Assembly: GCF_963675635.1 (NCBI RefSeq)
Contig: NZ_OY776488.1
Location: 1,835,501-1,899,500, forward strand
DNA from: an uncultured Pseudodesulfovibrio sp.
GTDB taxonomy: Bacteria; Desulfobacterota; Desulfovibrionia; Desulfovibrionales; Desulfovibrionaceae
Length of the DNA stretch: 64,000 bases
Reading direction: 5' to 3'
Each line of letters opens with the position of its first letter. The stretch's first letter is position 1. Position numbers and translations under genes: made by a program. Shown here in pieces: positions 1-64,000 of this stretch. The notes under the pieces were generated by a model. The model was given only the letters and a program-made list of their open reading frames with translations, ran no database searches and was not told the DNA's origin.

Positions 1-593
1 CGGCACGAATCCAGGTCATTGCCCGAGATGAAGAGAACCTGCTTTGGATTACGTTGTCACACCTCAACGCCTGCAAGGCGTGCAAAGGAGTACCAGTCAG
101 GGGCAACGAAGTTCTTTCTTCCTCGGCTGTCAGCAAGGCCATGCAAAAATGTTCCACGGTCAAGGAACTCCTGGAAAGCATGCTCAAGGCACTGCCGCAG
201 AATTCCCCCACGGACGCAATCATGCTTTCAAAGATATTCATCGACGAGGGTATCGTTTCCGTCACCGGGGTCGGAGAACCATTCGGCGGCGAGCTGGAGG
301 ATCTGATACATCCTTACGACGGCTCTATTGCCAAGAATATCGTACGCTTCGAACTCGATAAGCATGTGGTCATGGAGACCTCGAAAAGCATCAAGCCCAT
401 TGACTGGGCACTCTTCATTCCACACGGCATTCACTCCTATTATGCGCAACCTTTTTTTAAAGACGGCATTCTGACCTGCGTTCTCATTTTCTGTTCAACG
501 CAGAAAGGGAGTTATGATCCGGATGCAGATGCGCCCCTGTCTGCAATCCATCAGGAATTTTTCAATCAACTGGAACGTTGCCTGAAGAAATAA
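1..593 (+). CDS. C-terminal part of a GAF-like sensory protein (5' end outside window)
   Basis: The reading frame is open from base 3 of the window to the TAA at 591-593, with no obvious start and ribosome site, so the gene begins upstream. The visible ~196 residues start with a short segment containing CKACKG, then an alpha/beta region whose hydrophobic strand pattern (IFIDEGIVSVTG, then YAQPFFKDGILTCVLIFCS) resembles a GAF-type ligand-binding domain. This is a fold impression, not a family match. The end is helical (EFFNQLERCLKK). It could be the output end of a regulator or sensor. A terminator-like hairpin follows at 631-671. The ligand is unknown. Confidence 0.6.
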   Translation, partial: ARIQVIARDEENLLWITLSHLNACKACKGVPVRGNEVLSSSAVSKAMQKCSTVKELLESMLKALPQNSPTDAIMLSKIFIDEGIVSVTGVGEPFGGELEDLIHPYDGSIAKNIVRFELDKHVVMETSKSIKPIDWALFIPHGIHSYYAQPFFKDGILTCVLIFCSTQKGSYDPDADAPLSAIHQEFFNQLERCLKK

Positions 594-603
594 CCACCAC
601 TTC

Positions 604-614
604 TGGTCCAACCA
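604..614 (+). promoter_or_regulatory. GntR-type operator copy 1
   Basis: TGGTCCAACCA is an imperfect dyad of the TGGTnnnACCA form typical of FadR/LldR-subfamily GntR repressors. The same 11-mer recurs exactly at 766-776 and, inverted, at 872-882. This copy lies just after the upstream gene's stop and before its terminator-like hairpin. Confidence 0.55.
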
Positions 615-630
615 AAAGGACCGATTATGA

Positions 631-671
631 CAACAGTGTGCCAGACCACTTTCTGACACACTGTTTTTTTA
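631..671 (+). terminator. Rho-independent terminator of the upstream gene
   Basis: A stem of about 14 bp (AACAGTGTGCCAGA against TCTGACACACTGTT, one mismatch) closes a short loop and runs into seven T residues. It sits about 40 bases after the stop of the GAF-like gene. Confidence 0.75.
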
Positions 672-747
672 TTGGACTCTACCAACAATGTACCCATAAT
701 TTATACACATTATTCTAGATAGTTACCGCAGCAGCAGTACACAACAA

Positions 748-794
748 CACAAAACAGTCTCAAACTGGTCCAACCAGTTTGAGACTGTTTTGTG
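748..794. promoter_or_regulatory. Perfect 22-bp inverted repeat centred on operator copy 2
   Basis: The arms 748-769 and 773-794 are perfect reverse complements with a 3-base centre, and the middle is TGGTCCAACCA (766-776), the operator also found at 604 and 872. The repeat ends in TTTT inside its second arm, so it could also act as a hairpin. The operator reading is preferred because the core is repeated exactly elsewhere in the same intergenic region. Confidence 0.65.
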
Positions 795-871
795 CCAAAA
801 GCCTTGCGCCAGCTGTTCAACACTCTTAAAACTGCATGAATTGAAAGAAAACACACAATAACACTTTAAAC

Positions 872-882
872 TGGTTGGACCA
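872..882 (-). promoter_or_regulatory. GntR-type operator copy 3, next to the start codon
   Basis: TGGTTGGACCA is the exact reverse complement of the operator at 604 and 766. It ends three bases before the ATG at 886, where a ribosome-binding site would lie, and no separate Shine-Dalgarno sequence is visible. Bound protein here would block transcription of the regulator gene, so autoregulation is likely. Confidence 0.6.
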
Positions 883-885
883 CAT

Positions 886-1563
886 ATGGCTTCTGCACAA
901 CGCCCCATACTTTGCCAAAAAGTGACTGCATTACTTCAAGGCGGCTCCTTTTCCATAGGAGATCGTCTGCCCGGTGAGCGCCGACTTGCTGAAATGTTTC
1001 AGACGAGTCGCAATACGATCAGGGAAGTGCTCTGCAACCTTGAGACCATGGGGTACCTTGAAATCAGGGAAAAAAGCGGCTGTTATCTGAAAAGCAAACA
1101 GGGGCGCATTTCCTGGGAAATGCTACGGAAACGCAAAAGCCAGACTGCCAATCACCAGTTGATTGAAACCCTCATGTTCTTCGCTCCACAATTGGCAAAA
1201 GCCGAGGCCTTGCGCCTTTCGCCAACAGACATCGCTTCTCTGGAAAAGGCCACGGCAAAGCTTGGTGAAGCTATCGTCAACTTCGACCTTCCCATGGTCA
1301 GCCGTCAATACATCGCCTTCTTCCTGGCGTTGGCCGAAGCCTCAGGCAACGACTATCTCATCCTGTTGATGAAAGAACTGTCCGTGGCTTCACAAAACCT
1401 TGAGCACGCAGGCACAGGCCTGTCCGAAGTGCAGATAGACTCACTTTTCGCCTACCATGTGGAGTTGTTCAACGCCCTGAAAAACGGGCAACCCGAACAG
1501 GCTGAGATTCTTGCCGAGCAGTGCATGTGGACGTTTCACCAACTCGTACTGCCGGAAAACTAG
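886..1563 (+). CDS. GntR-family (FadR/FCD-type) transcriptional regulator
   Basis: The 225-residue protein has an N-terminal winged helix of GntR type (residues ~8-70; GDRLPGERRLAEMF, then TSRNTIREVLCNLETMGYLEI) and an all-helical C-terminal half of ~145 residues consistent with an FCD ligand-binding domain. Members of this subfamily usually sense organic acids and bind TGGTnnnACCA dyads, and three such sites lie in the 290 bases upstream. The downstream genes to 7930 run the same way with short gaps, so they are its probable targets. The effector cannot be read from sequence. The start at 886 has no clear ribosome site because the operator overlaps that position. Confidence 0.85.
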   Translation: MASAQRPILCQKVTALLQGGSFSIGDRLPGERRLAEMFQTSRNTIREVLCNLETMGYLEIREKSGCYLKSKQGRISWEMLRKRKSQTANHQLIETLMFFAPQLAKAEALRLSPTDIASLEKATAKLGEAIVNFDLPMVSRQYIAFFLALAEASGNDYLILLMKELSVASQNLEHAGTGLSEVQIDSLFAYHVELFNALKNGQPEQAEILAEQCMWTFHQLVLPEN

Positions 1564-1596
1564 AGCGTATTCGCGCCACAATCAGCACAACACACC

Positions 1597-1815
1597 ATGA
1601 AACGAAGAGAATTTTTCAGCCGGTTCATTCCGAGAAAAGGGCACACCGAGGAGGTGGAGGGTGACGTTCAACAGCAGGAAAAGCCGAAAAAGGCACCCCT
1701 GACTGAGAATGAATGTTTCTTACGCGCCATGGCTCTCGGGATCGATCCGGCTACTGTAACGCCTGGGCAATTGGAAAAACTGGTTTCGGAATCTGAACCA
1801 TCAAAAAGAATGTAA
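1597..1815 (+). CDS. Small unknown protein, 72 residues
   Basis: This is a short charged protein beginning MKRREFFSRFIPRKG. The opening recalls a twin-arginine motif, but no hydrophobic stretch follows, so it is probably soluble and not exported. The middle is acidic and Gln/Lys rich, and the last 30 residues (ECFLRAMALGIDPATVTPGQ) look like a small helical domain. It sits 33 bases after the GntR gene and 64 before the membrane-protein gene. I recognise no family. A role as accessory factor for the following membrane protein or enzyme would be a guess from position only. Confidence 0.6.
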   Translation: MKRREFFSRFIPRKGHTEEVEGDVQQQEKPKKAPLTENECFLRAMALGIDPATVTPGQLEKLVSESEPSKRM

Positions 1816-1879
1816 AAGAGCATCGTTGGTTTACGAGGATTGATCACCCTCTCCAACAAACTCGCTAAAGGAATGTAAC

Positions 1880-3283
1880 ATGGACAACAGTAGTGTCAGC
1901 TATCTTGAGAGTCGAAAGCTGGTCAAACGTTGGAACGGGCCGATCCCGGCATTGATCAACACGATTGTCATTTTTGCTTTTTTTTATGCAACATGGTGGA
2001 TTTTTCAGGATCCGCGTGGCCTTATGCGCATGTATACACCCTATGTGGGTTACATGGTCTGCCGCTGGCTGCTGATTCTGTTTATTTGGGTCGCTTACAT
2101 CTTTGATTTCTGGCCCTTCAAACGAACCTGGCTTCAAAAAACACACCCCCTTGTCAAGGGAGCGGTGCTGATTCTCGTCAGTGTCGCGGCAATGGTCATC
2201 CTCATCAAGGGATTCTTCATTGGCGTACTTGGAAACTTCGGCATTGCCTATTTTGACCCGGCACGACTTGAAGCAATGGGACTCACCGACTTCTATGCCA
2301 TTGAGTATGCTGCAGAAGCCATCATGATGTTCGCAGCCATCGCCTCCTGGCTCTCTCCGAGCTGGGTAGTGGCCTGTGAAAACGCACCTTGGCAGAGCCT
2401 GAAACAGCCGGCACGAGGCATCACCATTGTTCTCGTGACCTTCTTCTTCAGCATGATCGTCTACTTCCTGACCATGCATTCGCACATGGCTATTCTCTTC
2501 TACCCCTGGCAGAAGTTCACGGCCATTTGTCCCCCCTACTGGGAAGAATTCGCTAACACTGTTTCCGGCAACTTCCACATTGCATGGATTATGTGCTGTA
2601 CGGTTGTTGTCTGGTTGTATGAAACCATTTGGGAACGCTATCCCTTCAACCTGATTAAGAATAACGCCTTGCGCCGGACCACTTCCTTCTTCGGAATCAT
2701 CGCCATCGCGTTGGCTCTGTGCTTCTTCTTGTATTACGCTCAGGACATTGTCTGGGGTGAGACCATTCGCGGTACCCGTCGCCTCATGGCTCCGGACTGG
2801 CGCTGGTTGCATGTAGGTGAAATGGCCATTTTCTGGCTGGTTCCGACCTTGTACCTCACCTTCTACTGCAATAACTGGCCGACCAAATTCAGCCGTCCGG
2901 TCAACGTGTGCATCCGTACTTTGCTGACCATTCTGCTCGCCGTGTTCGTGTACGTAGTCTACTACAAGACTTCTCACCTGTTCCTCGGCACCCAGAAAGG
3001 CTTCTCCCATCCCCAGCAGTTCCCCATGATTCCGATGATCTGGTTGATCAACATCTTCTTGGTCAACGTCTGGTTCATGGACGGCTGGCCGGGTTGGAAG
3101 GCTGTTCCCAAAACACAGGAAGAACTGGAAGAGATCAAGGAAGAAGTCGTCGCACATGACGTGAAATGGACTTCCGGCCTTGCCAAGGGTCTGGCTGTCG
3201 GACTGGCAGGTGGCGTGATTCTCTACTTCGCCATTATCAAGATCCTGCCGTGGATCAGCGCCAACTTCACCATCATCAAGTAA
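1880..3283 (+). CDS. Polytopic inner-membrane protein of unknown function
   Basis: The 467-residue protein has roughly 11 hydrophobic membrane spans, is rich in Trp, Phe and Tyr, and has a short acidic, Glu-rich cytoplasmic stretch (~residues 411-425, TQEELEEIKEEVV) before a last span. No transporter signature that I know is visible. AAAGGAATGTAAC precedes the ATG. The next gene encodes a Tat-exported metallo-beta-lactamase-fold enzyme 24 bases away, so the two may work together, for example as membrane anchor or permease for the periplasmic enzyme. That is inference from adjacency. A long antisense frame over this gene is taken as a codon-composition shadow. Confidence 0.75.
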   Translation: MDNSSVSYLESRKLVKRWNGPIPALINTIVIFAFFYATWWIFQDPRGLMRMYTPYVGYMVCRWLLILFIWVAYIFDFWPFKRTWLQKTHPLVKGAVLILVSVAAMVILIKGFFIGVLGNFGIAYFDPARLEAMGLTDFYAIEYAAEAIMMFAAIASWLSPSWVVACENAPWQSLKQPARGITIVLVTFFFSMIVYFLTMHSHMAILFYPWQKFTAICPPYWEEFANTVSGNFHIAWIMCCTVVVWLYETIWERYPFNLIKNNALRRTTSFFGIIAIALALCFFLYYAQDIVWGETIRGTRRLMAPDWRWLHVGEMAIFWLVPTLYLTFYCNNWPTKFSRPVNVCIRTLLTILLAVFVYVVYYKTSHLFLGTQKGFSHPQQFPMIPMIWLINIFLVNVWFMDGWPGWKAVPKTQEELEEIKEEVVAHDVKWTSGLAKGLAVGLAGGVILYFAIIKILPWISANFTIIK

Positions 3284-3307
3284 GCGCAGGGAACAAGGAG
3301 TAATAGT

Positions 3308-4477
3308 ATGAGTAACGATAAAAAGAACATCAGCAGACGCGACTTTGTGAAAGGTGCTGCTACAGGCGTTGTCGCTGGCGCATTCGCCGGCATGGGACTG
3401 TATTCCTACAGCCCCTGGGCCTATGACGCCATGCCGGAAATAGAACGTAAACAACAGGACTTCGGCACATGCCGCAGCGTCCGTGTCACCAACATCTCTG
3501 AAACCAGCTGGTTCAACAATGCGCACCTCATCGGTGACATCCACGAAGCAGGCGGTCTGTTGGTCAACCAGTATACCCTGAACTGGGCTCCGTTCGCCAA
3601 CGGCAAAGGGTCTGCAAAGGGATCATATGAAGAGGGCATCGGCTCCATCAAGGAGATGCTCCCCAACGACTTGAAAAAAGCCTGGGAAATCCAGAAGAAG
3701 CTGGCTTTGCACCCGGACAACCCGGGTGGATATTCCTGCCTCATCGAAGTGGAAGCATTGGACGGCACCATTCACAAGTACCTGCTGGACACCGGTTGGT
3801 CCTATGAATGGATGGAAGACAGCTTCAAGCGTGAGGGCATCGACAAGATGCTCCAGGAGCAGGAAATCGAAGCCCTGTTCATCTCGCATGAGCACTGGGA
3901 TCACTTCTGGGGTCTGCCCGTCACCGTGAAATACGACAACCGCATTCCGCTGTATGTGCACGACGGCTTCTACAAAGAAGGTCTCCAGTACATCAAGGAT
4001 TCCGGTTACAAAGGCGATCTGGTCATTGCTGACAAGCCAATCACGCAAATCATTCCCGGCATGGCACTTCTCAAGTTCGACGTGCCCATCATCAACCGCG
4101 TATTCGGCGAGACCTCTCTTGCCTTCAACGTCAAGGACCATGGGCTGGTGCTCATCTCCGGTTGTTGTCATCAGGGTATCCTGAAGTTTGCCGACTTTGC
4201 CTACACGAACCTGAAGTACGATAACGACAAGTTCTACGGCATTTATGGCGGACTGCACATCTCGCCCTTTGAGGACTGGGATCCCAAATACGACGACCTC
4301 GTGATCTCCCTCGGAGCTTGGGGTTTCGAACGTATCGGCTGCAACCATTGCACCGGACACCTTACCGCCAAAAAGTTCATTGAGGCAGGATATCCGGTCG
4401 TTCGCGGCACTGCGCGCTTCCGGTCCGCTTCGAAGGACTACCTTGGCAACGGCGATAAGATCAGCTTCGGCTGCTAA
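3308..4477 (+). CDS. Tat-exported metallo-beta-lactamase-fold hydrolase (MptA-like/COG1237-type)
   Basis: The 389-residue protein opens with a twin-arginine signal (SRRDFVKGAATGVVAGAFAG), so it should fold with its metals in the cytoplasm and be exported. The metal-binding core HEHWDHFWG lies near residue 197 (HxHxDH), followed by GCCHQG, YGGLH and NHCTGH. That order matches the branch containing enzymes annotated as dihydropterin ribofuranosyl-aminobenzene phosphate synthase-like, which are usually cytoplasmic and lack a Tat signal. The substrate is unknown. A clear AAGGAG site precedes the ATG. A 13-bp hairpin (4500-4527) separates it from the GTPase gene and may set relative expression. 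Confidence 0.8.
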   Translation: MSNDKKNISRRDFVKGAATGVVAGAFAGMGLYSYSPWAYDAMPEIERKQQDFGTCRSVRVTNISETSWFNNAHLIGDIHEAGGLLVNQYTLNWAPFANGKGSAKGSYEEGIGSIKEMLPNDLKKAWEIQKKLALHPDNPGGYSCLIEVEALDGTIHKYLLDTGWSYEWMEDSFKREGIDKMLQEQEIEALFISHEHWDHFWGLPVTVKYDNRIPLYVHDGFYKEGLQYIKDSGYKGDLVIADKPITQIIPGMALLKFDVPIINRVFGETSLAFNVKDHGLVLISGCCHQGILKFADFAYTNLKYDNDKFYGIYGGLHISPFEDWDPKYDDLVISLGAWGFERIGCNHCTGHLTAKKFIEAGYPVVRGTARFRSASKDYLGNGDKISFGC

Positions 4478-4499
4478 TCATTCCGAGTCATTCCAACAG

Positions 4500-4527
4500 T
4501 CCGGCCCGCTTTTCAAAGCGGGCCGGA
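4500..4527 (+). other. Strong intercistronic hairpin without a T tract
   Basis: Arms 4500-4512 and 4515-4527 are perfect 13-bp complements with a 2-base loop. The following bases are ACCCCAACAACG, so this is not a standard terminator. It may stabilise the upstream mRNA end or reduce read-through into the GTPase gene. Confidence 0.6.
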
Positions 4528-4546
4528 CCCCAACAACGAGACGAGC

Positions 4547-6373
4547 ATGAACCTTTCCGCAATTCTTCCCCCCCAGCGCAACAGAGACCGACAGATCAAC
4601 ATGCCGGAGATGGTGGCGAACTGCCTGTTGGCAGCATGCCAGCATGATGAATTCAAAAAGCTGGTAGGCTGGAAAGGCATGGCTGTCTGCCCTCGCGGCA
4701 AGCAGGCGTGGACCATGCGCATCCGCACACGTCCCGGCGTATTCGGTCTATGCACGGAACACGAAAGTTCTGACGAACTCGGACTTCATGCTGCTCTTGG
4801 ACTCTATTATTTCCCTGCCGAACAGGAACCGCTGCTCGACACCATGTCTCTTGCAGCCTACATGGCTGTTGTCCAACCTGACTACATTGACGCGCTTCGC
4901 CAGTTTTCCTCCAACGAGAAATGGGCTCACCCCTTCCGCGTTGGCAAGCTCGTCAGTTCCCTCAGCAGGGATGAAGACACTCTTTCCCTGCAACTGGAGG
5001 CACTGGACCGCAAGATCTGCATTGCCAAAGACGGTGTTTTAACCCCAGATGGACAGTGGGTCATTGCTCCAGGCCAGGCAGAAGAGGATATCCCGGCCCA
5101 CGCAATCGCCATGGATTTCATGCTCGTACTTGGCGCAGCCATTTCCAACGGCCTTGGCGAACCGCCATGTTGGTTCGGCAGAACTGAAACACCCGCACAA
5201 GCTTTTGGCTATGATGCACAGGGCAATCAATTCCCCATTTCACAAGAAATTTCGACGATCACGGATTCTCTCGGCTGGGGGAATGAAAACACGACAAAGA
5301 TACTCGCGTACCTGACAGTGCCGAAATTCAATATTTGCGGCGATGCACAGGAAAAACACCATTTCCCAGCGCCCATGGACACCGCACTGCTCTGGGAAAC
5401 ACACGATCTTTCTGCCCTCGCCAAGAGAGGGGAGCATGAATACGCCTTTGACAGCCGCCCCAGCCTGATTGTTCTCAGCGGCTTCCTTGGCGCAGGCAAA
5501 ACAACCTTCCTCAACCAGCTTTTGGAATATCACGCCGCACGCGACGAGCTGGTCGCCATCATTCAGAACGAGATCGGCCAGACCGGCGTTGACGGCAAAT
5601 TGCTCGAAGGTGACGACTCCATCATTGAATTGGATGAAGGATGTGTCTGCTGCACCCTGGCAGGCAATCTCTCGAAAGGCATTGAACAGCTCAAAAGCCG
5701 CTTCAAGCCCAAGGTTATCGTGTTGGAAACAACAGGACTCGCCAACCCGTTCAACATTCTGAACGAACTTGACGCACTGCGTCCGCAGGTACGCCTCGAT
5801 TCCATCACGACCGTGGTAGACGCACACAATGCCCCGGCACTCCTGAAAGAAAGCGACATTACCCGCGACCAGATAAAGGCCGCAGACACCATTATTCTCA
5901 ACAAATGCGATTTAATTTCCACGGAAGAACAACACGTACTGGTTGAGCATCTTCAAACCCTGAACAGTCGCGCCCTTCTGGTGAAGACCGAATACGGCGC
6001 AATCAATCCGGGGACACTGTACGATTTTGACCCACTCACGCAAAACATCGAGGGACTCCTTCCCGGCCTCCTCTCGCCCCCGAACCATACCCATGCCATG
6101 GAAGGGTTTATGTCCCGCCGTTTTGCCTTTCACGAACCCTTGAGTCGGGAAGACCTTCTTGGGCTGTTGAACACCCTCCCCAAAGAAGTATTCCGGCTCA
6201 AGGGGATCGTGAAAATCACGGACAGTGATGAGCATGAAGTGGTACAGTACGTCTCCGGGCGATATGAACTGTCTCGTCTCGGAAGTACTTTTGATGACGA
6301 CAGTTTTCTTGTGGCCATCGGCAGGGACATGGATGTCTCCATGCTCGAAGTACTTGAACGGAGGTATGCATGA
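4547..6373 (+). CDS. COG0523 (CobW/G3E) GTPase with a large unrecognised N-terminal region
   Basis: Residues ~300-608 form a G3E GTPase of the metal-chaperone type: P-loop FLGAGKTTFLNQL, the metal-binding GCVCC motif, ETTGLANP, NKCD for guanine recognition, then a CobW_C-like tail. Such proteins deliver or insert metal ions. The first ~300 residues belong to no family I recognise; they contain a few Cys residues and are not exported. Typical members have about 320-400 residues, so 608 is unusual. It is followed immediately by exbB with overlapping ends (6370-6373). A role in handling a metal for the Tat-exported enzyme or the TonB-driven import step is plausible but inferred. Confidence 0.85.
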   Translation: MNLSAILPPQRNRDRQINMPEMVANCLLAACQHDEFKKLVGWKGMAVCPRGKQAWTMRIRTRPGVFGLCTEHESSDELGLHAALGLYYFPAEQEPLLDTMSLAAYMAVVQPDYIDALRQFSSNEKWAHPFRVGKLVSSLSRDEDTLSLQLEALDRKICIAKDGVLTPDGQWVIAPGQAEEDIPAHAIAMDFMLVLGAAISNGLGEPPCWFGRTETPAQAFGYDAQGNQFPISQEISTITDSLGWGNENTTKILAYLTVPKFNICGDAQEKHHFPAPMDTALLWETHDLSALAKRGEHEYAFDSRPSLIVLSGFLGAGKTTFLNQLLEYHAARDELVAIIQNEIGQTGVDGKLLEGDDSIIELDEGCVCCTLAGNLSKGIEQLKSRFKPKVIVLETTGLANPFNILNELDALRPQVRLDSITTVVDAHNAPALLKESDITRDQIKAADTIILNKCDLISTEEQHVLVEHLQTLNSRALLVKTEYGAINPGTLYDFDPLTQNIEGLLPGLLSPPNHTHAMEGFMSRRFAFHEPLSREDLLGLLNTLPKEVFRLKGIVKITDSDEHEVVQYVSGRYELSRLGSTFDDDSFLVAIGRDMDVSMLEVLERRYA

Positions 6374-6957
6374 ACCTTCTGCAACAGGGCGGCTTCATGA
6401 TGTGGCCGCTCTTAGCTCTTTCCATTGCATCCCTTGCAGTCATGGCCGAACGGTTTGTGGTTTTCACCACTCGTCGCCTTCCCTCGACCACAACACTGAC
6501 ACCTATTTTTGATCTCTTCCAGACACAAGGAAGCAATGCGGCCCTGAACGAAGTGGAAGACATTGCCCCAACCTACCTCCTCCTGTTCAAGGCACTGTTC
6601 AGCGACCTGCCGATCCCTGCAAAGGAACAGAAAATCCACCGTGTCGGAGAAGAAGTCCTTTTCTCCTTTCGTCGCAGACTGGACTTTTTGGCAACCGTTG
6701 CCACCACGGCCCCGCTCATCGGGCTGCTTGGCACGGTCCTCGGCATGATCAATGCTTTTTCCCGGCTCTCTGCATCAGGCAATGTCGACATCACCATGCT
6801 TGCCGGTGGCATCTGGCAGGCTCTTATCACGACGGCTGCGGGCTTGAGTGTAGCAATCCCATCACTCCTGGCGCACCGCTGGTTCTGTCGGGAGTACGAC
6901 AAGACCGCGTTCGCCATGCAGCATATGTCCAACACCTTCCTTGAAGAGCGGAAATAG
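6370..6957 (+). CDS. exbB: ExbB/TolQ/MotA-type proton channel protein
   Basis: The 195-residue inner-membrane protein has three hydrophobic spans and the conserved segment TAPLIGLLGTVLGMINAF followed by GIWQALITTAAGLSVAIPSLL, characteristic of ExbB/TolQ. With ExbD it uses the proton gradient to energise TonB. The ATG overlaps the stop of the COG0523 gene, indicating translational coupling. ExbBD-TonB sets usually serve outer-membrane receptors for metal chelates, cobalamin or heme, but no TonB-dependent receptor gene is in the window, so the receptor must be elsewhere. Confidence 0.9.
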   Translation: MNLLQQGGFMMWPLLALSIASLAVMAERFVVFTTRRLPSTTTLTPIFDLFQTQGSNAALNEVEDIAPTYLLLFKALFSDLPIPAKEQKIHRVGEEVLFSFRRRLDFLATVATTAPLIGLLGTVLGMINAFSRLSASGNVDITMLAGGIWQALITTAAGLSVAIPSLLAHRWFCREYDKTAFAMQHMSNTFLEERK

Positions 6958-6965
6958 GCGGTTTC

Positions 6966-7406
6966 ATGATTTCCTTTGAGCAGAAGAGACCGCGCCCCGC
7001 TTCTCCGGATATTACGCCGCTATTGGACGTAGTGTTCATCCTGCTCATATTTTTTGTTGTTTCAACGGTGTTCACTGCAAAGGGCATGGAGATGGAACTT
7101 CCGCCAGCCGAAACTTCAAAACCTGTTTCCGGTAAATCCATGGAAATAGAACTACGGGCTAACGGCGATGTATTCTGCGACAGCAAGCCAACAACCCTGC
7201 TGTCCCTAGCCTACACATTGCAGTTCACGGCATCACAACCGCCTGCACAGCAACCGGCTCACATTCTCCTAAAATCAGCCCCGCAGGCACGGGTGGAACA
7301 ATTTGTCCGTATTGTGGACTTGGTCCGGTCCAACGGATTCAGCAATCTCGTTATCGCCACCAGCACCAAAGGAGAGGAAGCCGCACAGGCCGAGGCACGT
7401 CAATGA
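6966..7406 (+). CDS. exbD: ExbD/TolR biopolymer transport protein
   Basis: The 146-residue protein has one N-terminal span with the family signature PDITPLLDVVFILLIFFVVS, including the conserved Asp in the membrane helix that carries protons, followed by a periplasmic domain. The gene starts 8 bases after exbB and its TGA overlaps the tonB ATG (7403-7406). Confidence 0.9.
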   Translation: MISFEQKRPRPASPDITPLLDVVFILLIFFVVSTVFTAKGMEMELPPAETSKPVSGKSMEIELRANGDVFCDSKPTTLLSLAYTLQFTASQPPAQQPAHILLKSAPQARVEQFVRIVDLVRSNGFSNLVIATSTKGEEAAQAEARQ

Positions 7407-7930
7407 CCTCGCGGCAGATGCTCGGCGTATGCATTGTCCTGTCTCTCATGGTGCATATGCTCCTGTTGCAACAGGACTGGGGCCAGGAACCGGTTGTCAG
7501 TGGAGAACACATCGTTGTTCCACTGGATTTCGATGTCGCCGTCAAAACGCAGGGCAACGCCCTCGCCCTTGAGCAGGGTTTTGTAGAAAGCAATCCTGAC
7601 GACAGTTGTGAGGATACCGACAAACGACTGCGTCGACTGGCCTTGAAACACTACATCGCACAAGTCCATGAGGCCATTGATCGGCGCAAGTTCCTTCCAG
7701 GCAATGGAGACTTGTCTGGCCTCATAGGCAACGCCCTCTTTACATTTCACATCCTGCCCAACGATTCCTTTACCGACATCAGGCTCATTCGATCATCCGG
7801 CGACCCGCGCCTGGACCGCGCCGCTCTCCAGGCAATCAAGGCGGCCAGCAGTATGATACAGCGCCCAAAAATACTTCAGGGCCAAACATTCACAATGAAA
7901 ACAGCCGTCAAATATCAATACAGCATGTAA
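7403..7930 (+). CDS. tonB: TonB-family energy transducer
   Basis: The 175-residue protein has a single N-terminal membrane anchor (residues ~8-25), a short linker instead of the long Pro-rich region of enteric TonB, and a C-terminal TonB domain (residues ~95-175) with the pattern FHILPNDSFTDIRLIRSSG then LDRAALQAIKAAS. It transmits the ExbBD proton-driven force to an outer-membrane receptor. It closes the predicted operon that begins at 886 or 1597, and a very long inverted repeat follows at 7960-8017. Confidence 0.88.
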   Translation: MTSRQMLGVCIVLSLMVHMLLLQQDWGQEPVVSGEHIVVPLDFDVAVKTQGNALALEQGFVESNPDDSCEDTDKRLRRLALKHYIAQVHEAIDRRKFLPGNGDLSGLIGNALFTFHILPNDSFTDIRLIRSSGDPRLDRAALQAIKAASSMIQRPKILQGQTFTMKTAVKYQYSM

Positions 7931-7959
7931 CAGGATACCCTGCGCATATTGAGCCCATA

Positions 7960-8017
7960 CAGAAAACAGGAAAAGTCCCTGAGCGTGAACACGCTCAGGG
8001 ACTTTTCCTGTTTTCTG
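7960..8017. terminator. Bidirectional terminator: perfect 28-bp inverted repeat
   Basis: Arms 7960-7987 and 7990-8017 are perfect complements with a 2-base loop. It lies between the convergent tonB gene (plus) and the sulfite reductase gene (minus), and T-rich arm ends (TTTTCCTGTTTTC) follow the GC core in both directions. Confidence 0.85.
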
Positions 8018-8027
8018 ATGCTGCCGA

Positions 8028-8684
8028 CTATTTCAGGGCGTCAGCCACCACCTCATGGCCCAACCGATGCAACATCATTCCGATGCGCTCACCCTTTTTG
8101 GCTGTATCGCGATAATATATCAGCGCCTTCTCAATGATAACCAACGCCTCATCATCAGTGACACCCTTGGCAAGACGCAACCCCGGGGCTGCGCGATGGC
8201 GTGCGGAACCGCCGAAAAGGACATTCCACCCCTTGGCAATTCCCACCAGACCAATGTCACGCACAAAACTCAATCCACAGGCCATGCCGCAACCGGAAAC
8301 CCCGCTCTTCACCTTGAAAGGATACGGGCCATTGGCCTTGATGACTTCAAGCAGGCGGTCGCCAATCTCCCGAGTGTTCTGCTGACCATATTTGCACAGC
8401 TCGCCACCGGGGCAAACAGAAACACCTGGGGGACACTTCGGAATAGAACGGCCGAGAGCGGACACGACCTCATCAAGTATATCTTTTGACACGCCTTCCA
8501 GATTCATGCGCTGCCCGGTGGTTGCCCGAAGCGTAATTCCAGGGTGCGCCTCCATGACTCCTATGACACTTCTAGTCATGCCTGGAGTCAGTAACCCCTG
8601 ATTGAGGCATAAACGAAGGGCATATGTACCGTCCTTCCTTTCTATCGGCATAACTGTCACGGACTCAGAGCTTATTGAAACCAT
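8028..8684 (-). CDS. Small assimilatory-type siroheme sulfite reductase
   Basis: The 218-residue protein has the nitrite/sulfite reductase half-domain followed by the coupled siroheme/[4Fe-4S] cysteine motif: CPGGELCKYG (residues ~92-100) and GCGMACG (~130-136). It matches the 27-kDa single-subunit assimilatory-type sulfite reductase known from Desulfovibrio vulgaris in length and motif layout. It reduces sulfite to sulfide in vitro; its role beside the dissimilatory enzyme is uncertain. An AAGGAG site lies seven bases before the ATG at 8684. The gene is transcribed alone, convergent with tonB and divergent from hydA. Confidence 0.85.
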   Translation of the reverse strand: MVSISSESVTVMPIERKDGTYALRLCLNQGLLTPGMTRSVIGVMEAHPGITLRATTGQRMNLEGVSKDILDEVVSALGRSIPKCPPGVSVCPGGELCKYGQQNTREIGDRLLEVIKANGPYPFKVKSGVSGCGMACGLSFVRDIGLVGIAKGWNVLFGGSARHRAAPGLRLAKGVTDDEALVIIEKALIYYRDTAKKGERIGMMLHRLGHEVVADALK

Positions 8685-9064
8685 TAACTATCTCCTTACT
8701 ATAAACATTGCCCTCTCTGGCCAGAAACGGCTCCTCCATCAATGCAATGGAGAGGCTTTCCAGAGGAGGGAAGATCATCGAGATTTAAAACGAAATCCTC
8801 TCATATACGATCCTTCTCAACACGCATGTGCGGAGTGTACGCAATTCCCCACACACTTCTAGGCTGTTTTACACTTATTTCACGGCATATAAAGGATACG
8901 AGCGCACACAGTACACACCACGACGAAATTATTATCATCTCTTCCGAAAAGCAGTCTTGACACGACTATGACTTTTAAAATAGTAGCCGTATAGTGTTAC
9001 TATTTTCAATTTCGTGTTAATTGATGGTATATCTCATACCGTGATTAGCAAAGGAGGGTATCCA
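8685..9064. other. Divergent intergenic region between the sulfite reductase and hydA
   Basis: These 380 bases contain no supportable gene. The part near the sulfite reductase holds a small hairpin (CTCCAT/ATGGAG around 8732-8750). The hydA side holds a possible promoter and a dyad, listed separately. The SD sequence AAGGAGG for hydA is at about 9050-9057. Confidence 0.5.
8957..9006 (+). promoter_or_regulatory. Predicted hydA promoter with overlapping dyad
   Basis: A consensus -35 box TTGACA lies at 8957-8962; with 16-bp spacing the -10 is AATAGT (4 of 6). A 9-bp inverted repeat, AAAATAGTA at 8977-8985 and TACTATTTT at 8998-9006, overlaps the -10 region and start site, where a repressor would act. 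The regulator is unknown. Confidence 0.4.
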
Positions 9065-10405
9065 ATGTCTGGATGCACACCAAAGTCGTCACCGGTTGTT
9101 ACGCCGGTCGACCTTTCTTCAGTCCACCCGAACAAGGAGGGAACAATGAAACTGATTGAAGGCGTCATGTACCAAAACAACGCACCCAAAGGGATTGACC
9201 CGGACAATATCTATTTCGTCCAGGTTGATGCCACAAAGTGTGAAGCTTGCGGTTCATGCGAAGAAGTTTGCGCGACAGGCGCAATTCAATCAATTAATGA
9301 GGACGGTATTCGGCAGGTTGTTGATCCGGCAGCCTGCATGAACTGCGGCCAATGCCTGACCAATTGTCCTTACGGCGCCATCTACGAAGGCGTTTCCTAT
9401 GTCGATGAAATCTTTGAAAAGCTCAAAGACCCTGACACCATCGTCGTGTCCATGCCCGCTCCCGCGGTTCGCTATGGTCTGGGCGAATGTTTCGGTGCGC
9501 CGACCGGCACCTATGTCGGCGGGAAAATGCATACGGCCTTGCGTCAGCTCGGCTTCAACTACATATGGGACAACGAGTTCACCGCCGATGTGACCATCAT
9601 GGAAGAAGGCACCGAACTCATTCAGCGTGTTCAGGAACAGGGCAAAGAAGGCGCTCGTCCGCTGCCTCAGTTCACATCGTGCTGTCCTGGCTGGGTCAAG
9701 TTCACCGAGACCTTCTACCCGGATCTGCTGCCGAACCTGTCCAGCTGCAAGTCTCCCATCGGCATGCTGGGACCGCTGGCCAAGACATACGGTGCGCATG
9801 AAACACACACCGAAGCCAAGAAAATCTATACAGTGTCCATCATGCCCTGTATCGCCAAGAAGTATGAAGGCCTCAGGCCGGAGCTGGCTGACAGCGGCTT
9901 CCGTGACACCGATGCCACCATCAACACCCGTGAACTTGCCTACATGATCAAGACAGCGGGCATCAACTTCAACAGCCTGCCTGACCAGAAACCCGACGCG
10001 GTTCTGGGTGACTCAACTGGCGCAGCAACCATCTTCGGCACCAGTGGCGGTGTCATGGAAGCAGCCCTGAGACTGGCTTATGAAGTGCTTTCCGGCAAGA
10101 AACTGAGCGATCCGAACATCAAGGTTGTTCGTACCCACGAAGGTATCAATACCGCCGATGTTGAAGTACCCGGTTTCGGCACGGTCAAGATTGCCGTGGC
10201 AAGCGGACTCGATAATGCCGCCAAACTGTGTGATGAAGTCAGGGCAGGTAAATCGCCTTATCACTTCATTGAAATCATGACCTGTCCCGGTGGTTGTGTG
10301 AACGGCGGTGGCCAGCCCATTGATCCGGACATCACAGCATCCCTGTTCAGCAGCACGGTAGCCCAGATTAACAAGCGCTTCCGGGCACGCAAGATCACGG
10401 CATAA
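9065..10405 (+). CDS. hydA: Periplasmic [FeFe] hydrogenase large subunit
   Basis: The 446-residue protein has two ferredoxin-type [4Fe-4S] motifs (CEACGSCEEVC from residue ~59 and CMNCGQCLTNCP) and the three H-cluster motifs TSCCPGW, MPCIAKKYE and TCPGGCVNGGGQP, so it is a catalytic hydrogen-activating subunit. It lacks its own signal; in the Desulfovibrio enzyme export depends on the Tat signal of the small subunit, which follows here by 13 bases. Two in-frame starts each have a strong AAGGAGG site: 9065 (used here) and 9146, which would give 419 residues and matches the usual N-terminus more closely. Confidence 0.93.
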   Translation: MSGCTPKSSPVVTPVDLSSVHPNKEGTMKLIEGVMYQNNAPKGIDPDNIYFVQVDATKCEACGSCEEVCATGAIQSINEDGIRQVVDPAACMNCGQCLTNCPYGAIYEGVSYVDEIFEKLKDPDTIVVSMPAPAVRYGLGECFGAPTGTYVGGKMHTALRQLGFNYIWDNEFTADVTIMEEGTELIQRVQEQGKEGARPLPQFTSCCPGWVKFTETFYPDLLPNLSSCKSPIGMLGPLAKTYGAHETHTEAKKIYTVSIMPCIAKKYEGLRPELADSGFRDTDATINTRELAYMIKTAGINFNSLPDQKPDAVLGDSTGAATIFGTSGGVMEAALRLAYEVLSGKKLSDPNIKVVRTHEGINTADVEVPGFGTVKIAVASGLDNAAKLCDEVRAGKSPYHFIEIMTCPGGCVNGGGQPIDPDITASLFSSTVAQINKRFRARKITA

Positions 10406-10418
10406 GGAGAGATACGAT

Positions 10419-10757
10419 ATGAAAATGAACAGACGCGGTTTCATCAAAACCTGCGGATTCATGGCCGGTTACGCAGTTCTTGGCGTAAACATCACCAAAG
10501 AAGCCATAGCCAGTACCATGAGCTTCGTGGGCCTGCGCCAGAAGTCCGTGTACGACGCGGATGCCAACTCGAAGATTTACGCGATCAGAAAGTCTCAGGA
10601 CAATCCCATGATCAAGAAAATCTACGACAAGAAAGACGGCTTCCTGCATGAAGGACCGTGCGGACACATGTCCCACCACCTGCTGCACACGCATTATATT
10701 GATCGTAGCGCCAAGGCTGCCGCTCTCAAGAGCAAGGGCTTCAAACTGAAATTCTAA
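10419..10757 (+). CDS. hydB: [FeFe] hydrogenase small subunit with Tat signal
   Basis: The 112-residue protein starts with a twin-arginine signal (NRRGFIKTCGFMAGYAVLG), which carries the folded HydAB dimer to the periplasm. The mature part resembles the small subunit that wraps around HydA in Desulfovibrio enzymes, with a GPCGHMSHHLLHTHY segment near its C-terminal half. GGAGAGATACGAT precedes the ATG. It is separated by 13 bases from hydA and the pair is co-transcribed. Confidence 0.92.
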   Translation: MKMNRRGFIKTCGFMAGYAVLGVNITKEAIASTMSFVGLRQKSVYDADANSKIYAIRKSQDNPMIKKIYDKKDGFLHEGPCGHMSHHLLHTHYIDRSAKAAALKSKGFKLKF

Positions 10758-10980
10758 AACGCTAACAGCGTTGACCTGCGGCTAGGGCACATCTGACCCA
10801 AGGGCAAACGCTTATTCCTTCTCTCCCAACATATTTTGAGCCATTCACCAATGGAGATCCTACCCCATTGATCCAATCTTTCGGCTTCTGTCGTAATACT
10901 AATTTAAAAAAGTTATACACTAAGTGCAACTTTTTCTTGATTCGTATTCTTTTTTCTCTTATCACTTCTTTCCAGAACAC
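10758..10980. other. Intergenic region after hydAB
   Basis: These 223 bases hold a short hairpin (AACGCT/AGCGTT, 10759-10774) just after the hydB stop, without a T tract, then AT-rich sequence that may contain the promoter of the maturation operon. I see no gene here. Confidence 0.4.
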
Positions 10981-11139
10981 CTCCAATCGGAGAAAATCTG
11001 CCTGCGGTAAGGGTTAGCCTGAGCCACAGGGTGGAGCCAACTAGACTCTACCCCGCTTGCCACAAGCAGATTAATGTCTTGAAGCTCCCCCACCGTTCCC
11101 GCCAGCAGATCGCCCGGAAGTGCTAAGCCGGGCTTTCTC
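10981..11139 (+). ncRNA. Candidate structured leader of the hydrogenase maturation operon
   Basis: Several stems can be drawn by eye on the plus strand. P1 pairs AATCTGC (10995-11001) with GCAGATT (11066-11072). Inside it GGTAAG (11006-11011) can pair with CTTGCC (11056-11061, one G-U) and GGGTGGAG (11029-11036) with CTCTACCC (11046-11053, one G-U). Downstream a GC-rich hairpin, GCCCGG (11112-11117) with CCGGGC (11128-11133), is followed by TTTCTCC, about 40 bases before the first gene. The layout, a multi-branched fold plus a terminator-like hairpin, is that of a riboswitch or attenuator, but it matches no class I know. A 64-codon antisense frame across the same bases is an alternative explanation of the non-random sequence. 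Confidence 0.35.
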
Positions 11140-11176
11140 CTGCACTGTGAGATCAATGATCGACAAAGGAACTTGT

Positions 11177-11419
11177 ATGGAAAAACGACTGGGAATCATC
11201 GGCATCATAATCAAGGATCGATACAAAGCGGCCTCAGCAGTGAACAACATACTCAGCGATCATGGAGAGATGATTGTCGGACGTATGGGACTGCCGTTCA
11301 AGGACAGAGGCGTAAACATCATTGATCTGATTATCGAAGCGACCACCGACGAAGTAGGTGCCCTGACTGGAAAACTGGGCATGCTCGACGGCGTTCAAGT
11401 CAAATCACTTTTGGTATAA
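11177..11419 (+). CDS. TM1266-type iron-only hydrogenase system regulator
   Basis: The 80-residue protein (KRLGIIGIIIKDRYKAASAVN, then IVGRMGLPFKDRGVNIIDLI) is a small ferredoxin-fold/ACT-like protein of the family annotated as putative iron-only hydrogenase system regulator, commonly next to hydEFG. The ATG at 11177 was chosen because AAAGGA precedes it and the protein then has the family's length; a frame extension to 11120 has no ribosome site. It heads the maturation operon, 17 bases before hydG. Its molecular role is not established. Confidence 0.85.
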   Translation: MEKRLGIIGIIIKDRYKAASAVNNILSDHGEMIVGRMGLPFKDRGVNIIDLIIEATTDEVGALTGKLGMLDGVQVKSLLV

Positions 11420-11436
11420 AACAGGGAGTAGACACC

Positions 11437-12861
11437 ATGAAACTGGATAGCACTTTGGGTAGCGGTCTGGAAAATTTCATTGACGACACCGTTATCCGTT
11501 CCGAAATGGATAAAGCGGAAAACCCCGATCCTGGACTTGTCCGGGACATTCTCGCCAAGGGATTGGAACGCAAGGGACTTACACCGTTTGAGGCAGCTGT
11601 ACTGTTGAAAAACACAGACAAGCAACTGGACGAAGAGATCTTCCAAACCGCCATGACGATCAAGAAGGGAATTTACGGCAACCGGCTGGTACTCTTCGCC
11701 CCCCTCTACATCTCGAACGAATGCGTCAACCAGTGCGCTTATTGTGGCTTCAAAGCCACCAACAACGATCTGGAACGCAGAACGCTCACAACGGAAGGCA
11801 TCCAGCAGGAAGTAACCGTCCTTGAAGACCAGGGGCACAAACGCCTGCTGCTCGTCTACGGTGAACACCCCAAATATGACGCCGAATGGATTGCCCAGAC
11901 TGTTCGCGACGTATACGCAGTCACTTCGGCAAAAAGCGGTGAAATCCGCCGCGTCAATATCAACTGTGCACCTCTGGACGTCGATGGTTTCAGAAAGCTG
12001 CATGAAGTCGGCATCGGTACCTATCAATGTTTCCAGGAAACATATCATGTCCCGACGTATGAAAAAGTCCACATGTCCGGCCGAAAAACCGATTTCCTGT
12101 GGAGACTGCACGCCATGCACCGTGCTCAGGAAGCCGGTATTGACGATGTCGGTATGGGAGCGCTTTTCGGTCTGTATGACACCACATACGAAGTTTTGGG
12201 GCTCCTCCATCACGCACGCCAGCTCGAACGGGACTGGGGTGTCGGCCCGCACACCATTTCCTTCCCGAGACTGGAACCGGCCCTTGGCTCGGACATGTCG
12301 TACAACCCGCCCTACCCAACCTCCGACCACGAATTCAAAAAGATTGTGGCCGTCCTGCGCATAGCGGTCCCGTACACAGGGCTGATATTGACCACCCGAG
12401 AAAATGCAGACTTCCGCGCAGAGCTTTTGCAGATGGGAGTCTCTCAGATCTCGGCAGGATCACGCACCTACCCTGGCGCATACAGCGACCCGGAATACGA
12501 CAGGCCAGGTGTACAGCAGTTCTGTGTTGGCGACAGCCGCAGTCTGGACGAAATCATTCGTTCAATCTCCGGCGAACACGACTACGTCCCCTCCTGGTGT
12601 ACGGCCTGCTATAGGCTGGGTCGCACAGGCGAGCACTTCATGGAGTTGGCAAAAACAGGGTTCATCCAGAACTTCTGCCTGCCCAACGGATTGCTCACCT
12701 TCAAGGAATATCTTGAGGATTACGCCTCCGAAGAGACCAAGAAAGTAGGAGAGGCACTCATCTCCCGAGAAATCGAAGGATATGCAGATCTCAAACAGAA
12801 AAAGTTACTTACAGAACGACTGACCCGAATCGAAGCTGGCGAACGAGACCTGTATCTGTAA
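11437..12861 (+). CDS. hydG: [FeFe] hydrogenase maturase HydG (radical SAM tyrosine lyase)
   Basis: The 474-residue protein has the radical-SAM cluster motif CVNQCAYC (CX3CX2C, residues ~94-101) and the C-terminal CTACYRLG...FIQNFC cysteines that bind the second iron-sulfur cluster on which an Fe(CO)2(CN) synthon is built. HydG splits tyrosine to give the CO and cyanide ligands of the H-cluster. Length and order match the family. GGGAG precedes the start. Confidence 0.95.
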   Translation: MKLDSTLGSGLENFIDDTVIRSEMDKAENPDPGLVRDILAKGLERKGLTPFEAAVLLKNTDKQLDEEIFQTAMTIKKGIYGNRLVLFAPLYISNECVNQCAYCGFKATNNDLERRTLTTEGIQQEVTVLEDQGHKRLLLVYGEHPKYDAEWIAQTVRDVYAVTSAKSGEIRRVNINCAPLDVDGFRKLHEVGIGTYQCFQETYHVPTYEKVHMSGRKTDFLWRLHAMHRAQEAGIDDVGMGALFGLYDTTYEVLGLLHHARQLERDWGVGPHTISFPRLEPALGSDMSYNPPYPTSDHEFKKIVAVLRIAVPYTGLILTTRENADFRAELLQMGVSQISAGSRTYPGAYSDPEYDRPGVQQFCVGDSRSLDEIIRSISGEHDYVPSWCTACYRLGRTGEHFMELAKTGFIQNFCLPNGLLTFKEYLEDYASEETKKVGEALISREIEGYADLKQKKLLTERLTRIEAGERDLYL

Positions 12862-12878
12862 CCGGTAGAACAAGTACG

Positions 12879-13445
12879 ATGAAGACCCCGAACTCTTCCT
12901 CCATGCGATGCGAACGCGATATCATCAGCGAGTTGAATGTGCCTGCCAATGCCTATTATGGCATTCACACCTTGCGGGCTGCACAGAACTTCCCCTTCTC
13001 GGGGCAGCGACTTCACCCCGCATTCATCAGGGCATATGCGCACCCCAAACGCGCATGTGCACTGACCAACGCGGACCTCGGATTTCTATCCGAAAAACGT
13101 GGTGATGCCATCGCAACAGCATGCATGGAGGTTGAGTCCGGAAAACTGCATGACCACATCATCGTCGATCCGTTTCACGGTAGCGCCAATACTTGGACAA
13201 ACATGAACTTCAATGAGGTCATCGCCAATCGGGCGAATGAGATCATGGGAGAAAACCATGACAAAGACGCCATGATGCACCCTATACATCATGTCACCAT
13301 GCACCATTCCACCAACGACACGTGTCCAACAGCCCTCAAAAAAGCTGTCCTGAATTTTCTTGTGGAGCTTGAAGACGATGTTTCAAAATCTCAAAACCTC
13401 CTTCAGCGCAAGAAAATCGAATTCCGTGAGGTGAAAAGCACATGA
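12879..13445 (+). CDS. Half-length aspartase/fumarase-superfamily protein
   Basis: The 188 residues align with the N-terminal domain of aspartate ammonia-lyase: VPANAYYGIHTLRAAQNFP, then TNMNFNEVIANRANEIMG and STNDTCPTALKKAV. Full enzymes have about 460-470 residues. This one stops just where GRTHLQDA, carrying a catalytic histidine, would follow, and lacks the later GSSxMPxKxN loop. The HPNDHVNxSQS segment is altered to HPIHHVTMHHS. It therefore cannot be a normal lyase. The reading frame is intact and coupled by ATGA to the next gene, so it may have a new role in H-cluster assembly or be a stable remnant. ATG 12903 is an alternative start. Confidence 0.75.
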   Translation: MKTPNSSSMRCERDIISELNVPANAYYGIHTLRAAQNFPFSGQRLHPAFIRAYAHPKRACALTNADLGFLSEKRGDAIATACMEVESGKLHDHIIVDPFHGSANTWTNMNFNEVIANRANEIMGENHDKDAMMHPIHHVTMHHSTNDTCPTALKKAVLNFLVELEDDVSKSQNLLQRKKIEFREVKST

Positions 13446-14035
13446 AAATAGTCGCAGGAATCGACGCGCTGAACACCCCGAAACTGTTTGCGGCCGCCAA
13501 CAGAAGAATCATCCTCCATGCCGCAGTGTACGGGGCGTTCGCAAAATCCGAAGCCCATTGCAACGCCCTCTCGGAAGCAATACACAAACCAAAATTTAAA
13601 AGATTGGACATCATCGCCATCGACCCAAAACACGGTTCGGCATGGACAACCTCTTTTCTTGGAGCACTCAGGTTCGGAATATCCACTCAAGGAATTACGG
13701 ACGAAGTCGCATCATCGCATCAATTCCTGACAGATCTTTCCGCCCGGTATCCTGACAAGATACATCTGCATCCCGCCCACAGGCTGCCCTGCCTGCCAAT
13801 AATCGTCGCCGACGATACAATCGTTTTCGGCCAATATGCTCACGCCGGAGAACATGCTCCACAAGGCTTCTGGGGTATGGTCAAAACCGATGTTGAAAGG
13901 CTGCTGGGATGGACCGAAACGGGCAAGGCGCCGACCTGTGCCACCAACGAGGAAGTCGCCGCCTTCCGTTTGATCAACGACTGCGTCAGAGCCATGAACA
14001 ACACCATCAACCCACCGCAAATATGCATACCTTAA
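13442..14035 (+). CDS. Unknown protein between aspA-like gene and hydE
   Basis: I do not recognise this 197-residue protein. It looks soluble and alpha/beta, with segments RLDIIAIDPKHGSAWTTSF, HPAHRLPCLPIIVADDTIVFG and QYAHAGEHAPQGFWGMV. The last two recall the second half of phospholipase-D-like nuclease/transferase folds, but no HxKxxxxD motif is present. It starts within the stop of the aspartase-like gene (ATGA) and overlaps hydE by 13 bases, so it is an integral part of the operon. A link to hydrogenase maturation is suggested only by position. Confidence 0.7.
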   Translation: MKIVAGIDALNTPKLFAAANRRIILHAAVYGAFAKSEAHCNALSEAIHKPKFKRLDIIAIDPKHGSAWTTSFLGALRFGISTQGITDEVASSHQFLTDLSARYPDKIHLHPAHRLPCLPIIVADDTIVFGQYAHAGEHAPQGFWGMVKTDVERLLGWTETGKAPTCATNEEVAAFRLINDCVRAMNNTINPPQICIP

Positions 14036-15102
14036 AAGAACACGACATTCTCACATACCTGACAGGTGCGAACGAAAATGAACTCTTCGAGCGCGCCAAC
14101 ACAACCAAAGTTCATACGTTCGGCAATGAAGTATACCTTCGCGCGATCATTGAATTCTCCAACGTCTGCAACAAGAAATGCCACTATTGCGGGCTTCGGG
14201 CTCCCAATGGAGAAATAGCCCGCTACCGCATGCAGGATACGGATATACTGAACGCCGCTTCGATGGCCGTGTCAGAAGGAGCGGGAACCATCGTACTCCA
14301 ATCCGGCGATGATTTCAGTTATTCCACACAGACCATCGGCACCATTATCAGCGAGATCAAAACACGACACGATGTGGCTGTAACCCTTTCTCTGGGCGAC
14401 CGGGGCATAGATGAATACGCCTTTTGGCGCGACTGTGGCGCAGACCGTTGCCTGGTAAAACTGGAGACCACCAACCCCAGGCTCTACAAGCGTCTCAGAG
14501 ACGGCGAAGAGTTTTCTTCACGGCTGCACAGGGTCGAATCCCTGCGGGCTCTCGGCTATGAGATAGGCTCTGGCGTTATCGTCGATCTCCCCGATTCGAA
14601 CCTCATTTCCGCTCTTCAGGACATCCTGTTCCTCACTGATTTGGACCTGGACATGATTGCCGTCGGACCGTTCATTCCCCATCCCCAAACACCGTTGGCT
14701 CATGCCGAGCACGGCAGCATCGAGCTGTCACACAGAATGACGGCCATATTACGAATTCTCAACCCGCATGCCAACATCCCGGCAACGTCCGCATTAAGTG
14801 CTCTGGAGCCGGAATCTCAGGAACTTGCCCTGACTCGGGGATGTAACGTGATCATGCCCTCCATGACACCGAACACCCACCGCGCGGACTACAATATTTA
14901 TCCAGGAAAGAACGAATCAGACATTGACATCACAGATTCACTGGCGCTGGCCAAAGACATGATCCGTTCCCTCGGATTTGTACCGTCATCATCCAAAGGA
15001 TTCTCACCAAGGAGAAACAATGTCCTCGAAAGCACCCCGCGGAGTGCGGCTGGTCATAACACTCGCCGGACGGCGGAATGCAGGCAAGTCGTCACTGATT
15101 AA
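14023..15102 (+). CDS. hydE: [FeFe] hydrogenase maturase HydE (radical SAM)
   Basis: The 359-residue protein has the radical-SAM motif CNKKCHYC (residues ~47-54) in the HydE context and the barrel segments SGDDFSYSTQTI and LVKLETTNPRLYKRL. HydE processes the HydG product during H-cluster dithiolate assembly. The ATG at 14023 overlaps the upstream gene by 13 bases. At the 3' end the frame runs 83 bases into hydF, giving a basic tail (FSPRRNNVLESTPRSAAGHN) not expected in HydE, so either the overlap is real or the true end was altered by a small indel. Confidence 0.92.
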   Translation: MHTLKEHDILTYLTGANENELFERANTTKVHTFGNEVYLRAIIEFSNVCNKKCHYCGLRAPNGEIARYRMQDTDILNAASMAVSEGAGTIVLQSGDDFSYSTQTIGTIISEIKTRHDVAVTLSLGDRGIDEYAFWRDCGADRCLVKLETTNPRLYKRLRDGEEFSSRLHRVESLRALGYEIGSGVIVDLPDSNLISALQDILFLTDLDLDMIAVGPFIPHPQTPLAHAEHGSIELSHRMTAILRILNPHANIPATSALSALEPESQELALTRGCNVIMPSMTPNTHRADYNIYPGKNESDIDITDSLALAKDMIRSLGFVPSSSKGFSPRRNNVLESTPRSAAGHNTRRTAECRQVVTD

Positions 15103-16222
15103 CGCAATCACCAATCAGGAAATAGCCATTGTCTCGGATATGCCGGGGACAACAACAGACCCTGTTGCAAAACACTATGAGTTGCTTCCACTTGGTCCGG
15201 TAACATTTTACGATACTGCCGGACTTGATGACACGGGTGAGCTTGGAGAACTGAGGATCAAGGCAACACGAAAGGTCCTCTGGCGATCAGACGTGGCTGT
15301 TGTTGTTGTCGGCGAAAATGGCCTGACTCCCTATGAATTTGAAATCATCAATGACATCCGCGAACTGGATATCCCCTTCATCATCGTCTTCAACAAAAGT
15401 GACCTTAAAGAGGCGTCGGCCAAAGACCTCGATTACTGCCGGGAAAAAGGAATACGATTCCTGCTGATGTCAGCCGAGAAAGGGGCTCATATAGATGACC
15501 TCAAGCAGGCGATAATCGACATCGCACCTGCAGAAATGAAATTCGACCCGGTCCTGGCAGGCGACCTCATAAATGAAGGCGACTGGGTGGTCTGTGTTGT
15601 GCCGATCGACCTCGCCGCTCCCAAGGGACGACTCATCCTGCCTCAAGTACAGGTGCTCCGAGAAATTTTGGACTGTGATGCATTATCGATAACCGTCAAG
15701 GAACGGGAAATCGAAGAGGCCCTGGCATGCCTTAACCGCAAACCGGCACTGGTTATAACCGATTCGCAGGTTGTGCACAGTGTGGCCGGAGATGTCCCGG
15801 AGGACATACCGTTAACCACCTTTTCCACGCTGTTCGCCCGATACAAGGGAGATCTTTCAAAGCTCGTGGAAGGCGCTCAAAGTATCGATACCCTGGAGGA
15901 CGGCGACACCATCCTCATTGGCGAAGCCTGCTCCCACCATCCCGTGGCCGATGATATCGGTCGGGTCAAGATCCCACGCTGGATAAAACAATACACAGGC
16001 AAGGATCTCACATTTGAAACCTATTCGGGCCATGATTTTCCCGAAGACCTGGAGCGATTCAACCTCGCCATCCACTGCGGTGCCTGTATGCTCAACCGAA
16101 CCGAGATGCTGCGCCGCATAAACGAATGCTCCCGTCGAGGCGTCCCCATCACCAATTTCGGCGTCGCCATCTCCAAAGTGCAGGGAGTGCTTGATAGGAT
16201 ACTTTCACCTTTTGCCCTCTAG
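15020..16222 (+). CDS. hydF: [FeFe] hydrogenase maturase HydF (GTPase scaffold)
   Basis: The 400-residue protein has an N-terminal GTPase domain (GRRNAGKSSLINAIT, DMPGTTTDPV, DTAGLDD, NKSD), a middle dimerisation domain, and the C-terminal cluster-binding residues CSHH and IHCGAC typical of HydF. It holds the assembled 2Fe subcluster and transfers it to HydA. The ATG at 15020 follows AAGGAG and lies inside the 3' end of hydE. It is the last gene before a bidirectional terminator. Confidence 0.95.
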   Translation: MSSKAPRGVRLVITLAGRRNAGKSSLINAITNQEIAIVSDMPGTTTDPVAKHYELLPLGPVTFYDTAGLDDTGELGELRIKATRKVLWRSDVAVVVVGENGLTPYEFEIINDIRELDIPFIIVFNKSDLKEASAKDLDYCREKGIRFLLMSAEKGAHIDDLKQAIIDIAPAEMKFDPVLAGDLINEGDWVVCVVPIDLAAPKGRLILPQVQVLREILDCDALSITVKEREIEEALACLNRKPALVITDSQVVHSVAGDVPEDIPLTTFSTLFARYKGDLSKLVEGAQSIDTLEDGDTILIGEACSHHPVADDIGRVKIPRWIKQYTGKDLTFETYSGHDFPEDLERFNLAIHCGACMLNRTEMLRRINECSRRGVPITNFGVAISKVQGVLDRILSPFAL

Positions 16223-16271
16223 AATCGGTCTTTGAAATAGAATTTAGCAAACGTCATCAATTACGAAAAAG

Positions 16272-16301
16272 GGGCTGCACCACATGCAGCCCTCTTTTTT
16301 T
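16272..16301. terminator. Bidirectional terminator between hydF and the iron cluster
   Basis: GGGCTGCA (16272-16279) and TGCAGCCC (16285-16292) form an 8-bp stem with a 5-base loop. T-rich sequence follows on the plus strand and an A run precedes it, so it can serve both the hydF operon and the convergent minus-strand operon. Confidence 0.8.
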
Positions 16302-16352
16302 ACACCCCTTGAATTGGCCAAGGTTGCTTTCTCAGTCAGATTTCATGGGAGG

Positions 16353-17315
16353 CTATTGCCCCAAGGCGGTTCCCCACTGCTTGAATATCTGCGGATACTC
16401 GATGACGCTGGAATCTCCATAGAAAGGCAAAGAGTACACCGCGCCATTCTTGATGGCCGGAACATCTGCCAAGGCCGGATTCTTTTTCAAGGCTTTATGC
16501 AAAGCCAACTGTACGGCGAATCCGTTCCCCGTAGCAACAATCACGTCGGGTTGTACTTCTGCCAACCAGCCAAGACGACCGCCCGGAACATGGCCCTTGC
16601 TCACCTTCATTGTGTCGGTAATCATGACACCCGCAACATTTTCGCACCCCAACGGATTCAAAATATACTGGTCGGTATAGCCCCCCGGAGCCTCTACACG
16701 AATAAAGGTTTTACCTGATGCGGCATAGTTTCCGTTGAGCACGAGAACCCGTTTACCAAGCTGCTGCTCGGCGAGAGAAACCTCGACCTTCTTCATGGCC
16801 TTTTCATACGCAGCAGCCACATGACGGCCCCTTTCCTGCTTGCCAAACAATGTGGCAACCTGAGCAATACCCGAAACAACGCCACCACTGAAGTCTACAT
16901 ATTCAATGGTTATACCGGGAACATCCTTGACCAGATCAGCCACTTTCACAGGATTCACCTGCTTCTTATACAGGCAGAACTTGAGGCTTTTTTCCAAAAT
17001 AAGACGCGTAATGCCTCGCTCCTTCATAAAGTTAGCAATGGCCTCAGGATGCTTGACGGTAACAGAGTTGGGGCATCCCAATAGTTGGGAAGCCACTTTG
17101 ATCTCACCGGCCTTGGGCCACATGGATGCACGCACTGACATCCCCTCTGCAACAACACCGAGACTCAGCGCGACATCGACCAGTCGATCACCGACCATGA
17201 CCGCCTTGATTTTCTCCGGTGCTTTGTAAGGGCTGGCGTTGGCGCAAGTCAGGCCAAAAACGGTGGGCATACAAAAAAAGCACAGTGCAATGAAAAGCAA
17301 ACATCTATTTTTCAC
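16353..17315 (-). CDS. Periplasmic substrate-binding protein (FecB/BtuF-like)
   Basis: The 320-residue protein has a signal peptide (FIALCFFCMPTVFGLTCANA) and the two-lobe layout of class III binding proteins: VMVGDRLVDVALSLGVV near the start, a long helical hinge, and LAEVQPDVIVATGNGFAVQLAL in the second lobe. These proteins usually bind iron chelates, heme or cobalamin for an ABC importer, but no permease or ATPase gene is beside it. It follows the outer-membrane protein gene by 18 bases, downstream of a Fur-box-like site, so an iron-related ligand is likely. The ligand itself cannot be read. Confidence 0.8.
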   Translation of the reverse strand: MKNRCLLFIALCFFCMPTVFGLTCANASPYKAPEKIKAVMVGDRLVDVALSLGVVAEGMSVRASMWPKAGEIKVASQLLGCPNSVTVKHPEAIANFMKERGITRLILEKSLKFCLYKKQVNPVKVADLVKDVPGITIEYVDFSGGVVSGIAQVATLFGKQERGRHVAAAYEKAMKKVEVSLAEQQLGKRVLVLNGNYAASGKTFIRVEAPGGYTDQYILNPLGCENVAGVMITDTMKVSKGHVPGGRLGWLAEVQPDVIVATGNGFAVQLALHKALKKNPALADVPAIKNGAVYSLPFYGDSSVIEYPQIFKQWGTALGQ

Positions 17316-17333
17316 AATTTTTCTCCGGAATGA

Positions 17334-18377
17334 TTAAAAGCTGAAAGCGAGGCGGGTCACGACCTGAAACTCTTCGCCAAGACCAAATCGACTGTTGCGA
17401 TCAGGAGTCGCGGAATAGCCGTTGAGGTCACGGAAGATGACCAAGGGCACACCCATAGAAAAGTGGCACTTTTCAGCCATCTTCCAATGAATACCAGGGG
17501 TAATGAACACAGTATGACCGCCTGAAGCCCTGGAAAGCTCACCGTCATATATATGGCAATCCTGATCGACGCCGTTCAGTTCCAGTTCCACATCAAAGTA
17601 CTTGTTCAAGGCATAACCGTAGCCAAAGTCATATTTAAACTGCTTGCCTTTACGGGAACCGTGCGCGCCATTACCTGGAATGGTGTACATGAAATGTACG
17701 TCGAACCGTGAACGGTCCACGAATTTGGTTGCACCCAATTCGAACTTCGGATCCCACGAACCGGTGCCAAGCTGACCACCCGGCCCGATATATGTATGAG
17801 CATTGGAAAAAGGGAGCTCATTTTTATGGTCCGCATCCCCTGTAGGCAATTTCAAACCCGCACCGAAAGCAAGGCTCATCCAGTCACCCTTACGCTGGCT
17901 CATGAGGGCGTATCGCCCCATCACAACCACATCGCCCAGACCGCTTACACTATCTGTATCCACATGCGCAGGTGGGTTGCCGGCTTTGCGCTTGACCTCT
18001 GTGTCCCAAAACGGAACCATGACTCGGGCTTCAAAATCCTCGAACAATCCGGCCTTAGCCGTTAACTGCACACTCTGGTTAAGGCGATCGTATTTACCTC
18101 CATAATTCCCACTCTTTGCATCACCACCATCATACAGCGTATCCTTATGGACATACCTGTACTTAATGCTGGCTGTAGCTTTCCCTTTGGGCAGCACCAA
18201 CCCATTGGACATATTGATTAACCCTACGCACTTCACTGGCTTCGTGTCGGGCCTGTCCTTCAACGTTGCCTCGGAATCACTGCCCCCACCCATGACAGGA
18301 CCGGCCTGCACAGCAGGAACACCGGTACTCAAAGTTAAACACGCCATTATAAGCACAATCCCCAATAGGCGTTTCAA
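17334..18377 (-). CDS. Outer-membrane beta-barrel protein (phenol-MetA-like family)
   Basis: The 347-residue protein has a signal peptide (residues ~1-25) and alternating amphipathic strands throughout, ending in RLAFSF with a C-terminal Phe, the usual outer-membrane insertion signal. The pattern fits the uncharacterised MetA-pathway phenol degradation/transporter family of small barrels. It lacks a TonB box and plug domain, so it is not a TonB-dependent receptor. A 15-of-19 Fur-box match lies 56 bases upstream, suggesting iron-repressed expression with the downstream binding protein. Confidence 0.78.
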   Translation of the reverse strand: MKRLLGIVLIMACLTLSTGVPAVQAGPVMGGGSDSEATLKDRPDTKPVKCVGLINMSNGLVLPKGKATASIKYRYVHKDTLYDGGDAKSGNYGGKYDRLNQSVQLTAKAGLFEDFEARVMVPFWDTEVKRKAGNPPAHVDTDSVSGLGDVVVMGRYALMSQRKGDWMSLAFGAGLKLPTGDADHKNELPFSNAHTYIGPGGQLGTGSWDPKFELGATKFVDRSRFDVHFMYTIPGNGAHGSRKGKQFKYDFGYGYALNKYFDVELELNGVDQDCHIYDGELSRASGGHTVFITPGIHWKMAEKCHFSMGVPLVIFRDLNGYSATPDRNSRFGLGEEFQVVTRLAFSF

Positions 18378-18798
18378 AACGACCTCCCTTTTATTTTCTC
18401 AGCCACCCCTTCCCAATGTCGACCGAGCAGTTGATTATGAAACTCATTTTCATTAGATAGCGATGCATAACCAATAATCAAAATTATAGTCAACCCATTA
18501 ATTTTACGTGTTTTTACACCAATGCACTGGTAGACTTATTGTATTGAGACACGATCTCAAATGTAGCAATTACTGATAGATCCTTCCCAAACATATCTCG
18601 CATCAACAGCGTACAAAGCGAAGAAAATATTCATGATTTCAAGGCATTGTGAATGGTCATTTATGCAACAGCGTACAAACGGAAAAAAGATTCCAATCCT
18701 GTACGAACAAAATGGAATCTAAATGAGGTGGTGTCTCAACTAATTTAAATCTGAATTAAAAACTTTCTTCATCAAATCAACATGGTTTGACATGAAAA
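18378..18798. other. AT-rich intergenic region with a direct repeat
   Basis: No gene is visible. CAACAGCGTACAAA occurs at 18604-18617 and again at 18666-18679, 62 bases apart, with similar A-rich sequence after each. TTGAGACAC (18544-18552) is answered by its complement GTGTCTCAA (18731-18739), bounding the repeats. This could be a decayed small mobile element or a regulatory array. Confidence 0.45.
18433..18451. promoter_or_regulatory. Fur-box-like site upstream of the outer-membrane protein gene
   Basis: The 19-mer GATTATGAAACTCATTTTC matches the classic Fur consensus GATAATGATAATCATTATC at 15 of 19 positions. It lies 56 bases before the start of the minus-strand barrel-protein gene, in promoter position. 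Confidence 0.6.
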
Positions 18799-18860
18799 GA
18801 ACGTGACATCCCACCTGTCCATAGGAGTGCGAGGACTCACTCCGGCGGGATACCACGTTC
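18799..18860 (-). terminator. Nested hairpin ending the DUF4198 gene transcript
   Basis: GAACGTG (18799-18805) pairs with CACGTTC (18854-18860); inside, TCCCACC can pair with GGCGGGA (one mismatch), and GGAGTG with CACTCC. On the minus strand the outer stem is followed by TTTTC, so it most likely terminates the upstream minus-strand gene. Three nested stems are more than a terminator needs. Confidence 0.55.
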
Positions 18861-18874
18861 CAAATTCATTTCAA

Positions 18875-19750
18875 TCAATGCTGTGTTGATACGGCCTGTT
18901 TGCGCTCATTTGGTACGAGAACGACAAGGGTGGCCGTCTGTTTGCTTTGAAGATACGTATTGCTGTTGTCAGGCGTCGCATCGGTCTTGATAAAATATCG
19001 AATGAACCACCTGCCCGGCTGGTCAAGCGACACTGTAATGGTGTCGCCCGAAGCCTTGGTTCTGGGATGGTACATATCTTCTGATTCGGTGGAATAGCCT
19101 GCATACGTAGCATCCCAACTTCCTGAACCGAAATATCGTTTCCCATTGCTAAAAACCTTCAGGGAAAACGAGTCACCCGGCTTGAGTGTTGTGGGATCCT
19201 GCATCGGAACCAACTCAAGCGGCAAGCCAACGTGCGACTGATAGACACCGCACGGCGAACCGCAACGGACATACGTTTTAGCATACTGCTTACTATACAG
19301 AGACTTCACAATTTTCGAAGCGTCGTCCACAACCTCATTCATGGGTTTGATAGAGTTTCGATCACGTCCTTTCTTATCTATCCACTTAGTGTAGTAACCG
19401 GGATTGGTCTCCGCAGTCAGGACATACACACCGGGCTTGTCATACTCGACCATATATGAATGCAAACCAGTCTCATCACGAAGCGGAACTGCGGTTTCCC
19501 GCATGGAGGGATCATAGACTTTCACCGAAGCCAGCTTATTCCGTCGCACGCCGTCATCCACCGGAAAGTGATGCCCATAGCAAAAGAACAAAGGCGTTTT
19601 TTTACCTTCATCAACCACATGGCGACCGGACTGAATAAATATGGAATGAGCCGAGGCGATTTCAACCCCCACAGCAAGAACAGACAGGGCTGTGACAAAC
19701 AGCAGACTTGAATATACAATTCTCTTTTTAAGATGAAGCATAATGAACAC
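18875..19750 (-). CDS. Periplasmic DUF4198-like protein
   Basis: The 291-residue protein has a signal peptide (residues ~8-34) and begins its mature part with AHSIFIQSGRHVVDEG, the His-containing start usual for the DUF4198/NikM-like group, followed by strand-rich domains and a C-terminal Ig-like segment (SLDQPGRWFIRYFIKTD). These proteins occur with metal transporters. A second member lies at 20100-20927 in the same cluster. The start used is a GTG with GAGGA nearby; ATG at 19741 is an alternative. Confidence 0.72.
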   Translation of the reverse strand: MFIMLHLKKRIVYSSLLFVTALSVLAVGVEIASAHSIFIQSGRHVVDEGKKTPLFFCYGHHFPVDDGVRRNKLASVKVYDPSMRETAVPLRDETGLHSYMVEYDKPGVYVLTAETNPGYYTKWIDKKGRDRNSIKPMNEVVDDASKIVKSLYSKQYAKTYVRCGSPCGVYQSHVGLPLELVPMQDPTTLKPGDSFSLKVFSNGKRYFGSGSWDATYAGYSTESEDMYHPRTKASGDTITVSLDQPGRWFIRYFIKTDATPDNSNTYLQSKQTATLVVLVPNERKQAVSTQH

Positions 19751-19768
19751 TCGTCCTCATTGTTTTTA

Positions 19769-19963
19769 TTATCGAAATCTTTTCTGTTTTTGCAGGAAAG
19801 ACACCCCGTTTTCGCTTGCACTTCTGTAACCGCACGAAGCGCAACCGCAGCCGGAGCACAGCCCAGCGGAGAATCGCTTTCCACCGTTTTTCCCATCGTT
19901 TCGTTTCTTAAATAAGTAGGCCATAGCAACAACAATGATCATAATCGCGATAATGGTATCCAT
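19769..19963 (-). CDS. FeoB-associated Cys-rich membrane protein
   Basis: The 64-residue protein has one N-terminal membrane span (MDTIIAIMIIVVAMAYLF), a basic stretch, and the cysteine cluster CSGCGCASCG. This matches the small Cys-rich proteins found beside feoB in many anaerobes. AAGGAAAACC precedes the ATG. It probably accompanies Fe(II) transport, but its function is not known. It lies between two DUF4198-like genes. Confidence 0.8.
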   Translation of the reverse strand: MDTIIAIMIIVVAMAYLFKKRNDGKNGGKRFSAGLCSGCGCASCGYRSASENGVSFLQKQKRFR

Positions 19964-20021
19964 GGTTTTCCTTGGGGGACTCCGCAGCGAGCACGCTGGT
20001 GAAACAGTACCCTGCATAAAG

Positions 20022-20054
20022 AGGTGCGGCGGCTCTGTTGCAACCGCCGCACCT
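20022..20054 (-). terminator. GC-rich hairpin between DUF4198-like and Cys-rich genes
   Basis: AGGTGCGGCGG (20022-20032) and CCGCCGCACCT (20044-20054) form an 11-bp perfect stem. On the minus strand it is followed by CTTTATG, a weak T tract, so it may be a partial terminator that lowers expression of the next genes. Confidence 0.6.
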
Positions 20055-20099
20055 GTTCGGAGGGTATGACTCTCACTATCCGGGGGGAGGAATTTCCAC

Positions 20100-20927
20100 C
20101 TATTTCATGTCTTCAGCCTTAACCCAAATGACGGCGTCCTGACTGAGTTCTTTGCCCTTGTATTCCTTTTCCGGGCCAACACCGAGAGCAGCGAAGCCCC
20201 ACCAACCGGCCTTGGGGATACCGAAAGTGATATACCCGTTGGCATCGGTAAAGATGGTCTGGGTCACAAAGGAATCATGCGGATATGTCACTGAGGACTC
20301 TGCAGGCATGGAGTTGGTTTTCATATTGGGCATGTGGCTCATATACTCGACCTCAACCTCGGCTCCGGCAACGGGCTTGCCAGCCGACAGGACCTGTGCC
20401 TTGAAGACATTGCCGGTCCACAGGCCGTAAGGCTTGATAAGAGGCACGATTTCGCACGGCAGACCGACAGGCTCGGCCCAGTTGCCCGGCATGCCGCCGA
20501 CATTCAGAACCAGCTTGGTTACCTGCTGCATGTAGACATCTTCTTCTTTTTCAAAATAGTACCCAGGCTTCATGACAAAGACGTAGTCACCCATGGAGCG
20601 CACTACTTTCTTGGGGATAAAGGCTGAAAAAGCCGGAGCCTGTGCTTCGGAATTTTTCCAGACGATCTCTTTCAGATACCCCTTGAGATCGGTTTTCTTC
20701 ACCTTGGAATCACCACGCTGGTTCAGGACATAAAACTCCTCAATACCTCCCATATCCATCATGTGACCGGCTTCAGCAGGATGTGTGAACAATATACGCA
20801 TATCCAGATCCCGGCCTTCGTGCAGGGCGACTTCCGGAGTGTATACGACCATGAAGTGTGCAAAGGCAGAACCGACCAGAGTCAGCACGCATGCTGCTGC
20901 CAAAAGGGGAATAAAACGTTTTCTCAT
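20100..20927 (-). CDS. Periplasmic DUF4198-like protein, possibly metal-related
   Basis: The 275-residue protein has a signal peptide (RFIPLLAAACVLTLVGSAFA) and mature start HFMVVYTPEVAL. Its Met/His-rich segment HPAEAGHMMDMGG could bind metal. The C-terminal half resembles NikM/DUF4198 proteins (VFKAQVLSAGKPVAGAEVEVEY, then FTDANGYITFGIPKAGWWGF). GAGGAG lies seven bases before the ATG at 20927. It has its own Fur-box-like site and follows a terminator, so it is probably a separate iron-controlled transcript. Confidence 0.75.
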   Translation of the reverse strand: MRKRFIPLLAAACVLTLVGSAFAHFMVVYTPEVALHEGRDLDMRILFTHPAEAGHMMDMGGIEEFYVLNQRGDSKVKKTDLKGYLKEIVWKNSEAQAPAFSAFIPKKVVRSMGDYVFVMKPGYYFEKEEDVYMQQVTKLVLNVGGMPGNWAEPVGLPCEIVPLIKPYGLWTGNVFKAQVLSAGKPVAGAEVEVEYMSHMPNMKTNSMPAESSVTYPHDSFVTQTIFTDANGYITFGIPKAGWWGFAALGVGPEKEYKGKELSQDAVIWVKAEDMK

Positions 20928-20946
20928 CAAAAAACTCCTCAAGATT

Positions 20947-20965
20947 GAAATTGAATATTATTCTC
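20947..20965. promoter_or_regulatory. Fur-box-like site upstream of the DUF4198-like gene
   Basis: Read on the minus strand, GAGAATAATATTCAATTTC matches 14 of 19 positions of the Fur consensus. It sits 20 bases before the ATG at 20927. Confidence 0.55.
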
Positions 20966-20978
20966 AATACAGCCGTTT

Positions 20979-21010
20979 AAAAAAAGCGAGACAGGAATGC
21001 CACGCCTCGC
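20979..21010 (-). terminator. Terminator of the feo operon
   Basis: On the minus strand GCGAG (21010-21006) pairs with CTCGC (20990-20986), followed by seven T residues. It closes the feoA-feoA-feoB-small-protein transcript. Confidence 0.6.
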
Positions 21011-21021
21011 ACCTGACGTCC

Positions 21022-21339
21022 CTATTCTACGATGTCATTACCGTTGATCTCCACGGAATGTCCTTCCCCGCCGTCAAATATGACCAGATAGCCACCGTCA
21101 GGTTTGGTAAAGGTATATTCACTGTCCTCGTTCATCTTGCCTTCGAGTACATTTTTACCGTCCGAGTTCTTCACGTGCACCTTGGTACCTGATGCAGACG
21201 AGCCATCAGAATACCCACCTTCGCAGGTTACCGTACCATCGCCATTGTCAAAGCAGCTCATAAGTGGGCTGTGTGCAAAGGCAACTCCGGAAAAACCGAG
21301 CAAAGCCGTCAACGTCAAAACAATCATCATCTTTTTCAT
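21022..21339 (-). CDS. Small periplasmic protein of the feo operon
   Basis: The 105-residue protein has a signal peptide (MIVLTLTALLGFSGVAFA) and a mature region beginning AHSPLMSCFDNGDGTVTCEGGYSDG with two cysteines, then a beta-rich part rich in Asp and Gly. An AAGGAGGAG site precedes the ATG at 21339. It follows feoB by 14 bases. Its role is unknown; the conserved-looking DNGDGTVTCEGGYSDG segment could bind a divalent ion, which is speculation. Confidence 0.7.
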   Translation of the reverse strand: MKKMMIVLTLTALLGFSGVAFAHSPLMSCFDNGDGTVTCEGGYSDGSSASGTKVHVKNSDGKNVLEGKMNEDSEYTFTKPDGGYLVIFDGGEGHSVEINGNDIVE

Positions 21340-21353
21340 GTGTGTACTCCTCC

Positions 21354-23858
21354 TTAAGAGCATTTTTTGTTATATGAAGTAGCTGCGGTCACAGCCACAT
21401 CCTTTTCTTCAGGTGTCGGGATCATTGCCATGCCTATGGTCGCAGCGACGCAAAGACCGTAAAACGCCCACATGGTCTGCCAGCCTGTCAGGCCAAGCAC
21501 AGTACCACCGGTAAAAACAAGACTGGCTACAAACAATCCCAGCACGGTCTGATACCCGATGGAAAACAACATCCATCCAGTGGAATTGGACTGACTCCGC
21601 ACCATGATCGACGTCGGTACACAAGGCGGGTACAAGGCCATAAAAAGCATGAGGGCCAATGCATGCAGAGGGGTAAACCCACTCTCCCCCGACTTCATGC
21701 TCTCCTGAACGGATTGACCGGAATCATCGATACCGTAGATTGATCCAAGTGTCGCCGCGCTGTTCTCCTTGGCCGCAAAGGCAGACAAGAGCGCAATATT
21801 GATACGCCAGTTGAAACCGGCCCACTGGGTAACAGGTTCAAGCGCCTTACCCATGGAGCCTAGAACGCTCGATTCAAACCGCTCGCCACGCATTTCACGC
21901 CGGATTTTTTTACGGACCTTGATGACCTTCTTGAGAGCCTTATTCAGCGTCTTGCCATCCTTGCCCACGCGCTTCACAACAGCATAATAGGTCGGATTGC
22001 GGGTTTGGAATTCAGCGTTGATGGCATCGGACTTCTCCTTGTCCGTAACACCTCGTTTGGCCTGTTTCAGGGCTTCTTCAAACAGGACGACATCGGTGAC
22101 ATCATTGACTCCGATCTGTCCGGCATATCCTGTTGCATCCACCCGTTCGACAAACGCCGTCAGGGCTTTGTCGCGCATGGCTGCATAGTGGGCATGCCTA
22201 TCGTCAGAAAGTCCCGGGAAATTGATAAGCGCGAAAACAATTACGGCCACTGCCGCCACCACAGTGACGATTTTCTTCATGAACAGCCATATACGCTCAA
22301 ATGCACGACGCAAGATGCCGGAAATGGTCGGAAGATGGTACGGTGGCATTTCCATAATGAACGGAGCGCTGTCATGCTTGCGGAGCACCGTCAGGGAAAG
22401 GAGCTTGGCCACGGGCAAAGCCATGAACAGCGTGACCGTGGCAATGAAGAACATGGCCCACCCAGCCATATCGGCGAAATAGGCTCCGATGAGAATGAGA
22501 TAAAGCGGTACTTTGGCCAGGCAGTTCATCATGGGGATAATGAGAATGGTCGCAAGCCGCGCCCTCTCGTCAGGAATCGCCTTGGTCGCCATGACACCGG
22601 GGATGGCGCACCCACCAACATATACACCACCGAGAATCATAGGCAACGTTGACTGTCCATGCAGCCCGAAGCGGCGGAACAGCCGGTCCAGCAGAAAGGC
22701 CATGCGCGGCATGTACCCGCTGTCTTCAAGGATGGCGATAAGTGCGAACAACAGGAAAAATATTGGCAGGTAATTCAGTATAGCCGTAATGGATTTGACA
22801 ACCCACACACCCAGCGACCGCAACAAGGGGTCATCCATGAACCCGGCCTGCGGCAAGACATCTCCAACCACAGTTTCAAAAAATCCCCACACAGGCCAGA
22901 CCTTCAACGCCAACCAGCCGCCAAAGACAATGGAAACCTGATACAGAGCCACCAAAATGGCCACCAGGACAATCGGCCCGAAAAAACGATGGCAGACATA
23001 CTTATCGACAGTATCCGATACGCTGCGATTACGCTCACGGGGGAATTTCACTACCTCCTTGGCAATACGCGCGCACACGGCATGGCGGGTAAATGCGATG
23101 TGCCTGTCCACTCCATTGCCATTTTCTTCTGCGAAGACGCTGCGGAAGGACTCGACACTGGAAAATATCCGGTCACTGCCAGGGTGATTCGTCTTGAGAA
23201 GACTCATGGCCTCAGCGTCACCTTCAAGCAATTTGATGGCAAACCAGCGCACGGGATACTGAAGACTGAAAAGAGGATCCTCTGTCAACAGCGCTTCAAG
23301 ATCAGCAATGAATGTTTCAAGCGGACCATAATCAATTCGAAAAGTTTCGCCCTTCGGCCCATGCGCCAATGCTTCCACTGCCGCTTTGAGGGTTTCACGA
23401 CCATCACTTTTCTTGGCCGTGGTCGGCACAACCGGAATGCCAAGTGAGGTTTCTAGTTTTTCGACATCAACCGCCTGCCCGCGACGCGCCACCACATCCA
23501 TCATGTTCAAATTGAGGAGTGTAGGGACCTCCATTTCCAGAAGCTGGAGCGTCAGATAGAGGTTGCGCTTGAGATTCGAGCCGTCAACCACGTCGATAAC
23601 CACATCAGGATTGTCTCCCAACAGGAAATCGCGCGCCACGCGCTCTTCCAAGGAATAGGATGTCAGACTGTAGGTGCCGGGCAGGTCAACCAGTTCCACA
23701 CGTGAATCACCCAAGACAAATGATCCGGTCTTCTTCTCAACGGTGACTCCGGGATAGTTGGCAACATGCTGACGAGCACCAGTCAGCATATTGAACACAG
23801 TTGACTTTCCGCAGTTTGGCTGTCCTGCTAAAGCCACAGATATTTTCTTGGAAGCCAT
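21354..23858 (-). CDS. feoB: Ferrous iron transporter FeoB
   Basis: The 834-residue protein has the N-terminal G domain (GQPNCGKSTVFNMLTG, VDLPGTYSLTSYS, NMMD), a helical spacer, and the membrane domain with two Gate motifs (GGCAIPGVMATKAI and the later CVPTSIM region). FeoB imports Fe(II) across the inner membrane. Compared with the ~770-residue E. coli protein it carries a longer soluble insertion (residues ~560-670, rich in Lys, KKVIKVRKKIRREMRGE). It overlaps the upstream feoA by one base, so the genes are coupled. Confidence 0.95.
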   Translation of the reverse strand: MASKKISVALAGQPNCGKSTVFNMLTGARQHVANYPGVTVEKKTGSFVLGDSRVELVDLPGTYSLTSYSLEERVARDFLLGDNPDVVIDVVDGSNLKRNLYLTLQLLEMEVPTLLNLNMMDVVARRGQAVDVEKLETSLGIPVVPTTAKKSDGRETLKAAVEALAHGPKGETFRIDYGPLETFIADLEALLTEDPLFSLQYPVRWFAIKLLEGDAEAMSLLKTNHPGSDRIFSSVESFRSVFAEENGNGVDRHIAFTRHAVCARIAKEVVKFPRERNRSVSDTVDKYVCHRFFGPIVLVAILVALYQVSIVFGGWLALKVWPVWGFFETVVGDVLPQAGFMDDPLLRSLGVWVVKSITAILNYLPIFFLLFALIAILEDSGYMPRMAFLLDRLFRRFGLHGQSTLPMILGGVYVGGCAIPGVMATKAIPDERARLATILIIPMMNCLAKVPLYLILIGAYFADMAGWAMFFIATVTLFMALPVAKLLSLTVLRKHDSAPFIMEMPPYHLPTISGILRRAFERIWLFMKKIVTVVAAVAVIVFALINFPGLSDDRHAHYAAMRDKALTAFVERVDATGYAGQIGVNDVTDVVLFEEALKQAKRGVTDKEKSDAINAEFQTRNPTYYAVVKRVGKDGKTLNKALKKVIKVRKKIRREMRGERFESSVLGSMGKALEPVTQWAGFNWRINIALLSAFAAKENSAATLGSIYGIDDSGQSVQESMKSGESGFTPLHALALMLFMALYPPCVPTSIMVRSQSNSTGWMLFSIGYQTVLGLFVASLVFTGGTVLGLTGWQTMWAFYGLCVAATIGMAMIPTPEEKDVAVTAATSYNKKCS

Positions 23859-24079
23859 TATTCGCCCACCTCGATATGTCGGGCTTCGGTGTGTCGAATC
23901 GATACATGATACCCATCCAGATGCAGCTCCACAGGATCAACCAGCGGTGCGTTGCGCACAATCTCTATCTCCGCTCCCGGATAAAACCCGAGGTCCATGA
24001 GTCGTTGCCCTAAAGCACCGTCAGTGGTGATATCCACCATCACGCACCGAGTTCCCGGGATCAGTTCATCAAGAGTCAT
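23858..24079 (-). CDS. feoA: FeoA-domain protein, second copy
   Basis: The 73-residue SH3-like protein (LIPGTRCVMVDITTDGALGQRLMDLGFYPGAEIEIVRNAP) matches FeoA, the small cytoplasmic partner that modulates FeoB. It directly precedes and overlaps feoB by one base. The first copy lies 54 bases upstream. Confidence 0.9.
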   Translation of the reverse strand: MTLDELIPGTRCVMVDITTDGALGQRLMDLGFYPGAEIEIVRNAPLVDPVELHLDGYHVSIRHTEARHIEVGE

Positions 24080-24133
24080 TTTTTGTCCCCTTCAATTAAT
24101 ACTCAACGAGTTTCCGACACGGACATGCGTCGG

Positions 24134-24358
24134 TCAGGCCACCAGGACCTTTTGTGCTATCCCACGCTCAACCATAACACGCCCCTCTCCCACGGAAACA
24201 AGCATCGGACCATGGCCATTGTTCAAAACATCCACCTCAATTCCAGGGATGATGCCGATTGACTCAAGTCTGGTCCTTGCCCTGCAACCTGCATCAATTG
24301 CCACAACAAATGCTGTCTCTCCCGGTGCAATTGACTTCAGCGTTTTATGAGAAAACAT
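24134..24358 (-). CDS. feoA: FeoA-domain protein, first copy
   Basis: The 74-residue protein (KSIAPGETAFVVAIDAGCRARTRLESIGIIPGIEVDVLNNG) has the FeoA SH3-like pattern. Two separate FeoA proteins before FeoB are common in Desulfovibrio-type bacteria and other anaerobes. It is the first gene of the feo operon, with a Fur-box-like site 36 bases upstream. Confidence 0.9.
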   Translation of the reverse strand: MFSHKTLKSIAPGETAFVVAIDAGCRARTRLESIGIIPGIEVDVLNNGHGPMLVSVGEGRVMVERGIAQKVLVA

Positions 24359-24394
24359 AAAAACTCCATTTACTTATAAACACATGTTGTAATT

Positions 24395-24413
24395 GATAAT
24401 GAATTTCGATATC
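24395..24413. promoter_or_regulatory. Fur-box-like site upstream of the feo operon
   Basis: GATAATGAATTTCGATATC matches 14 of 19 Fur consensus positions, with a perfect left half. It lies between the divergent feo operon and the Fur-family gene and could control both. Confidence 0.65.
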
Positions 24414-24554
24414 AGTGATAGACCTGACGTCACAAGAGGTCAACAAAAAAGCTTTGTCGAGATCTGATGTCATCTAATGCGTAAATAAATGGGAAAAGCC
24501 TCTTGAAATGAGATTCAGAGTCAACAAAAGTTTCAGCACATACAAAAAAGGCAC

Positions 24555-25043
24555 ATGCAAAGTTCAAAAATGCAGGAAGCACTCAAATCGTTCAAAAAAT
24601 ATCTAGCATCCAACGCGCTTAAACTGACTCAGCAGCGACTTCTGATTCTCAAAGTTTTCATGAGTGAAGATGGTGAAATCAACTCGGAAAATCTTTTAAA
24701 AGCGGTTCAGGACATCGACCCTGCGGTGAGTCGCTCCACAGTATACCGGACAATCAAGCATTTTCATCATGCAGGCATTGCCCGCTGCATTCATCATAGG
24801 GACGGGTCCAGCCATTATGAACCAACAGGCGATCACAACTGCCATATGGTCTGTGAAAGATGCGGCACCACGACCCCCATCCTTAACCCATACATGGACT
24901 GCCTGCAGCAGGAGACAGCCCGTCAACAGGGGTTCACCCTTTCTCATTATCGAACGACGCTCTATGGACTGTGCGGGCAGTGCCGTGCCGCCCTGCATTC
25001 TGCAAAATCCGCAACGTGTCGACACACTGACAACCAGGATTAA
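24555..25043 (+). CDS. Fur-family metal-dependent repressor
   Basis: The 162-residue protein has the N-terminal winged helix (LKLTQQRLLILKVFMSEDGE, then RSTVYRTIKHFHHAGIA) and the C-terminal dimer domain with metal ligands (HHRDGSSHYEP, DHNCHMVCERCG, and CGQC). Both CxxC pairs of the structural zinc site are present. Divergent placement from the feo operon and three Fur-box-like sites nearby suggest it is the iron sensor Fur. PerR- or Zur-type specificity cannot be excluded by eye. Confidence 0.88.
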   Translation: MQSSKMQEALKSFKKYLASNALKLTQQRLLILKVFMSEDGEINSENLLKAVQDIDPAVSRSTVYRTIKHFHHAGIARCIHHRDGSSHYEPTGDHNCHMVCERCGTTTPILNPYMDCLQQETARQQGFTLSHYRTTLYGLCGQCRAALHSAKSATCRHTDNQD

Positions 25044-25082
25044 CAAATCGTTGAGAACCACACACAATCCAGGGATAAAATA

Positions 25083-25121
25083 CAAAAAAAAGCGCCTGCC
25101 TCTCAAAAGAGAGACAGGCGC
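25083..25121 (-). terminator. Terminator of the RRM-protein gene
   Basis: GCGCCTG (25092-25098) pairs with CAGGCGC (25115-25121), extended by CTCTC/GAGAG across one mismatch around AAAA. On the minus strand a run of eight or more T residues follows. The stem lies 30 bases past the RRM stop and may also end the convergent fur transcript. Confidence 0.8.
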
Positions 25122-25151
25122 AGGATGCCGGTGAAGGCTTAGGTCGAAAGA

Positions 25152-25415
25152 CTACCAGCGGGGGCGTTCTTCGCGAGCCTTAGCTTCGTTGACCTTGATG
25201 TTACGACCACCAAAGTCTTTGCCGTCCAGTGCTGCGATAGCTTCGCGAGCACCGTTGTCGTCCATTTCAACGAAACCGAAACCACGGGGGCGGCCGGTTT
25301 CACGGTCCTCAATCAGTTTGACAGAAGTAACTTCACCGTATGCTTCAAAAGCTGCGCGTACTTCGTCTTCAGTAGAGGTCCAGGACAGGTTGCCGACATA
25401 AAGATTCTTAGACAT
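25152..25415 (-). CDS. Single-RRM RNA-binding protein
   Basis: The 87-residue protein is one RRM domain with RNP2 (LYVGNL, residues 5-10) and RNP1 (RGFGFVEM, near residues 44-51), plus a short basic tail. Such proteins occur in cyanobacteria, Desulfovibrio and related groups and are often cold-responsive. They bind single-stranded RNA. The long leader with a hairpin and T tract (25465-25497) suggests regulated expression. Confidence 0.92.
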   Translation of the reverse strand: MSKNLYVGNLSWTSTEDEVRAAFEAYGEVTSVKLIEDRETGRPRGFGFVEMDDNGAREAIAALDGKDFGGRNIKVNEAKAREERPRW

Positions 25416-25458
25416 TCAAATTCTCCAAAAAGTGATAATGTATAGCGCCCGTGCGCCA

Positions 25459-25497
25459 AAAAATAGGAGCCGTGTACAAGATGCGTACTCGGCTCCT
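25459..25497 (-). terminator. Attenuator-like hairpin in the leader of the RRM gene
   Basis: AGGAGCCG (25465-25472) pairs with CGGCTCCT (25490-25497), continued by GTAC/GTAC inside after a T-T mismatch. On the minus strand the stem is followed by ATTTTTTGG. No minus-strand gene lies upstream, so this terminator-shaped structure is in the 5' leader of the RRM gene, about 50 bases before its ATG. Confidence 0.6.
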
Positions 25498-25931
25498 CGA
25501 TAGACTTGTTCAAATTCAAACCAGCGCTGGTCACAGTAAGACCGCGCCTTCACGGGTGCGGCTGGTGTTGATGTGTTAATTAACCACTTCAGGATTGAAG
25601 TCAAGCACTATTTTTTAAACAACGTAAAAAAAATGTTACTCTGACCACCCTCTCGACAATGCCAAAAGTATCAAATGGCAAAACACACGATTGAACCACC
25701 TGAATACAATATGGAATATGACAATATACCAGAACAAGAAAAACCATGTTTAATAAATAAAAAAAATAAAAACTTTTTTTGACTTTAAAAAACTATCATG
25801 TGGTATGTATTCCTGTTCGAAGTACATTATTTATCTCTCTAGTAAGTTGCTCTGCTTCAATTACAGGTAAATTTATTATTAAAAATTACAATAATCCAAC
25901 TTACAAAATAACGTTTTACTAAGGAATTACT
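25498..25931. other. AT-rich divergent intergenic region
   Basis: No gene is visible in these 434 bases. The section 25600-25800 is markedly AT-rich with A and T runs. TTGACT at 25779-25784 is a possible -35 box for the DUF1611 gene, but no good -10 is obvious. AAGGAA lies seven bases before the ATG at 25932. Confidence 0.4.
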
Positions 25932-27011
25932 ATGACAAACAAAGAACTTGCAGTTGTATACTGTGAAGGTTTCTTTGGCAAAATGGACGGAAAAACAGCC
26001 AATGGTTTGACTCGTTATTCAGACAAGTATGAAATCGCAGGCATCGTCGATAGCACTAAGGCCAACTTGGATGCTGGGGAGGTGCTTGATGATAAAGTCA
26101 ATGGAATCAGAATTTTCAAAAATATTCAGGACGCCCTCAAGGGGAAAGGCGACCGGGTAAAAACCTTCATATATGGAATGGCTCCCTTATCTGGTGCTTT
26201 CTCCGCGGAAGACCGCGCTGTGATGTACTATGCGATGGAAAGGAACCTCGACATCGTCAATGGACTTCATGATTTTTTAACCGACGACAAAGCCTTCGTC
26301 CAAAAAGCTGCAGAGTGCAATATCCGGCTGCTTGACATTAGAAAACAGCAAAAGGGCATAGAACGCCGTGTATTCACAGGCAATATCAATACTGTTGAAT
26401 GCCCAAAGATTGCCATTCTCGGAACGGATAGCGCCGTAGGGAAACGAACAACCTCAGTCATCTTGACAAAGGCACTTCAGGCACTCGGATTGAACGCAGT
26501 AATGATTGCGACTGGACAGACAGGCGTTATCCAGGGAGCCGAGTTCGGTGTCCCACTCGATTCTCTGAAAGAACAGTTCATTTCAGGAGAAATGGAAAAG
26601 GCTGTTGTCGAAGCATGGGAGACAAAAAAACCGGATATCATCATTATTGAAGGCCAGGGATCACTCAGCCATCCAGCCTACCTGAGTTCGTGCTTCATTA
26701 TCCGAGGAGGACACCCGGAAGCGATCATTGTCCAACACCCACCCAAGCGAGATACTCTTGGAGACTATCCTGATATTAAAATGCCTCGTCTGAAAGATGA
26801 AATCGAACTCATCGAAGTCTTTGCACAAGCCCCTGTCATCGGCATAGCCATCAACCATGAAGACATGACTGATACCGATGTTCAGGAAACAATTGAAGCA
26901 TATCAAAAACAATTTGAGATACCTGCGACCGATGTCCTCAAATTCGGTTGTGATTCTCTTATTACCAATATCTTATGCACATTCCCCCAGCTTCAAGCCA
27001 AGTTGGTTTGA
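25932..27011 (+). CDS. DUF1611 (DgcN-like) P-loop protein
   Basis: The 359-residue protein has a Rossmann-like N-terminal half and a P-loop NTPase C-terminal half with GTDSAVGKRTTS (residues ~164-175), IIIIEGQGSLSHP and IGIAINHEDM, the layout of DUF1611. A member of this family, DgcN, has been reported as a D-glutamate N-acetyltransferase in marine bacteria, where it works with a DgcA enzyme of another fold. Here the partner is a PLP racemase overlapping by one base, so D-amino-acid metabolism is likely, but the substrate is unproven. Confidence 0.82.
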   Translation: MTNKELAVVYCEGFFGKMDGKTANGLTRYSDKYEIAGIVDSTKANLDAGEVLDDKVNGIRIFKNIQDALKGKGDRVKTFIYGMAPLSGAFSAEDRAVMYYAMERNLDIVNGLHDFLTDDKAFVQKAAECNIRLLDIRKQQKGIERRVFTGNINTVECPKIAILGTDSAVGKRTTSVILTKALQALGLNAVMIATGQTGVIQGAEFGVPLDSLKEQFISGEMEKAVVEAWETKKPDIIIIEGQGSLSHPAYLSSCFIIRGGHPEAIIVQHPPKRDTLGDYPDIKMPRLKDEIELIEVFAQAPVIGIAINHEDMTDTDVQETIEAYQKQFEIPATDVLKFGCDSLITNILCTFPQLQAKLV

Positions 27012-28069
27012 TGAAAACCCCTTATCTTGAAATAGATCTTTCAAAAGTACACAGCAACGCCCAAAAATTGATCGCCATGTTTGGCGCGAAAAGCATCGAC
27101 ATTACAGCCGTCACTAAAAGTTTTCTTGGAGAACCGACACTTGCCAACTGTTTTGTTTCCGCCGGCATTTCGTCTCTCGGAGATTCTCGGATTGAAAACA
27201 TAATCCGCATGAAAAAGGCGCACGTTCAAGCACGATTCATTCTGATCAGGACACCCTCTGCCAGTGAAATCCATGAGGTCGTCACATATGCTGACGCAAG
27301 TTTCAATACAGAGTTATCCGTTATTGCTGAACTTTCCAAAGAAGCTATCGCCCAAAACAAAATTCATGACATCCTTCTCATGGTAGAAATGGGAGATCTT
27401 CGAGAGGGAATACTCCGTCAGGACCTCGGCAAAACAATTGAAGCAGCGCTCAGAATGACCGGAGTCCGCCTTATTGGCTTGGGGACAAACCTAGCATGCC
27501 TGAATGGGGTCAAACCTTCAAAAACAAACATGAATATTTTCGCAGGTCTAGCAGATACGTATGAAAATAGATTCGGCATCGACTTTCAGATGATTTCTGG
27601 CGGAAATTCGGCAAATGTTGACTGGATGCTTGAAAGTGAGCGTGCTGACAGAGTGAACAGCATACGACTGGGAGAATCCATCCTCCTGGGAAGAGAAACC
27701 CTTGCAAGAAAACACATTGAGGGTCTTCACCTTGATGCAATTTCTCTGGTCGCGGAAGTCATCGAATCCAAGATCAAGCCGTCACTCCCAGAAGGAGAAA
27801 CAGGCCTGGATGCCTTTGGCAACATTCCATCTCATGAAGACAAGGGGGAAATACTAAGATCCATTGTCGCACTGGGAAAACAGGATGTTCATGTGACAGG
27901 GCTTCTCCCGATGATAGATGTCGACATTCTGGGATCAAGCAGTGACCACATCATACTTGATGCCACAAGAGCCTCCTTGCAGGTGGGTGATCGGGTCCGA
28001 TTCAGTGTGGACTATGCGGCATTCCTGTCAGCGATGACTTCTCCATTTGTCGGCTGTGCATTTACATAA
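27011..28069 (+). CDS. PLP-dependent amino-acid racemase (alanine-racemase fold, COG3457-type)
   Basis: The 352-residue protein has the fold-III alanine-racemase N-terminal barrel (LEIDLSKVHSNAQKLI, then TAVTKSFLG with the PLP lysine at about residue 36). It includes LGDSRIENI, GGNSANVD and RLGESILLG, and belongs to the group containing ornithine racemase. It starts in the stop of the DUF1611 gene (TGATG), so the two are translationally coupled. Substrate is uncertain; ornithine, glutamate or alanine are possible. No D-amino-acid lyase or transporter is adjacent. Confidence 0.85.
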   Translation: MKTPYLEIDLSKVHSNAQKLIAMFGAKSIDITAVTKSFLGEPTLANCFVSAGISSLGDSRIENIIRMKKAHVQARFILIRTPSASEIHEVVTYADASFNTELSVIAELSKEAIAQNKIHDILLMVEMGDLREGILRQDLGKTIEAALRMTGVRLIGLGTNLACLNGVKPSKTNMNIFAGLADTYENRFGIDFQMISGGNSANVDWMLESERADRVNSIRLGESILLGRETLARKHIEGLHLDAISLVAEVIESKIKPSLPEGETGLDAFGNIPSHEDKGEILRSIVALGKQDVHVTGLLPMIDVDILGSSSDHIILDATRASLQVGDRVRFSVDYAAFLSAMTSPFVGCAFT

Positions 28070-28248
28070 AAGCTTCTCCCAAACAGTGTTTGTCCCTAGG
28101 ACAGCACAACACGAATTTATTCATAAAAAAAACGCCACTTTCTCTATTTTTACGTTGTATGTTCTAATACTTAGCAGTAAACAAGCTCGTCTCTTCCATA
28201 CGACAAGAGAAGAGGCACAGGACAACCAACAAAAACATCCCCTTTTTT

Positions 28249-28602
28249 ATGTCTCGGGATGTGGCTTACCGACTGAATGTTCACCTCGACGAGGGGACAC
28301 CGGCTGCTTCGGTACCCAATGGAGAAATGATGGATTTGGACATTTATGAAGACTCCTTGTACGGACAGATTCTCCCGTCTAAATGGGATAACAATCGCGT
28401 TTCAGGAGTCATGATTCTTGTGGACGGCGAAGATGAATATATCGTCGAACATGATGAAGATGGTGAAAGCCTTATCACCCATGTTGAAAAATGGGCGACC
28501 GTTACAGGTATCATCTCGGAAAGCGAGGAAGAGTTACGGATCAAGATTCTGGATTATTCACTTGAAGACGACCTTGATTACATCTCCGATGATGACTGGT
28601 AA
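28249..28602 (+). CDS. Small acidic protein of unknown function
   Basis: The frame gives up to 117 residues, very acidic (EHDEDGE, SESEEEL, LEDDLDYISDDDW). It is strand-rich and looks soluble. No ribosome site precedes ATG 28249; GGAG lies just before the ATG ATG pair at 28327 and 28330, so a 90-residue protein starting MDLDIYEDSLYG is equally likely. It precedes mntP by 77 bases in the same direction. I recognise no family. Confidence 0.55.
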   Translation: MSRDVAYRLNVHLDEGTPAASVPNGEMMDLDIYEDSLYGQILPSKWDNNRVSGVMILVDGEDEYIVEHDEDGESLITHVEKWATVTGIISESEEELRIKILDYSLEDDLDYISDDDW

Positions 28603-28655
28603 AAAAGACACTCCTCCCCAAAAGCCTTGAGAGATTCGACGAAGCAAGCTACGAA

Positions 28656-28677
28656 TGGCTCCGAATTCAAGGAGCCA
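28656..28677 (+). promoter_or_regulatory. Hairpin covering the mntP ribosome-binding site
   Basis: TGGCTCC (28656-28662) pairs with GGAGCCA (28671-28677) across an 8-base loop. The Shine-Dalgarno sequence AAGGAG (28669-28674) is partly inside the 3' arm, five bases before the ATG, so the folded form would block translation of mntP. Confidence 0.5.
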
Positions 28678-28679
28678 GT

Positions 28680-29249
28680 ATGGGAAGCATAGAACTCATC
28701 ACCATTGCCATTGCCCTCGCCATGGATGCCTTTGCTGTTGCCATAGCGACAGGCGTTTCACTAAAATGTGTCAGTCCTCGGCAGACTTTTCGACTGGCAT
28801 GGCACTTTGGGCTGTTCCAGGCACTCATGCCCATACTCGGGTGGTTTATGGGCGGGACGGTCAGCTCGTACATTGAAGCATATGACCATTGGATCGCTTT
28901 CGGCCTGCTCGCCTACATCGGCTACAAGATGATCCGGGAAGCCTTTGAAGATGAAGAAGCATGTCAGAGCGACCCCACCAAGGGGATGTCTTTAGTCGTG
29001 CTTTCCATTGCCACCAGCATCGATGCTCTCGCCGTTGGCTTCAGCCTGTCCATGCTGGGCATTTCCGTATGGTGGCCATCACTGGTCATAGGTATTGTCG
29101 CAACGCTCTTTACCATTGTAGGGCTCCAGTTCGGGAAGACTGCGGCAAAAGCGCACAGTATCGGCAAGTACGCCGAATTGGTTGGAGGCACTGTGCTTAT
29201 ATGCATAGGCTTCAAGATCCTGTGGGACCATGGTGCCATTGCGATATAA
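28680..29249 (+). CDS. mntP: Manganese exporter MntP
   Basis: The 189-residue inner-membrane protein has six spans in two repeated halves with the conserved acidic motifs AIALAMDAFAVAIATG and SIATSIDALAVGFSLS, diagnostic for MntP (DUF204), which pumps Mn(II) out of the cell. AAGGAG precedes the ATG but is buried in a hairpin. I see no yybP-ykoY manganese riboswitch in the 77 bases upstream. Confidence 0.93.
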   Translation: MGSIELITIAIALAMDAFAVAIATGVSLKCVSPRQTFRLAWHFGLFQALMPILGWFMGGTVSSYIEAYDHWIAFGLLAYIGYKMIREAFEDEEACQSDPTKGMSLVVLSIATSIDALAVGFSLSMLGISVWWPSLVIGIVATLFTIVGLQFGKTAAKAHSIGKYAELVGGTVLICIGFKILWDHGAIAI

Positions 29250-29539
29250 AGAAAGCTCCGTTCAAAGAACACGGCCATCCACAAGTGGACAAAATAGCCT
29301 CCTATTCCATCCACATTGTGAAATAGCCATACAACGCTTAGATACATTCTAAGACCTGAAACACCTTTTCCCCTACACCATCCCACAAATCCCCCTATTG
29401 AATCATCAGTTTCAAAGACTCTTGATGGACTCTTCTGCGCCCTCCAAACAACTACTATTGATCGTTTTTTCAACTGCATTCCAACCGTCTAAAAGAAAGC
29501 CTTGCTTTTCTGGAACAAGATGAATATCAATACATCTTG
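29250..29539. other. Intergenic region before the metE leader
   Basis: No gene, clear terminator or strong repeat is visible in these 290 bases. The metE promoter should lie in the last part, shortly before the riboswitch. Confidence 0.4.
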
Positions 29540-29690
29540 ATATAAGGATTTGGCGAGAAACGGAAAGCGGTGAAAAACCGCTGCGGACGCGCCGCTGTAA
29601 CCGGCAATACCCGTTGATAACCACCTGTAGAGGGAAGGGATTCAACACGATGGGGCCGGAAGCCAGAAGACGTCTTGCCAAAGAGCGAAC
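29540..29690 (+). promoter_or_regulatory. Cobalamin (B12) riboswitch controlling metE
   Basis: The segment contains the conserved core GGTGAAAAACCGCTGCGG then CGCCGCTGTAACCGG, and the B12 box AGCCAGAAGACGTCTTGCC (29660-29678), in the right order. It lies about 130 bases before metE. Adenosylcobalamin binding would switch off this B12-independent methionine synthase. A hairpin around 29731-29753 may be part of the expression platform. Confidence 0.88.
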
Positions 29691-29818
29691 GACCTCGCGA
29701 TCAGGTTGGTGTTGCGGAAACGCATAAGAACATACGGTTCATGACCGCATGTATATCTTCCTCTCGCCCTGACTCGAGATCGGCGCTCTGTGTCTTTCAC
29801 CCGAAACATGGAGTAGAC

Positions 29819-32089
29819 ATGAACGCGCACGTATTGGGTTTTCCCAGAATGGGTAGTAACCGCGGACTGAAATGGGCACTTGAGAAGTACTGGCGAGGCG
29901 AAATCGTTGATGCGGAACTCGTCACTGTTGCCGACGAACTCAAAAAACGACATTGGAAGCTTCAGGCCGCCGCAGGCATGGACCTGATACCGGTCGGTGA
30001 TTTTTCACTGTACGACCATATCCTTGATACCATCGCCATGGTGGGCGCAGTGCCCCAACGATTTGCATGGGATGGTGGCGACATCAGCCACACAACATAC
30101 TTTCACATGGCCAGAGGTGATGCAGAAAAAAGTATCCCTGCCATGGAAATGACGAAATGGTTTGATTCAAACTACCATTATATCGTCCCGGAACTGACCT
30201 CGGCTATCCGCTTCAAAAAGAACAATTCGCACCTGCTTGCAGATGTGCAGGCAGCCAAGAAACTCGGTCATTCTCCAAAACCGGTTCTTGTAGGCCCCAT
30301 TACGTTTCTCCTCTTGGCTAAGGAAGTCGACGGCTGCGACAGGTGGGAACACCTCGCTGCCCTAACACAGGTATACTGCGAGATCATTGCAGAACTTACA
30401 GCGCACTGCTCGTGGATTCAAATCGACGAACCCGTCCTGTGCACGGACCTCACAAATGAGGCCAAGGAAGCGTTCCAGCGAGTCTATTCCCAACTCAAGA
30501 AAGCTGCCAACAGCACCCGTATACTCCTGACGACTTACTTCGGCGACCTTGGTGAAAACCTCGACCTGGCGACCTCCCTCCCGGTAGACGGCATTCATCT
30601 CGACCTTGTCCGTGGCCCGAATCAACTCCAGGAAGTCCTGATCAGGCTGCCTTCGCAGTCCACAGTCTCTCTCGGTCTCGTGGATGGAAGAAATGTCTGG
30701 AAAACTGACCTTGAGGCTGCGTCTATCCTGTTGAATTCGGTTCGACAAAGAGTGAAGGACAACAAGATCATGATTGGCTCCAGTTGCTCACTGCTTCACT
30801 CTCCCGTGGATATAACGGCAGAGGAGACACTGGACCCGGAGCTCAAACGGTGGATGGCTTTTGCCGTGCAAAAATGCGAAGAAATCGCAGCACTGAAGCT
30901 CGGCTCAACCGCTTCTGAGACACCGGCGCTATTCAAAGAAAACAAAGCAGCCCTTCTGGCCCGTGCTTCGCACACAGAGGTTGTCGACGCCACGACCCGC
31001 GCCCGGATCGAAGCAATCTCCCCCGACATGTACAGTCGCACATCTCCTTTCTCGTCACGCTCCGCCATACAGCGAGACAGGTTGAAACTCCCCCTTTTCC
31101 CGACCACGACAATAGGTTCGTTCCCCCAAACCTCTGAGATCAGAAAAGCACGCTTGGCGTTCAAGAAAGGCGAGACATCAGAAGCTCAGTACACAGAGAC
31201 AATGAAAGGCCACATCTCGGACGTCATTGACCGCCAGGAAGAACTGGAACTCGATGTTCTGGTCCATGGCGAACCAGAGCGCAACGACATGGTCGAATAC
31301 TTCGGGCAACAGCTCAAAGGATTCTGCTTTACATCCAATGGTTGGGTCCAGAGCTATGGCAGCAGATGTGTCAAACCGCCCATTATCTACGGCGACGTGT
31401 CACGCCCCGAAGAAATGACCGTTGACTGGGCCGTATATGCGCAAAGTCTGACGGACAAGCCGGTAAAAGGCATGCTGACCGGTCCGGTTACCATTTTATG
31501 CTGGAGTTTTGTCCGCAACGACATCCCCCGAAGTGCAGTCTGCCGCCAGATCGCGTTGGCCATACGGGACGAAGTCCTGGACCTCGAAGCTGCCGGCATT
31601 GGTATCATCCAAATAGATGAAGCAGCGTTCCGCGAAGGCATGCCTATCAGAAAGGATCAGCAGGAAGAATACCTGCGATGGGCCGTTGATTGCTTCAGGC
31701 TGACTGCCAGCGGTGTCAAGGACAGCACGCAGATCCACTCACATATGTGCTACAGCGAATTCAACGTCATTATGCAATGGATCGCCGAAATGGATGCCGA
31801 CGTCATCAGCATCGAGGCCAGCCGGAGTGACATGGAATTGCTCAATGCGTTCAATGAATACCAATACCCGGCTGAAATCGGACCCGGCGTATATGACATC
31901 CACAGCCCCCGAGTCCCCGGCGCGGACGAAATGTACCGACTCCTGCTAAAAGCTCTGGAAGTGATCCCGGCCGAACGGCTGTGGGTCAATCCCGACTGCG
32001 GACTCAAGACTCGCGCATGGCCGGAAACCACGGCATCCCTCAAAAACATGATCCAGGCAACACAACGTTTGCGTGATGATCATTCCTAG
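29819..32089 (+). CDS. metE: Cobalamin-independent methionine synthase
   Basis: The 756-residue protein matches MetE over its length: N-terminal LGFPRMGSNRGLKWALEKYW and DLIPVGDFSLYDHIL, and the C-terminal catalytic barrel with zinc ligands HMCYSEF (His and Cys), the SIEASRS glutamate, and NPDCGLKTR. It transfers the methyl group of 5-methyl-THF (polyglutamate) to homocysteine. The ATG at 29819 has GGAG five bases upstream and gives the standard N-terminus. Control by the B12 riboswitch implies that the cell also has a cobalamin-dependent MetH (not in the window). Confidence 0.95.
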   Translation: MNAHVLGFPRMGSNRGLKWALEKYWRGEIVDAELVTVADELKKRHWKLQAAAGMDLIPVGDFSLYDHILDTIAMVGAVPQRFAWDGGDISHTTYFHMARGDAEKSIPAMEMTKWFDSNYHYIVPELTSAIRFKKNNSHLLADVQAAKKLGHSPKPVLVGPITFLLLAKEVDGCDRWEHLAALTQVYCEIIAELTAHCSWIQIDEPVLCTDLTNEAKEAFQRVYSQLKKAANSTRILLTTYFGDLGENLDLATSLPVDGIHLDLVRGPNQLQEVLIRLPSQSTVSLGLVDGRNVWKTDLEAASILLNSVRQRVKDNKIMIGSSCSLLHSPVDITAEETLDPELKRWMAFAVQKCEEIAALKLGSTASETPALFKENKAALLARASHTEVVDATTRARIEAISPDMYSRTSPFSSRSAIQRDRLKLPLFPTTTIGSFPQTSEIRKARLAFKKGETSEAQYTETMKGHISDVIDRQEELELDVLVHGEPERNDMVEYFGQQLKGFCFTSNGWVQSYGSRCVKPPIIYGDVSRPEEMTVDWAVYAQSLTDKPVKGMLTGPVTILCWSFVRNDIPRSAVCRQIALAIRDEVLDLEAAGIGIIQIDEAAFREGMPIRKDQQEEYLRWAVDCFRLTASGVKDSTQIHSHMCYSEFNVIMQWIAEMDADVISIEASRSDMELLNAFNEYQYPAEIGPGVYDIHSPRVPGADEMYRLLLKALEVIPAERLWVNPDCGLKTRAWPETTASLKNMIQATQRLRDDHS

Positions 32090-32115
32090 GGCGACCACTT
32101 CCTAACGCACAACTC

Positions 32116-32142
32116 GGGGCAGGCAACCCGATTGCCTGCCCC
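32116..32142 (+). terminator. Hairpin between metE and metF
   Basis: GGGGCAGGCAA (32116-32126) and TTGCCTGCCCC (32132-32142) form a perfect 11-bp stem with a 5-base loop. The T tract after it is poor (CTCAGTCTTTG), so it may be a partial terminator or an mRNA-stabilising element. Confidence 0.55.
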
Positions 32143-32164
32143 CTCAGTCTTTGAAGGATATCAT

Positions 32165-33040
32165 ATGAAAATTTCTGACCTCATGCACACCACCGACCGC
32201 TTCCTGTCACTTGAATTCTTTCCCCCAAAAGGACAAACGGAGTGGCCTTCTTTCTTTAAACAAGTCGACCAGTTGACAGGTCTTAATCCGCTATTTGTCT
32301 CTGTGACCTATGGTGCTGGCGGCAAAACGCAGGACAACACCCTTGAAATAGCCTCCAGCGTCCACGAACAATTCGGCCTGACAACCATGTCTCATCTCAC
32401 ATGCGTAGGAGCTGAAAAGAAAGGTCTTGCCGAGTATATTGACAAGCTTTTGGATGCCGGAATCGAAAACATACTGGCACTGCGTGGGGACATGCCCAGT
32501 GTTGGGGCTCCCGACGTTTGGACTGACTTTTCCTATGCTTCGGACCTCGTTCAATTCGTTAAAAAACAATGGCCAGAAGTCTGCGTAGGAACAGCATGTT
32601 ACCCGGATGCACACCCTGAATCCTCCTCCATTGAAGAAGATTTGGAATGGACCCGCCACAAACTGTCAACAGGGTCGGATTTCGCTATCACGCAATTGTT
32701 TTTCGATGTACGCCGCTATCAGGACCTCGTTCTGCGACTGCGCGCACTCCAAATAAACACCCCAATTATTCCGGGCGTCCTCCCCGTTCTGAGCATTCAA
32801 TCCTTAAACCGCATACTGGCATTGTGTGGTGCAAATATTCCTTTGAAACTCTATTTGGAACTACAAACAGCCTATGCGACAGGTGGCGACAAGGCCGTGA
32901 GGGCCAAAGGCGTTGAAATCGCCCGGGGACAGATCAAGGAACTGCTGGCTCTGGGAGCACCGGGCATCCATCTCTATACATTAAATAATGCAGACATTTG
33001 TCTGGAAATTCTCACCGACCTCCCAATGCTTGACGGATAA
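32165..33040 (+). CDS. metF: Methylenetetrahydrofolate reductase
   Basis: The 291-residue TIM-barrel flavoprotein has the family's SLEFFPPKG start, SVTYGAGGKT, MSHLTCVG, LALRGDMP and FAITQLFFDV motifs. It reduces methylene-THF to methyl-THF, the substrate of MetE. The ATG at 32165 has GAAGGA upstream. It follows metE after a hairpin, so the two may be transcribed together at different levels. Confidence 0.94.
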   Translation: MKISDLMHTTDRFLSLEFFPPKGQTEWPSFFKQVDQLTGLNPLFVSVTYGAGGKTQDNTLEIASSVHEQFGLTTMSHLTCVGAEKKGLAEYIDKLLDAGIENILALRGDMPSVGAPDVWTDFSYASDLVQFVKKQWPEVCVGTACYPDAHPESSSIEEDLEWTRHKLSTGSDFAITQLFFDVRRYQDLVLRLRALQINTPIIPGVLPVLSIQSLNRILALCGANIPLKLYLELQTAYATGGDKAVRAKGVEIARGQIKELLALGAPGIHLYTLNNADICLEILTDLPMLDG

Positions 33041-33235
33041 GAACGCGGCAATATTTTTCCCACAAGGCACTGTTTCTCCATACAATATTGTCAAATAAAA
33101 GCCACAAACGAAATATATTGCGAGTAACCACCCAAAATGCATATGCTTTATTTCCCATTGCCACACCCACAGGAATCTTGTTATCCCGACATGTCTTGAA
33201 GAATTCCATTTTAGAACTAACATGAGGACTCTCGA

Positions 33236-34027
33236 ATGAAACGCTTACTCACTGCTCTTATGGTTATGGCTCTGTGTCTCTGCGCTGCCTCTGCCTTCGC
33301 CGCCGACGTTTCCTGGGAACGCGTCAAGGGCGCCGGCCAGTTGGTTATCGGTCTGGATGACGCCTTCCCTCCCATGGGTTTCCGCGATGACAGCGGCACA
33401 CTAGTTGGTTTTGACGTAGATGCCGCTGAAGAAGTCGGCAAACGTCTGGGCATCAAGATCATGTGGCAGCCCACAGAATGGAAGGGTGTCATCAACTCCC
33501 TGTACGCCAAAAAATTCGACTGTATCTGGAACGGTATGACCATCACTCCCGAACGCCAGAAAAAAGTCGCCTTCTCCAAGCCGTACCTGATCGACGGTCA
33601 GATCGCCACCGTGCGCATGGATGAAAAGGAAATCAAATCTTTCGACGCTCTGGGCGGCAAGAAGATCGGCGTTCAAGCCGGTTCCCCCGCTCTTGAAGCT
33701 GCCAAGAAGCTGCCCAACGCTGCTGGCGAAATCCGCGAATACGACACCAACCCCAAGGCATTCCTCGACCTTGAAGCCGACCGTCTGGATTCCGTTGTCG
33801 TCGACAACGTAACCGGCCGTTACTACATGGCTTCCCGTCCCGGCGAGTTCCGCGCTCTGCCCGGGTACATCACCAAGGAAGCTTTCGGCGTAGCCTACCG
33901 CATGGAAGACGCTGCCCTGCGCGGCATGATCCAGAAGGCCATCGACGAAATGATCGCCGACGGCACCATGGGCAAGATCTCCCGCAAGTGGTTCGGTGAA
34001 GACGTTACCAACCCGGCCAAGTGGTAG
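33236..34027 (+). CDS. Polar amino-acid ABC transporter binding protein
   Basis: The 263-residue protein has a signal peptide (TALMVMALCLCAASAFA) and a class II binding-protein fold: GQLVIGLDDAFPPMGFRDD, GFDVDAAEEVGKRLG, WNGMTITPERQKKVAFSKPYL, and the ending DGTMGKISRKWFGED. It would capture a polar amino acid or a related compound in the periplasm and pass it to the next two gene products. Ligand not readable. GAGGA precedes the ATG. Confidence 0.9.
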   Translation: MKRLLTALMVMALCLCAASAFAADVSWERVKGAGQLVIGLDDAFPPMGFRDDSGTLVGFDVDAAEEVGKRLGIKIMWQPTEWKGVINSLYAKKFDCIWNGMTITPERQKKVAFSKPYLIDGQIATVRMDEKEIKSFDALGGKKIGVQAGSPALEAAKKLPNAAGEIREYDTNPKAFLDLEADRLDSVVVDNVTGRYYMASRPGEFRALPGYITKEAFGVAYRMEDAALRGMIQKAIDEMIADGTMGKISRKWFGEDVTNPAKW

Positions 34028-34036
34028 TCGACTGTC

Positions 34037-35074
34037 GTGAAAACGAAGATTGACACAATGTTGAGGAGCGTCGTTGTTACGGCGCTCCTCGTTCTTTCCC
34101 TGTTCGCCTTCGGCGCACAGGCCGCTCCCACTGCGACCGAGAACGCCGACGCGCTCATGCGCAAGGCCAACGACGTCATGACCACGGGCGACCTCAAGGC
34201 CGCTGTCTCCATTTATCTGCAAATCCCGGTCCCCGGCCCGGAAGGCGACGAAGGCCAGTTCGCTTCCAGCCGCATGCAGGCCGCACGACTTGAATTCGCG
34301 GTCAAGGACTATCCTGCCGCCATCGCCATTGCAGAAGAACTGCTGGCTGTCTACCCGGACAACATTGAGGCACTCCAGTTCCGCGACTCAGTGGAAGAGG
34401 CGATGTTGCCCCAGTGGAAACGGCTGATGAACGACACGATCAAATTCGTGCCGCATCTTCTCAAAGGCAGTCTCATGACCCTGCTGCTGGTGGTCTTCAC
34501 CATGATCATTTCGCCCATTGGCGGACTGCTCATCGCGCTTGGACGCATCGGCAGTTTCAGAGCCATAAACAGGCTGTGCTGGTTCATCATCTGGCTGTTC
34601 CGCGGCACCCCGCTTCTGCTTCAGCTTTTCTTCATCTATTATGGGTTGCCCGCCATCGGCATCACCTTGAAGCCCATCCCGGCAGCACTCATAGGACTCG
34701 GCCTGAACTATTCGGCCTACCTTGCGGAGATCATCCGCAGCGGCATCCAGTCCATCGACCACGGGCAGATGGAAGCCGCCGAAGCCATGGGCATGTCCAA
34801 CTGGCAAGCCATGCGCCGAATCATCATTCCACAGACATACCGCGTCATTCTGCCGCCCGTGGGCAACGAATTCATCGCACTCATCAAGGACACCGCACTG
34901 GTTTCCACCATTGCCATGGTAGAACTGATGCGCACGGCAGACCAGTTGTTCAACGCTTCGTTCAACATCACCGTGCTTGGATTGGCCGCCGTTATCTACC
35001 TTCTTTTCACCACGGTCTTCACCTTCACTTTCGAACGACTTGAAGAGCGCGTGGGCGCATACGAGAAACGCTGA
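34037..35074 (+). CDS. Amino-acid ABC permease with an N-terminal periplasmic helical domain
   Basis: Residues ~135-345 are a HisM/GlnP-type permease (LLKGSLMTLLLVVFTMIIS, and the EAAEAMGMSNWQAMRRIIIPQ loop that contacts the ATPase). Residues ~1-30 form a signal or first span, and ~30-125 an alpha-helical TPR-like region (ALMRKANDVMTTGDLKAAVSIY, then ARLEFAVKDYPAAIAIAEEL). Ordinary permeases of this type have about 220 residues, so the fusion is unusual. The start is GTG 34037; ATG 34058 is an alternative. Its stop overlaps the ATPase start. Confidence 0.88.
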   Translation: MKTKIDTMLRSVVVTALLVLSLFAFGAQAAPTATENADALMRKANDVMTTGDLKAAVSIYLQIPVPGPEGDEGQFASSRMQAARLEFAVKDYPAAIAIAEELLAVYPDNIEALQFRDSVEEAMLPQWKRLMNDTIKFVPHLLKGSLMTLLLVVFTMIISPIGGLLIALGRIGSFRAINRLCWFIIWLFRGTPLLLQLFFIYYGLPAIGITLKPIPAALIGLGLNYSAYLAEIIRSGIQSIDHGQMEAAEAMGMSNWQAMRRIIIPQTYRVILPPVGNEFIALIKDTALVSTIAMVELMRTADQLFNASFNITVLGLAAVIYLLFTTVFTFTFERLEERVGAYEKR

Positions 35075-35838
35075 TGCAACCACTTCTGGAACTCAAGAAC
35101 ATCGTCAAGAGCTTCGGCTCCCATCGGGCCGTGGATAACATCGACCTTTCGATGCAGGCCGGAGAGAAGACCGTCATCATCGGTCCTTCCGGCTCAGGAA
35201 AATCCACCCTGCTGCGCGCTATCAACATTCTGGAGACCATTGATTCTGGCTCAATTCTGTTTGAAGGAAAAGCCGTGGGCTATCGTCAGCTCAAAGGCAA
35301 ACAGGTACTCGACAAGCCAAAGAGCATCTGCAGGCTGCGCACACAGATCGGCATGGTTTTCCAGCACTTCAATCTGTTCCCGCACATGACCGTGGTCCAA
35401 AATGCCATGGAAGGTCAGGTGACTGTCCTCGGCACTCCCAAGGCAGAAGCCAAGGCCGTTGCCATGAACATGCTTGAAAAAGTCGGCATGGGCGAATTTG
35501 CAGACCGCTTTCCAGCATCGCTTTCCGGCGGGCAGAAACAGCGCGCCGCCATCGCCCGGGCATTATCCATGAAACCGAAACTGATGCTCTTCGATGAACC
35601 GACCTCTGCACTGGACCCGGAACTGGTGGGAGAAGTGTTCGCCGCCATCAAGCAGTTGGCCGACGAAGGCATGACCATGATCATCGTCACCCACAACATG
35701 GGCTTTGCCCGCGAGGTCGCGGATCAAGTCGTTTTCATGGAGAACGGTTCCTTCCTTGCCAAAGGTGCTCCAGACGACTTCTTCGCCAAGCAATGCGAAG
35801 ATCCGCGTATTCAGAGTTTTATTGATCGTATTTTTTAA
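35074..35838 (+). CDS. Polar amino-acid ABC transporter ATPase
   Basis: The 254-residue protein has Walker A GPSGSGKST, the Q-loop, the signature LSGGQKQRAAIARAL, Walker B LMLFDEPTSALDP and the switch histidine in VTHNMGFAREVA, as in GlnQ/HisP. It powers uptake with the two upstream products. It is coupled to the permease by TGATG and followed by a strong hairpin. Confidence 0.93.
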   Translation: MQPLLELKNIVKSFGSHRAVDNIDLSMQAGEKTVIIGPSGSGKSTLLRAINILETIDSGSILFEGKAVGYRQLKGKQVLDKPKSICRLRTQIGMVFQHFNLFPHMTVVQNAMEGQVTVLGTPKAEAKAVAMNMLEKVGMGEFADRFPASLSGGQKQRAAIARALSMKPKLMLFDEPTSALDPELVGEVFAAIKQLADEGMTMIIVTHNMGFAREVADQVVFMENGSFLAKGAPDDFFAKQCEDPRIQSFIDRIF

Positions 35839-35869
35839 AAACTGTACATTGATAGCATGTAGTTACCAC

Positions 35870-35901
35870 AACGGCCCGGAAGGATCTCCTTCCGGGCCGT
35901 T
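35870..35901 (+). terminator. Terminator of the amino-acid ABC operon
   Basis: Arms 35870-35884 and 35887-35901 are perfect 15-bp complements with a 2-base loop, ending in TTTAATTAAT. It lies 32 bases after the ATPase stop. Confidence 0.75.
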
Positions 35902-36022
35902 TAATTAATCAGAGCCCAACGAGCAACTTACCAGATTATTATCGACTTGATAGCGCCATTTACGATAGACATATCTAATGCGAAGATTTGGGTGCATTGC
36001 ATTTCCCTCTTTAGGAATGACT

Positions 36023-37198
36023 ATGAACATACTCTTTTATGACTGTTTCTCCGGCATAAGCGGCGACATGAACCTCGCGGCAATGATTGCTCTTGGCGTC
36101 GATCCAGGCGACCTGACAAATGAAATTTCAAAGCTCGACCTTGATGACGAATTCTCTTTTGAAGTGACCACGGATTCTCGCAAAGGTATTCATGGTACGC
36201 GCGTCAATGTGGTTCCCATAGGTCAGCACAATGCACACCGGAATCTTGAAGATATTGAATCAATTATCACCGCAAGCTCTCTCAGCACCCCAGTCAAAGA
36301 AACCAGCCTCGCCATGTTCAGACGCGTGGCGGAAGCCGAGGCAAAAGTCCACAACACAGCACTGCATGAAGTCCACTTTCATGAAGTCGGTGCAATCGAT
36401 TCGATCGTGGATATCGTGGGCGCAGCCATCTGCTTTCATGCCCTCGCACTCGACGCGGTCTGGTGTTCTCCCGTAGAAATGGGCGGGGGTTTCGTCACAT
36501 GCGCCCATGGGACACTCCCTGTACCGGCACCGGCAACCGTGGAAATTCTCAAGGGCTGTCCGACCACTCGTGGAGCCGTTAAAAAGGAAACAACCACCCC
36601 GACTGGTGCGGCCATACTTGCCACACTGGTCGATCACTTCACGGACACCCCGACCATGACCGTGAACAAAACCGGCTACGGCATTGGCCACCGAGACACT
36701 GACATTCCCAACGTCCTGCGCGTCCACCTGGCATCTATAAATAAACCCTCAGCCAACCAGAAAATCATCCCCGCACGACTGCTGCAATGCAACATCGACG
36801 ACATGACCGGCGAAATGCTTGGATCGGCACTCGATCTCCTCTTGGAAGCCGGGGCCATGGATGTGCACTTCACGCCCATCATCATGAAAAAAAGCCGTCC
36901 GGGTACAACCGTTTCACTGCTCTGTGGAGCTGAACACGAAGAAAAATTCAAAAGTCTTCTTTTCAGACAAACCACGACACTGGGCATCAAGTCCATACCG
37001 CTTGAAAAAACCGAGTTAGACATTTCCTTTGAGAAGCTGGAAACGCCGCTTGGCACCGTTACAATGAAAAACGCGATTCTTGACGGGAAGATAATCAAAA
37101 CCAAACCGGAATTTGAAGACTGCCGAAATTTGGCACACAAACACGGCATTTCCCTCAGCGAAGTGTCTGTTCTAATTGGCAAGGAGCGTAAAGCATGA
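36023..37198 (+). CDS. larC: LarC, nickel insertion enzyme of the nickel-pincer cofactor pathway
   Basis: The 391-residue protein starts NILFYDCFSGISGDMNLAAM and contains the His-rich segment LHEVHFHEVGAIDSIVDIVG, both typical of LarC (DUF111). LarC is a CTP-dependent cyclometallase that puts nickel into the pincer nucleotide. It is a single intact frame, unlike Lactobacillus plantarum where larC is split by a frameshift. AGGA precedes ATG 36023. It overlaps larE by four bases. Confidence 0.92.
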   Translation: MNILFYDCFSGISGDMNLAAMIALGVDPGDLTNEISKLDLDDEFSFEVTTDSRKGIHGTRVNVVPIGQHNAHRNLEDIESIITASSLSTPVKETSLAMFRRVAEAEAKVHNTALHEVHFHEVGAIDSIVDIVGAAICFHALALDAVWCSPVEMGGGFVTCAHGTLPVPAPATVEILKGCPTTRGAVKKETTTPTGAAILATLVDHFTDTPTMTVNKTGYGIGHRDTDIPNVLRVHLASINKPSANQKIIPARLLQCNIDDMTGEMLGSALDLLLEAGAMDVHFTPIIMKKSRPGTTVSLLCGAEHEEKFKSLLFRQTTTLGIKSIPLEKTELDISFEKLETPLGTVTMKNAILDGKIIKTKPEFEDCRNLAHKHGISLSEVSVLIGKERKA

Positions 37199-37998
37199 TC
37201 AATGGAGCCAAGAAGCGATACGACTCATTATTAAACCTACTGAGCGAGACTGGCGGCGCACTTGTGACATACTCCGGCGGAGTGGACAGCACCCTGCTTC
37301 TTCATGCAGCCAAAGAGGTTCTTGGAGATATGCTTCTGGCAACCACGGTTGTCACTCCTTACATACCGAAGTGGGAAGTTGCAGAAGCGCGGCAATTGGC
37401 CGCGACAATGAAAGTGAAGCACATGGTTCTCTCGTTGCCCTTCCCCAACGCCCTTCGAATGAACCCTCCAGACCACTGTTATACATGCAAAAAAACATTA
37501 TTCGGCACACTCAAAGAGGCGGCAACCGACCATGGTCTGCCCTGTGTTCTTGATGGCACAAATGCCGATGATATCCTCAACTTTCGTCCCGGCCTGAAAG
37601 CTTTACGCGAACTGGGCATCACCAGTCCGCTCATGGAGGCGGGCTTGACCAAACAAAACATACGAGACTTATCCCAGCACATTGGTCTGCCTACATGGAA
37701 CAAGCCATCATTTGCCTGCCTGCTTTCACGTATGCCGGTAAACGAACGAGTGCATGAAGAGGATTTGAACAGGGTGGAACAAGCAGAAGTCTTTCTCATG
37801 AACCGAGGATTTCCGGCAGTTCGGGTGCGTCACCACGGGGACATCGCCCGTATTGAGGTCCCTCGTGACCGTGTTGGCGACCTTGCCACATCTGATATCA
37901 AACACATAGACGCAAAATTCAAACGATTAGGCTACCGCCACGTGACCGTGGATCTGGCGGGATATACCATGGGAAGCCAAAACCGCCCTGCAGAATAA
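37195..37998 (+). CDS. larE: LarE, sulfur-donating enzyme of nickel-pincer synthesis
   Basis: The 267-residue PP-loop protein has SGGVDSTLLLHAAKE (adenylation of the pyridinium dicarboxylate) and HCYTCKKTLFG, DGTNADD and WNKPSFACLLSR, the last with the cysteine expected to donate sulfur. Whether it is the single-cysteine sacrificial type or the cluster-containing type is not clear by eye. It is coupled to larC by ATGA. Confidence 0.92.
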   Translation: MINGAKKRYDSLLNLLSETGGALVTYSGGVDSTLLLHAAKEVLGDMLLATTVVTPYIPKWEVAEARQLAATMKVKHMVLSLPFPNALRMNPPDHCYTCKKTLFGTLKEAATDHGLPCVLDGTNADDILNFRPGLKALRELGITSPLMEAGLTKQNIRDLSQHIGLPTWNKPSFACLLSRMPVNERVHEEDLNRVEQAEVFLMNRGFPAVRVRHHGDIARIEVPRDRVGDLATSDIKHIDAKFKRLGYRHVTVDLAGYTMGSQNRPAE

Positions 37999-38011
37999 TG
38001 GATACACGACC

Positions 38012-38764
38012 ATGAACGACAGTATACTCAAGAAAATTTTGCAAAACGTGCAAGACGGCACACTGCCCATAGATCAGGGGTTGGAAAAACTCCGCGACCT
38101 CCCGTTTCTGGATATCGGTCACACCAAAATCGATCTGCACCGCTCTCTGCGCAACGGCTTTCCCGAGGTCATTTACGGCTCCGGCAAAACCCCCGAGCAG
38201 GTGGCTGATATTTTCGCTCACATGCAGGCACACGGTAATGTCTTGGCGACCCGTGTCTCTGACAAAACAGCTGCACACGTCCGGTCCATCTTCCCTGAGG
38301 TAGAATACAACCCAACTGCCCGCACCCTCACATGGGTCAAAAAGGCAATCAGCTACGGCGCAGGTGAAATTGCCATCATCACAGCTGGAACTTCCGATCT
38401 TCCCGTTGCAGAAGAGGCCAAAGTCACCTGCGAAATGCTTGGCAGTCGTGCGACCATCACGTCCGATGTAGGCGTAGCCGGGATCCATCGTCTGTTTGAT
38501 CGCATGGAAGACATCCGCAAGGCATCCGTCCTCATCGTCATCGCGGGTATGGAAGGTGCACTCGCCAGCGTCATCGGCGGTCTGGTGGAACAACCGATCA
38601 TAGCGGTCCCGACCTCGGTCGGTTACGGAGCCAATTTCTCAGGTCTGTCCGCCCTGCTCGGTATGCTCACATCCTGTGCCAGCGGCGTTACCGTGGTTAA
38701 CATCGATAACGGTTTCGGCGCAGCCTGCGCGGCCTGCAAGATAGCCCGGCTCATCAGGGAGTAG
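38012..38764 (+). CDS. larB: LarB, carboxylase/hydrolase of nickel-pincer synthesis
   Basis: The 250-residue protein has a short N-terminal part and a PurE-like C-terminal domain (EIAIITAGTSDLPVAEEA, then SDVGVAGIHRL, VIAGMEGALASVIGGLV and GYGANFSGLSALLGML). LarB carboxylates nicotinic acid adenine dinucleotide and releases AMP, the first step of the cofactor. It follows larE by 13 bases. No larA or nickel transporter gene adjoins, so the client enzyme is elsewhere. Confidence 0.93.
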   Translation: MNDSILKKILQNVQDGTLPIDQGLEKLRDLPFLDIGHTKIDLHRSLRNGFPEVIYGSGKTPEQVADIFAHMQAHGNVLATRVSDKTAAHVRSIFPEVEYNPTARTLTWVKKAISYGAGEIAIITAGTSDLPVAEEAKVTCEMLGSRATITSDVGVAGIHRLFDRMEDIRKASVLIVIAGMEGALASVIGGLVEQPIIAVPTSVGYGANFSGLSALLGMLTSCASGVTVVNIDNGFGAACAACKIARLIRE

Positions 38765-38939
38765 CAGGAATCGCCATCAACGCAGTCGTCGAATGATTTC
38801 GTCGCCGTCAGCCAAAGGGTGCTGTCGCCTAAGGCAAATCATTTACTCAATAGAAAACAACACCACAAACGACAGCCTTCGAAAAGCGACGCAAAAAGTA
38901 TAGAGAAAGAAAAGGACAGGAGTCCGGGAGAGGCAAACG

Positions 38940-39944
38940 CTACCCGATCTTGCGAACCGACCGACGTTTCACCAATGTCGGCTCGATCTTGATAACCTTG
39001 CCTTTGGTACGCTTGCTGTCCAGCCGGTCGATGAGCGTATCCACAGCCATTGCCGCGATTTCACCCTTGGGCTGATGGATGGTGGTCAGAGGCGGAGCCG
39101 CATGGCGAGCGATGTAGATATCATCGTATCCGACCAGAGAAAGATCGTCAGGAACACTGATTCCCAGACGGGATGCTTCGCTGATGATGCCAATGGCCAT
39201 CATGTCGTTGCATACGAACAGTGCTGTGGGCCGTTCTGCAAGATCGTTCAGACGCTGCATGGCTCGAACACCGCCTTCGCATTCATAATCGCCTTCCATG
39301 ATCCATTCATTATGCACGTGAAGCCCAGCATCATCCATGGATGCTCGGAAACCCTCCACTCGCTCTTCGGCGGAACGTCTGCCCTTTGGACCCGTCACGC
39401 AGCCGATGGCTGTATGTCCCATGGCGATAAGATGTTCGGTTGCCAACCGGGCACCGTACGGGGAGTTGTCGTAAATACGATCCACATTGTCGGATTCCGG
39501 ACCCCAATCAAAGACCACGATAGGCACACTGCGCTCGGCTTCGAGTAATTTGATAACATCATCGTTGACTTCACTGCACAGCAAAAGCAGACCATCCACG
39601 CGCTTTTCTTCCAATGCATCAAGATTGGCTTCCATACGGTGAATGTCACCTTCCGTATTGCACAGAAACAGCGTGTATCCACGTTCGTAACACCGCCGCT
39701 CAACTTCGTGCACCACCTCGGCAAAAAAAGGGTTGCGACTTGTGGTCACAAGCATGCCAAGCGTCCGGGTCTTCTGCCCCTTGAGACTGCGCGCGATGGA
39801 AGACGGACGATAGTTCAACTCGCGCACGGCCTGCTTCACACGTTCGCAGGTATCTTCCCTGACAAAACGTGTTTTATTCAACACATGCGACACGGTTGAT
39901 GTCGACACCCCAGCGAGTTTTGCTACGTCTTTGATCGTCGCCAT
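38940..39944 (-). CDS. rbsR: LacI-family repressor, probably of the ribose operon
   Basis: The 334-residue protein has the LacI helix-turn-helix (IKDVAKLAGVSTSTVSHVLN), the hinge region, and a periplasmic-binding-protein-like effector domain (TLGMLVTTSRNPFFAEVV, then TALFVCNDMMAIGI). It is the last gene of the rbs operon, six bases after rbsK, as in several bacteria. The 28-bp palindrome upstream of rbsD is its likely binding site. Ribose as effector is inferred from the operon. Confidence 0.88.
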   Translation of the reverse strand: MATIKDVAKLAGVSTSTVSHVLNKTRFVREDTCERVKQAVRELNYRPSSIARSLKGQKTRTLGMLVTTSRNPFFAEVVHEVERRCYERGYTLFLCNTEGDIHRMEANLDALEEKRVDGLLLLCSEVNDDVIKLLEAERSVPIVVFDWGPESDNVDRIYDNSPYGARLATEHLIAMGHTAIGCVTGPKGRRSAEERVEGFRASMDDAGLHVHNEWIMEGDYECEGGVRAMQRLNDLAERPTALFVCNDMMAIGIISEASRLGISVPDDLSLVGYDDIYIARHAAPPLTTIHQPKGEIAAMAVDTLIDRLDSKRTKGKVIKIEPTLVKRRSVRKIG

Positions 39945-39950
39945 AATACG

Positions 39951-40877
39951 TTATGCGTTCGCTTTCATGAACGCGTGAACCTCTTGAATTGTCGGTATGG
40001 ATGTCTGCGCGCCCAGTCGCGTCACGGACAGGGCCGCTGCTGCATGAGCAAACCCGATTGCCGAATGTATATCCTGTCCATCCTGCAGGGCCGCGACCAA
40101 TGCACCGTTGAAAGTATCCCCTGCCGCCGTGGTATCCACAGGATCAACCCGGTAGCCGGGAATCAACCCGGAAGCGTCTGAGGAACTCAGGTAAGCCCCT
40201 TGACTTCCGAGCGTAATTAAGACGTTTTCAACACCTTTGTCATGTAATATTTCTGCGGCTCTACGTGCCCCCTCTTCGGACTCGACCGGGATACCTGTCA
40301 GGACTTCGGCTTCGGTCTCGTTGGGGGTAATCATGGCAAGATCCGCAAGCAGGGAATCCGGTAGTGATCGAGCCGGAGCCGGATTCAAGATCACACGCGC
40401 TCCCGCCGCACAGGCTTCCCTCGCCGCCAGGACAACGCTTTCAAGCGGGCTTTCCAACTGCATGAGCACGGTATCCGCCGACCGCAAAAGCGGCAAATAC
40501 GGTTCGAGCCGTTCAGGAGTCAGGGAGGCGTTTGCTTCAGGCGATATGGAAATGGAGTTCTCGCCACTAGCCGCGACCTGTATAAGAGCGACGCCGGTGG
40601 GGAGACCATCCACAACCATGACGCCGGAGGTGTCCATGCCGTCGTCCCGAAACCTCTCGATCATACGATGACCGAAATCATCGTCACCGACACAGGCGAT
40701 AAAACCGATATCCGCACCGAGACGGGCGGCGGCGACCGCCTGATTGGCACCCTTGCCGCCGGGAAGCACCTGATACCCATGCCCCGTGACGGTTTCGCCG
40801 GGACGGGGAAAATCATCCACTTGCAGGACATGGTCGGCATTGACACTGCCGAGTACGATCAATTTCGGTGAAGCCAT
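39951..40877 (-). CDS. rbsK: Ribokinase
   Basis: The 308-residue PfkB-family kinase has the N-terminal [20 protein letters not shown], the [15 protein letters not shown] motif, and the C-terminal [13 protein letters not shown] with the catalytic aspartate. It phosphorylates ribose on entry. It lies between rbsB and the repressor gene on the same strand. Confidence 0.93.
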
Positions 40878-40949
40878 GAAGACGCTCTCTTACTGGGGAA
40901 AAAGAAAAAAAGGCGCACCGAGGCTGCCCGGTGCGCCTGACAAATCAAG

Positions 40950-41825
40950 TTATTGGACAACCATCAGCGGGACAGGGATATTGGCTTCGACCGTCTGGCC
41001 CTTGAGTACCTTGTCGGCAGTCTCAACGCCGAGGGAACCGATCAGCGCAGGCTGCTGGGCGATAGTACCGGCCATGTCGCCACGCTTGACGGCTGCAACA
41101 CCATCATCAGTGCCATCGAAACCAACGATGACGACAGTCTTGCCAGCGGCCTGAAGAGCACGCATGGCACCAAGAGCCATTTCATCATTCTGAGCGAACA
41201 CACCCTGCACGTCACCATAGTTAGCGAGCAGGTTCTCCATGACGTTCAAGCCTTTGGTGCGGTCAAAGTCGGCGGGCTGAGAAGCCAGCACCTTAAACTC
41301 GTTAGCCTTGACGGCCTGTGCGAAGCCTTCACCACGATCACGGGCTGCGGACGTGCCGGGCAACCCTTCAAGCTGGATAACCATGGCACCCTTGCCAAGT
41401 TTTTCAGCCATGAAGTCACCGGCCATCTTGCCGCCTGCGACGTTGTCGGAAGCAATGTGGGAAGCCACCTTACCGTGAGCAGCACCGCGGTCAAGGGTCA
41501 GCACCGGAATACCGGCGGTATTGATCAGACGAATAGCGTTGGAAACGGCATCGGAATCAGTGGGATTAATCAGGATGGCCTTGACACCGCGAACGGTCAG
41601 GTCTTCCACGTTGGCAAGTTCCTTGGCAGGATCATTCTGGGAATCGAGTACGATTAATTCGTAGCCCATTTCACCGGCTTTTTTCACGGCACCGTCTTTC
41701 AGTGTCACGAAAAACGGGTTGTTCAGGGTGGATACCACCAGGGCGATGGTGTCCTTTGCCTGAGCAGAGACGCCAAGTGCCATGGTCAGCACCAGGGCCA
41801 GAGCGAAGGTCAAAAGTTTTTTCAT
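40950..41825 (-). CDS. rbsB: Ribose ABC transporter binding protein
   Basis: The 291-residue protein has a signal peptide ([17 protein letters not shown]) and a class I sugar-binding fold: [61 protein letters not shown] and [15 protein letters not shown], close to E. coli RbsB. The second of two adjacent ATG codons (41825) has the better spacing to AGGAG. Confidence 0.94.
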
Positions 41826-41844
41826 CATACACTCCTTATGTTGT

Positions 41845-42825
41845 TTACTCTTTACTCTTCGTATCAACCAGGACCGCTAACAAGATGACAAGCGCTTTGG
41901 CTATCATCTGATAATAGGAAGATACATCAAGCAAATTCAATGCGTTATTGAGAAATCCAATAATCAGGGCACCAAGCAGGGTCCCCGTGATGGTTCCCTT
42001 GCCGCCCATGAGGCTGGTACCGCCAAGCACTACCGCCGCAATAGCATCGAGTTCATACCCATATCCGGCAGTTGGCTGAGCGGACGAAAGACGCGAGGTT
42101 ACGATCAGACCTGATAATGCGGAAAGAAAACCGGCAATGGCATAGACCGTGATCTTGATGCTATCCACATTGATGCCGGACAAACGAGTGGCGGATTCGT
42201 TGCCGCCAAGAGCGTAAATATACCGTCCCAGACGGGTGTGATTGAGCAGATACCATGCCCCGACAAACGTCACTGCCATAATCCAGATGGGAACCGGAAT
42301 GCCGAACAGGTACCCCGTACCGATGAAAGCAAACGCATCTGCCACATCGGTAAAGCCCGTGGATATGGGCCGACCATCCGTATACACAAGCGTCAGCCCG
42401 CGAACCATGGTCATGGAGACCAGCGTGGCAATGAACGCCTGGACCTTGCCCTTGGCAATGATGACGCCGCTGGCCGCACCGAGCAGCGCACCGGCTCCAA
42501 GGGCCGCACCGACTGCCAGTACAAGAGGCATTTCAGCGGCAATAAGACTTGCGCCGATGGCCCCGCACAGGGCCAGGACCGACCCGACGGACAGGTCAAT
42601 GCCAGCGGTCAGGATGACCAGTGTCATACCCACCGCCATGATGGCGTTGATAGCCGTCTGCCGCAGAATATTCAGGATGTTGCCTGTCGTGAAAAAATTG
42701 GGATTCAGAAAGGAAACAACGATGATCATTACGATCAATGCGATGATTGTTTTCTGACGGATCAACCGTTCCTTGATGGATACAGATTGTGTCTCTCCAT
42801 TCGACGATGCTTTTGCTGCGCTCAT
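41845..42825 (-). CDS. rbsC: Ribose ABC transporter permease
   Basis: The 326-residue membrane protein has about ten spans and typical RbsC segments: [38 protein letters not shown], and [20 protein letters not shown]. It forms the channel with RbsA and overlaps rbsA by four bases. Confidence 0.94.
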
Positions 42826-44324
42826 GCAGCCTCCTTACGTGCCCTGCCGATGGCACAGGCCATGAGTTTTTCCTGGTCCGCTTCCTGTGCCGTGAACTCG
42901 CCGCAGAAACGGCCTTCGTGCATGACGGCAATGCGATCACTCATGCCGAGTATTTCCGGCATTTCTGATGAAATCAGAATAATACTCATACCTTCCGACT
43001 TGAAGGAATTAATGAGCTGATAGATTTCCTTTTTTGCCCCGACATCAACACCACGCGTCGGTTCGTCGAGAATGAGTACCTTGGGGCGGTCCATAAGCCC
43101 CTTGGCAATGGCGACCTTCTGTTGATTGCCGCCCGACAGATTACCGACCTCCTGTCGGCGGGATGGAGTTCTGATATTGAACGCTTCGATGTATTTGTCA
43201 GTGGCACGGCGTTCATTGATCTGATCGATGTGCCCGATGCCGGAACAGAAATCAGTCAATGCAGTCAGGGTCATGTTCTCCTTGACCGACAGCCCCAGGA
43301 TGAGGCTGTCCGCTTTCCGATCTTCACTGATATAAGCGATGCCGGCGTCAAGGGCGTCACCGGGTGTCTTGATATCGAGCAGTTTACCACCCATGTAGAT
43401 AGCACCGCCGTACTTGGGATAGGCTCCGTAAATTGCCTTCATCAACTCGGTACGCCCTGCACCCATAAGACCGGATATGCCCAGAATCTCGCCTTCCCGC
43501 ACGGAAAACGACAATCCTTCGAGGCGCGGTCCCGTGAGGTCTTTCACCTCCAGACTGACCGCTCCCAGTTCCACATCTACCCGCGGGTACTGTTCTTCCA
43601 GCCTGCGACCGACCATCATCTCGATAAGTCCATCCTCGGTAATATCCGCTACCGGACTTTCTCCAATGAACTTCCCATCACGCAAAACAGTCACGTCGTC
43701 ACAGATTTCAAAAATTTCCTTGAGACGGTGAGAGATATAGACCACGCCATGCCCGGATTCTCGCAGTTCACGAATAACGGAGAACAACGCCTTGGTTTCG
43801 GTGTCGGTCAAGGTGTCGGTCGGCTCGTCCATGATGATGACACGAGATTCAAAAGACAGTGCCTTGGCGATCTCGACCATCTGCTGTTCACCGATACCCA
43901 GTTCTCCAAGACGATGACGCGAAGATCGTGTCACGCCGAGTTTGACCAGTAGTTCATCCGCCATCCGGTACATCTCCTTCCATCGGATATGTCCCAGAAA
44001 GCCGACCTTTTCACGGCCCAGAAATATGTTTTCGGCAATGGAAAGTTCTGGCAGGAGGTTGAGTTCCTGATGAATGATGCTGATACCGGCTGCCTGCGAT
44101 GCACGGGGACCGCTGAATGTTCGTTCTTCGCCCAGATACCGAAGTGTTCCAGCGTCCCGCCTGTAGATGCCGGTCAGTACCTTCATGAGCGTGGACTTAC
44201 CTGCGCCGTTCTCACCCACAAGCCCCATGACTCTGCCGGGAGATACCCGAAGGTTCACGCCATCCAGTGCCTTGACACCCGGAAAGCTCTTTTCGATATT
44301 CTCAAGTTTGAGCAGTTCGGTCAT
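42822..44324 (-). CDS. rbsA: Ribose ABC transporter ATPase
   Basis: The 500-residue protein is two fused ABC domains. The first has Walker [10 protein letters not shown] and [15 protein letters not shown]; the second has a degenerate Walker A ([10 protein letters not shown]) but a complete [15 protein letters not shown] signature and [14 protein letters not shown]. This asymmetry is normal for sugar ATPases such as RbsA. Confidence 0.94.
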
Positions 44325-44335
44325 GAATCTCTCCG

Positions 44336-44755
44336 TTAAAAAACAACGCCAGCTTTAAGAGTGATATTGGCATACGGGGTAAACTCCCCGGTCCGCACTA
44401 CGGCAACACTCTTTTGCGTATTTTCCTTGAAAACCTCATGGCTGACCCAGCTCACAGGAATGGGCTTGCCGCGCTCTATGGCGACCGACTCAAAGAAACC
44501 GAGCAATTTCTCATGCAATTCAGGACTGACGTCTTTAAATTCCTCAGCCAACTCCACTCCCTGAATTTCCATTTCGGAAACAACAGTTCTGACCACATCC
44601 ATAAAAGCGGGGACGCCTTCGGTCACGGCCAGATCAATACGTTGGACACCTGCCGGGATGGGCAGTCCGGCGTCACAAATGGTCAAACGGTCAAAATGCC
44701 CCAGCTTGGCCACAACGTATGATATCTCCGAATTAATAAGCTTGGTATTTTTCAT
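44336..44755 (-). CDS. rbsD: D-ribose pyranase
   Basis: The 139-residue protein matches RbsD along its length ([38 protein letters not shown], and [15 protein letters not shown]). It interconverts pyranose and furanose forms of ribose. ATG 44755 was chosen because it gives the standard N-terminus. It is the first gene of the rbs operon. Confidence 0.92.
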
Positions 44756-44817
44756 GTTTTTTCCAGTAAGGTTCATACACACTGATTACCGTGCGAAGTC
44801 ACACGCTTGTAACACAA

Positions 44818-44845
44818 ATCGAAACGTTTGCGCAAACGTTTCGAT
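44818..44845. promoter_or_regulatory. LacI-type operator: perfect 28-bp palindrome upstream of rbsD
   Basis: ATCGAAACGTTTGC (44818-44831) is followed directly by its exact complement. The palindrome contains AAACGTTT twice, 12 bases apart, the usual core of LacI/RbsR-family operators, so two dimers or two registers could bind. It lies 62 bases before the rbsD start. Confidence 0.75.
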
Positions 44846-45087
44846 GGCAATAATAATGCATATGAGCGAAAGCCTGAAAATTCCAGAAAAAAGCTGAAAA
44901 GCACGTTTACATTTCGAAGAGAACTCCCCGGAAGGCACATGACTTGTCTTCTGACAAGCAACTTTCAGGCAGTGTGAAATCCGGGGGAAATGGGTTCGAT
45001 TTGATTCATGCTGTTCGTTCGCCGTAAAGAAAGGATACGCGGGGAATGCTGTGCGGCATTTTTGTCGCAACACCGGGAGCAATTATC

Positions 45088-45867
45088 ATGGATTCTTTCA
45101 GTTACGAGATACACGAATACAAGGCCGGGTTTTCCAAAACCCCTATCAAGTCGATCCGCGAGGTTCCACTGACGATCGTGCTCAACGGAAAAGAAGTTGT
45201 GACTCTGTTGTGTACGGCAAAACACCCGGAATACCTGGCTGTCGGCTTTCTCAAATCCGACGCATTCCTGTCCAGCCCGGACCAGATCACGGACCTGACC
45301 GTCCGCGACGAGGGCGACCGGCTGGTGGCAGAGGTCGAAACATGCCACGATCCGTGGAAGAACCGGATTCTGGAACGGTCCATCACTTCCGGCTGCGGCA
45401 AAGGCACCAACTTCGGCCGCAACACAGCGACCATTTCCAAACGCCGCGTCAATGGTGATGTCAGAGTCACCCCTGAACAAATCCTCTCCCTAGCGCGACA
45501 GCTGCATGAGCGGTCCACCCTGTATAACGCCACACGAGGCTGTCACAACTCCTCACTGTGTACGCCGGACGAAATGCTGCTGTTCCGAGAGGATATAGGC
45601 AGACATAACGCCATCGACATGATCTGCGGCCAGTGTTTCCTCGACGATGTCTCCGTTGATGACAAACTTATTGTATCCACAGGACGCATTGCCTCGGAAA
45701 TACTGCTCAAGGTCATCCGCATCGGTGTGCCCATCCTCGCTTCCACAGCAGTAGCCACCAGCTTTTCCGTAGAATTGGCACGCAAGACCGGCATCACCCT
45801 TATCGGCAACATCAAGGATGACAGCTTCTGGGTATACAACGATAACAAGCGGATCATCGGCTTTTAA
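45088..45867 (+). CDS. fdhD: FdhD, sulfurtransferase for formate dehydrogenase
   Basis: The 259-residue protein has PLTIVLNGKEVVTLLCTAKH, the SGCGKGTN loop with the conserved cysteine, and FREDIGRHNAIDMICG, all typical of FdhD. It passes sulfur from a cysteine desulfurase to the molybdenum or tungsten bis-MGD cofactor of FdhA. The ATG at 45088 has GGGAG upstream. It precedes fdhE but is separated by 336 bases with its own regulatory dyad. Confidence 0.92.
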   Translation: MDSFSYEIHEYKAGFSKTPIKSIREVPLTIVLNGKEVVTLLCTAKHPEYLAVGFLKSDAFLSSPDQITDLTVRDEGDRLVAEVETCHDPWKNRILERSITSGCGKGTNFGRNTATISKRRVNGDVRVTPEQILSLARQLHERSTLYNATRGCHNSSLCTPDEMLLFREDIGRHNAIDMICGQCFLDDVSVDDKLIVSTGRIASEILLKVIRIGVPILASTAVATSFSVELARKTGITLIGNIKDDSFWVYNDNKRIIGF

Positions 45868-46203
45868 ACGCACCGCCCGGAATTCTCACGGCTTTCATCG
45901 GATCCAACCAAGCTCCTCCGGATGAACATTGCATCGTGAACGACTTTTTTTCATGAAATTGAAGGAATCTATAGAAAATCATCCTTTTCATCGACTTTTT
46001 TCACATCGTCGGAACATACTGAATTGTAGACCTTTTCAGCTCTATTTATGCCCCAAAAGACATAATATTCAATAAAAAATAGACTTTTATTACTAGCGTT
46101 TATGTACGCTTTGTGTCAAAGCTTGAGTAAGTTTTAAGTCTTTGGCACCATAGGCAGGCGTCCATAGTGTTTTCTTCAACCGAACCATAAAAAAGGACAC
46201 ACC
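45868..46203. other. Intergenic region before fdhE
   Basis: No gene is visible. The stretch is AT-rich after 46000 and contains the TTATGCC/GACATAA dyad listed separately, and a small hairpin CTTT-GTGT-CAAAG near 46110. The fdhE promoter is probably next to the dyad. Confidence 0.4.
46046..46065. promoter_or_regulatory. Dyad upstream of fdhE
   Basis: TTATGCC-N6-GACATAA is palindromic with one mismatch and corresponds to the perfect TTATGTC-N6-GACATAA dyad upstream of fdhA (48072-48091). The same spacing at both fdh promoters suggests a shared regulator. Confidence 0.5.
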
Positions 46204-47091
46204 ATGGAATTTAATGTGGAACAATATCAACGGCGATTTGAAAAAAAGATCACCCAACTGAAAGGCAAATCCTACATTTCCGAGGAGCTCGTTGATCTGC
46301 TGGCTGCCGTGGCCCGAATGCAATTGAAGGCCCGCATTGACGCAACCGTGGTCTTGCCGAGCGACAGCGAACTGGCTCCGCCCGAAGCCGTGTTTCAGGG
46401 CGTCTCGTTGATCGCGCGCGAATCGTTTCCGCACGACAGCGCACAGGCCGCACAACTGTTGCAGGATCTTATAGGCTTGCTCAACAAGACAGGTGGTCCC
46501 TTGGGTGACGGCGCCAAGGCAGTAGCCAAAGCCATCGAGGACGGCGAATTCACTCCTGCTGAGCTGTTCCATAAATATCTGAACGACGACACTGCATTTT
46601 TTGCTTCCTGGGCCGAACGCACTCCGGGAGCCCCCAAGGCCATCGCTTTTCTCGCGTTCGCTTCGCTCGGTCCGTCCATTGAGGCCGCCGCAGACATCCT
46701 GGCCGAAAAACTGCCGGAAATGAAAGTCCCGGAAGTGGGAACATGCCCCATCTGTGGCAGCTTGCCGCTCATTTCCTCTCTCAAGGAAAAAGAAGGATTC
46801 CGGCACGCCACCTGTTCGTTCTGCCGACATGAATACCGGATCAAACGCATTGCCTGTCCGGTATGCGGAGAAGACGATCAGAAAAAACTGACGTTCTTTA
46901 CCGTAGATGAAGAACCGGGATTTCGCGTGGACGTCTGCGAATCTTGCAAAACCTACATCAAGACCATTGATTTCAGGAATCTCGACCGAATAGCCGTACC
47001 CGTTCTCGACGATCTGGACTCTCTGGCCCTTGATTATGTGGCTGCCGGGCAGGGATACAAACGCGCAACACTTTCCGCCTGGGGATTCTAA
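46204..47091 (+). CDS. fdhE: FdhE, formate dehydrogenase accessory protein
   Basis: The 295-residue protein has a helical N-terminal half and a C-terminal half with four CxxC pairs (CPICG, CSFCR, CPVCG, CESCK), the rubredoxin-like metal sites characteristic of FdhE. It helps mature exported formate dehydrogenases before Tat transport. It lies 13 bases before the transposase-like gene in the same direction. Confidence 0.92.
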   Translation: MEFNVEQYQRRFEKKITQLKGKSYISEELVDLLAAVARMQLKARIDATVVLPSDSELAPPEAVFQGVSLIARESFPHDSAQAAQLLQDLIGLLNKTGGPLGDGAKAVAKAIEDGEFTPAELFHKYLNDDTAFFASWAERTPGAPKAIAFLAFASLGPSIEAAADILAEKLPEMKVPEVGTCPICGSLPLISSLKEKEGFRHATCSFCRHEYRIKRIACPVCGEDDQKKLTFFTVDEEPGFRVDVCESCKTYIKTIDFRNLDRIAVPVLDDLDSLALDYVAAGQGYKRATLSAWGF

Positions 47092-47104
47092 CGCAGAGGT
47101 GACC

Positions 47105-48034
47105 ATGTCAGCCTTGAACCAGAACATTATGCACAAAACATCGCACAGCATGCCCGCAGACTGCACGCCGGACATCGACGAAGAATTCGATGTACTTTTG
47201 CATGACGATATCAAGGCGCGAAACTATCTTCTTGAACGGGCATGGCCCACAGGGGACCCGTTCTGTCCACGATGCGGTCACCGCAAGGTCTACACCCTGT
47301 CGGGCGAACGACTGCGGTGTGCCAGTTGCAAATACACCTTCCAGCCCTTTTCAGGCCGGTGGATCAACAACGGTGCACTCAGCCCATCCGAATGGCTGCG
47401 ACTTATCGTCCTGTTTGTGCAGGAGTGTTCAGTTCACCAGATGAAGGAACAGCTCGGTCTGTCATACAATACTGTATATAAAGCACTGACCGCCATCAGA
47501 TTCGCCATTCTTGGTCACGCCCTGGATGCGCGGCAGCTTATCAGCTCGGCCACGGGACTTGACTCGTATCTCAATGGCAACAGGCTGACAGGCGGCCCCC
47601 GTGAAATGCACATGGACACCATTCCGGTCTACGGCATCCTCCGCCGTGACGACATTGTGTTCATCGATCTCGTGCCTGGATTTCAAGCAGAAACGCTCTT
47701 TCACTTTCACATGAACTTCCACCTGAAACTCATCCGAACAGGCAACCTCGTCTATACGGACAGATACAAGGATTACGACACGCTCATCTTCTGCGGCAAC
47801 GACTCGCTCCCCTACGACGTGATCCGCCGTTACGACGAACCGCCGCATATCGACGCAGTACAGGACGAATTCTGGGATTATGCCCAGTCACGCATCAAGA
47901 AATTCCGCGGCATCTCCTGCCAACGATTCCCCCTCTACATGAAGGAACTCGAATTCCGGTTCAACAACCGGGACAAGTCCATCGCCGAAATGCTGGCCGC
48001 GTACCTGTGCGCGCTGGTGCCCACCCTAGAATAA
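47105..48034 (+). CDS. IS1595/ISXO2-type transposase-like protein inside the fdh cluster
   Basis: The 309-residue protein has an N-terminal zinc ribbon (CPRCGHRKVY, then LRCASCKYTFQPFSG), a helix-turn-helix (HQMKEQLGLSYNTVYKAL) and an ISXO2-like DDE domain (HMDTIPVYG, VYTDRYKDYDTLIF, DEFWDYAQSRIKKFRG and LYMKELEFRFNNRD). The two Asp and one Glu positions seem present. It is intact, in line with fdhE 13 bases upstream and fdhA downstream, and I find no terminal repeats or target duplication at its ends. It may be a domesticated transposase used as a DNA-binding protein. Confidence 0.82.
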   Translation: MSALNQNIMHKTSHSMPADCTPDIDEEFDVLLHDDIKARNYLLERAWPTGDPFCPRCGHRKVYTLSGERLRCASCKYTFQPFSGRWINNGALSPSEWLRLIVLFVQECSVHQMKEQLGLSYNTVYKALTAIRFAILGHALDARQLISSATGLDSYLNGNRLTGGPREMHMDTIPVYGILRRDDIVFIDLVPGFQAETLFHFHMNFHLKLIRTGNLVYTDRYKDYDTLIFCGNDSLPYDVIRRYDEPPHIDAVQDEFWDYAQSRIKKFRGISCQRFPLYMKELEFRFNNRDKSIAEMLAAYLCALVPTLE

Positions 48035-48071
48035 CGCCCTTTTGGTGCAAGACCATGGGGCAGATATCATT

Positions 48072-48091
48072 TTATGTCTTTTTTGACATAA
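48072..48091. promoter_or_regulatory. Perfect dyad TTATGTC-N6-GACATAA upstream of fdhA
   Basis: The 7-bp arms are exact complements around six T residues, 38 bases after the transposase-like gene. A one-mismatch version occurs before fdhE. TATATAAA at 48117-48124 downstream could be a -10 region, placing the dyad where an activator would bind. Confidence 0.55.
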
Positions 48092-48234
48092 TGGATTAGT
48101 TTTTATTTCAGTCACTTATATAAAAACCCTTCTAATGTAGCTGTGTAAAAGTCGAAAGAAGACCTCTTCTTTTGAACTCTTCCCCACAATCCCCCATAAC
48201 GGGGATAACGGAATTTACTGGGAGAGGTACGCTC

Positions 48235-48465
48235 ATGCGTTTTTCACACAACCATTCGTCGGCTGCAAACGCGACAGATCCAACGCCCTTCGGCGGCCTT
48301 GGGTTTGCCACGGACAGTGTCCATGCGGCGGCGCAGGAAATGGTCCTGACACCTCTCTGTCATCACGACAGATCAGGAACCGACCTGCCCGCCCCGGACC
48401 AAATCGTGCAGCCAAGCGGCTACGAGTTACTCGTGACATTAGGTTGCGAGATTCGCGGGCGATAA
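48235..48465 (+). CDS. Possible 76-residue leader ORF before fdhA
   Basis: An ATG preceded by GGGAGAGG opens a 76-codon frame ending 25 bases before fdhA. The sequence (MRFSHNHSSAANATDP..., LGCEIRGR) has no recognisable domain or signal. The same bases can fold into a hairpin (48344-48378: TCCTGA and TCTGTC with GACAGA and TCAGGA) and a second, GCGGG/CCCGC, just before the fdhA ribosome site. The region may be a regulatory leader, with or without translation of this frame. Confidence 0.4.
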   Translation: MRFSHNHSSAANATDPTPFGGLGFATDSVHAAAQEMVLTPLCHHDRSGTDLPAPDQIVQPSGYELLVTLGCEIRGR

Positions 48466-48490
48466 CCCGCACTCAACATTAGGAGGTCGA

Positions 48491-51400
48491 ATGCATACCA
48501 ACCGAAGGAACTTCCTCAAGCTCTCCGCTGTCGCGGCTACTGCCACGGCTTTTGGCGGACTCGGGCTTGGCTGTACTGCGAAAAAGGCACCCCTTGCCGA
48601 TCGCGCTGAAGCCATGACGCCCAAATGGAGCAAACAGACAACGACTATCTGCTGTTACTGTGCAGTTGGGTGCGGTCTCGTTGTTAATACGTCCCTCAAG
48701 GACAAACGGGCCATCAACGTTGAAGGTGATCCCGATCATCCCGTCAATGAAGGCTCGCTCTGCGCAAAAGGCGCATCCATCTGGCAGCTGGCCGAAAATG
48801 ATCGTCGCCCGGACTCTGTTCTCTACAGAGCTCCTTACTCCAAAGAATTCAAAAAAGTCTCTCTGAGCTGGGCATTGGAAAAAATCGCCCATAACGTCAA
48901 GAAGAGCCGTGATGAAACTTTCACTTACAAGAATGCAAAAGGACAGATAGTCAATCGCTGCGACGGCATCGCCTCTGTCGGTTCCGCCGCTCTCGATAAC
49001 GAGGAGTGCTGGGCTTACCAGACAATGCTCCGCAGCCTCGGTCTGGTGTATGTGGAACACCAGGCTCGTATCTGACACAGCGCAACTGTTGCGGCTCTGG
49101 CAGAGTCGTTCGGACGCGGTGCGATGACCAATCACTGGATCGATATCCAGAACGCTGATTGCATTCTTATCATGGGCAGTAACGCTGCCGAAAACCACCC
49201 CATCTCCTTCAAGTGGGTAACCAGGGCGCAGGAAAAGGGTGCAACCCTGATCCACGTCGATCCCCGTTTCACCAGGACCTCGGCAAAGGCCGACATGTAT
49301 GCGGGCATTCGCTCCGGCGCGGACATCGCTGTCCTCGGCGGCATGATCAAATATATCCTGGACAATGACCTGATCTTCAAGGATTACGTGGTCAATTACA
49401 CCAACGCTTCCTTTATCATCGGCGACGACTATACCTTCGACGATGGCATCTTCGCCGGGTACAACCCCGAGACCAGAAGCTACGATAAATCCAAGTGGGC
49501 CTTTGCCATGGATGCCGAAGGCAATCCCAGAAAAGACCCCACCCTCAAAGATCCCAAATGCGTTTATCAGATGCTCAAGAAGCACTATGAACGCTACAAT
49601 CTGGACAAAGCTTCATCCATCTCCGGCATGAGCAAGGATGAACTGGTCAAGCTGTACGAAACATACGCTGCGACCGGCGTTGCCAACAAGGCCGGTACCA
49701 TCATGTACGCAATGGGCTGGACCCAGCACACCGTCGGCGTGCAGAACATCCGGTCCATGGCCATGATCCAATTGCTGCTCGGCAATATTGGTGTGGCTGG
49801 CGGCGGCGTCAACGCCTTGCGTGGCGAATCCAACGTTCAGGGTTCCACAGACCACTGTCTGCTGTACCACATCCTGCCCGGCTACCTGAAGACTCCCAAA
49901 GCGGGTCAGGACACGCTGGCGATGTACGACAAAGCATACACCCCGGTCTCCAATGATCCTAAATCCGCCAACTGGTGGCAGAACTACCCGAAATACTCCG
50001 CTTCTCTGCTCAAATCCATGTGGCAGAACGACACACCGGCGGATGCATACCAGTTCCTTCCCCGTCTGGACTCGGCAGCCGCCAGCGAATATTCCTGGCT
50101 CACCCTGTTCGACAAGATGGAAAAGGGACAGTTTCAGGGGCTGTTCGCTTGGGGCATGAACCCGGCCTGTTCCGGCGCAAATGCCAACAAGAACCGCCGT
50201 GCTCTCGGCAAACTCGACTGGCTCGTCAATGTCAATATCTTCCCAAATGAAACCGGTTGGTTCTGGGAAGGACCTGACATGAAGCCCGAAGAGATCAAGA
50301 CCGAAGTCTTCTTCCTGCCCTGCGCAGTATCCATCGAAAAGGAAGGCTCCGTCACCAACTCTGGCCGCTGGATGCAGTGGCGTTACAAAGGTCCGGATGC
50401 ACCGCACGGTCTGAAACCGGACGGCGACCTCATGTATGAATTGATGCATGAGATTCAGACCCTCTACAAAAAAGACGGCGGCGCATACCCCGAGCCGATT
50501 ACTCGACTCACCTGGGAGGGCATCGCCACTGACGGCGTGTTCGACCCGCACAAAACCGCCAAGCTCATCAACGGACATTTCACCCGCGACATCGAGATCA
50601 AGGGCAAAATGTACAAGAAGGGCGACCTTGTGCCGAGCTTCGCATTCCTCCAGGCCGACGGTTCAACCGCTTCGGGCAACTGGCTGTACTGCAACTCATA
50701 CACGGAAAAAGGCAACATGGCTGCACGACGCAGCTTGGCCCAGACCCCTGAACAGGCGAAAATCGGCTTGTATCCGAACTTCTCCTGGTGTTGGCCGGTT
50801 AACCGCCGCGTGCTCTACAACCGCGCTTCCGTGGACCTTCAGGGCAAACCCTACAACCCGGAAAAGCCTGTCATCGAATGGAACGGAGAAAAATGGATTG
50901 GTGATGTGCCTGACGGCGGATGGGCTCCGGGCTCCAAGTACGCCTTTATCATGCGCAAACACGGCTTCGGCCAGTTGTACGGCCCCGGCCGCGCAGACGG
51001 TCCGCTGCCAGAATACTATGAACCGCTGGAATGTCCGGTCAAGGCCCACCCCTTCTCCGGCACCCTGCACAACCCGACCGCCTTGAGATTCGACTCCGAA
51101 GAAAAGGCTGTCTGTGATCCCAAGTACCCGTTCGTCGGCACCACATACCGTGTCACCGAGCACTGGCAGACCGGTCTGATGACAAGAAACTGCGCATGGC
51201 TCACAGAGTGTGAACCGCAGGTATTCGTTGAGATGAGCCCGGAACTGGCAGAACTCAGAGGCTTCGAAAACGGCGAAAAGGTCATGGTTGATTCGATCCG
51301 TGGCTCCATCTGGGCCATTGCCATCGTAACCAAACGACTGAAACCATTTGAGGTGCAGGGAACCACCGTCCATCAGGTTGGTCTGCCCTGGCACTTTGGC

Positions 51401-51517
51401 TGGACATGGCCCAAGGATGGCGGTGACACAGCCAACATCCTGACTCCGTCCGTCGGCGACCCGAACACCGGCATCCCTGAAACCAAGGCCTTTATGGTCA
51501 ACGTCCGCAAGGCGTAA
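48491..51517 (+). CDS. fdhA: Selenocysteine formate dehydrogenase catalytic subunit
   Basis: The 1008-residue protein starts with a Tat signal (NRRNFLKLSAVAATATAFGG) and a [4Fe-4S] motif (CCYCAVGCG). The TGA at 49073-49075 is in frame and sits in VEHQARI-U-HSATVAALAE, the exact context of selenocysteine in formate dehydrogenases, so it is read as Sec and not as a stop. Downstream are the bis-MGD (W or Mo) binding domains. Tat export with FdhB places it in the periplasm, where it oxidises formate. Strong AGGAGG site before the ATG. Confidence 0.95.
49085..49106 (+). promoter_or_regulatory. SECIS element for fdhA selenocysteine insertion
   Basis: Nine bases after the UGA, ACTG-T-[T]-GC can pair with GC-A-G-AGT around the loop GGCTCTG, with one G-G mismatch and a bulged T, like the E. 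coli fdhF SECIS. It would recruit SelB. Confidence 0.65.
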
Positions 51518-51531
51518 AGGAGGAATGACAC

Positions 51532-52260
51532 ATGAGTAAGACATTCTTCATCGACCTGACCAAGTGTACGGCCTGCCGTGGTTGCCAGGTTGCTTGTAAA
51601 CAATGGAAAAAACTGCCCGCAGAAAAGACCGAAAACTGGGGCTCCCACCAGAACCCCAAAGACCTGTCGGGTGTTACGCTGAAACTCGTCCGTTTTGAAG
51701 AAGTGGGCGAAGGCCCGGAGCTCCAGTGGCTGTTCTTCCCGGAACAATGCCGTCACTGTGTAGAACCACCGTGTCTGGATGCCATGACCGTACCCGGTTC
51801 CATCGTGCACGATCAGGAAACAGGCGCAGTCGTCTACACTGAATTGACTGCCAAGGAACCGGACAAGGATGGCTTTGGCATGTCCTGTCCTTACGACATC
51901 CCCCGTATCAACGAAGAAACCGGCCAGGTGGTCAAATGCGACATGTGCATTGACCGCGTCAAAGTCGGCATGCTGCCTGCCTGTGTGCAGACCTGCCCCA
52001 CCGGGGCCATGAACTTCGGTGATCGCGAAGAGATGCTTGCCCTGGCCGACACACACCTGGAGAAAGCACTGAAGCGGTTTCCGGATGCGGAACTCGTCGA
52101 TGCCGACAGCGTGCGCGTCATCTATCTCGTGCAGACCAACCCGGACAGTTACTACGAGTCAATGTCAGCTGATGCTTCCTCCATCCACAAGAGAGGCCCC
52201 ATGACCAGAAAGCAGTTCCTGGCCAAACTGGGCAGCCCCATCAAACGGATGAATGGATAA
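51532..52260 (+). CDS. fdhB: Formate dehydrogenase iron-sulfur subunit
   Basis: The 242-residue protein carries four [4Fe-4S] cluster motifs (CTACRGCQVACKQW, CRHCVEPPC, SCPYDIPR, and CDMCIDRV...CVQTCPTGAM), as in FdhB/FdnH-type subunits, and has no signal of its own, so it is co-exported with FdhA. It passes electrons to periplasmic cytochrome c3 in these bacteria. AAAGGAGG precedes the ATG, 14 bases after fdhA. No membrane or cytochrome subunit follows. Confidence 0.94.
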   Translation: MSKTFFIDLTKCTACRGCQVACKQWKKLPAEKTENWGSHQNPKDLSGVTLKLVRFEEVGEGPELQWLFFPEQCRHCVEPPCLDAMTVPGSIVHDQETGAVVYTELTAKEPDKDGFGMSCPYDIPRINEETGQVVKCDMCIDRVKVGMLPACVQTCPTGAMNFGDREEMLALADTHLEKALKRFPDAELVDADSVRVIYLVQTNPDSYYESMSADASSIHKRGPMTRKQFLAKLGSPIKRMNG

Positions 52261-52270
52261 CACCATACCA

Positions 52271-52301
52271 TCCCGGTGCGGACCGCACGTCCGCACCGGG
52301 A
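52271..52301 (+). terminator. Hairpin after fdhB
   Basis: TCCCGGTGCGGA (52271-52282) and TCCGCACCGGGA (52290-52301) form a perfect 12-bp stem. The following CTCTCTCTTGG is a weak T tract. It probably ends the fdhAB transcript. Confidence 0.65.
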
Positions 52302-52360
52302 CTCTCTCTTGGAGAACATCTCCGCAAATCGTGCCGCTCGGACCTACGGCACATAGTGCA

Positions 52361-52407
52361 CGGAGTTTTTCAGACCCCGACGTTCACCGTGCGTCGGGGT
52401 CGCTCCG
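52361..52407 (+). other. Second hairpin between fdhB and the binding-protein gene
   Basis: GACCCCGACG (52373-52382) pairs with CGTCGGGGTC (52392-52401); CGGAG and CTCCG extend it outside a bulge that includes TTTTTCA. It has no T tract after the stem on the plus strand. On the minus strand the bulge supplies AAAAA, so a terminator role is unclear. Confidence 0.45.
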
Positions 52408-52528
52408 TAAACGACTTCATGACAGATGCAGTATTGTGGGGTTATGAGGATTTCTTGTCTTTTTGAAGCCAAGCCGGTAACGAACACTGGCAATGCATTC
52501 ACACAAGCGTCGAGCACGGAGCCGAATA

Positions 52529-53761
52529 ATGCGAGCCAGTTTTTTTGCACTCATACTTTTCTGCCTGCCCCTGATTCTGGGCATGGGTGGATGCGACCCC
52601 TCAGACAAATCCGCGACCACGGGTTCGATGTCTCCCGGCGTGACCGACACACAGATAGTTCTCGGCTCCTCTTTGGCCCTGACCGGACATGCGGGATACC
52701 TCGGCACACAGACGCTGCGCGGAGCTGAAGCATATATCCGCCACGTCAACGACAATGGCGGAGTGCATGGACGCTCCATAAAGATCAAGGCCGTGGATGA
52801 TTCCTACGATCCGCCCAAATGCCTTGCCAACACACAAAAATTCATTATCGACAACGATGTTTTCGCGCTGTTCTGCTATGTGGGCACACCAACCACGGTC
52901 AAGGCTCTGCCACTTGTTGAAGAAGCGCGCATACCACTCGTGGGCATGTTCACCGGCGCCAACGTCCTGCGCCAGCCATTCAACCGATATGTAGTGAACA
53001 TCCGGGCATCCTATTATCAGGAAACCAAAGACGCCGTGCGGCACATGGTCAATGATCTTGGCCTTCGAAAGATCGCGGTGTTCTACCAATACGACACCTA
53101 TGGATTCGACGGGCTCATCGGCACCGAGCTTGCGCTCAAGGAATTCAATATCGAACCCGTGGCTCGCGGCTGGTACATCCGGGGTACCGAAAATATTGAT
53201 GAAGGGTTGGAGAAAATCCGTAAATCCGGTGCTGAAGCCGTTGTTATGATCGGCACGTACGATGCCTGCGCTAGGTTCATCAACAAGGCGGGAGAACGTA
53301 ACTACACCCCGACATTCTACACGGTGTCCTTTGTGGGTGCCGAAGAGCTGGCACGACGCATCAAGACCGATGTACCCGTCAAAGTTCTCATGTCGCAAGT
53401 TGTCCCGGCCCCGACCGATGAGCCAAGAAACACCACGAGCACGGCAAGCGAATACATTACCCTTCTGGACCGATATTTTCCAAATGATACCCCGAGCTTC
53501 GTCGGGCTGGAAGGATTTCTCAATGCACGGATCATGGTGGAAGGGTTGCAAAAAGCGGGACGATTCCTGACGCGTGAAAATTTCATCGACGCTATTGAAT
53601 CCATCCGCAACTTCAAACTCGGCCCGGGAATGTCGATCACATATGGTCCCCATGATAGACAGGGGCTTGAAGCCATATACTTCACCCGGCTTCGGGATGG
53701 TCAATTCATACCGTTCTCCGACTGGCAAGGCTTGAAGCAGGAATTGGAGGTCACGCCATGA
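52529..53761 (+). CDS. Branched-chain-amino-acid-type periplasmic binding lipoprotein
   Basis: The 410-residue protein has an N-terminal hydrophobic signal ending GMGGCDPS, a probable lipobox, and a LivJ-type class I fold (QIVLGSSLALTGHAGYLG, GGVHGRSIKIKAVDDSYDP, AVFYQYDTYGFDG). No permease or ATPase gene adjoins; instead a histidine kinase overlaps its end (53758). It probably presents a ligand to the kinase's periplasmic domain instead of a transporter. ATG 52529 was chosen because GGAG lies eight bases upstream. Confidence 0.85.
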   Translation: MRASFFALILFCLPLILGMGGCDPSDKSATTGSMSPGVTDTQIVLGSSLALTGHAGYLGTQTLRGAEAYIRHVNDNGGVHGRSIKIKAVDDSYDPPKCLANTQKFIIDNDVFALFCYVGTPTTVKALPLVEEARIPLVGMFTGANVLRQPFNRYVVNIRASYYQETKDAVRHMVNDLGLRKIAVFYQYDTYGFDGLIGTELALKEFNIEPVARGWYIRGTENIDEGLEKIRKSGAEAVVMIGTYDACARFINKAGERNYTPTFYTVSFVGAEELARRIKTDVPVKVLMSQVVPAPTDEPRNTTSTASEYITLLDRYFPNDTPSFVGLEGFLNARIMVEGLQKAGRFLTRENFIDAIESIRNFKLGPGMSITYGPHDRQGLEAIYFTRLRDGQFIPFSDWQGLKQELEVTP

Positions 53762-55773
53762 CCATGGCCAAGAAACTGGCTCTCCGATTCGACAGTATAG
53801 GCCTTCGAGAAAAGCTCCTTTTCTCGATGCTTGCGGCCATCCTCTTCATCTCCATCACCATCGCTCTGGTCTCCCGATATATCCTGGTAAGTTCCCTGAC
53901 ACACGAACTGGAGATGCGCGGCTTTGCCATCGCCCACTCCGTAGCCGAACGCGGCGGATCGTACCTGCTTGATAATGACGTCCCCAAACTGCTGACCCTG
54001 ATTTTCGACGAAGCCCGTCTGCGGCAGCGCAAAAATCTGGTCGCCTACATTTTCATAGAAGACCAGAACGGTAACATCCTGGCCCATACGCTGACACAGA
54101 AACTGCCCGACACCTTGCGCGGAAACTCCCTGCCCAAAGACAAGCACGACTCCATCAAACGCCTCGAGCTGGACGGACAGGATGTGTATGATCTGGCAGC
54201 CGCCATCAATGAAGGACTCTACCGGATCGGCACGGTTCACGTCGGTCTGAACAAAAGTCACATAGACTCTCTGGTTGGGAAACTGCGCGTGGCCTTCCTC
54301 GGTTTTATATCCGCAGTGGTCCTGATAACCATGTATCTCAGCTCCTGGCTGTCCAAGTACATTACCAAACCCATTTCCGATCTGACGCGGCTATCCGACG
54401 AGATCAGTCGAGGCAACTTCGATATTCCGCACCATCTCGTTCCAGACGAAGACTGGGATACATCCCGATGTCCGGCATTCACCAACACAGACCTCCCGTG
54501 CTGGCACTTTGACCAATCCAGAAGCGGTGAAAAACCAGGTGAAGCCCACCGCAAATGTGCTGATTGCGCATTCTACCGCAAACATGCCCAAGGTGACGAG
54601 GTCATCCAGCTCGGTGACTCCTTCCGAAACATGGTCTGGTCCATCAAACTCTATCGCCGCAGACTGCGCGAATCAGAAGAAAAATATCGGTCCCTGTTCG
54701 ACTCCGGTCCGGACCCGATCTTTGTCGTGGAATGCGAATCCGGCATTATCCGAGATGCCAACCCACGCACCATGGAACTCTACGAATATACCATGGAAGA
54801 ACTCATCGAGATGCGATTCCTGCAACTTGGCCCCGAACACAATGAGGGATGCCTGGAGTACTTCACGGAAGGCGGTGGCGGGTGCGTCTACTTCCCCAAA
54901 CTGCTCCACTACAAAAAGGGAGGGGAGCCGTTCTTTGTCAACATGCACGCCTGCCCCATCTCCTATCGGGGACGGCATGCCATAATCATAGCGGTCACAG
55001 ACATCACGGAACTCATTGAAAAGGATGCGCAACTCATCCAGGCAGGAAAAATGAAATCCCTGGGCGAAATGTCCGCGGGTGTGGCCCACGAGGTCAACCA
55101 GCCACTTAACGCCATCAAAATGGGCAGCGAGTTCCTTTCGATGATGCAGGAAGAAGGTGTTGAAGTCCCAAGAGAGGACTTCCTCCAAGTGGTCAAGGAA
55201 ATTTCAACCCAAGTGGACCGCGCCGCCGAAATCATCAACACGCTCCGTTCATTCGGACGCAAATCCGACCTCATCGAAGAGCGGGTCAACCTCAACCAGA
55301 CTGTGAACGCGGTCCTATCCATCCTGCGCCGCCAATTCGAACTGGACAACATTCGGTTCACGCTTGATCTCCATGACGACCTGCCACCTATACTGGCCCA
55401 CTCGAACAGGCTGCAACAGGTCATCTTCAATTTGATAACCAATGCCCGAGACGCTTTGAACGACAAGTCCTCCCCGGCGGACGGCACTGAAAACCGACGC
55501 ATAATGATCCGCACCGGAGTCAAAGACAATACTATCTCCATCGAAGTCGAAGATACTGGTTCGGGCATTGATGAAAAAGACAAACCAAAGATTTTCGAAC
55601 CGTTCTTCACCACCAAGGAAGCCGGACAGGGCATGGGCCTCGGCCTGGCCATCAGCTACGGCATTGTCAGGGACTATGGTGGGATTATCCGTATTGACAG
55701 TCAACGCGACAAAGGCACAGTCTTCCACATGGAATTCCCGGTCGCCAACACGCGAGGAGAAACCAAGGCATGA
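53758..55773 (+). CDS. Sensor histidine kinase with periplasmic domain and Cys-rich linker
   Basis: The 671-residue protein has a span (~20-42), a periplasmic sensor (~43-175), a second span (~178-200), HAMP, a Cys-rich insert (CPAF...DLPCWHF...KCADCAFYR, ~238-275), a PAS domain (~300-420, [18 protein letters not shown]), a dimerisation helix with phospho-His in AHEVNQPLN (~444), and the ATPase domain ([29 protein letters not shown]). The four cysteines could bind a metal or cluster. It overlaps the binding-protein gene and the response-regulator gene by four bases each. Confidence 0.9.
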
Positions 55774-56486
55774 AAGAAAAAGTATTAGTCATAGATGACG
55801 AAAAACCAACGCTGAAAATGTTCACGCTGCTGCTTTCCGCCTATGGGTATGACGTGCTCACAGCAGAAAACGGGCAGGAAGGGGTCAGGATTTTTATCGA
55901 GGAAGCCCCCGGTCTGGTTATGACCGACATCAAGATGCCCATCATGGACGGTATCGAGGCTCTCAAGGAGATCAAGAAAATCAACCCGCACACCGAGGTC
56001 ATCGTCATCACAGGCCATGGCGACATGGATCTGGCCATTCAGGCTCTCAACCTCGACGCCACAGACTTTATCAACAAGCCACTCAAACGGGAAGCTCTGG
56101 AAAAAGCCTTGATCCGCGCGGGCGAGCGTTTGGCCATCACCAAAAATGAAGAAAGTCAGGTTTCTCTGGAAGACCGTTCAGGAGCCGTGGTTATCGGCGT
56201 TCGCGGTAACGTTTCGACCCACACCATTCCGCACCTGGCTGACGTTCTGACCAAAGCCAAAACGTTTGGTAAACTAGTTGTGCTCATTGATTTCGAGGAA
56301 AACGCTTCCATCAACGGAGCAGGACTCACCGGCCTGACGGAATTACTCAAGGAAAACCGAGAGCAGGGCGTCCGCATTGTGCTGGCAGGTCTGTCCAGCA
56401 ACTTCAAATCGGTCTTCGAGGCAGTGGGAATCACCCGCTATGCAGAACTCTTCGACAATGAAGACGAAGCTCTGGCGGCGCAATAA
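55770..56486 (+). CDS. Response regulator with REC and STAS domains
   Basis: The 238-residue protein has a receiver domain (residues 1-120; VLVIDDEKP, MTDIKMPIMDG with the phospho-Asp, TGHGD, NKPL) and a STAS domain (~130-235; VVIGVRGNVSTHTIPHL, then NASINGAGLTGL). There is no DNA-binding domain. STAS domains act in anti-anti-sigma and partner-switching systems, so output is probably by protein contact. The serine normally phosphorylated in anti-anti-sigma factors appears here as NASINGAG. ATGA overlap with the kinase. Confidence 0.88.
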   Translation: MKEKVLVIDDEKPTLKMFTLLLSAYGYDVLTAENGQEGVRIFIEEAPGLVMTDIKMPIMDGIEALKEIKKINPHTEVIVITGHGDMDLAIQALNLDATDFINKPLKREALEKALIRAGERLAITKNEESQVSLEDRSGAVVIGVRGNVSTHTIPHLADVLTKAKTFGKLVVLIDFEENASINGAGLTGLTELLKENREQGVRIVLAGLSSNFKSVFEAVGITRYAELFDNEDEALAAQ

Positions 56487-56492
56487 GACCAG

Positions 56493-57074
56493 TTATTCGG
56501 CAGACACATTCTCCAGAGCTTTCATTAGCATACCCAGATCAGGGCGTTTGTTGATATCGCCCACATGGATAAATCGGATGATCCCTTTTTTGTCGATAAT
56601 GAACAGGGCTCGTTCCGAAAACCCCTTTGAACGCAGCACGCCATATTCCGATGCGACTTTGCCGTGGGGCCAGAAATCGGACAGCACCGGAAAGTCAAGG
56701 CCGCCCATGGCAGCCACCCACGCTTTCTGCGTCGGAATATTATCAACGGTAATGCCGATAAGTTCTGTATCGTTCGCCCTGAACATATCCATGGCAAGCG
56801 TATATCCCGGCCACTGATCAGAACAGATCGGGGTCCATGCCGCAGGGACAAAAGTCAGCACGACATTTTTCTTACCCCGGTAGTCACTCAGCCGAACCGT
56901 TGTATCCGCAATGGACGGCAATTCAAAATCCGGCGCCACGTCGCCTTCAGCAACCTTGAGCACGGAATCCACCGGCTTAAGTTCTCCGGCGGGATATGTC
57001 GTGATCGTTCCTGCCATGGCCGTCGAGGTTAACAGGCATATACCAATAAAAAGTACGACAACACGATGTATCAT
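56493..57074 (-). CDS. Exported peroxiredoxin (AhpC/TSA-like)
   Basis: The 193-residue protein has a signal peptide (VVVLFIGICLLTSTAMA) and a thioredoxin-like peroxiredoxin fold with PAAWTPICSDQ, where the cysteine in PxxxTxxC is the peroxidatic residue. No clear resolving cysteine is visible, so it may be 1-Cys. ATG 57074 with GGGAG upstream is used; an earlier ATG at 57092 overlaps the upstream stop. It would remove peroxide in the periplasm. Confidence 0.85.
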   Translation of the reverse strand: MIHRVVVLFIGICLLTSTAMAGTITTYPAGELKPVDSVLKVAEGDVAPDFELPSIADTTVRLSDYRGKKNVVLTFVPAAWTPICSDQWPGYTLAMDMFRANDTELIGITVDNIPTQKAWVAAMGGLDFPVLSDFWPHGKVASEYGVLRSKGFSERALFIIDKKGIIRFIHVGDINKRPDLGMLMKALENVSAE

Positions 57075-57088
57075 TCCCACTCCCATTA

Positions 57089-57622
57089 TCATTTTCCGGC
57101 TGTCTCCAAAATCATTTCCAGAAAGGCATCGACATTCTTGAGTTCACCGACCTGAGAAAACAGAATGAGCCGCTTCCCCTCCCGCAAATCCACCAGATAA
57201 AACGCCGGAGTCCCAACTTCTTCAACCGCCTTGTGATGCACATAGTCGGGATCTTCCACGAGAGGATACTCCACCTTGAATTTCTTCCGGTAGAACTCGA
57301 CTTCATAAGGAGTATTTCCCGCCGCAATACCGAGAACCTTGATGCGCCCCCCCACATCACCCCCGGTCAGTGCATCGTACACGGTGTTCATTTTGGGTGC
57401 GTCTCGCTGACAGATGGGACAATACATACTGTAGACTTCAATCAGCACGAAATCCGCTTTGATATCTGAAATCTTGAACTCGTTCCCGGAGACGGAAAGA
57501 TACTCCTGATGGGCAGGAGACATATTGGCCTTCATGGAGAGATCGGGGAACATCTCGGCAGCCTGTACCGGGACAGCAGTCAGAAACATGCAAATAGCTG
57601 TAATAATGATATATTTTTTCAT
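57089..57622 (-). CDS. Exported TlpA/thioredoxin-like protein
   Basis: The 177-residue protein has a signal peptide (IIITAICMFLTAVPVQA) and a thioredoxin fold with the redox motif YCPICQRDAP (CxxC) and cis-proline GTPAFY. It could reduce the peroxiredoxin encoded immediately after it, whose gene overlaps its stop. It is divergent from wtpA. Confidence 0.85.
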   Translation of the reverse strand: MKKYIIITAICMFLTAVPVQAAEMFPDLSMKANMSPAHQEYLSVSGNEFKISDIKADFVLIEVYSMYCPICQRDAPKMNTVYDALTGGDVGGRIKVLGIAAGNTPYEVEFYRKKFKVEYPLVEDPDYVHHKAVEEVGTPAFYLVDLREGKRLILFSQVGELKNVDAFLEMILETAGK

Positions 57623-57832
57623 ATGTATTCCTTGTGAGTTCAGTTAAGAGAACAGACAGTTAAACCTCGTTCTGTCATGGTTCTACGCTTACACGTATAT
57701 ATGCCGTAAAAGTTCTGCCAACGCAATTTCCACAAGCTGTGCAATGATTCCACACCATGAAAGGGAAACAGCCAGTTAAAGTGCCAAACCGTGGTTCTTT
57801 TTCCACGGGTTGACGGATTATGCCAGAGGGCG

Positions 57833-57859
57833 CATATAAACATTTCAAATGAATATATG
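57833..57859. promoter_or_regulatory. Dyad over the predicted wtpA promoter
   Basis: The 27-mer CATATA-aa-CATTT-c-AAATG-aa-TATATG is palindromic with only the two AA pairs and the centre unmatched. A possible promoter (TTGACG at 57810-57815 with -10 CATATA or TATAAA) overlaps its left arm, and the ribosome site AGGAGG follows at 57871-57876. A repressor responding to tungstate or molybdate is the natural candidate. Confidence 0.5.
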
Positions 57860-57880
57860 ACTATATGTCTAGGAGGATTT

Positions 57881-58861
57881 ATGCATTCTGTTTCTCAGCA
57901 ATACACGCTGGTTGTCTGTCTCTGTCTCGCGGTGGTTCTCTGTATGGCCTGTCCGGCCTCGGCCGAACCTTCCGGCAAACTCGTTATTTTTCATGCGGGC
58001 AGCCTGTCCGTACCCTTTGACGCCATGGAGAAGGCTTTTGAAGCCAAATACCCCGGCGTCGATGTCCAGCGGGAATCCGGCGGTTCCACAAAAATGGCCC
58101 GCCTTATATCCGAAGTGGGCAAGCCAGCTGATATCATGGCGTCCGCCGACTACGTGGTCATCAACAAGAACCTGATGCCCAAGTTCGCATCCTGGAACGT
58201 CCGTTTCGCCTCGAACCAGATGGTCCTTTGCTTCACAGACAAATCCAAGTTCGCCAATGAAATAACCAGCGACAACTGGACCGACATCCTGCAAAAAGAC
58301 GGTGTTGTCTGGGGCCACTCCGACCCCAATCTGGACCCGTGCGGCTACCGCTCCATCATGGTTCTGCAACTGGCAGAGAAGTTCTACAAGAAGCCAGGTC
58401 TGGCCGATGCTCTCCTCGCCAACCGCCCCGAGAAGAACGTCCGTCCCAAGTCCGTTGAACTCATCTCCCTGCTCCAGTCCGGTCATATGGACTACGCGTG
58501 GGAATACCTGTCTGTCGCCGTTCAGCACGGCCTCAAATACATCACCATCGACAATCATATGAACCTGAGCGACTTAGCGCTGACCGACTTCTATTCCCAG
58601 GCACGTGTCCAAGTCACCGGCAAGAAACCCGGCACTTTCATCGAGCGTGTCGGAAAGTCCATCACTTACGGTATCACCATGCTCGACACGGCGAAAAACC
58701 CGGAAGCTGCAGAGGCTTTCCTGGCATATATGTTCGATCCTGAAGGTGGTCTCAAGATCCTGAAAGACATGGGCCAGCCCCCCTTCGAACCTGTTCTCAC
58801 AGACGAAGCAGGCATGACCAAGCTTCCTGTCAGCCTCAAATCCCTCGTGGAAGTGAATTAG
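57881..58861 (+). CDS. wtpA: Tungstate/molybdate ABC transporter binding protein
   Basis: The 326-residue protein has a signal peptide and the WtpA-type N-terminus [20 protein letters not shown], then [14 protein letters not shown] and [13 protein letters not shown]. WtpA and related proteins bind tungstate and molybdate oxyanions tightly. The ATG at 57881 follows AGGAGG. Its place near fdhAB suggests supply of tungsten or molybdenum for formate dehydrogenase. Relative preference for the two metals cannot be read. Confidence 0.88.
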
Positions 58862-58866
58862 GCAGC

Positions 58867-59697
58867 ATGGCACCAACCGGCAATGTATACCAGGGAGGCT
58901 CCATCTTTCGGGGTCTCCCCGGTTCATTCTTCCAGCTCTGGTTTCTGGGCTCGTCTGTCCTGGTACTGCTGTTCATTGCGGCTCCACTGGCCTCGACCAT
59001 TGCTGCTCCGACCTGGGAACGATTCGTCGAGACACTGGTCGACCCTGCCGTAATCCAGTCGATATGGCTTTCCATGTCCACTTCGGGCATAGCCGCACTT
59101 ATCGCACTGATTTTTGGCACTCCCCTGGCCTACATTCTGGCTCGATATGATTTTCCGGGTAAAAAGATGGTGGAAAGCATTATCGACCTGCCCATCATGA
59201 TCCCCCACCCGGTTGTCGGCATATCCCTACTCAGCCTGACCGGACGCGATACGTGGTTCGGTGCGTTCATCTCGGATCTGGGAGTGGAGATCATGGGCAC
59301 AACAACGGGTATTGTTTCAGTTTTGGTTTTCGTAGGACTCCCCTTTTACGTCAACACCGTAAAAGGCGGTATCGAATCCATTCCACCACGACTTGAAAAT
59401 GTCTCCCGCTCACTGGGCGCTGGCCGGGGGCAGACCTTTTTCCGAATCACGCTCCCTCTGTCATGGCGATACATGCTCGTGGGGATGATCATGTGCATGG
59501 CCCGCGCCATCAGCGAATTCGGTGCCATCATCATCGTGGCATACCACCCCATGACCGCCCCGGTACTCATGTACGAACGCTTCACCGCTTACGGTCTTGG
59601 CTGGTCTCAACCGGTAGCCGTTATCCTGATTCTGGTGAGTATGCTCTTTTTCCTGCTTCTGAGGGCTTTTTCCCTTCCCAGAAGGAGCGGCATATGA
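58867..59697 (+). CDS. wtpB: Tungstate/molybdate ABC transporter permease
   Basis: The 276-residue membrane protein has six spans and the ModB/WtpB features FGTPLAYILARYDFPGKKM, DLPIMIPHPVVGISLL and the ATPase-contact loop ENVSRSLGAGRGQTFFRITLPLS. It is four bases from wtpA's end plus one and overlaps wtpC by ATGA. Confidence 0.9.
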   Translation: MAPTGNVYQGGSIFRGLPGSFFQLWFLGSSVLVLLFIAAPLASTIAAPTWERFVETLVDPAVIQSIWLSMSTSGIAALIALIFGTPLAYILARYDFPGKKMVESIIDLPIMIPHPVVGISLLSLTGRDTWFGAFISDLGVEIMGTTTGIVSVLVFVGLPFYVNTVKGGIESIPPRLENVSRSLGAGRGQTFFRITLPLSWRYMLVGMIMCMARAISEFGAIIIVAYHPMTAPVLMYERFTAYGLGWSQPVAVILILVSMLFFLLLRAFSLPRRSGI

Positions 59698-60749
59698 TCG
59701 ACATCCGCAACCTCACCATCCAACTGCCCGGATTCGCCGTCTCTGACATCAACCTGCATGTGCAGCGCGGTGAATTTTTCACGTTGATCGGCCCAACCGG
59801 ATCAGGCAAAACCCTTGTACTGGAAAGTCTGGCCGGGCTCGCCCCCAAGGGGACAGGCAGTATGCTCATTCATGGTCGCGATATATCCAGACTGCCACCG
59901 GAACGACGCAAGGTCAGCCTCGTCTATCAAGACCATTCGCTATTTCCGCACCTATCCGTGCTGGACAATATCACTTACGGCCAACGCTATCACGGTATCG
60001 ACGCCCGGACCGGCAAGCGGGAAGCGCATGATCTGCTGGAACGACTCGGTCTATCCCGCGTGGCCTCCCGGAAGCCTGACCGGCTGTCAGGAGGAGAAAA
60101 ACAACGTGTATCCATCGCCCGCGCCCTGGCCTGTCACCCACGCGTGCTGCTGCTCGATGAACCAATGTCTTCACTGGACCCTCAGTTCCGAGCCGAATTA
60201 CGGCAAACGCTCAAGGAACTACATGGAGACACGGGACTGACCATCCTCATGGTGACACATGATTTTATGGATGCTTTGACTCTGGCGTCACGCGCGGCTG
60301 TCATCCGCAATGGTCGTATCGAACAGGCAGGCAACGTCACCGAAATTTTTCGCCAGCCTGCCACCCCGTTTGTGGCTGAATTTGTGGGTATGGCCAACGT
60401 CTTACCTGCTTCCTTCTGCAACGGGCAGTGTTCATTTGCCGGGCACACAGTGACGCTGGACAGGAAACCCGACTGGAATGAGGGCTACGTGGCATTCCGA
60501 CCTGAAGACATACTGGTGGCTCAGACAAACCGATTCCCGAAAGACTGGTGCACTCTTCGCGGCGCCGTCACCCGAATTGACCGCATAGGCTTCCACTGGA
60601 CCGCACAAATCAAGTGCGACAATCAAATCCTCACCGCAACAGTGGACCAACTGACGGCTCTGGAACACTCCTCTCAAAAGGCCCTGGTGCATCTCGGCAT
60701 AGCCAAACCCCACCTGCACCTCATGCCGCCACAGATTAGCCGAACATAA
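59694..60749 (+). CDS. wtpC: Tungstate/molybdate ABC transporter ATPase
   Basis: The 351-residue protein has Walker A GPTGSGKT, signature LSGGEKQRVSIARAL, Walker B LLLDEPMSSLDP and the H-loop VTHDFMDAL, followed by a C-terminal regulatory domain (~230-350) of the TOBE/ModC type that can sense oxyanion. ATG 59694 overlaps the wtpB stop and has AAGGAG upstream. Confidence 0.92.
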   Translation: MIDIRNLTIQLPGFAVSDINLHVQRGEFFTLIGPTGSGKTLVLESLAGLAPKGTGSMLIHGRDISRLPPERRKVSLVYQDHSLFPHLSVLDNITYGQRYHGIDARTGKREAHDLLERLGLSRVASRKPDRLSGGEKQRVSIARALACHPRVLLLDEPMSSLDPQFRAELRQTLKELHGDTGLTILMVTHDFMDALTLASRAAVIRNGRIEQAGNVTEIFRQPATPFVAEFVGMANVLPASFCNGQCSFAGHTVTLDRKPDWNEGYVAFRPEDILVAQTNRFPKDWCTLRGAVTRIDRIGFHWTAQIKCDNQILTATVDQLTALEHSSQKALVHLGIAKPHLHLMPPQISRT

Positions 60750-61102
60750 CCCCTACTATTTCTTTTTTTACCCTCAAAAGAAGCTGTTGAGCTTGAAAAC
60801 AACAAAACGTTCTCACACCATTAATTGAAGTGGTACAAAACGACCCATCTTTCATTTGATTTTGCCCCAGCCTTTGAAATCAAGGGTTTTCCGCCCGTTT
60901 TTCTCCCACCGAGACATAATGTACCACTGGTACACAATGTGCCAATTTCATAAAAACATACGGGGTCACCCCCAGAAAACATCCCCATTTTAGAGTTCTG
61001 CGACATAATCCCTCAACGCATAGAATCACAATAAGTTCATTAATTTCAGCAATAAAACCATCTCTCTATCCTTTCACCCCACTCAGTCAGCCATATCCAA
61101 CA
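60750..61102. other. Intergenic region between wtpC and the kinase operon
   Basis: No gene is visible in these 353 bases. TGTACCACTGGTACA (60920-60934) is a perfect 15-base palindrome with a half-site copy TGGTACA at 60831-60837; it may be an operator. No clean terminator for wtpC was found. Confidence 0.4.
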
Positions 61103-61118
61103 TGGCACACCATTTGCT
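61103..61118 (+). promoter_or_regulatory. Sigma-54 (RpoN) promoter
   Basis: TGGCAC-ACCAT-TTGCT matches the -24/-12 consensus TGGCACN5TTGCW at every defined base with the right spacing. It lies 64 bases before the kinase start, leaving room for a leader. Transcription would need an enhancer-binding protein. Confidence 0.75.
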
Positions 61119-61181
61119 TTTACTAGGGTGCGATTCATTGATCTCGTTGAAATCACAGGAATTTCGTAAAGGACGCTGAAA

Positions 61182-62894
61182 ATGGTCATGCACCCTGAAA
61201 AGAACGGCTCGTACGACAAACTGTCACGCAACATCGCACTGACTATCATTGCGGTATCGTTGGCGCCGTTAATTCTGGTGGGTGGCCTTATTTTCGACCA
61301 GTTCCGCTCCATCTACCATGAAAAAGTTTATGCGCATCTTGCTGAACTGGTGGATAAGCACAAGCATGAAATCGACAGTTTTCTCAAGGATAAGCTTTCA
61401 GAAATCCAATATCTCAACAAGGTTTTCACTTACGAACAGCTTTCTGACCCGGTATTCATCGAACAGACTCTCAAGGGATTACGCCAGCAATACGGACGAA
61501 TCTTCGTCGATCTCGGTGTGATCGATGAAAACGGCAAGCAGGTGGCCTACGCCGGACCTCTCAACCTGCTTGGCGCCGACTACTCCCAAGCCCAATGGTA
61601 CAAAAAGTCTCGAGATAAGGTCACATACATAAGCGACGTGTTCATGGGGTTACGGCAATCCCCTCACTTCATCATTACCATCAACAATATGGATACGAAG
61701 AAGTGGACACTCCGCGCTTCCATCGACTTCCTGGCCTTTAGCTCCATCGTCGAAAATATCCGAATCGGCGAAACCGGATGCGCATATATTCTCAATCAGG
61801 AAGGTGTGTTTCAGACAACACCGCTCACTAACCAGAAAATTGCCCTGAACCCGATCGAATCCAGCACTGTCCCGGCAAGCACTCGAGGCGTCACCATACG
61901 CAAGGCCCTATCCGATGATGATGAAACATACATCACGGTATCCTCGCCCATGAAAAACGGAGACTGGTCACTGGTATATCAACAGAAATATGCCGATGCT
62001 TTTTCCGCCATGACCCGAAGCGAGATAATCACACTAATAATTTTCCTGCTGGGCGGCTTGTCCATAGCAGTTACGGCGGTGGTTATCTCCCGAAAGCTTG
62101 TGGTCAGGCTCAAGTCAATGGATGCAGAGTCCGAGCTGATGAGCAAGCAGATAGTGGAGACAGGCAAGTTGGCAGCCATTGGCGAACTTGCAGCCGGGAT
62201 AGCCCATGAAATCAATAACCCTGTGGCTATCATGATAGAGGAAGCTGGTTGGGTCAGTGACCTGCTTGAAGATGAAAAGGCCCAGATAACAGCGGCCTCG
62301 GAAATCGATCGAGCACTGCGCCAAGTCCGCACCCAAGGTCAACGGTGCAAGGATATCACCCACAAGCTTCTCAGTTTCGCACGACAGTCCGATTCCCGCC
62401 TCACTGAAATTTCACTCCCGTCTCTTATCGAAGAAGTCGTAGACATCTCGATGCAGCAAGCCAAATATGCCAAGGTTGATTTTTCTCTGGACCTCGACAC
62501 AGAGCTGCCGCGCATCAATGCTTCCACCACTGAACTGCAACAGGTTCTTCTCAATCTCGTCAACAATTCCATTCAGGCCATGGAGCCTGTCGGAGGCGTC
62601 CTGTCCATCTCATGCAATGCAGAGATCGAAAATGTTGTCATCTCTGTGGCCGACACCGGCCCCGGCATACCGGCAGCCAATCTGAGCCGGATATTCGATC
62701 CGTTTTTCACTACCAAACCCGTGGGCAAAGGCAGCGGCCTTGGTTTGTCCATATGTTTCGGAATAATCCACCAGATGGGTGGAGAAATAGACGTTGAAAG
62801 CGCAGTGGGCAAAGGGACCAGATTCAATATCCGGCTTCCCTTTCCTCCTCACAACACCAATCAGGAAACAGCAAAGGAGATGCTCCATGACTGA
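61182..62894 (+). CDS. dCache-type sensor histidine kinase
   Basis: The 570-residue protein has a first span (~17-38), a periplasmic double-Cache domain (~40-280; RIFVDLGVIDENGKQVAYAGP, then GYIL-like INQEGVFQTT), a second span (~285-307), a dimerisation helix with phospho-His in AHEINNPVA (~343) and an ATPase domain (NLVNNSIQAM, DTGPGIP, GSGLGLSI). Cache domains usually bind small organic ligands. It is read from a sigma-54-type promoter and overlaps the next gene by 8 bases. Confidence 0.9.
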   Translation: MVMHPEKNGSYDKLSRNIALTIIAVSLAPLILVGGLIFDQFRSIYHEKVYAHLAELVDKHKHEIDSFLKDKLSEIQYLNKVFTYEQLSDPVFIEQTLKGLRQQYGRIFVDLGVIDENGKQVAYAGPLNLLGADYSQAQWYKKSRDKVTYISDVFMGLRQSPHFIITINNMDTKKWTLRASIDFLAFSSIVENIRIGETGCAYILNQEGVFQTTPLTNQKIALNPIESSTVPASTRGVTIRKALSDDDETYITVSSPMKNGDWSLVYQQKYADAFSAMTRSEIITLIIFLLGGLSIAVTAVVISRKLVVRLKSMDAESELMSKQIVETGKLAAIGELAAGIAHEINNPVAIMIEEAGWVSDLLEDEKAQITAASEIDRALRQVRTQGQRCKDITHKLLSFARQSDSRLTEISLPSLIEEVVDISMQQAKYAKVDFSLDLDTELPRINASTTELQQVLLNLVNNSIQAMEPVGGVLSISCNAEIENVVISVADTGPGIPAANLSRIFDPFFTTKPVGKGSGLGLSICFGIIHQMGGEIDVESAVGKGTRFNIRLPFPPHNTNQETAKEMLHD

Positions 62895-63318
62895 TGCCAC
62901 CGTATTGATAGTGGACGATGAAGTGGGTTTCGTCGAAGCGATCGCCAAGCGGCTCGACAAGCGAAACATGACTGTCTTCAAGGCGTTCAACGGCGACGAG
63001 GCCATGGCCAGTCTCGCAGAAAATGCGGGTATTCAAGTCGTCATTCTGGACATGAAGATGCCCATCAAGGATGGACTGACCGTATTGCAGGAAATCAAGG
63101 AAGCGTACCCCTTGGTCGAAGTCATCATGTTGACTGGTCATGCAACGGTTCCCACGGCCATCGAAGGTATCCAGCACGGTGCCTACGACTACCTCATGAA
63201 GCCCTGCGACTTCGGAGAATTGACTGCCAAGATTCTCGAAGCCGTTTCGCTGAAAGAGGATCACGAGGCTGAGGCAGTGGATGCCCGAGTCTCGGATATT
63301 GCCAACCGGATGGCATAA
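62887..63318 (+). CDS. Single-domain response regulator 1
   Basis: The 143-residue protein is a receiver domain (TVLIVDDEVGF, VVILDMKMPIKDG with the phospho-Asp, MLTGHAT, MKPCD) with a short C-terminal helical tail and no output domain. ATG 62887 overlaps the kinase stop. It is the first of three receiver proteins in a row and probably takes phosphate from the upstream kinase. Confidence 0.9.
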   Translation: MTDATVLIVDDEVGFVEAIAKRLDKRNMTVFKAFNGDEAMASLAENAGIQVVILDMKMPIKDGLTVLQEIKEAYPLVEVIMLTGHATVPTAIEGIQHGAYDYLMKPCDFGELTAKILEAVSLKEDHEAEAVDARVSDIANRMA

Positions 63319-63340
63319 CAATTCGAAGACGGAACGGACC

Positions 63341-63727
63341 ATGACTGGCAAAAAAGAAATCAGACTTCTCATCGTGGACGATGAAACCGGGTTTGCCGAT
63401 GTGCTCTGCAAACGCATGAAGCGGCGCGGCATTGAAGCCTGCTCCGCTTTCAGCGGGGAAGAAGCCATTCGGATTCTCCGAAAGCGTGATTTCGATATTG
63501 CCATAGTGGACCTCAAGCTTGAAGGGATGAACGGAGTCGAAATTCTGAAGGTTTTCAAACTGCTCGTACCGCAGATGCCGGTTATCATGTTGACCGGCCA
63601 TGGATGCGAAGTAGCACGAGCGGCCTGTATTAAAAACGGTGCCGCCGGATACCTGTCAAAGCCATTCGACTTCAATGAACTGCTGGACATGATTTGCCAG
63701 CATGCCGGACTGGAGAGAGCGTCATGA
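63341..63727 (+). CDS. Single-domain response regulator 2
   Basis: The 128-residue receiver domain (LLIVDDETGFADVLCKRM, AIVDLKLEGMNG with the phospho-Asp, MLTGHGCE, SKPFD) has no output domain. It may act as a phosphate shuttle or by protein contact. Its stop overlaps the next start (ATGA). Confidence 0.9.
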   Translation: MTGKKEIRLLIVDDETGFADVLCKRMKRRGIEACSAFSGEEAIRILRKRDFDIAIVDLKLEGMNGVEILKVFKLLVPQMPVIMLTGHGCEVARAACIKNGAAGYLSKPFDFNELLDMICQHAGLERAS

Positions 63728-64000
63728 AGCAACTCAGGGTTCTGCTGGTCGACGACGAAATTGATTTCAGCGCACCTCTTGGCAAGAGGCTGGCTCGACG
63801 GGGCATGACTGTGCATACAGCCTCCAGCGGCCTGAATGCGTTGACAGAACTTGAAACCCATCCAGTGGACGTCATCCTGCTTGATATCAAGATGGCGGGC
63901 ATGGACGGACTCAGGACCCTGAGCGAAATCAAGCGAACTCATCCAAAGGTAGCCGTCATCATGCTCACCGCCCATGTAGACACGGATATAGTCCTTGCAA
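63724..64000 (+). CDS. Response regulator 3 (3' end outside window)
   Basis: The visible 92 residues are a receiver domain start (RVLLVDDEIDFSAPLGKRL, VILLDIKMAGMDG, MLTAH). The frame is open to the window end, so length and any output domain are unknown. It overlaps the previous gene by four bases. A third receiver in one operon points to a branched phosphorelay. Confidence 0.88.
   Translation, partial: MKQLRVLLVDDEIDFSAPLGKRLARRGMTVHTASSGLNALTELETHPVDVILLDIKMAGMDGLRTLSEIKRTHPKVAVIMLTAHVDTDIVLA

Follow-up and report, generated by a model that had tools for sequence, protein, structure and literature searches.

A conserved, so far unnamed locus joining a membrane protein of no described family, a Tat-type metallo-hydrolase and a COG0523 GTPase fusion

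Do the nine genes at the start of the window (the whole 64,000-nucleotide stretch of Pseudodesulfovibrio DNA analyzed here) belong to one functional module, and what might such a module do? The first-pass annotation read them as a TonB-energised system for the import and processing of a metal complex or cofactor. The nine genes, the Tat signal, the GTPase with its extra N-terminal domain and the three identical operators all lie where that annotation had placed them. All genes are on the forward strand, with short gaps or 4-base overlaps between the last eight (ORF list). The features are:

3..593, + strand, PAS-domain protein, C-terminal part (the frame runs off the window start), an associated regulator
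604..614, + strand, operator 1, TGGTCCAACCA, just past the PAS gene stop
766..776, + strand, operator 2, TGGTCCAACCA, at the centre of a perfect inverted repeat
872..882, - strand, operator 3, TGGTCCAACCA, ending 3 bases before the GntR ATG
886..1563, + strand, FadR/FCD-type GntR regulator (PF00392 53 bits, PF07729 51.3 bits)
1597..1815, + strand, 72-aa protein with the pattern SRRxFF ... EAxRLGIDP
1880..3283, + strand, MP, a polytopic membrane protein of 467 aa with about 11 long helices and no described family
3308..4477, + strand, Tat-type MBL-fold metallo-hydrolase of 389 aa, expected metal-ligand His/Asp invariant
4547..5446, + strand, first 300 residues of the GTPase fusion, a domain of no family with a confident AF2 model
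5447..6373, + strand, GTPase of the COG0523/CobW type with its C-terminal domain; intact P-loop and CxCC
6370..6957, + strand, ExbB/TolQ-family proton channel (MotA_ExbB match), optional accessory
6966..7406, + strand, ExbD/TolR-family protein (ExbD match), optional accessory
7403..7930, + strand, TonB-like protein of 175 aa (TonB_C) with a short linker containing three prolines, optional accessory

Group 1 comprises 73 distinct loci, the window included. The Tat-type MBL protein follows MP in 72 of these, the sole miss (L063) ending at a contig end, and the fused COG0523 protein follows the MP-MBL pair in 68. Three of the COG0523 misses (L042, L063, and L073) are cut by contig or fetch ends; in L062 and L064, the gene lies about 4 kb off on the opposite strand. 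The gene order seen at first pass recurs within the Desulfovibrionales and beyond, the genes being kept together across other Desulfobacterota, Alphaproteobacteria and Deferribacterota, and the metal-handling GTPase is a near-constant partner of the set. Distance-matrix correlations, uncorrected for the species tree, are 0.89 for MP-MBL, 0.83 for MP-COG0523 and 0.94 for COG0523-GntR, against only 0.49 for MP-TonB. The locus encodes a conserved module, unnamed to date, whose core has four parts: the small protein, MP, the Tat-type MBL protein and the metal-insertion protein.

The regulator carries both a GntR helix-turn-helix and an FCD domain over cut-off, and occurs in 56 of the 73 loci. An operator of the form TGGT-N3-ACCA is typical of this family. 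The three TGGTCCAACCA sites, at 604(+), 766(+) and 872(-), are exact, fall less than 280 bases apart and all sit between the PAS gene (end 593) and GntR (start 886). A chance estimate tolerating one mismatch gives a mean of 1.41 sites in the window, with at least three in 15 of 100 shuffles. Exact copies in the whole genome number five; of the remaining two, one falls within a coding frame and the other where a further FCD-type regulator gene begins. Among relatives, at least one TGGTnnnACCA site, 1.6 to 0.85 kb before MP, is present in 44 of the 53 GntR-type loci whose upstream sequence is long enough and in none of the 11 loci without GntR (9 of the 73, too short upstream, were set aside); the background expectation is 0.0135 per 750 bases. 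The operator does recur. Operator 3 is likely an autoregulation site. The perfect inverted repeat around operator 2 (748-794) has 22-nt arms, which are absent in L036, the relative compared. The operators had been described as preceding the whole gene set; they are indeed identical and recurrent, but the PAS gene is upstream of them and for that reason is probably a separate unit. Found in 52 of the 73 loci, this gene is complete (about 425 aa) in relatives, such as the full-length L036:7438-8712, which gave PAS matches only and no recognised output domain. A NifX-like (FeMo-cofactor-domain-like) gene lies upstream in 7 of the 15 group-1 loci without GntR, and this favours metal-cluster handling over carboxylates.

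The MBL protein belongs to the MBL fold by PF00753 (Lactamase_B, 24.4 bits, cut-off 22.7, E 3.2e-5), and falls just under the cut-off of PF12706 (26.3, cut-off 27). As a Tat substrate it scores 25.2 bits against TIGR01409 (NCBIfam, cut-off 16.7), although 19.1 against Pfam TAT_signal PF10518 is under the cut-off of 22.7; the twin arginines R10/R11 are present in at least 90% of 23 sequences. In the same 23, three of them from the more distant group 2, residues H194, H196, D198, H199, H288, H317 and H347 are invariant. Profile comparison finds relatives of solved structure in superfamily chains 7dck, 2p4z and 3h3e (E 8.7e-18 to 1.4e-5), which we take to be COG1237-like.

The fusion gene (4547-6373) encodes 608 aa, of which the cobW and CobW_C matches begin only at residue 308; the N-terminal 300 residues match no Pfam or NCBIfam family. 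The remainder is a COG0523/CobW-type G3E protein (PF02492, 154.1 bits). Across 51 GTPase sequences, G312, F313, L314, G315, G317 and K318 are conserved throughout, as is the CxCC motif (C366, C368, C369), and NKxD is nearly so (N452 48/51, K453 51/51, D455 49/51). By equivalog score the protein is neither CobW proper (TIGR02475, 109.1 against a cut-off of 332.1) nor ZigA (NF038288, 105.1 against 600). With a mean column identity of 39%, it evolves far faster than MP (70%) or the MBL protein (63%), whereas a tight fit to the MBL protein would predict otherwise; this runs against its reading as an insertase.

The 72-aa protein matches no family in Pfam or NCBIfam. By eye, no hydrophobic stretch follows its RR, so it is not an obvious Tat signal. 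It recurs in groups 1 and 2, being found by a weak profile in 50 of the 73 group-1 loci. MP, as first reported, belongs to no family in the Pfam and NCBIfam libraries, and has neither a match among PDB sequences nor a clear PDB-fold match. Its two best Foldseek rows, 6f0k_C and 6btm_C (E 0.03, TM-score <=0.16), are too weak to use, though both are subunits of the respiratory Alternative complex III and not of a carrier.

Two distant groups extend the MP family. In 35 chosen sequences (14 from group 1, all 8 from group 2 and 13 from group 3), H311, Y361 and Y362 are present in 35/35, and E314 and R346 in 33/35. Group 2 (L081-L083, L128-L132), in which MP identity is 26-28% where measured, also has the core, here in the form MBL-MP together with the small protein and a free-standing N-domain. 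The latter matches the N-domain of the fusion with a probability of 97.3 and E of 1.7e-11 over 221 columns, in a profile comparison with only three sequences on one side. Five of these N-domains end in a C-x-C tail and three do not. No GTPase is fused to them or found beside MP in the eight loci, so not every version can depend on GTP hydrolysis. In group 3 (13 loci), a gene for a thiolase, acyl-CoA dehydrogenase, AMP-binding ligase or methylmalonyl-CoA mutase adjoins MP or lies one ORF away in 9 of the 9 loci put to a Pfam test, all picked for looking acyl-CoA-associated. Two more fit by eye only (ligase-like in L084; mutase-like, with one ORF between, in L123), no acyl-CoA gene was recognised in L122, and L127 is a 3.3-kb contig. 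Group-3 MPs are remote (the genome search gave E values mostly between 1e-9 and 1e-16), and this weighs on any idea of a carboxylate substrate, which draws on them.

With a probability of roughly 0.4, we favour a reading in which a dedicated insertase loads the MBL protein with metal before Tat export, and the MBL protein and MP then act jointly on a compound, perhaps one bearing a carboxylate. The COG0523 protein would be this insertase, with its N-terminal domain recognising the client and its GTPase half delivering Zn or Fe to the MBL metal site. Since Tat carries proteins that are already folded, delivery would take place in the cytoplasm. Once exported, the loaded MBL protein would work alongside MP in the periplasm and hydrolyse a compound that MP either hands to it or receives from it. 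Organic acids, or their esters, lactones or thioesters, would be the favoured compounds, since group-3 MP adjoins acyl-CoA genes and small carboxylates are the usual ligands of FCD regulators. The regulator may repress the operon and its own gene via the three operators until a ligand appears.

A doubtful reading, although the best of the alternatives, makes MP an enzyme of the membrane or a protein of electron transfer, with the MBL protein as its biosynthetic partner (COG1237-like, compare the RFA-P synthase annotation); the module would then make or modify an envelope-bound cofactor or lipid and transport nothing. The conservation of MP (70% over 31 rows, with many invariant Trp, His, Arg and Glu) is unusual for a carrier, and the Alternative complex III rows and upstream NifX-like genes noted above would suit such a role, as would a small cytochrome-c-like gene directly before MBL in L131 and L132 (by eye). 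One group-3 MP, the only one tested, reaches 25.2 bits against Abhydrolase_9_N, under its cut-off of 27, and has no NCBIfam match. However, MP shows no family over cut-off or clear fold, acyl-CoA neighbours suit transport equally well, and the COG1237 label reflects motif likeness together with the PDB relatives.

TonB-energised uptake of a metal complex or cofactor by way of an outer-membrane receptor, with the periplasmic MBL protein trimming it, MP passing it inward and COG0523 handling the metal, is unlikely. The last three genes do follow COG0523 in the window, and the TonB-like protein is a family member (TIGR01352, 36.7 against 27.1; PF03544, 34.3 against 24.6). ExbB and ExbD fall under the equivalog cut-offs for exbB (60.5 against 206.2), tolQ (88.8 against 221), ExbD_2 (43.1 against 123.45) and tolR (47.1 against 127.3). 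The trio occurs in 34 of the 73 loci, or 34 of the 65 with enough downstream sequence, but is missing from the other 31, and its presence switches at least nine times on the MP tree without cut rows (10 with them). A receptor is present somewhere in 55 of the 63 genomes searched, out of 75 that are MP-positive. The other eight have neither a Plug-domain nor a beta-barrel match, although the barrel profile also missed the Plug-positive receptor of the window genome and a divergent receptor could escape. Six of the eight (G131, G146, G184, G187, G206, and G210) carry the cassette's TonB, which argues that receptor-driven import is not core. No receptor gene occurs in the window's locus; the single Plug-domain receptor of that genome follows an M16 peptidase-like gene (by eye), about 13 kb from another TonB gene. 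In G156 and G167, a receptor does occur 1.2-1.4 kb past the cassette's TonB on its downstream side, and L062 has a receptor-like frame at a distance of about 6.5 kb from MP, but by eye the G156 receptor sits amid AraC regulator-, methyltransferase- and ABC transporter-like genes and is probably a separate island. Of the first-pass interpretation, the joint retention of the genes, the operator, the absence of MP from the family libraries searched and the GTPase partner are supported, whereas TonB-energised import, as stated, is not.

Under the insertase reading, ExbB-ExbD-TonB would add proton-motive-force energy in about half of the loci. With no TonB-dependent receptor seen in some hosts, its target may instead be the MBL/MP assembly or a different partner in the envelope. 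We think it improbable, taken as one joint claim, that this is a new envelope module whose own insertase loads the hydrolase ahead of Tat export and whose TonB-ExbB-ExbD motor, with no outer-membrane receptor, then drives the hydrolase in the periplasm by acting on the MP/MBL assembly, with MP founding a membrane-protein superfamily that also serves acyl-CoA pathways in Desulfobacterota, and with MP and the GTPase N-terminal domain representing two undescribed folds. Least probable of all is a metal-homeostasis cassette, with the MBL protein as back-up enzyme, that metal limitation would switch on as it does Zur-controlled COG0523 genes: a link of COG0523 proteins to zinc limitation is common (PMC2770081), but the regulator here is an FCD-GntR protein.

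The tightly kept module marks a real annotation gap, being present in several phyla with two parts outside Pfam and NCBIfam that lack clear solved relatives. It lends itself to a clean test of metal loading ahead of Tat export, and the cassette's TonB offers, where no receptor is detected, a test of TonB work beyond outer-membrane import.

Compared with other systems, group-3 MP of the Desulfobacterota shares the superfamily by profile and residues, but has no MBL protein, small protein or COG0523 labelled nearby. Known ExbB-ExbD-TonB energy transduction is matched in Pfam by all three proteins, and TonB passes the C-terminal domain model TIGR01352; the differences are that ExbB and ExbD fall short of both TonB- and Tol-system equivalogs, that TonB is short, and that the trio is optional and can be present even where a genome has no receptor detected. 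The MBL protein keeps the HxHxDH motif and later His ligands of its profile relatives 7dck, 2p4z and 3h3e, but differs in its Tat signal, its genetic coupling to MP and about 140 N-terminal residues outside the matches, with an invariant ISETSWF motif. A COG0523 insertase dedicated to one adjoining client is already known, as described for the Nha3 (P44K/P47K) activator of Fe-type nitrile hydratase, and the likeness lies in a CxCC COG0523 GTPase adjoining a single client metalloenzyme (PMC2770081). Unlike Nha3, the GTPase of the window carries a 300-residue N-terminal domain, its candidate client is a Tat-type MBL protein, and its locus has a membrane protein of no described family as a constant partner.

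The cassette under study lies in a genome represented by a single contig of 3.52 Mb, and its surroundings in the window are laid out as follows.

3-7930, + strand (ORF calls): a partial PAS-protein gene, then GntR, a 72-aa protein, a membrane protein (MP, 467 aa), a Tat-type metallo-beta-lactamase-fold protein (MBL, 389 aa), a COG0523 GTPase fusion (608 aa), ExbB, ExbD and TonB
604, 766 and 872: three exact sites of the operator TGGTCCAACCA, each between the PAS gene and GntR
748-794: a perfect inverted repeat with 22-nt arms, centred on the second operator
8028-8684, - strand: a 218-aa protein, by eye small sulfite/nitrite-reductase-like, between TonB and the hydrogenase genes
9014-10757: genes we take, by eye, to be FeFe-hydrogenase-like, encoding 463-aa large-subunit-like and 112-aa small-subunit-like proteins
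from the hydrogenase genes to about 16222: presumably radical-SAM genes of the HydG/HydE kind (by eye)

Pfam and NCBIfam assign a family to every cassette protein but two, MP and the 72-aa protein, and leave the first 300 residues of the GTPase unassigned; the name of the PAS protein in the window is taken from its full-length relative. Among rows of the MP tree, the closest named relative of the window is a Pseudodesulfovibrio MAG (locus L036). There, the PAS protein (L036:7438-8715) has no recognised output domain, and its C-terminal region carries the motif IKPIDWALFIP, as it does in the window and L074. The 218-aa protein occupies the same place in L036. In the window, L036, L075 and L086, a FeFe-hydrogenase-like frame lies no more than about 7 kb away from MP, in more than one arrangement; we take this as an observation and not as a link to the module.

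In a sample of 297 genomes from the order, 75, spread over 21 of 55 genera, carry MP relatives, three of them remote relatives only; a phylum-wide sample of 395 genomes gave 33 carriers, with the three MP groups mixed. A scan of GTDB contigs added 32 loci with MP relatives, including some from Alphaproteobacteria, Deferribacterota and one Bacillota MAG; plasmids returned no MP relative up to an E-value of 1e-3. Surrounding stretches of many MP loci were fetched, open frames called, and the frames labelled by profile. Loci of the window's kind (group 1) were counted after removal of duplicates (77 rows reduced to 73), leaving aside L046, whose MP is in pieces, the more distant groups 2 and 3, and L001-L035, L096-L114, L140 and L141, which hold no MP. 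MBL adjoins MP in 72 of these 73 distinct loci, the single miss being cut by a contig or fetch end. The fused COG0523 protein is present in 68; three of the five misses are likewise cut by contig or fetch ends, and in the other two (L062 and L064) COG0523 lies about 4 kb off on the opposite strand. Gene order, whose recurrence the first-pass annotation proposed to check, is kept elsewhere. GntR occurs in 56 of 73 loci, the PAS protein in 52, and the small protein in 50, a lower bound because its profile is weak. ExbB, ExbD and TonB are each found in 34 of 73, or 34 of 65 once eight of the 39 TonB-less loci are removed as too short to judge, their sequence ending less than 6.6 kb after the MP start. 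Six of the 17 loci lacking GntR have less than 1.5 kb upstream, and L089 and L136 have almost none. The module is real and widely conserved, and no name for it was found in the libraries and literature searched.

The operator also recurs across relatives. TGGTnnnACCA is found upstream in 44 of 53 GntR-type loci versus none of 11 other loci, nine loci being set aside as too short, where 0.0135 is expected from the remainder of the same sequence. The regulon was dropped as a clue to the ligand because the operator has just two further exact copies, the first at the start of another FCD-type regulator gene and the second inside a coding frame. The inverted repeat at 748-794 could be a terminator or an extended operator; it was dropped as a special element since L036 lacks the long arms.

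Of three aligned proteins, MP and MBL are the two most conserved, with mean column identities of 70% and 63%, against 39% for COG0523. In MBL, whose closest relatives of solved structure are the chains 7dck, 2p4z and 3h3e, residues H194, H196, D198 and H199 (HxHxDH), H288, H317 and H347 are invariant in 23 sequences, three from the distant group, so that an active metal site is expected from the conserved ligands. The GTPase has an intact P-loop, NKxD and CxCC; its N-domain is modelled confidently (pLDDT 91.4), with no clear match in the PDB. The MP model (pLDDT 82.8, pTM 0.86) has about 11 long helices, and MP has no PDB relative by sequence and no clear one by fold: the top two Foldseek rows are Alternative complex III subunits (E 0.03, TM-score at most 0.16). 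Across 35 chosen MP sequences of all three groups, H311, Y361 and Y362 are kept in 35 and E314 and R346 in 33, a pattern that fits a polar site inside the membrane.

Because proteins cross by the Tat pathway in folded form, a metal enzyme exported this way can acquire its metal in the cytoplasm, and the near-constant COG0523 partner is best read, for that reason, as an insertase. A dedicated COG0523 insertase beside its client is known from Nha3 and nitrile hydratase, as described in the main text of PMC2770081, and by analogy the COG0523 protein would be the metal insertase of MBL. Its N-domain, which occurs both with and without the GTPase, would be the part that recognises the client or partner, and MP and MBL together would form a working device at the inner membrane. 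This proposed insertase-client arrangement is the reading we tentatively favour. In the eight loci of group 2 (L081-L083, L128-L132), where MP identity is just 26-28% where measured, MP and MBL are accompanied by a small protein and a 236-336-aa protein without a GTPase. The latter is a free-standing version of the N-domain found in the GTPase fusion (profile match probability 97.3, E 1.7e-11, from the three sequences of L081-L083); a C-x-C tail ends five of the eight and is absent from the other three. Two group-2 loci have a gene, by eye small cytochrome-c-like, before MBL. In L082 and L083, an NtrC-like regulator and a histidine kinase adjoin the MBL-MP genes. The kinase carries an ABC-type substrate-binding domain (L082:3865-6633, coordinates with MP turned to +, and L083:3611-6349), PF04392 in a search of L083. 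Its sensor might reveal the class of ligand.

As to what the device handles, organic acids or their derivatives are the favoured candidates, on the basis of the FCD regulator and the acyl-CoA neighbours of group 3:

group 3 MP, 13 loci in Desulfobacterota: L115-L123, L125-L127 and L084

No MBL is labelled near MP in this group, and one group-3 MP put to Pfam and NCBIfam matched no family over cut-off. In nine loci, picked for Pfam since their neighbours looked acyl-CoA-like, a thiolase, acyl-CoA dehydrogenase, AMP-binding ligase or methylmalonyl-CoA mutase lies beside MP or one ORF off. L084 and L123 have acyl-CoA-type neighbours by eye only, none was recognised in L122, and L127 is too short to judge.

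Metal clusters, rather than organic acids, are argued for as cargo by NifX-like (FeMo-cofactor domain) genes. Of 15 GntR-less loci, a count that excludes L089 and L136 because they are cut just upstream of MP, 7 have such a gene directly before MP, versus none of the 58 others:

NifX-like gene, 0.4-1.0 kb upstream of MP: L051, L052, L057, L059, L062, L064 and L124

One NifX-like member put to Pfam fell below the family cut-off. A NifU-like gene lies about 1 kb upstream of MP in L049 and farther upstream in L062. None of the 15 GntR-less loci has TonB, 13 being long enough downstream to judge. PAS/sigma-54 activator genes, considered as the regulators of the GntR-less type, occur within 7 kb in 8 of the 15 but are not exclusive to it, being present in 5 of 56 GntR-type loci as well. 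The cassette travels. In the MP tree (81 rows, quick method), copies from Rhodobium, Rhodoplanes and other Alphaproteobacteria are nested in the clade that holds the window's type; those of Pseudovibrio fall inside another clade mixing Desulfovibrionales with other Desulfobacterota. TonB presence changes at least nine times with cut rows removed, and seven genomes of the order-wide sample (G058, G146, G156, G167, G177, G197 and G238) hold one copy of each type.

The TonB part had earlier been taken to energise import of a metal complex or cofactor through a receptor encoded elsewhere. A receptor lies within the locus in 3 of 73 group-1 loci, and a Plug-domain match was found in 55 of 63 MP-positive genomes searched, the other 12 of 75 being fragmentary, less complete or with remote MP matches only. 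The remaining eight genomes are negative with the barrel profile too, and six of them (G131, G146, G184, G187, G206 and G210) carry ExbB-ExbD-TonB in the cassette. A divergent receptor may be present there, as the barrel profile missed even the Plug-positive receptor of the window's genome. This receptor adjoins an M16-peptidase-like gene, and a second TonB gene, with a higher score, is located about 13 kb away from it. Two genomes, G156 and G167, have a receptor 1.2-1.4 kb downstream of the cassette. In G156, the TonB gene of the cassette is immediately followed (L135:7262-13847) by AraC-regulator-, TonB-dependent-receptor-, methyltransferase- and NMT1-type-ABC-transporter-like genes, a possible metallophore system; the receptor is likewise present in G167 (L136). 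With TonB in 34 of 65 loci, cassette TonB in six genomes without a detected receptor, and receptors near the cassette in only a few, the case for import is weaker than before: some loci may use their TonB part for uptake through a receptor, but this is not the purpose of the module.

No description of such a locus was found in the PMC literature among the matches listed, and the main text of PMC2770081 makes no mention of Desulfovibrio, Rhodobium, an N-terminal extension, fused or fusion, or beta-lactamase. The module is a known logic, a dedicated insertase with its client enzyme and an optional TonB motor, newly combined around an undescribed membrane protein.
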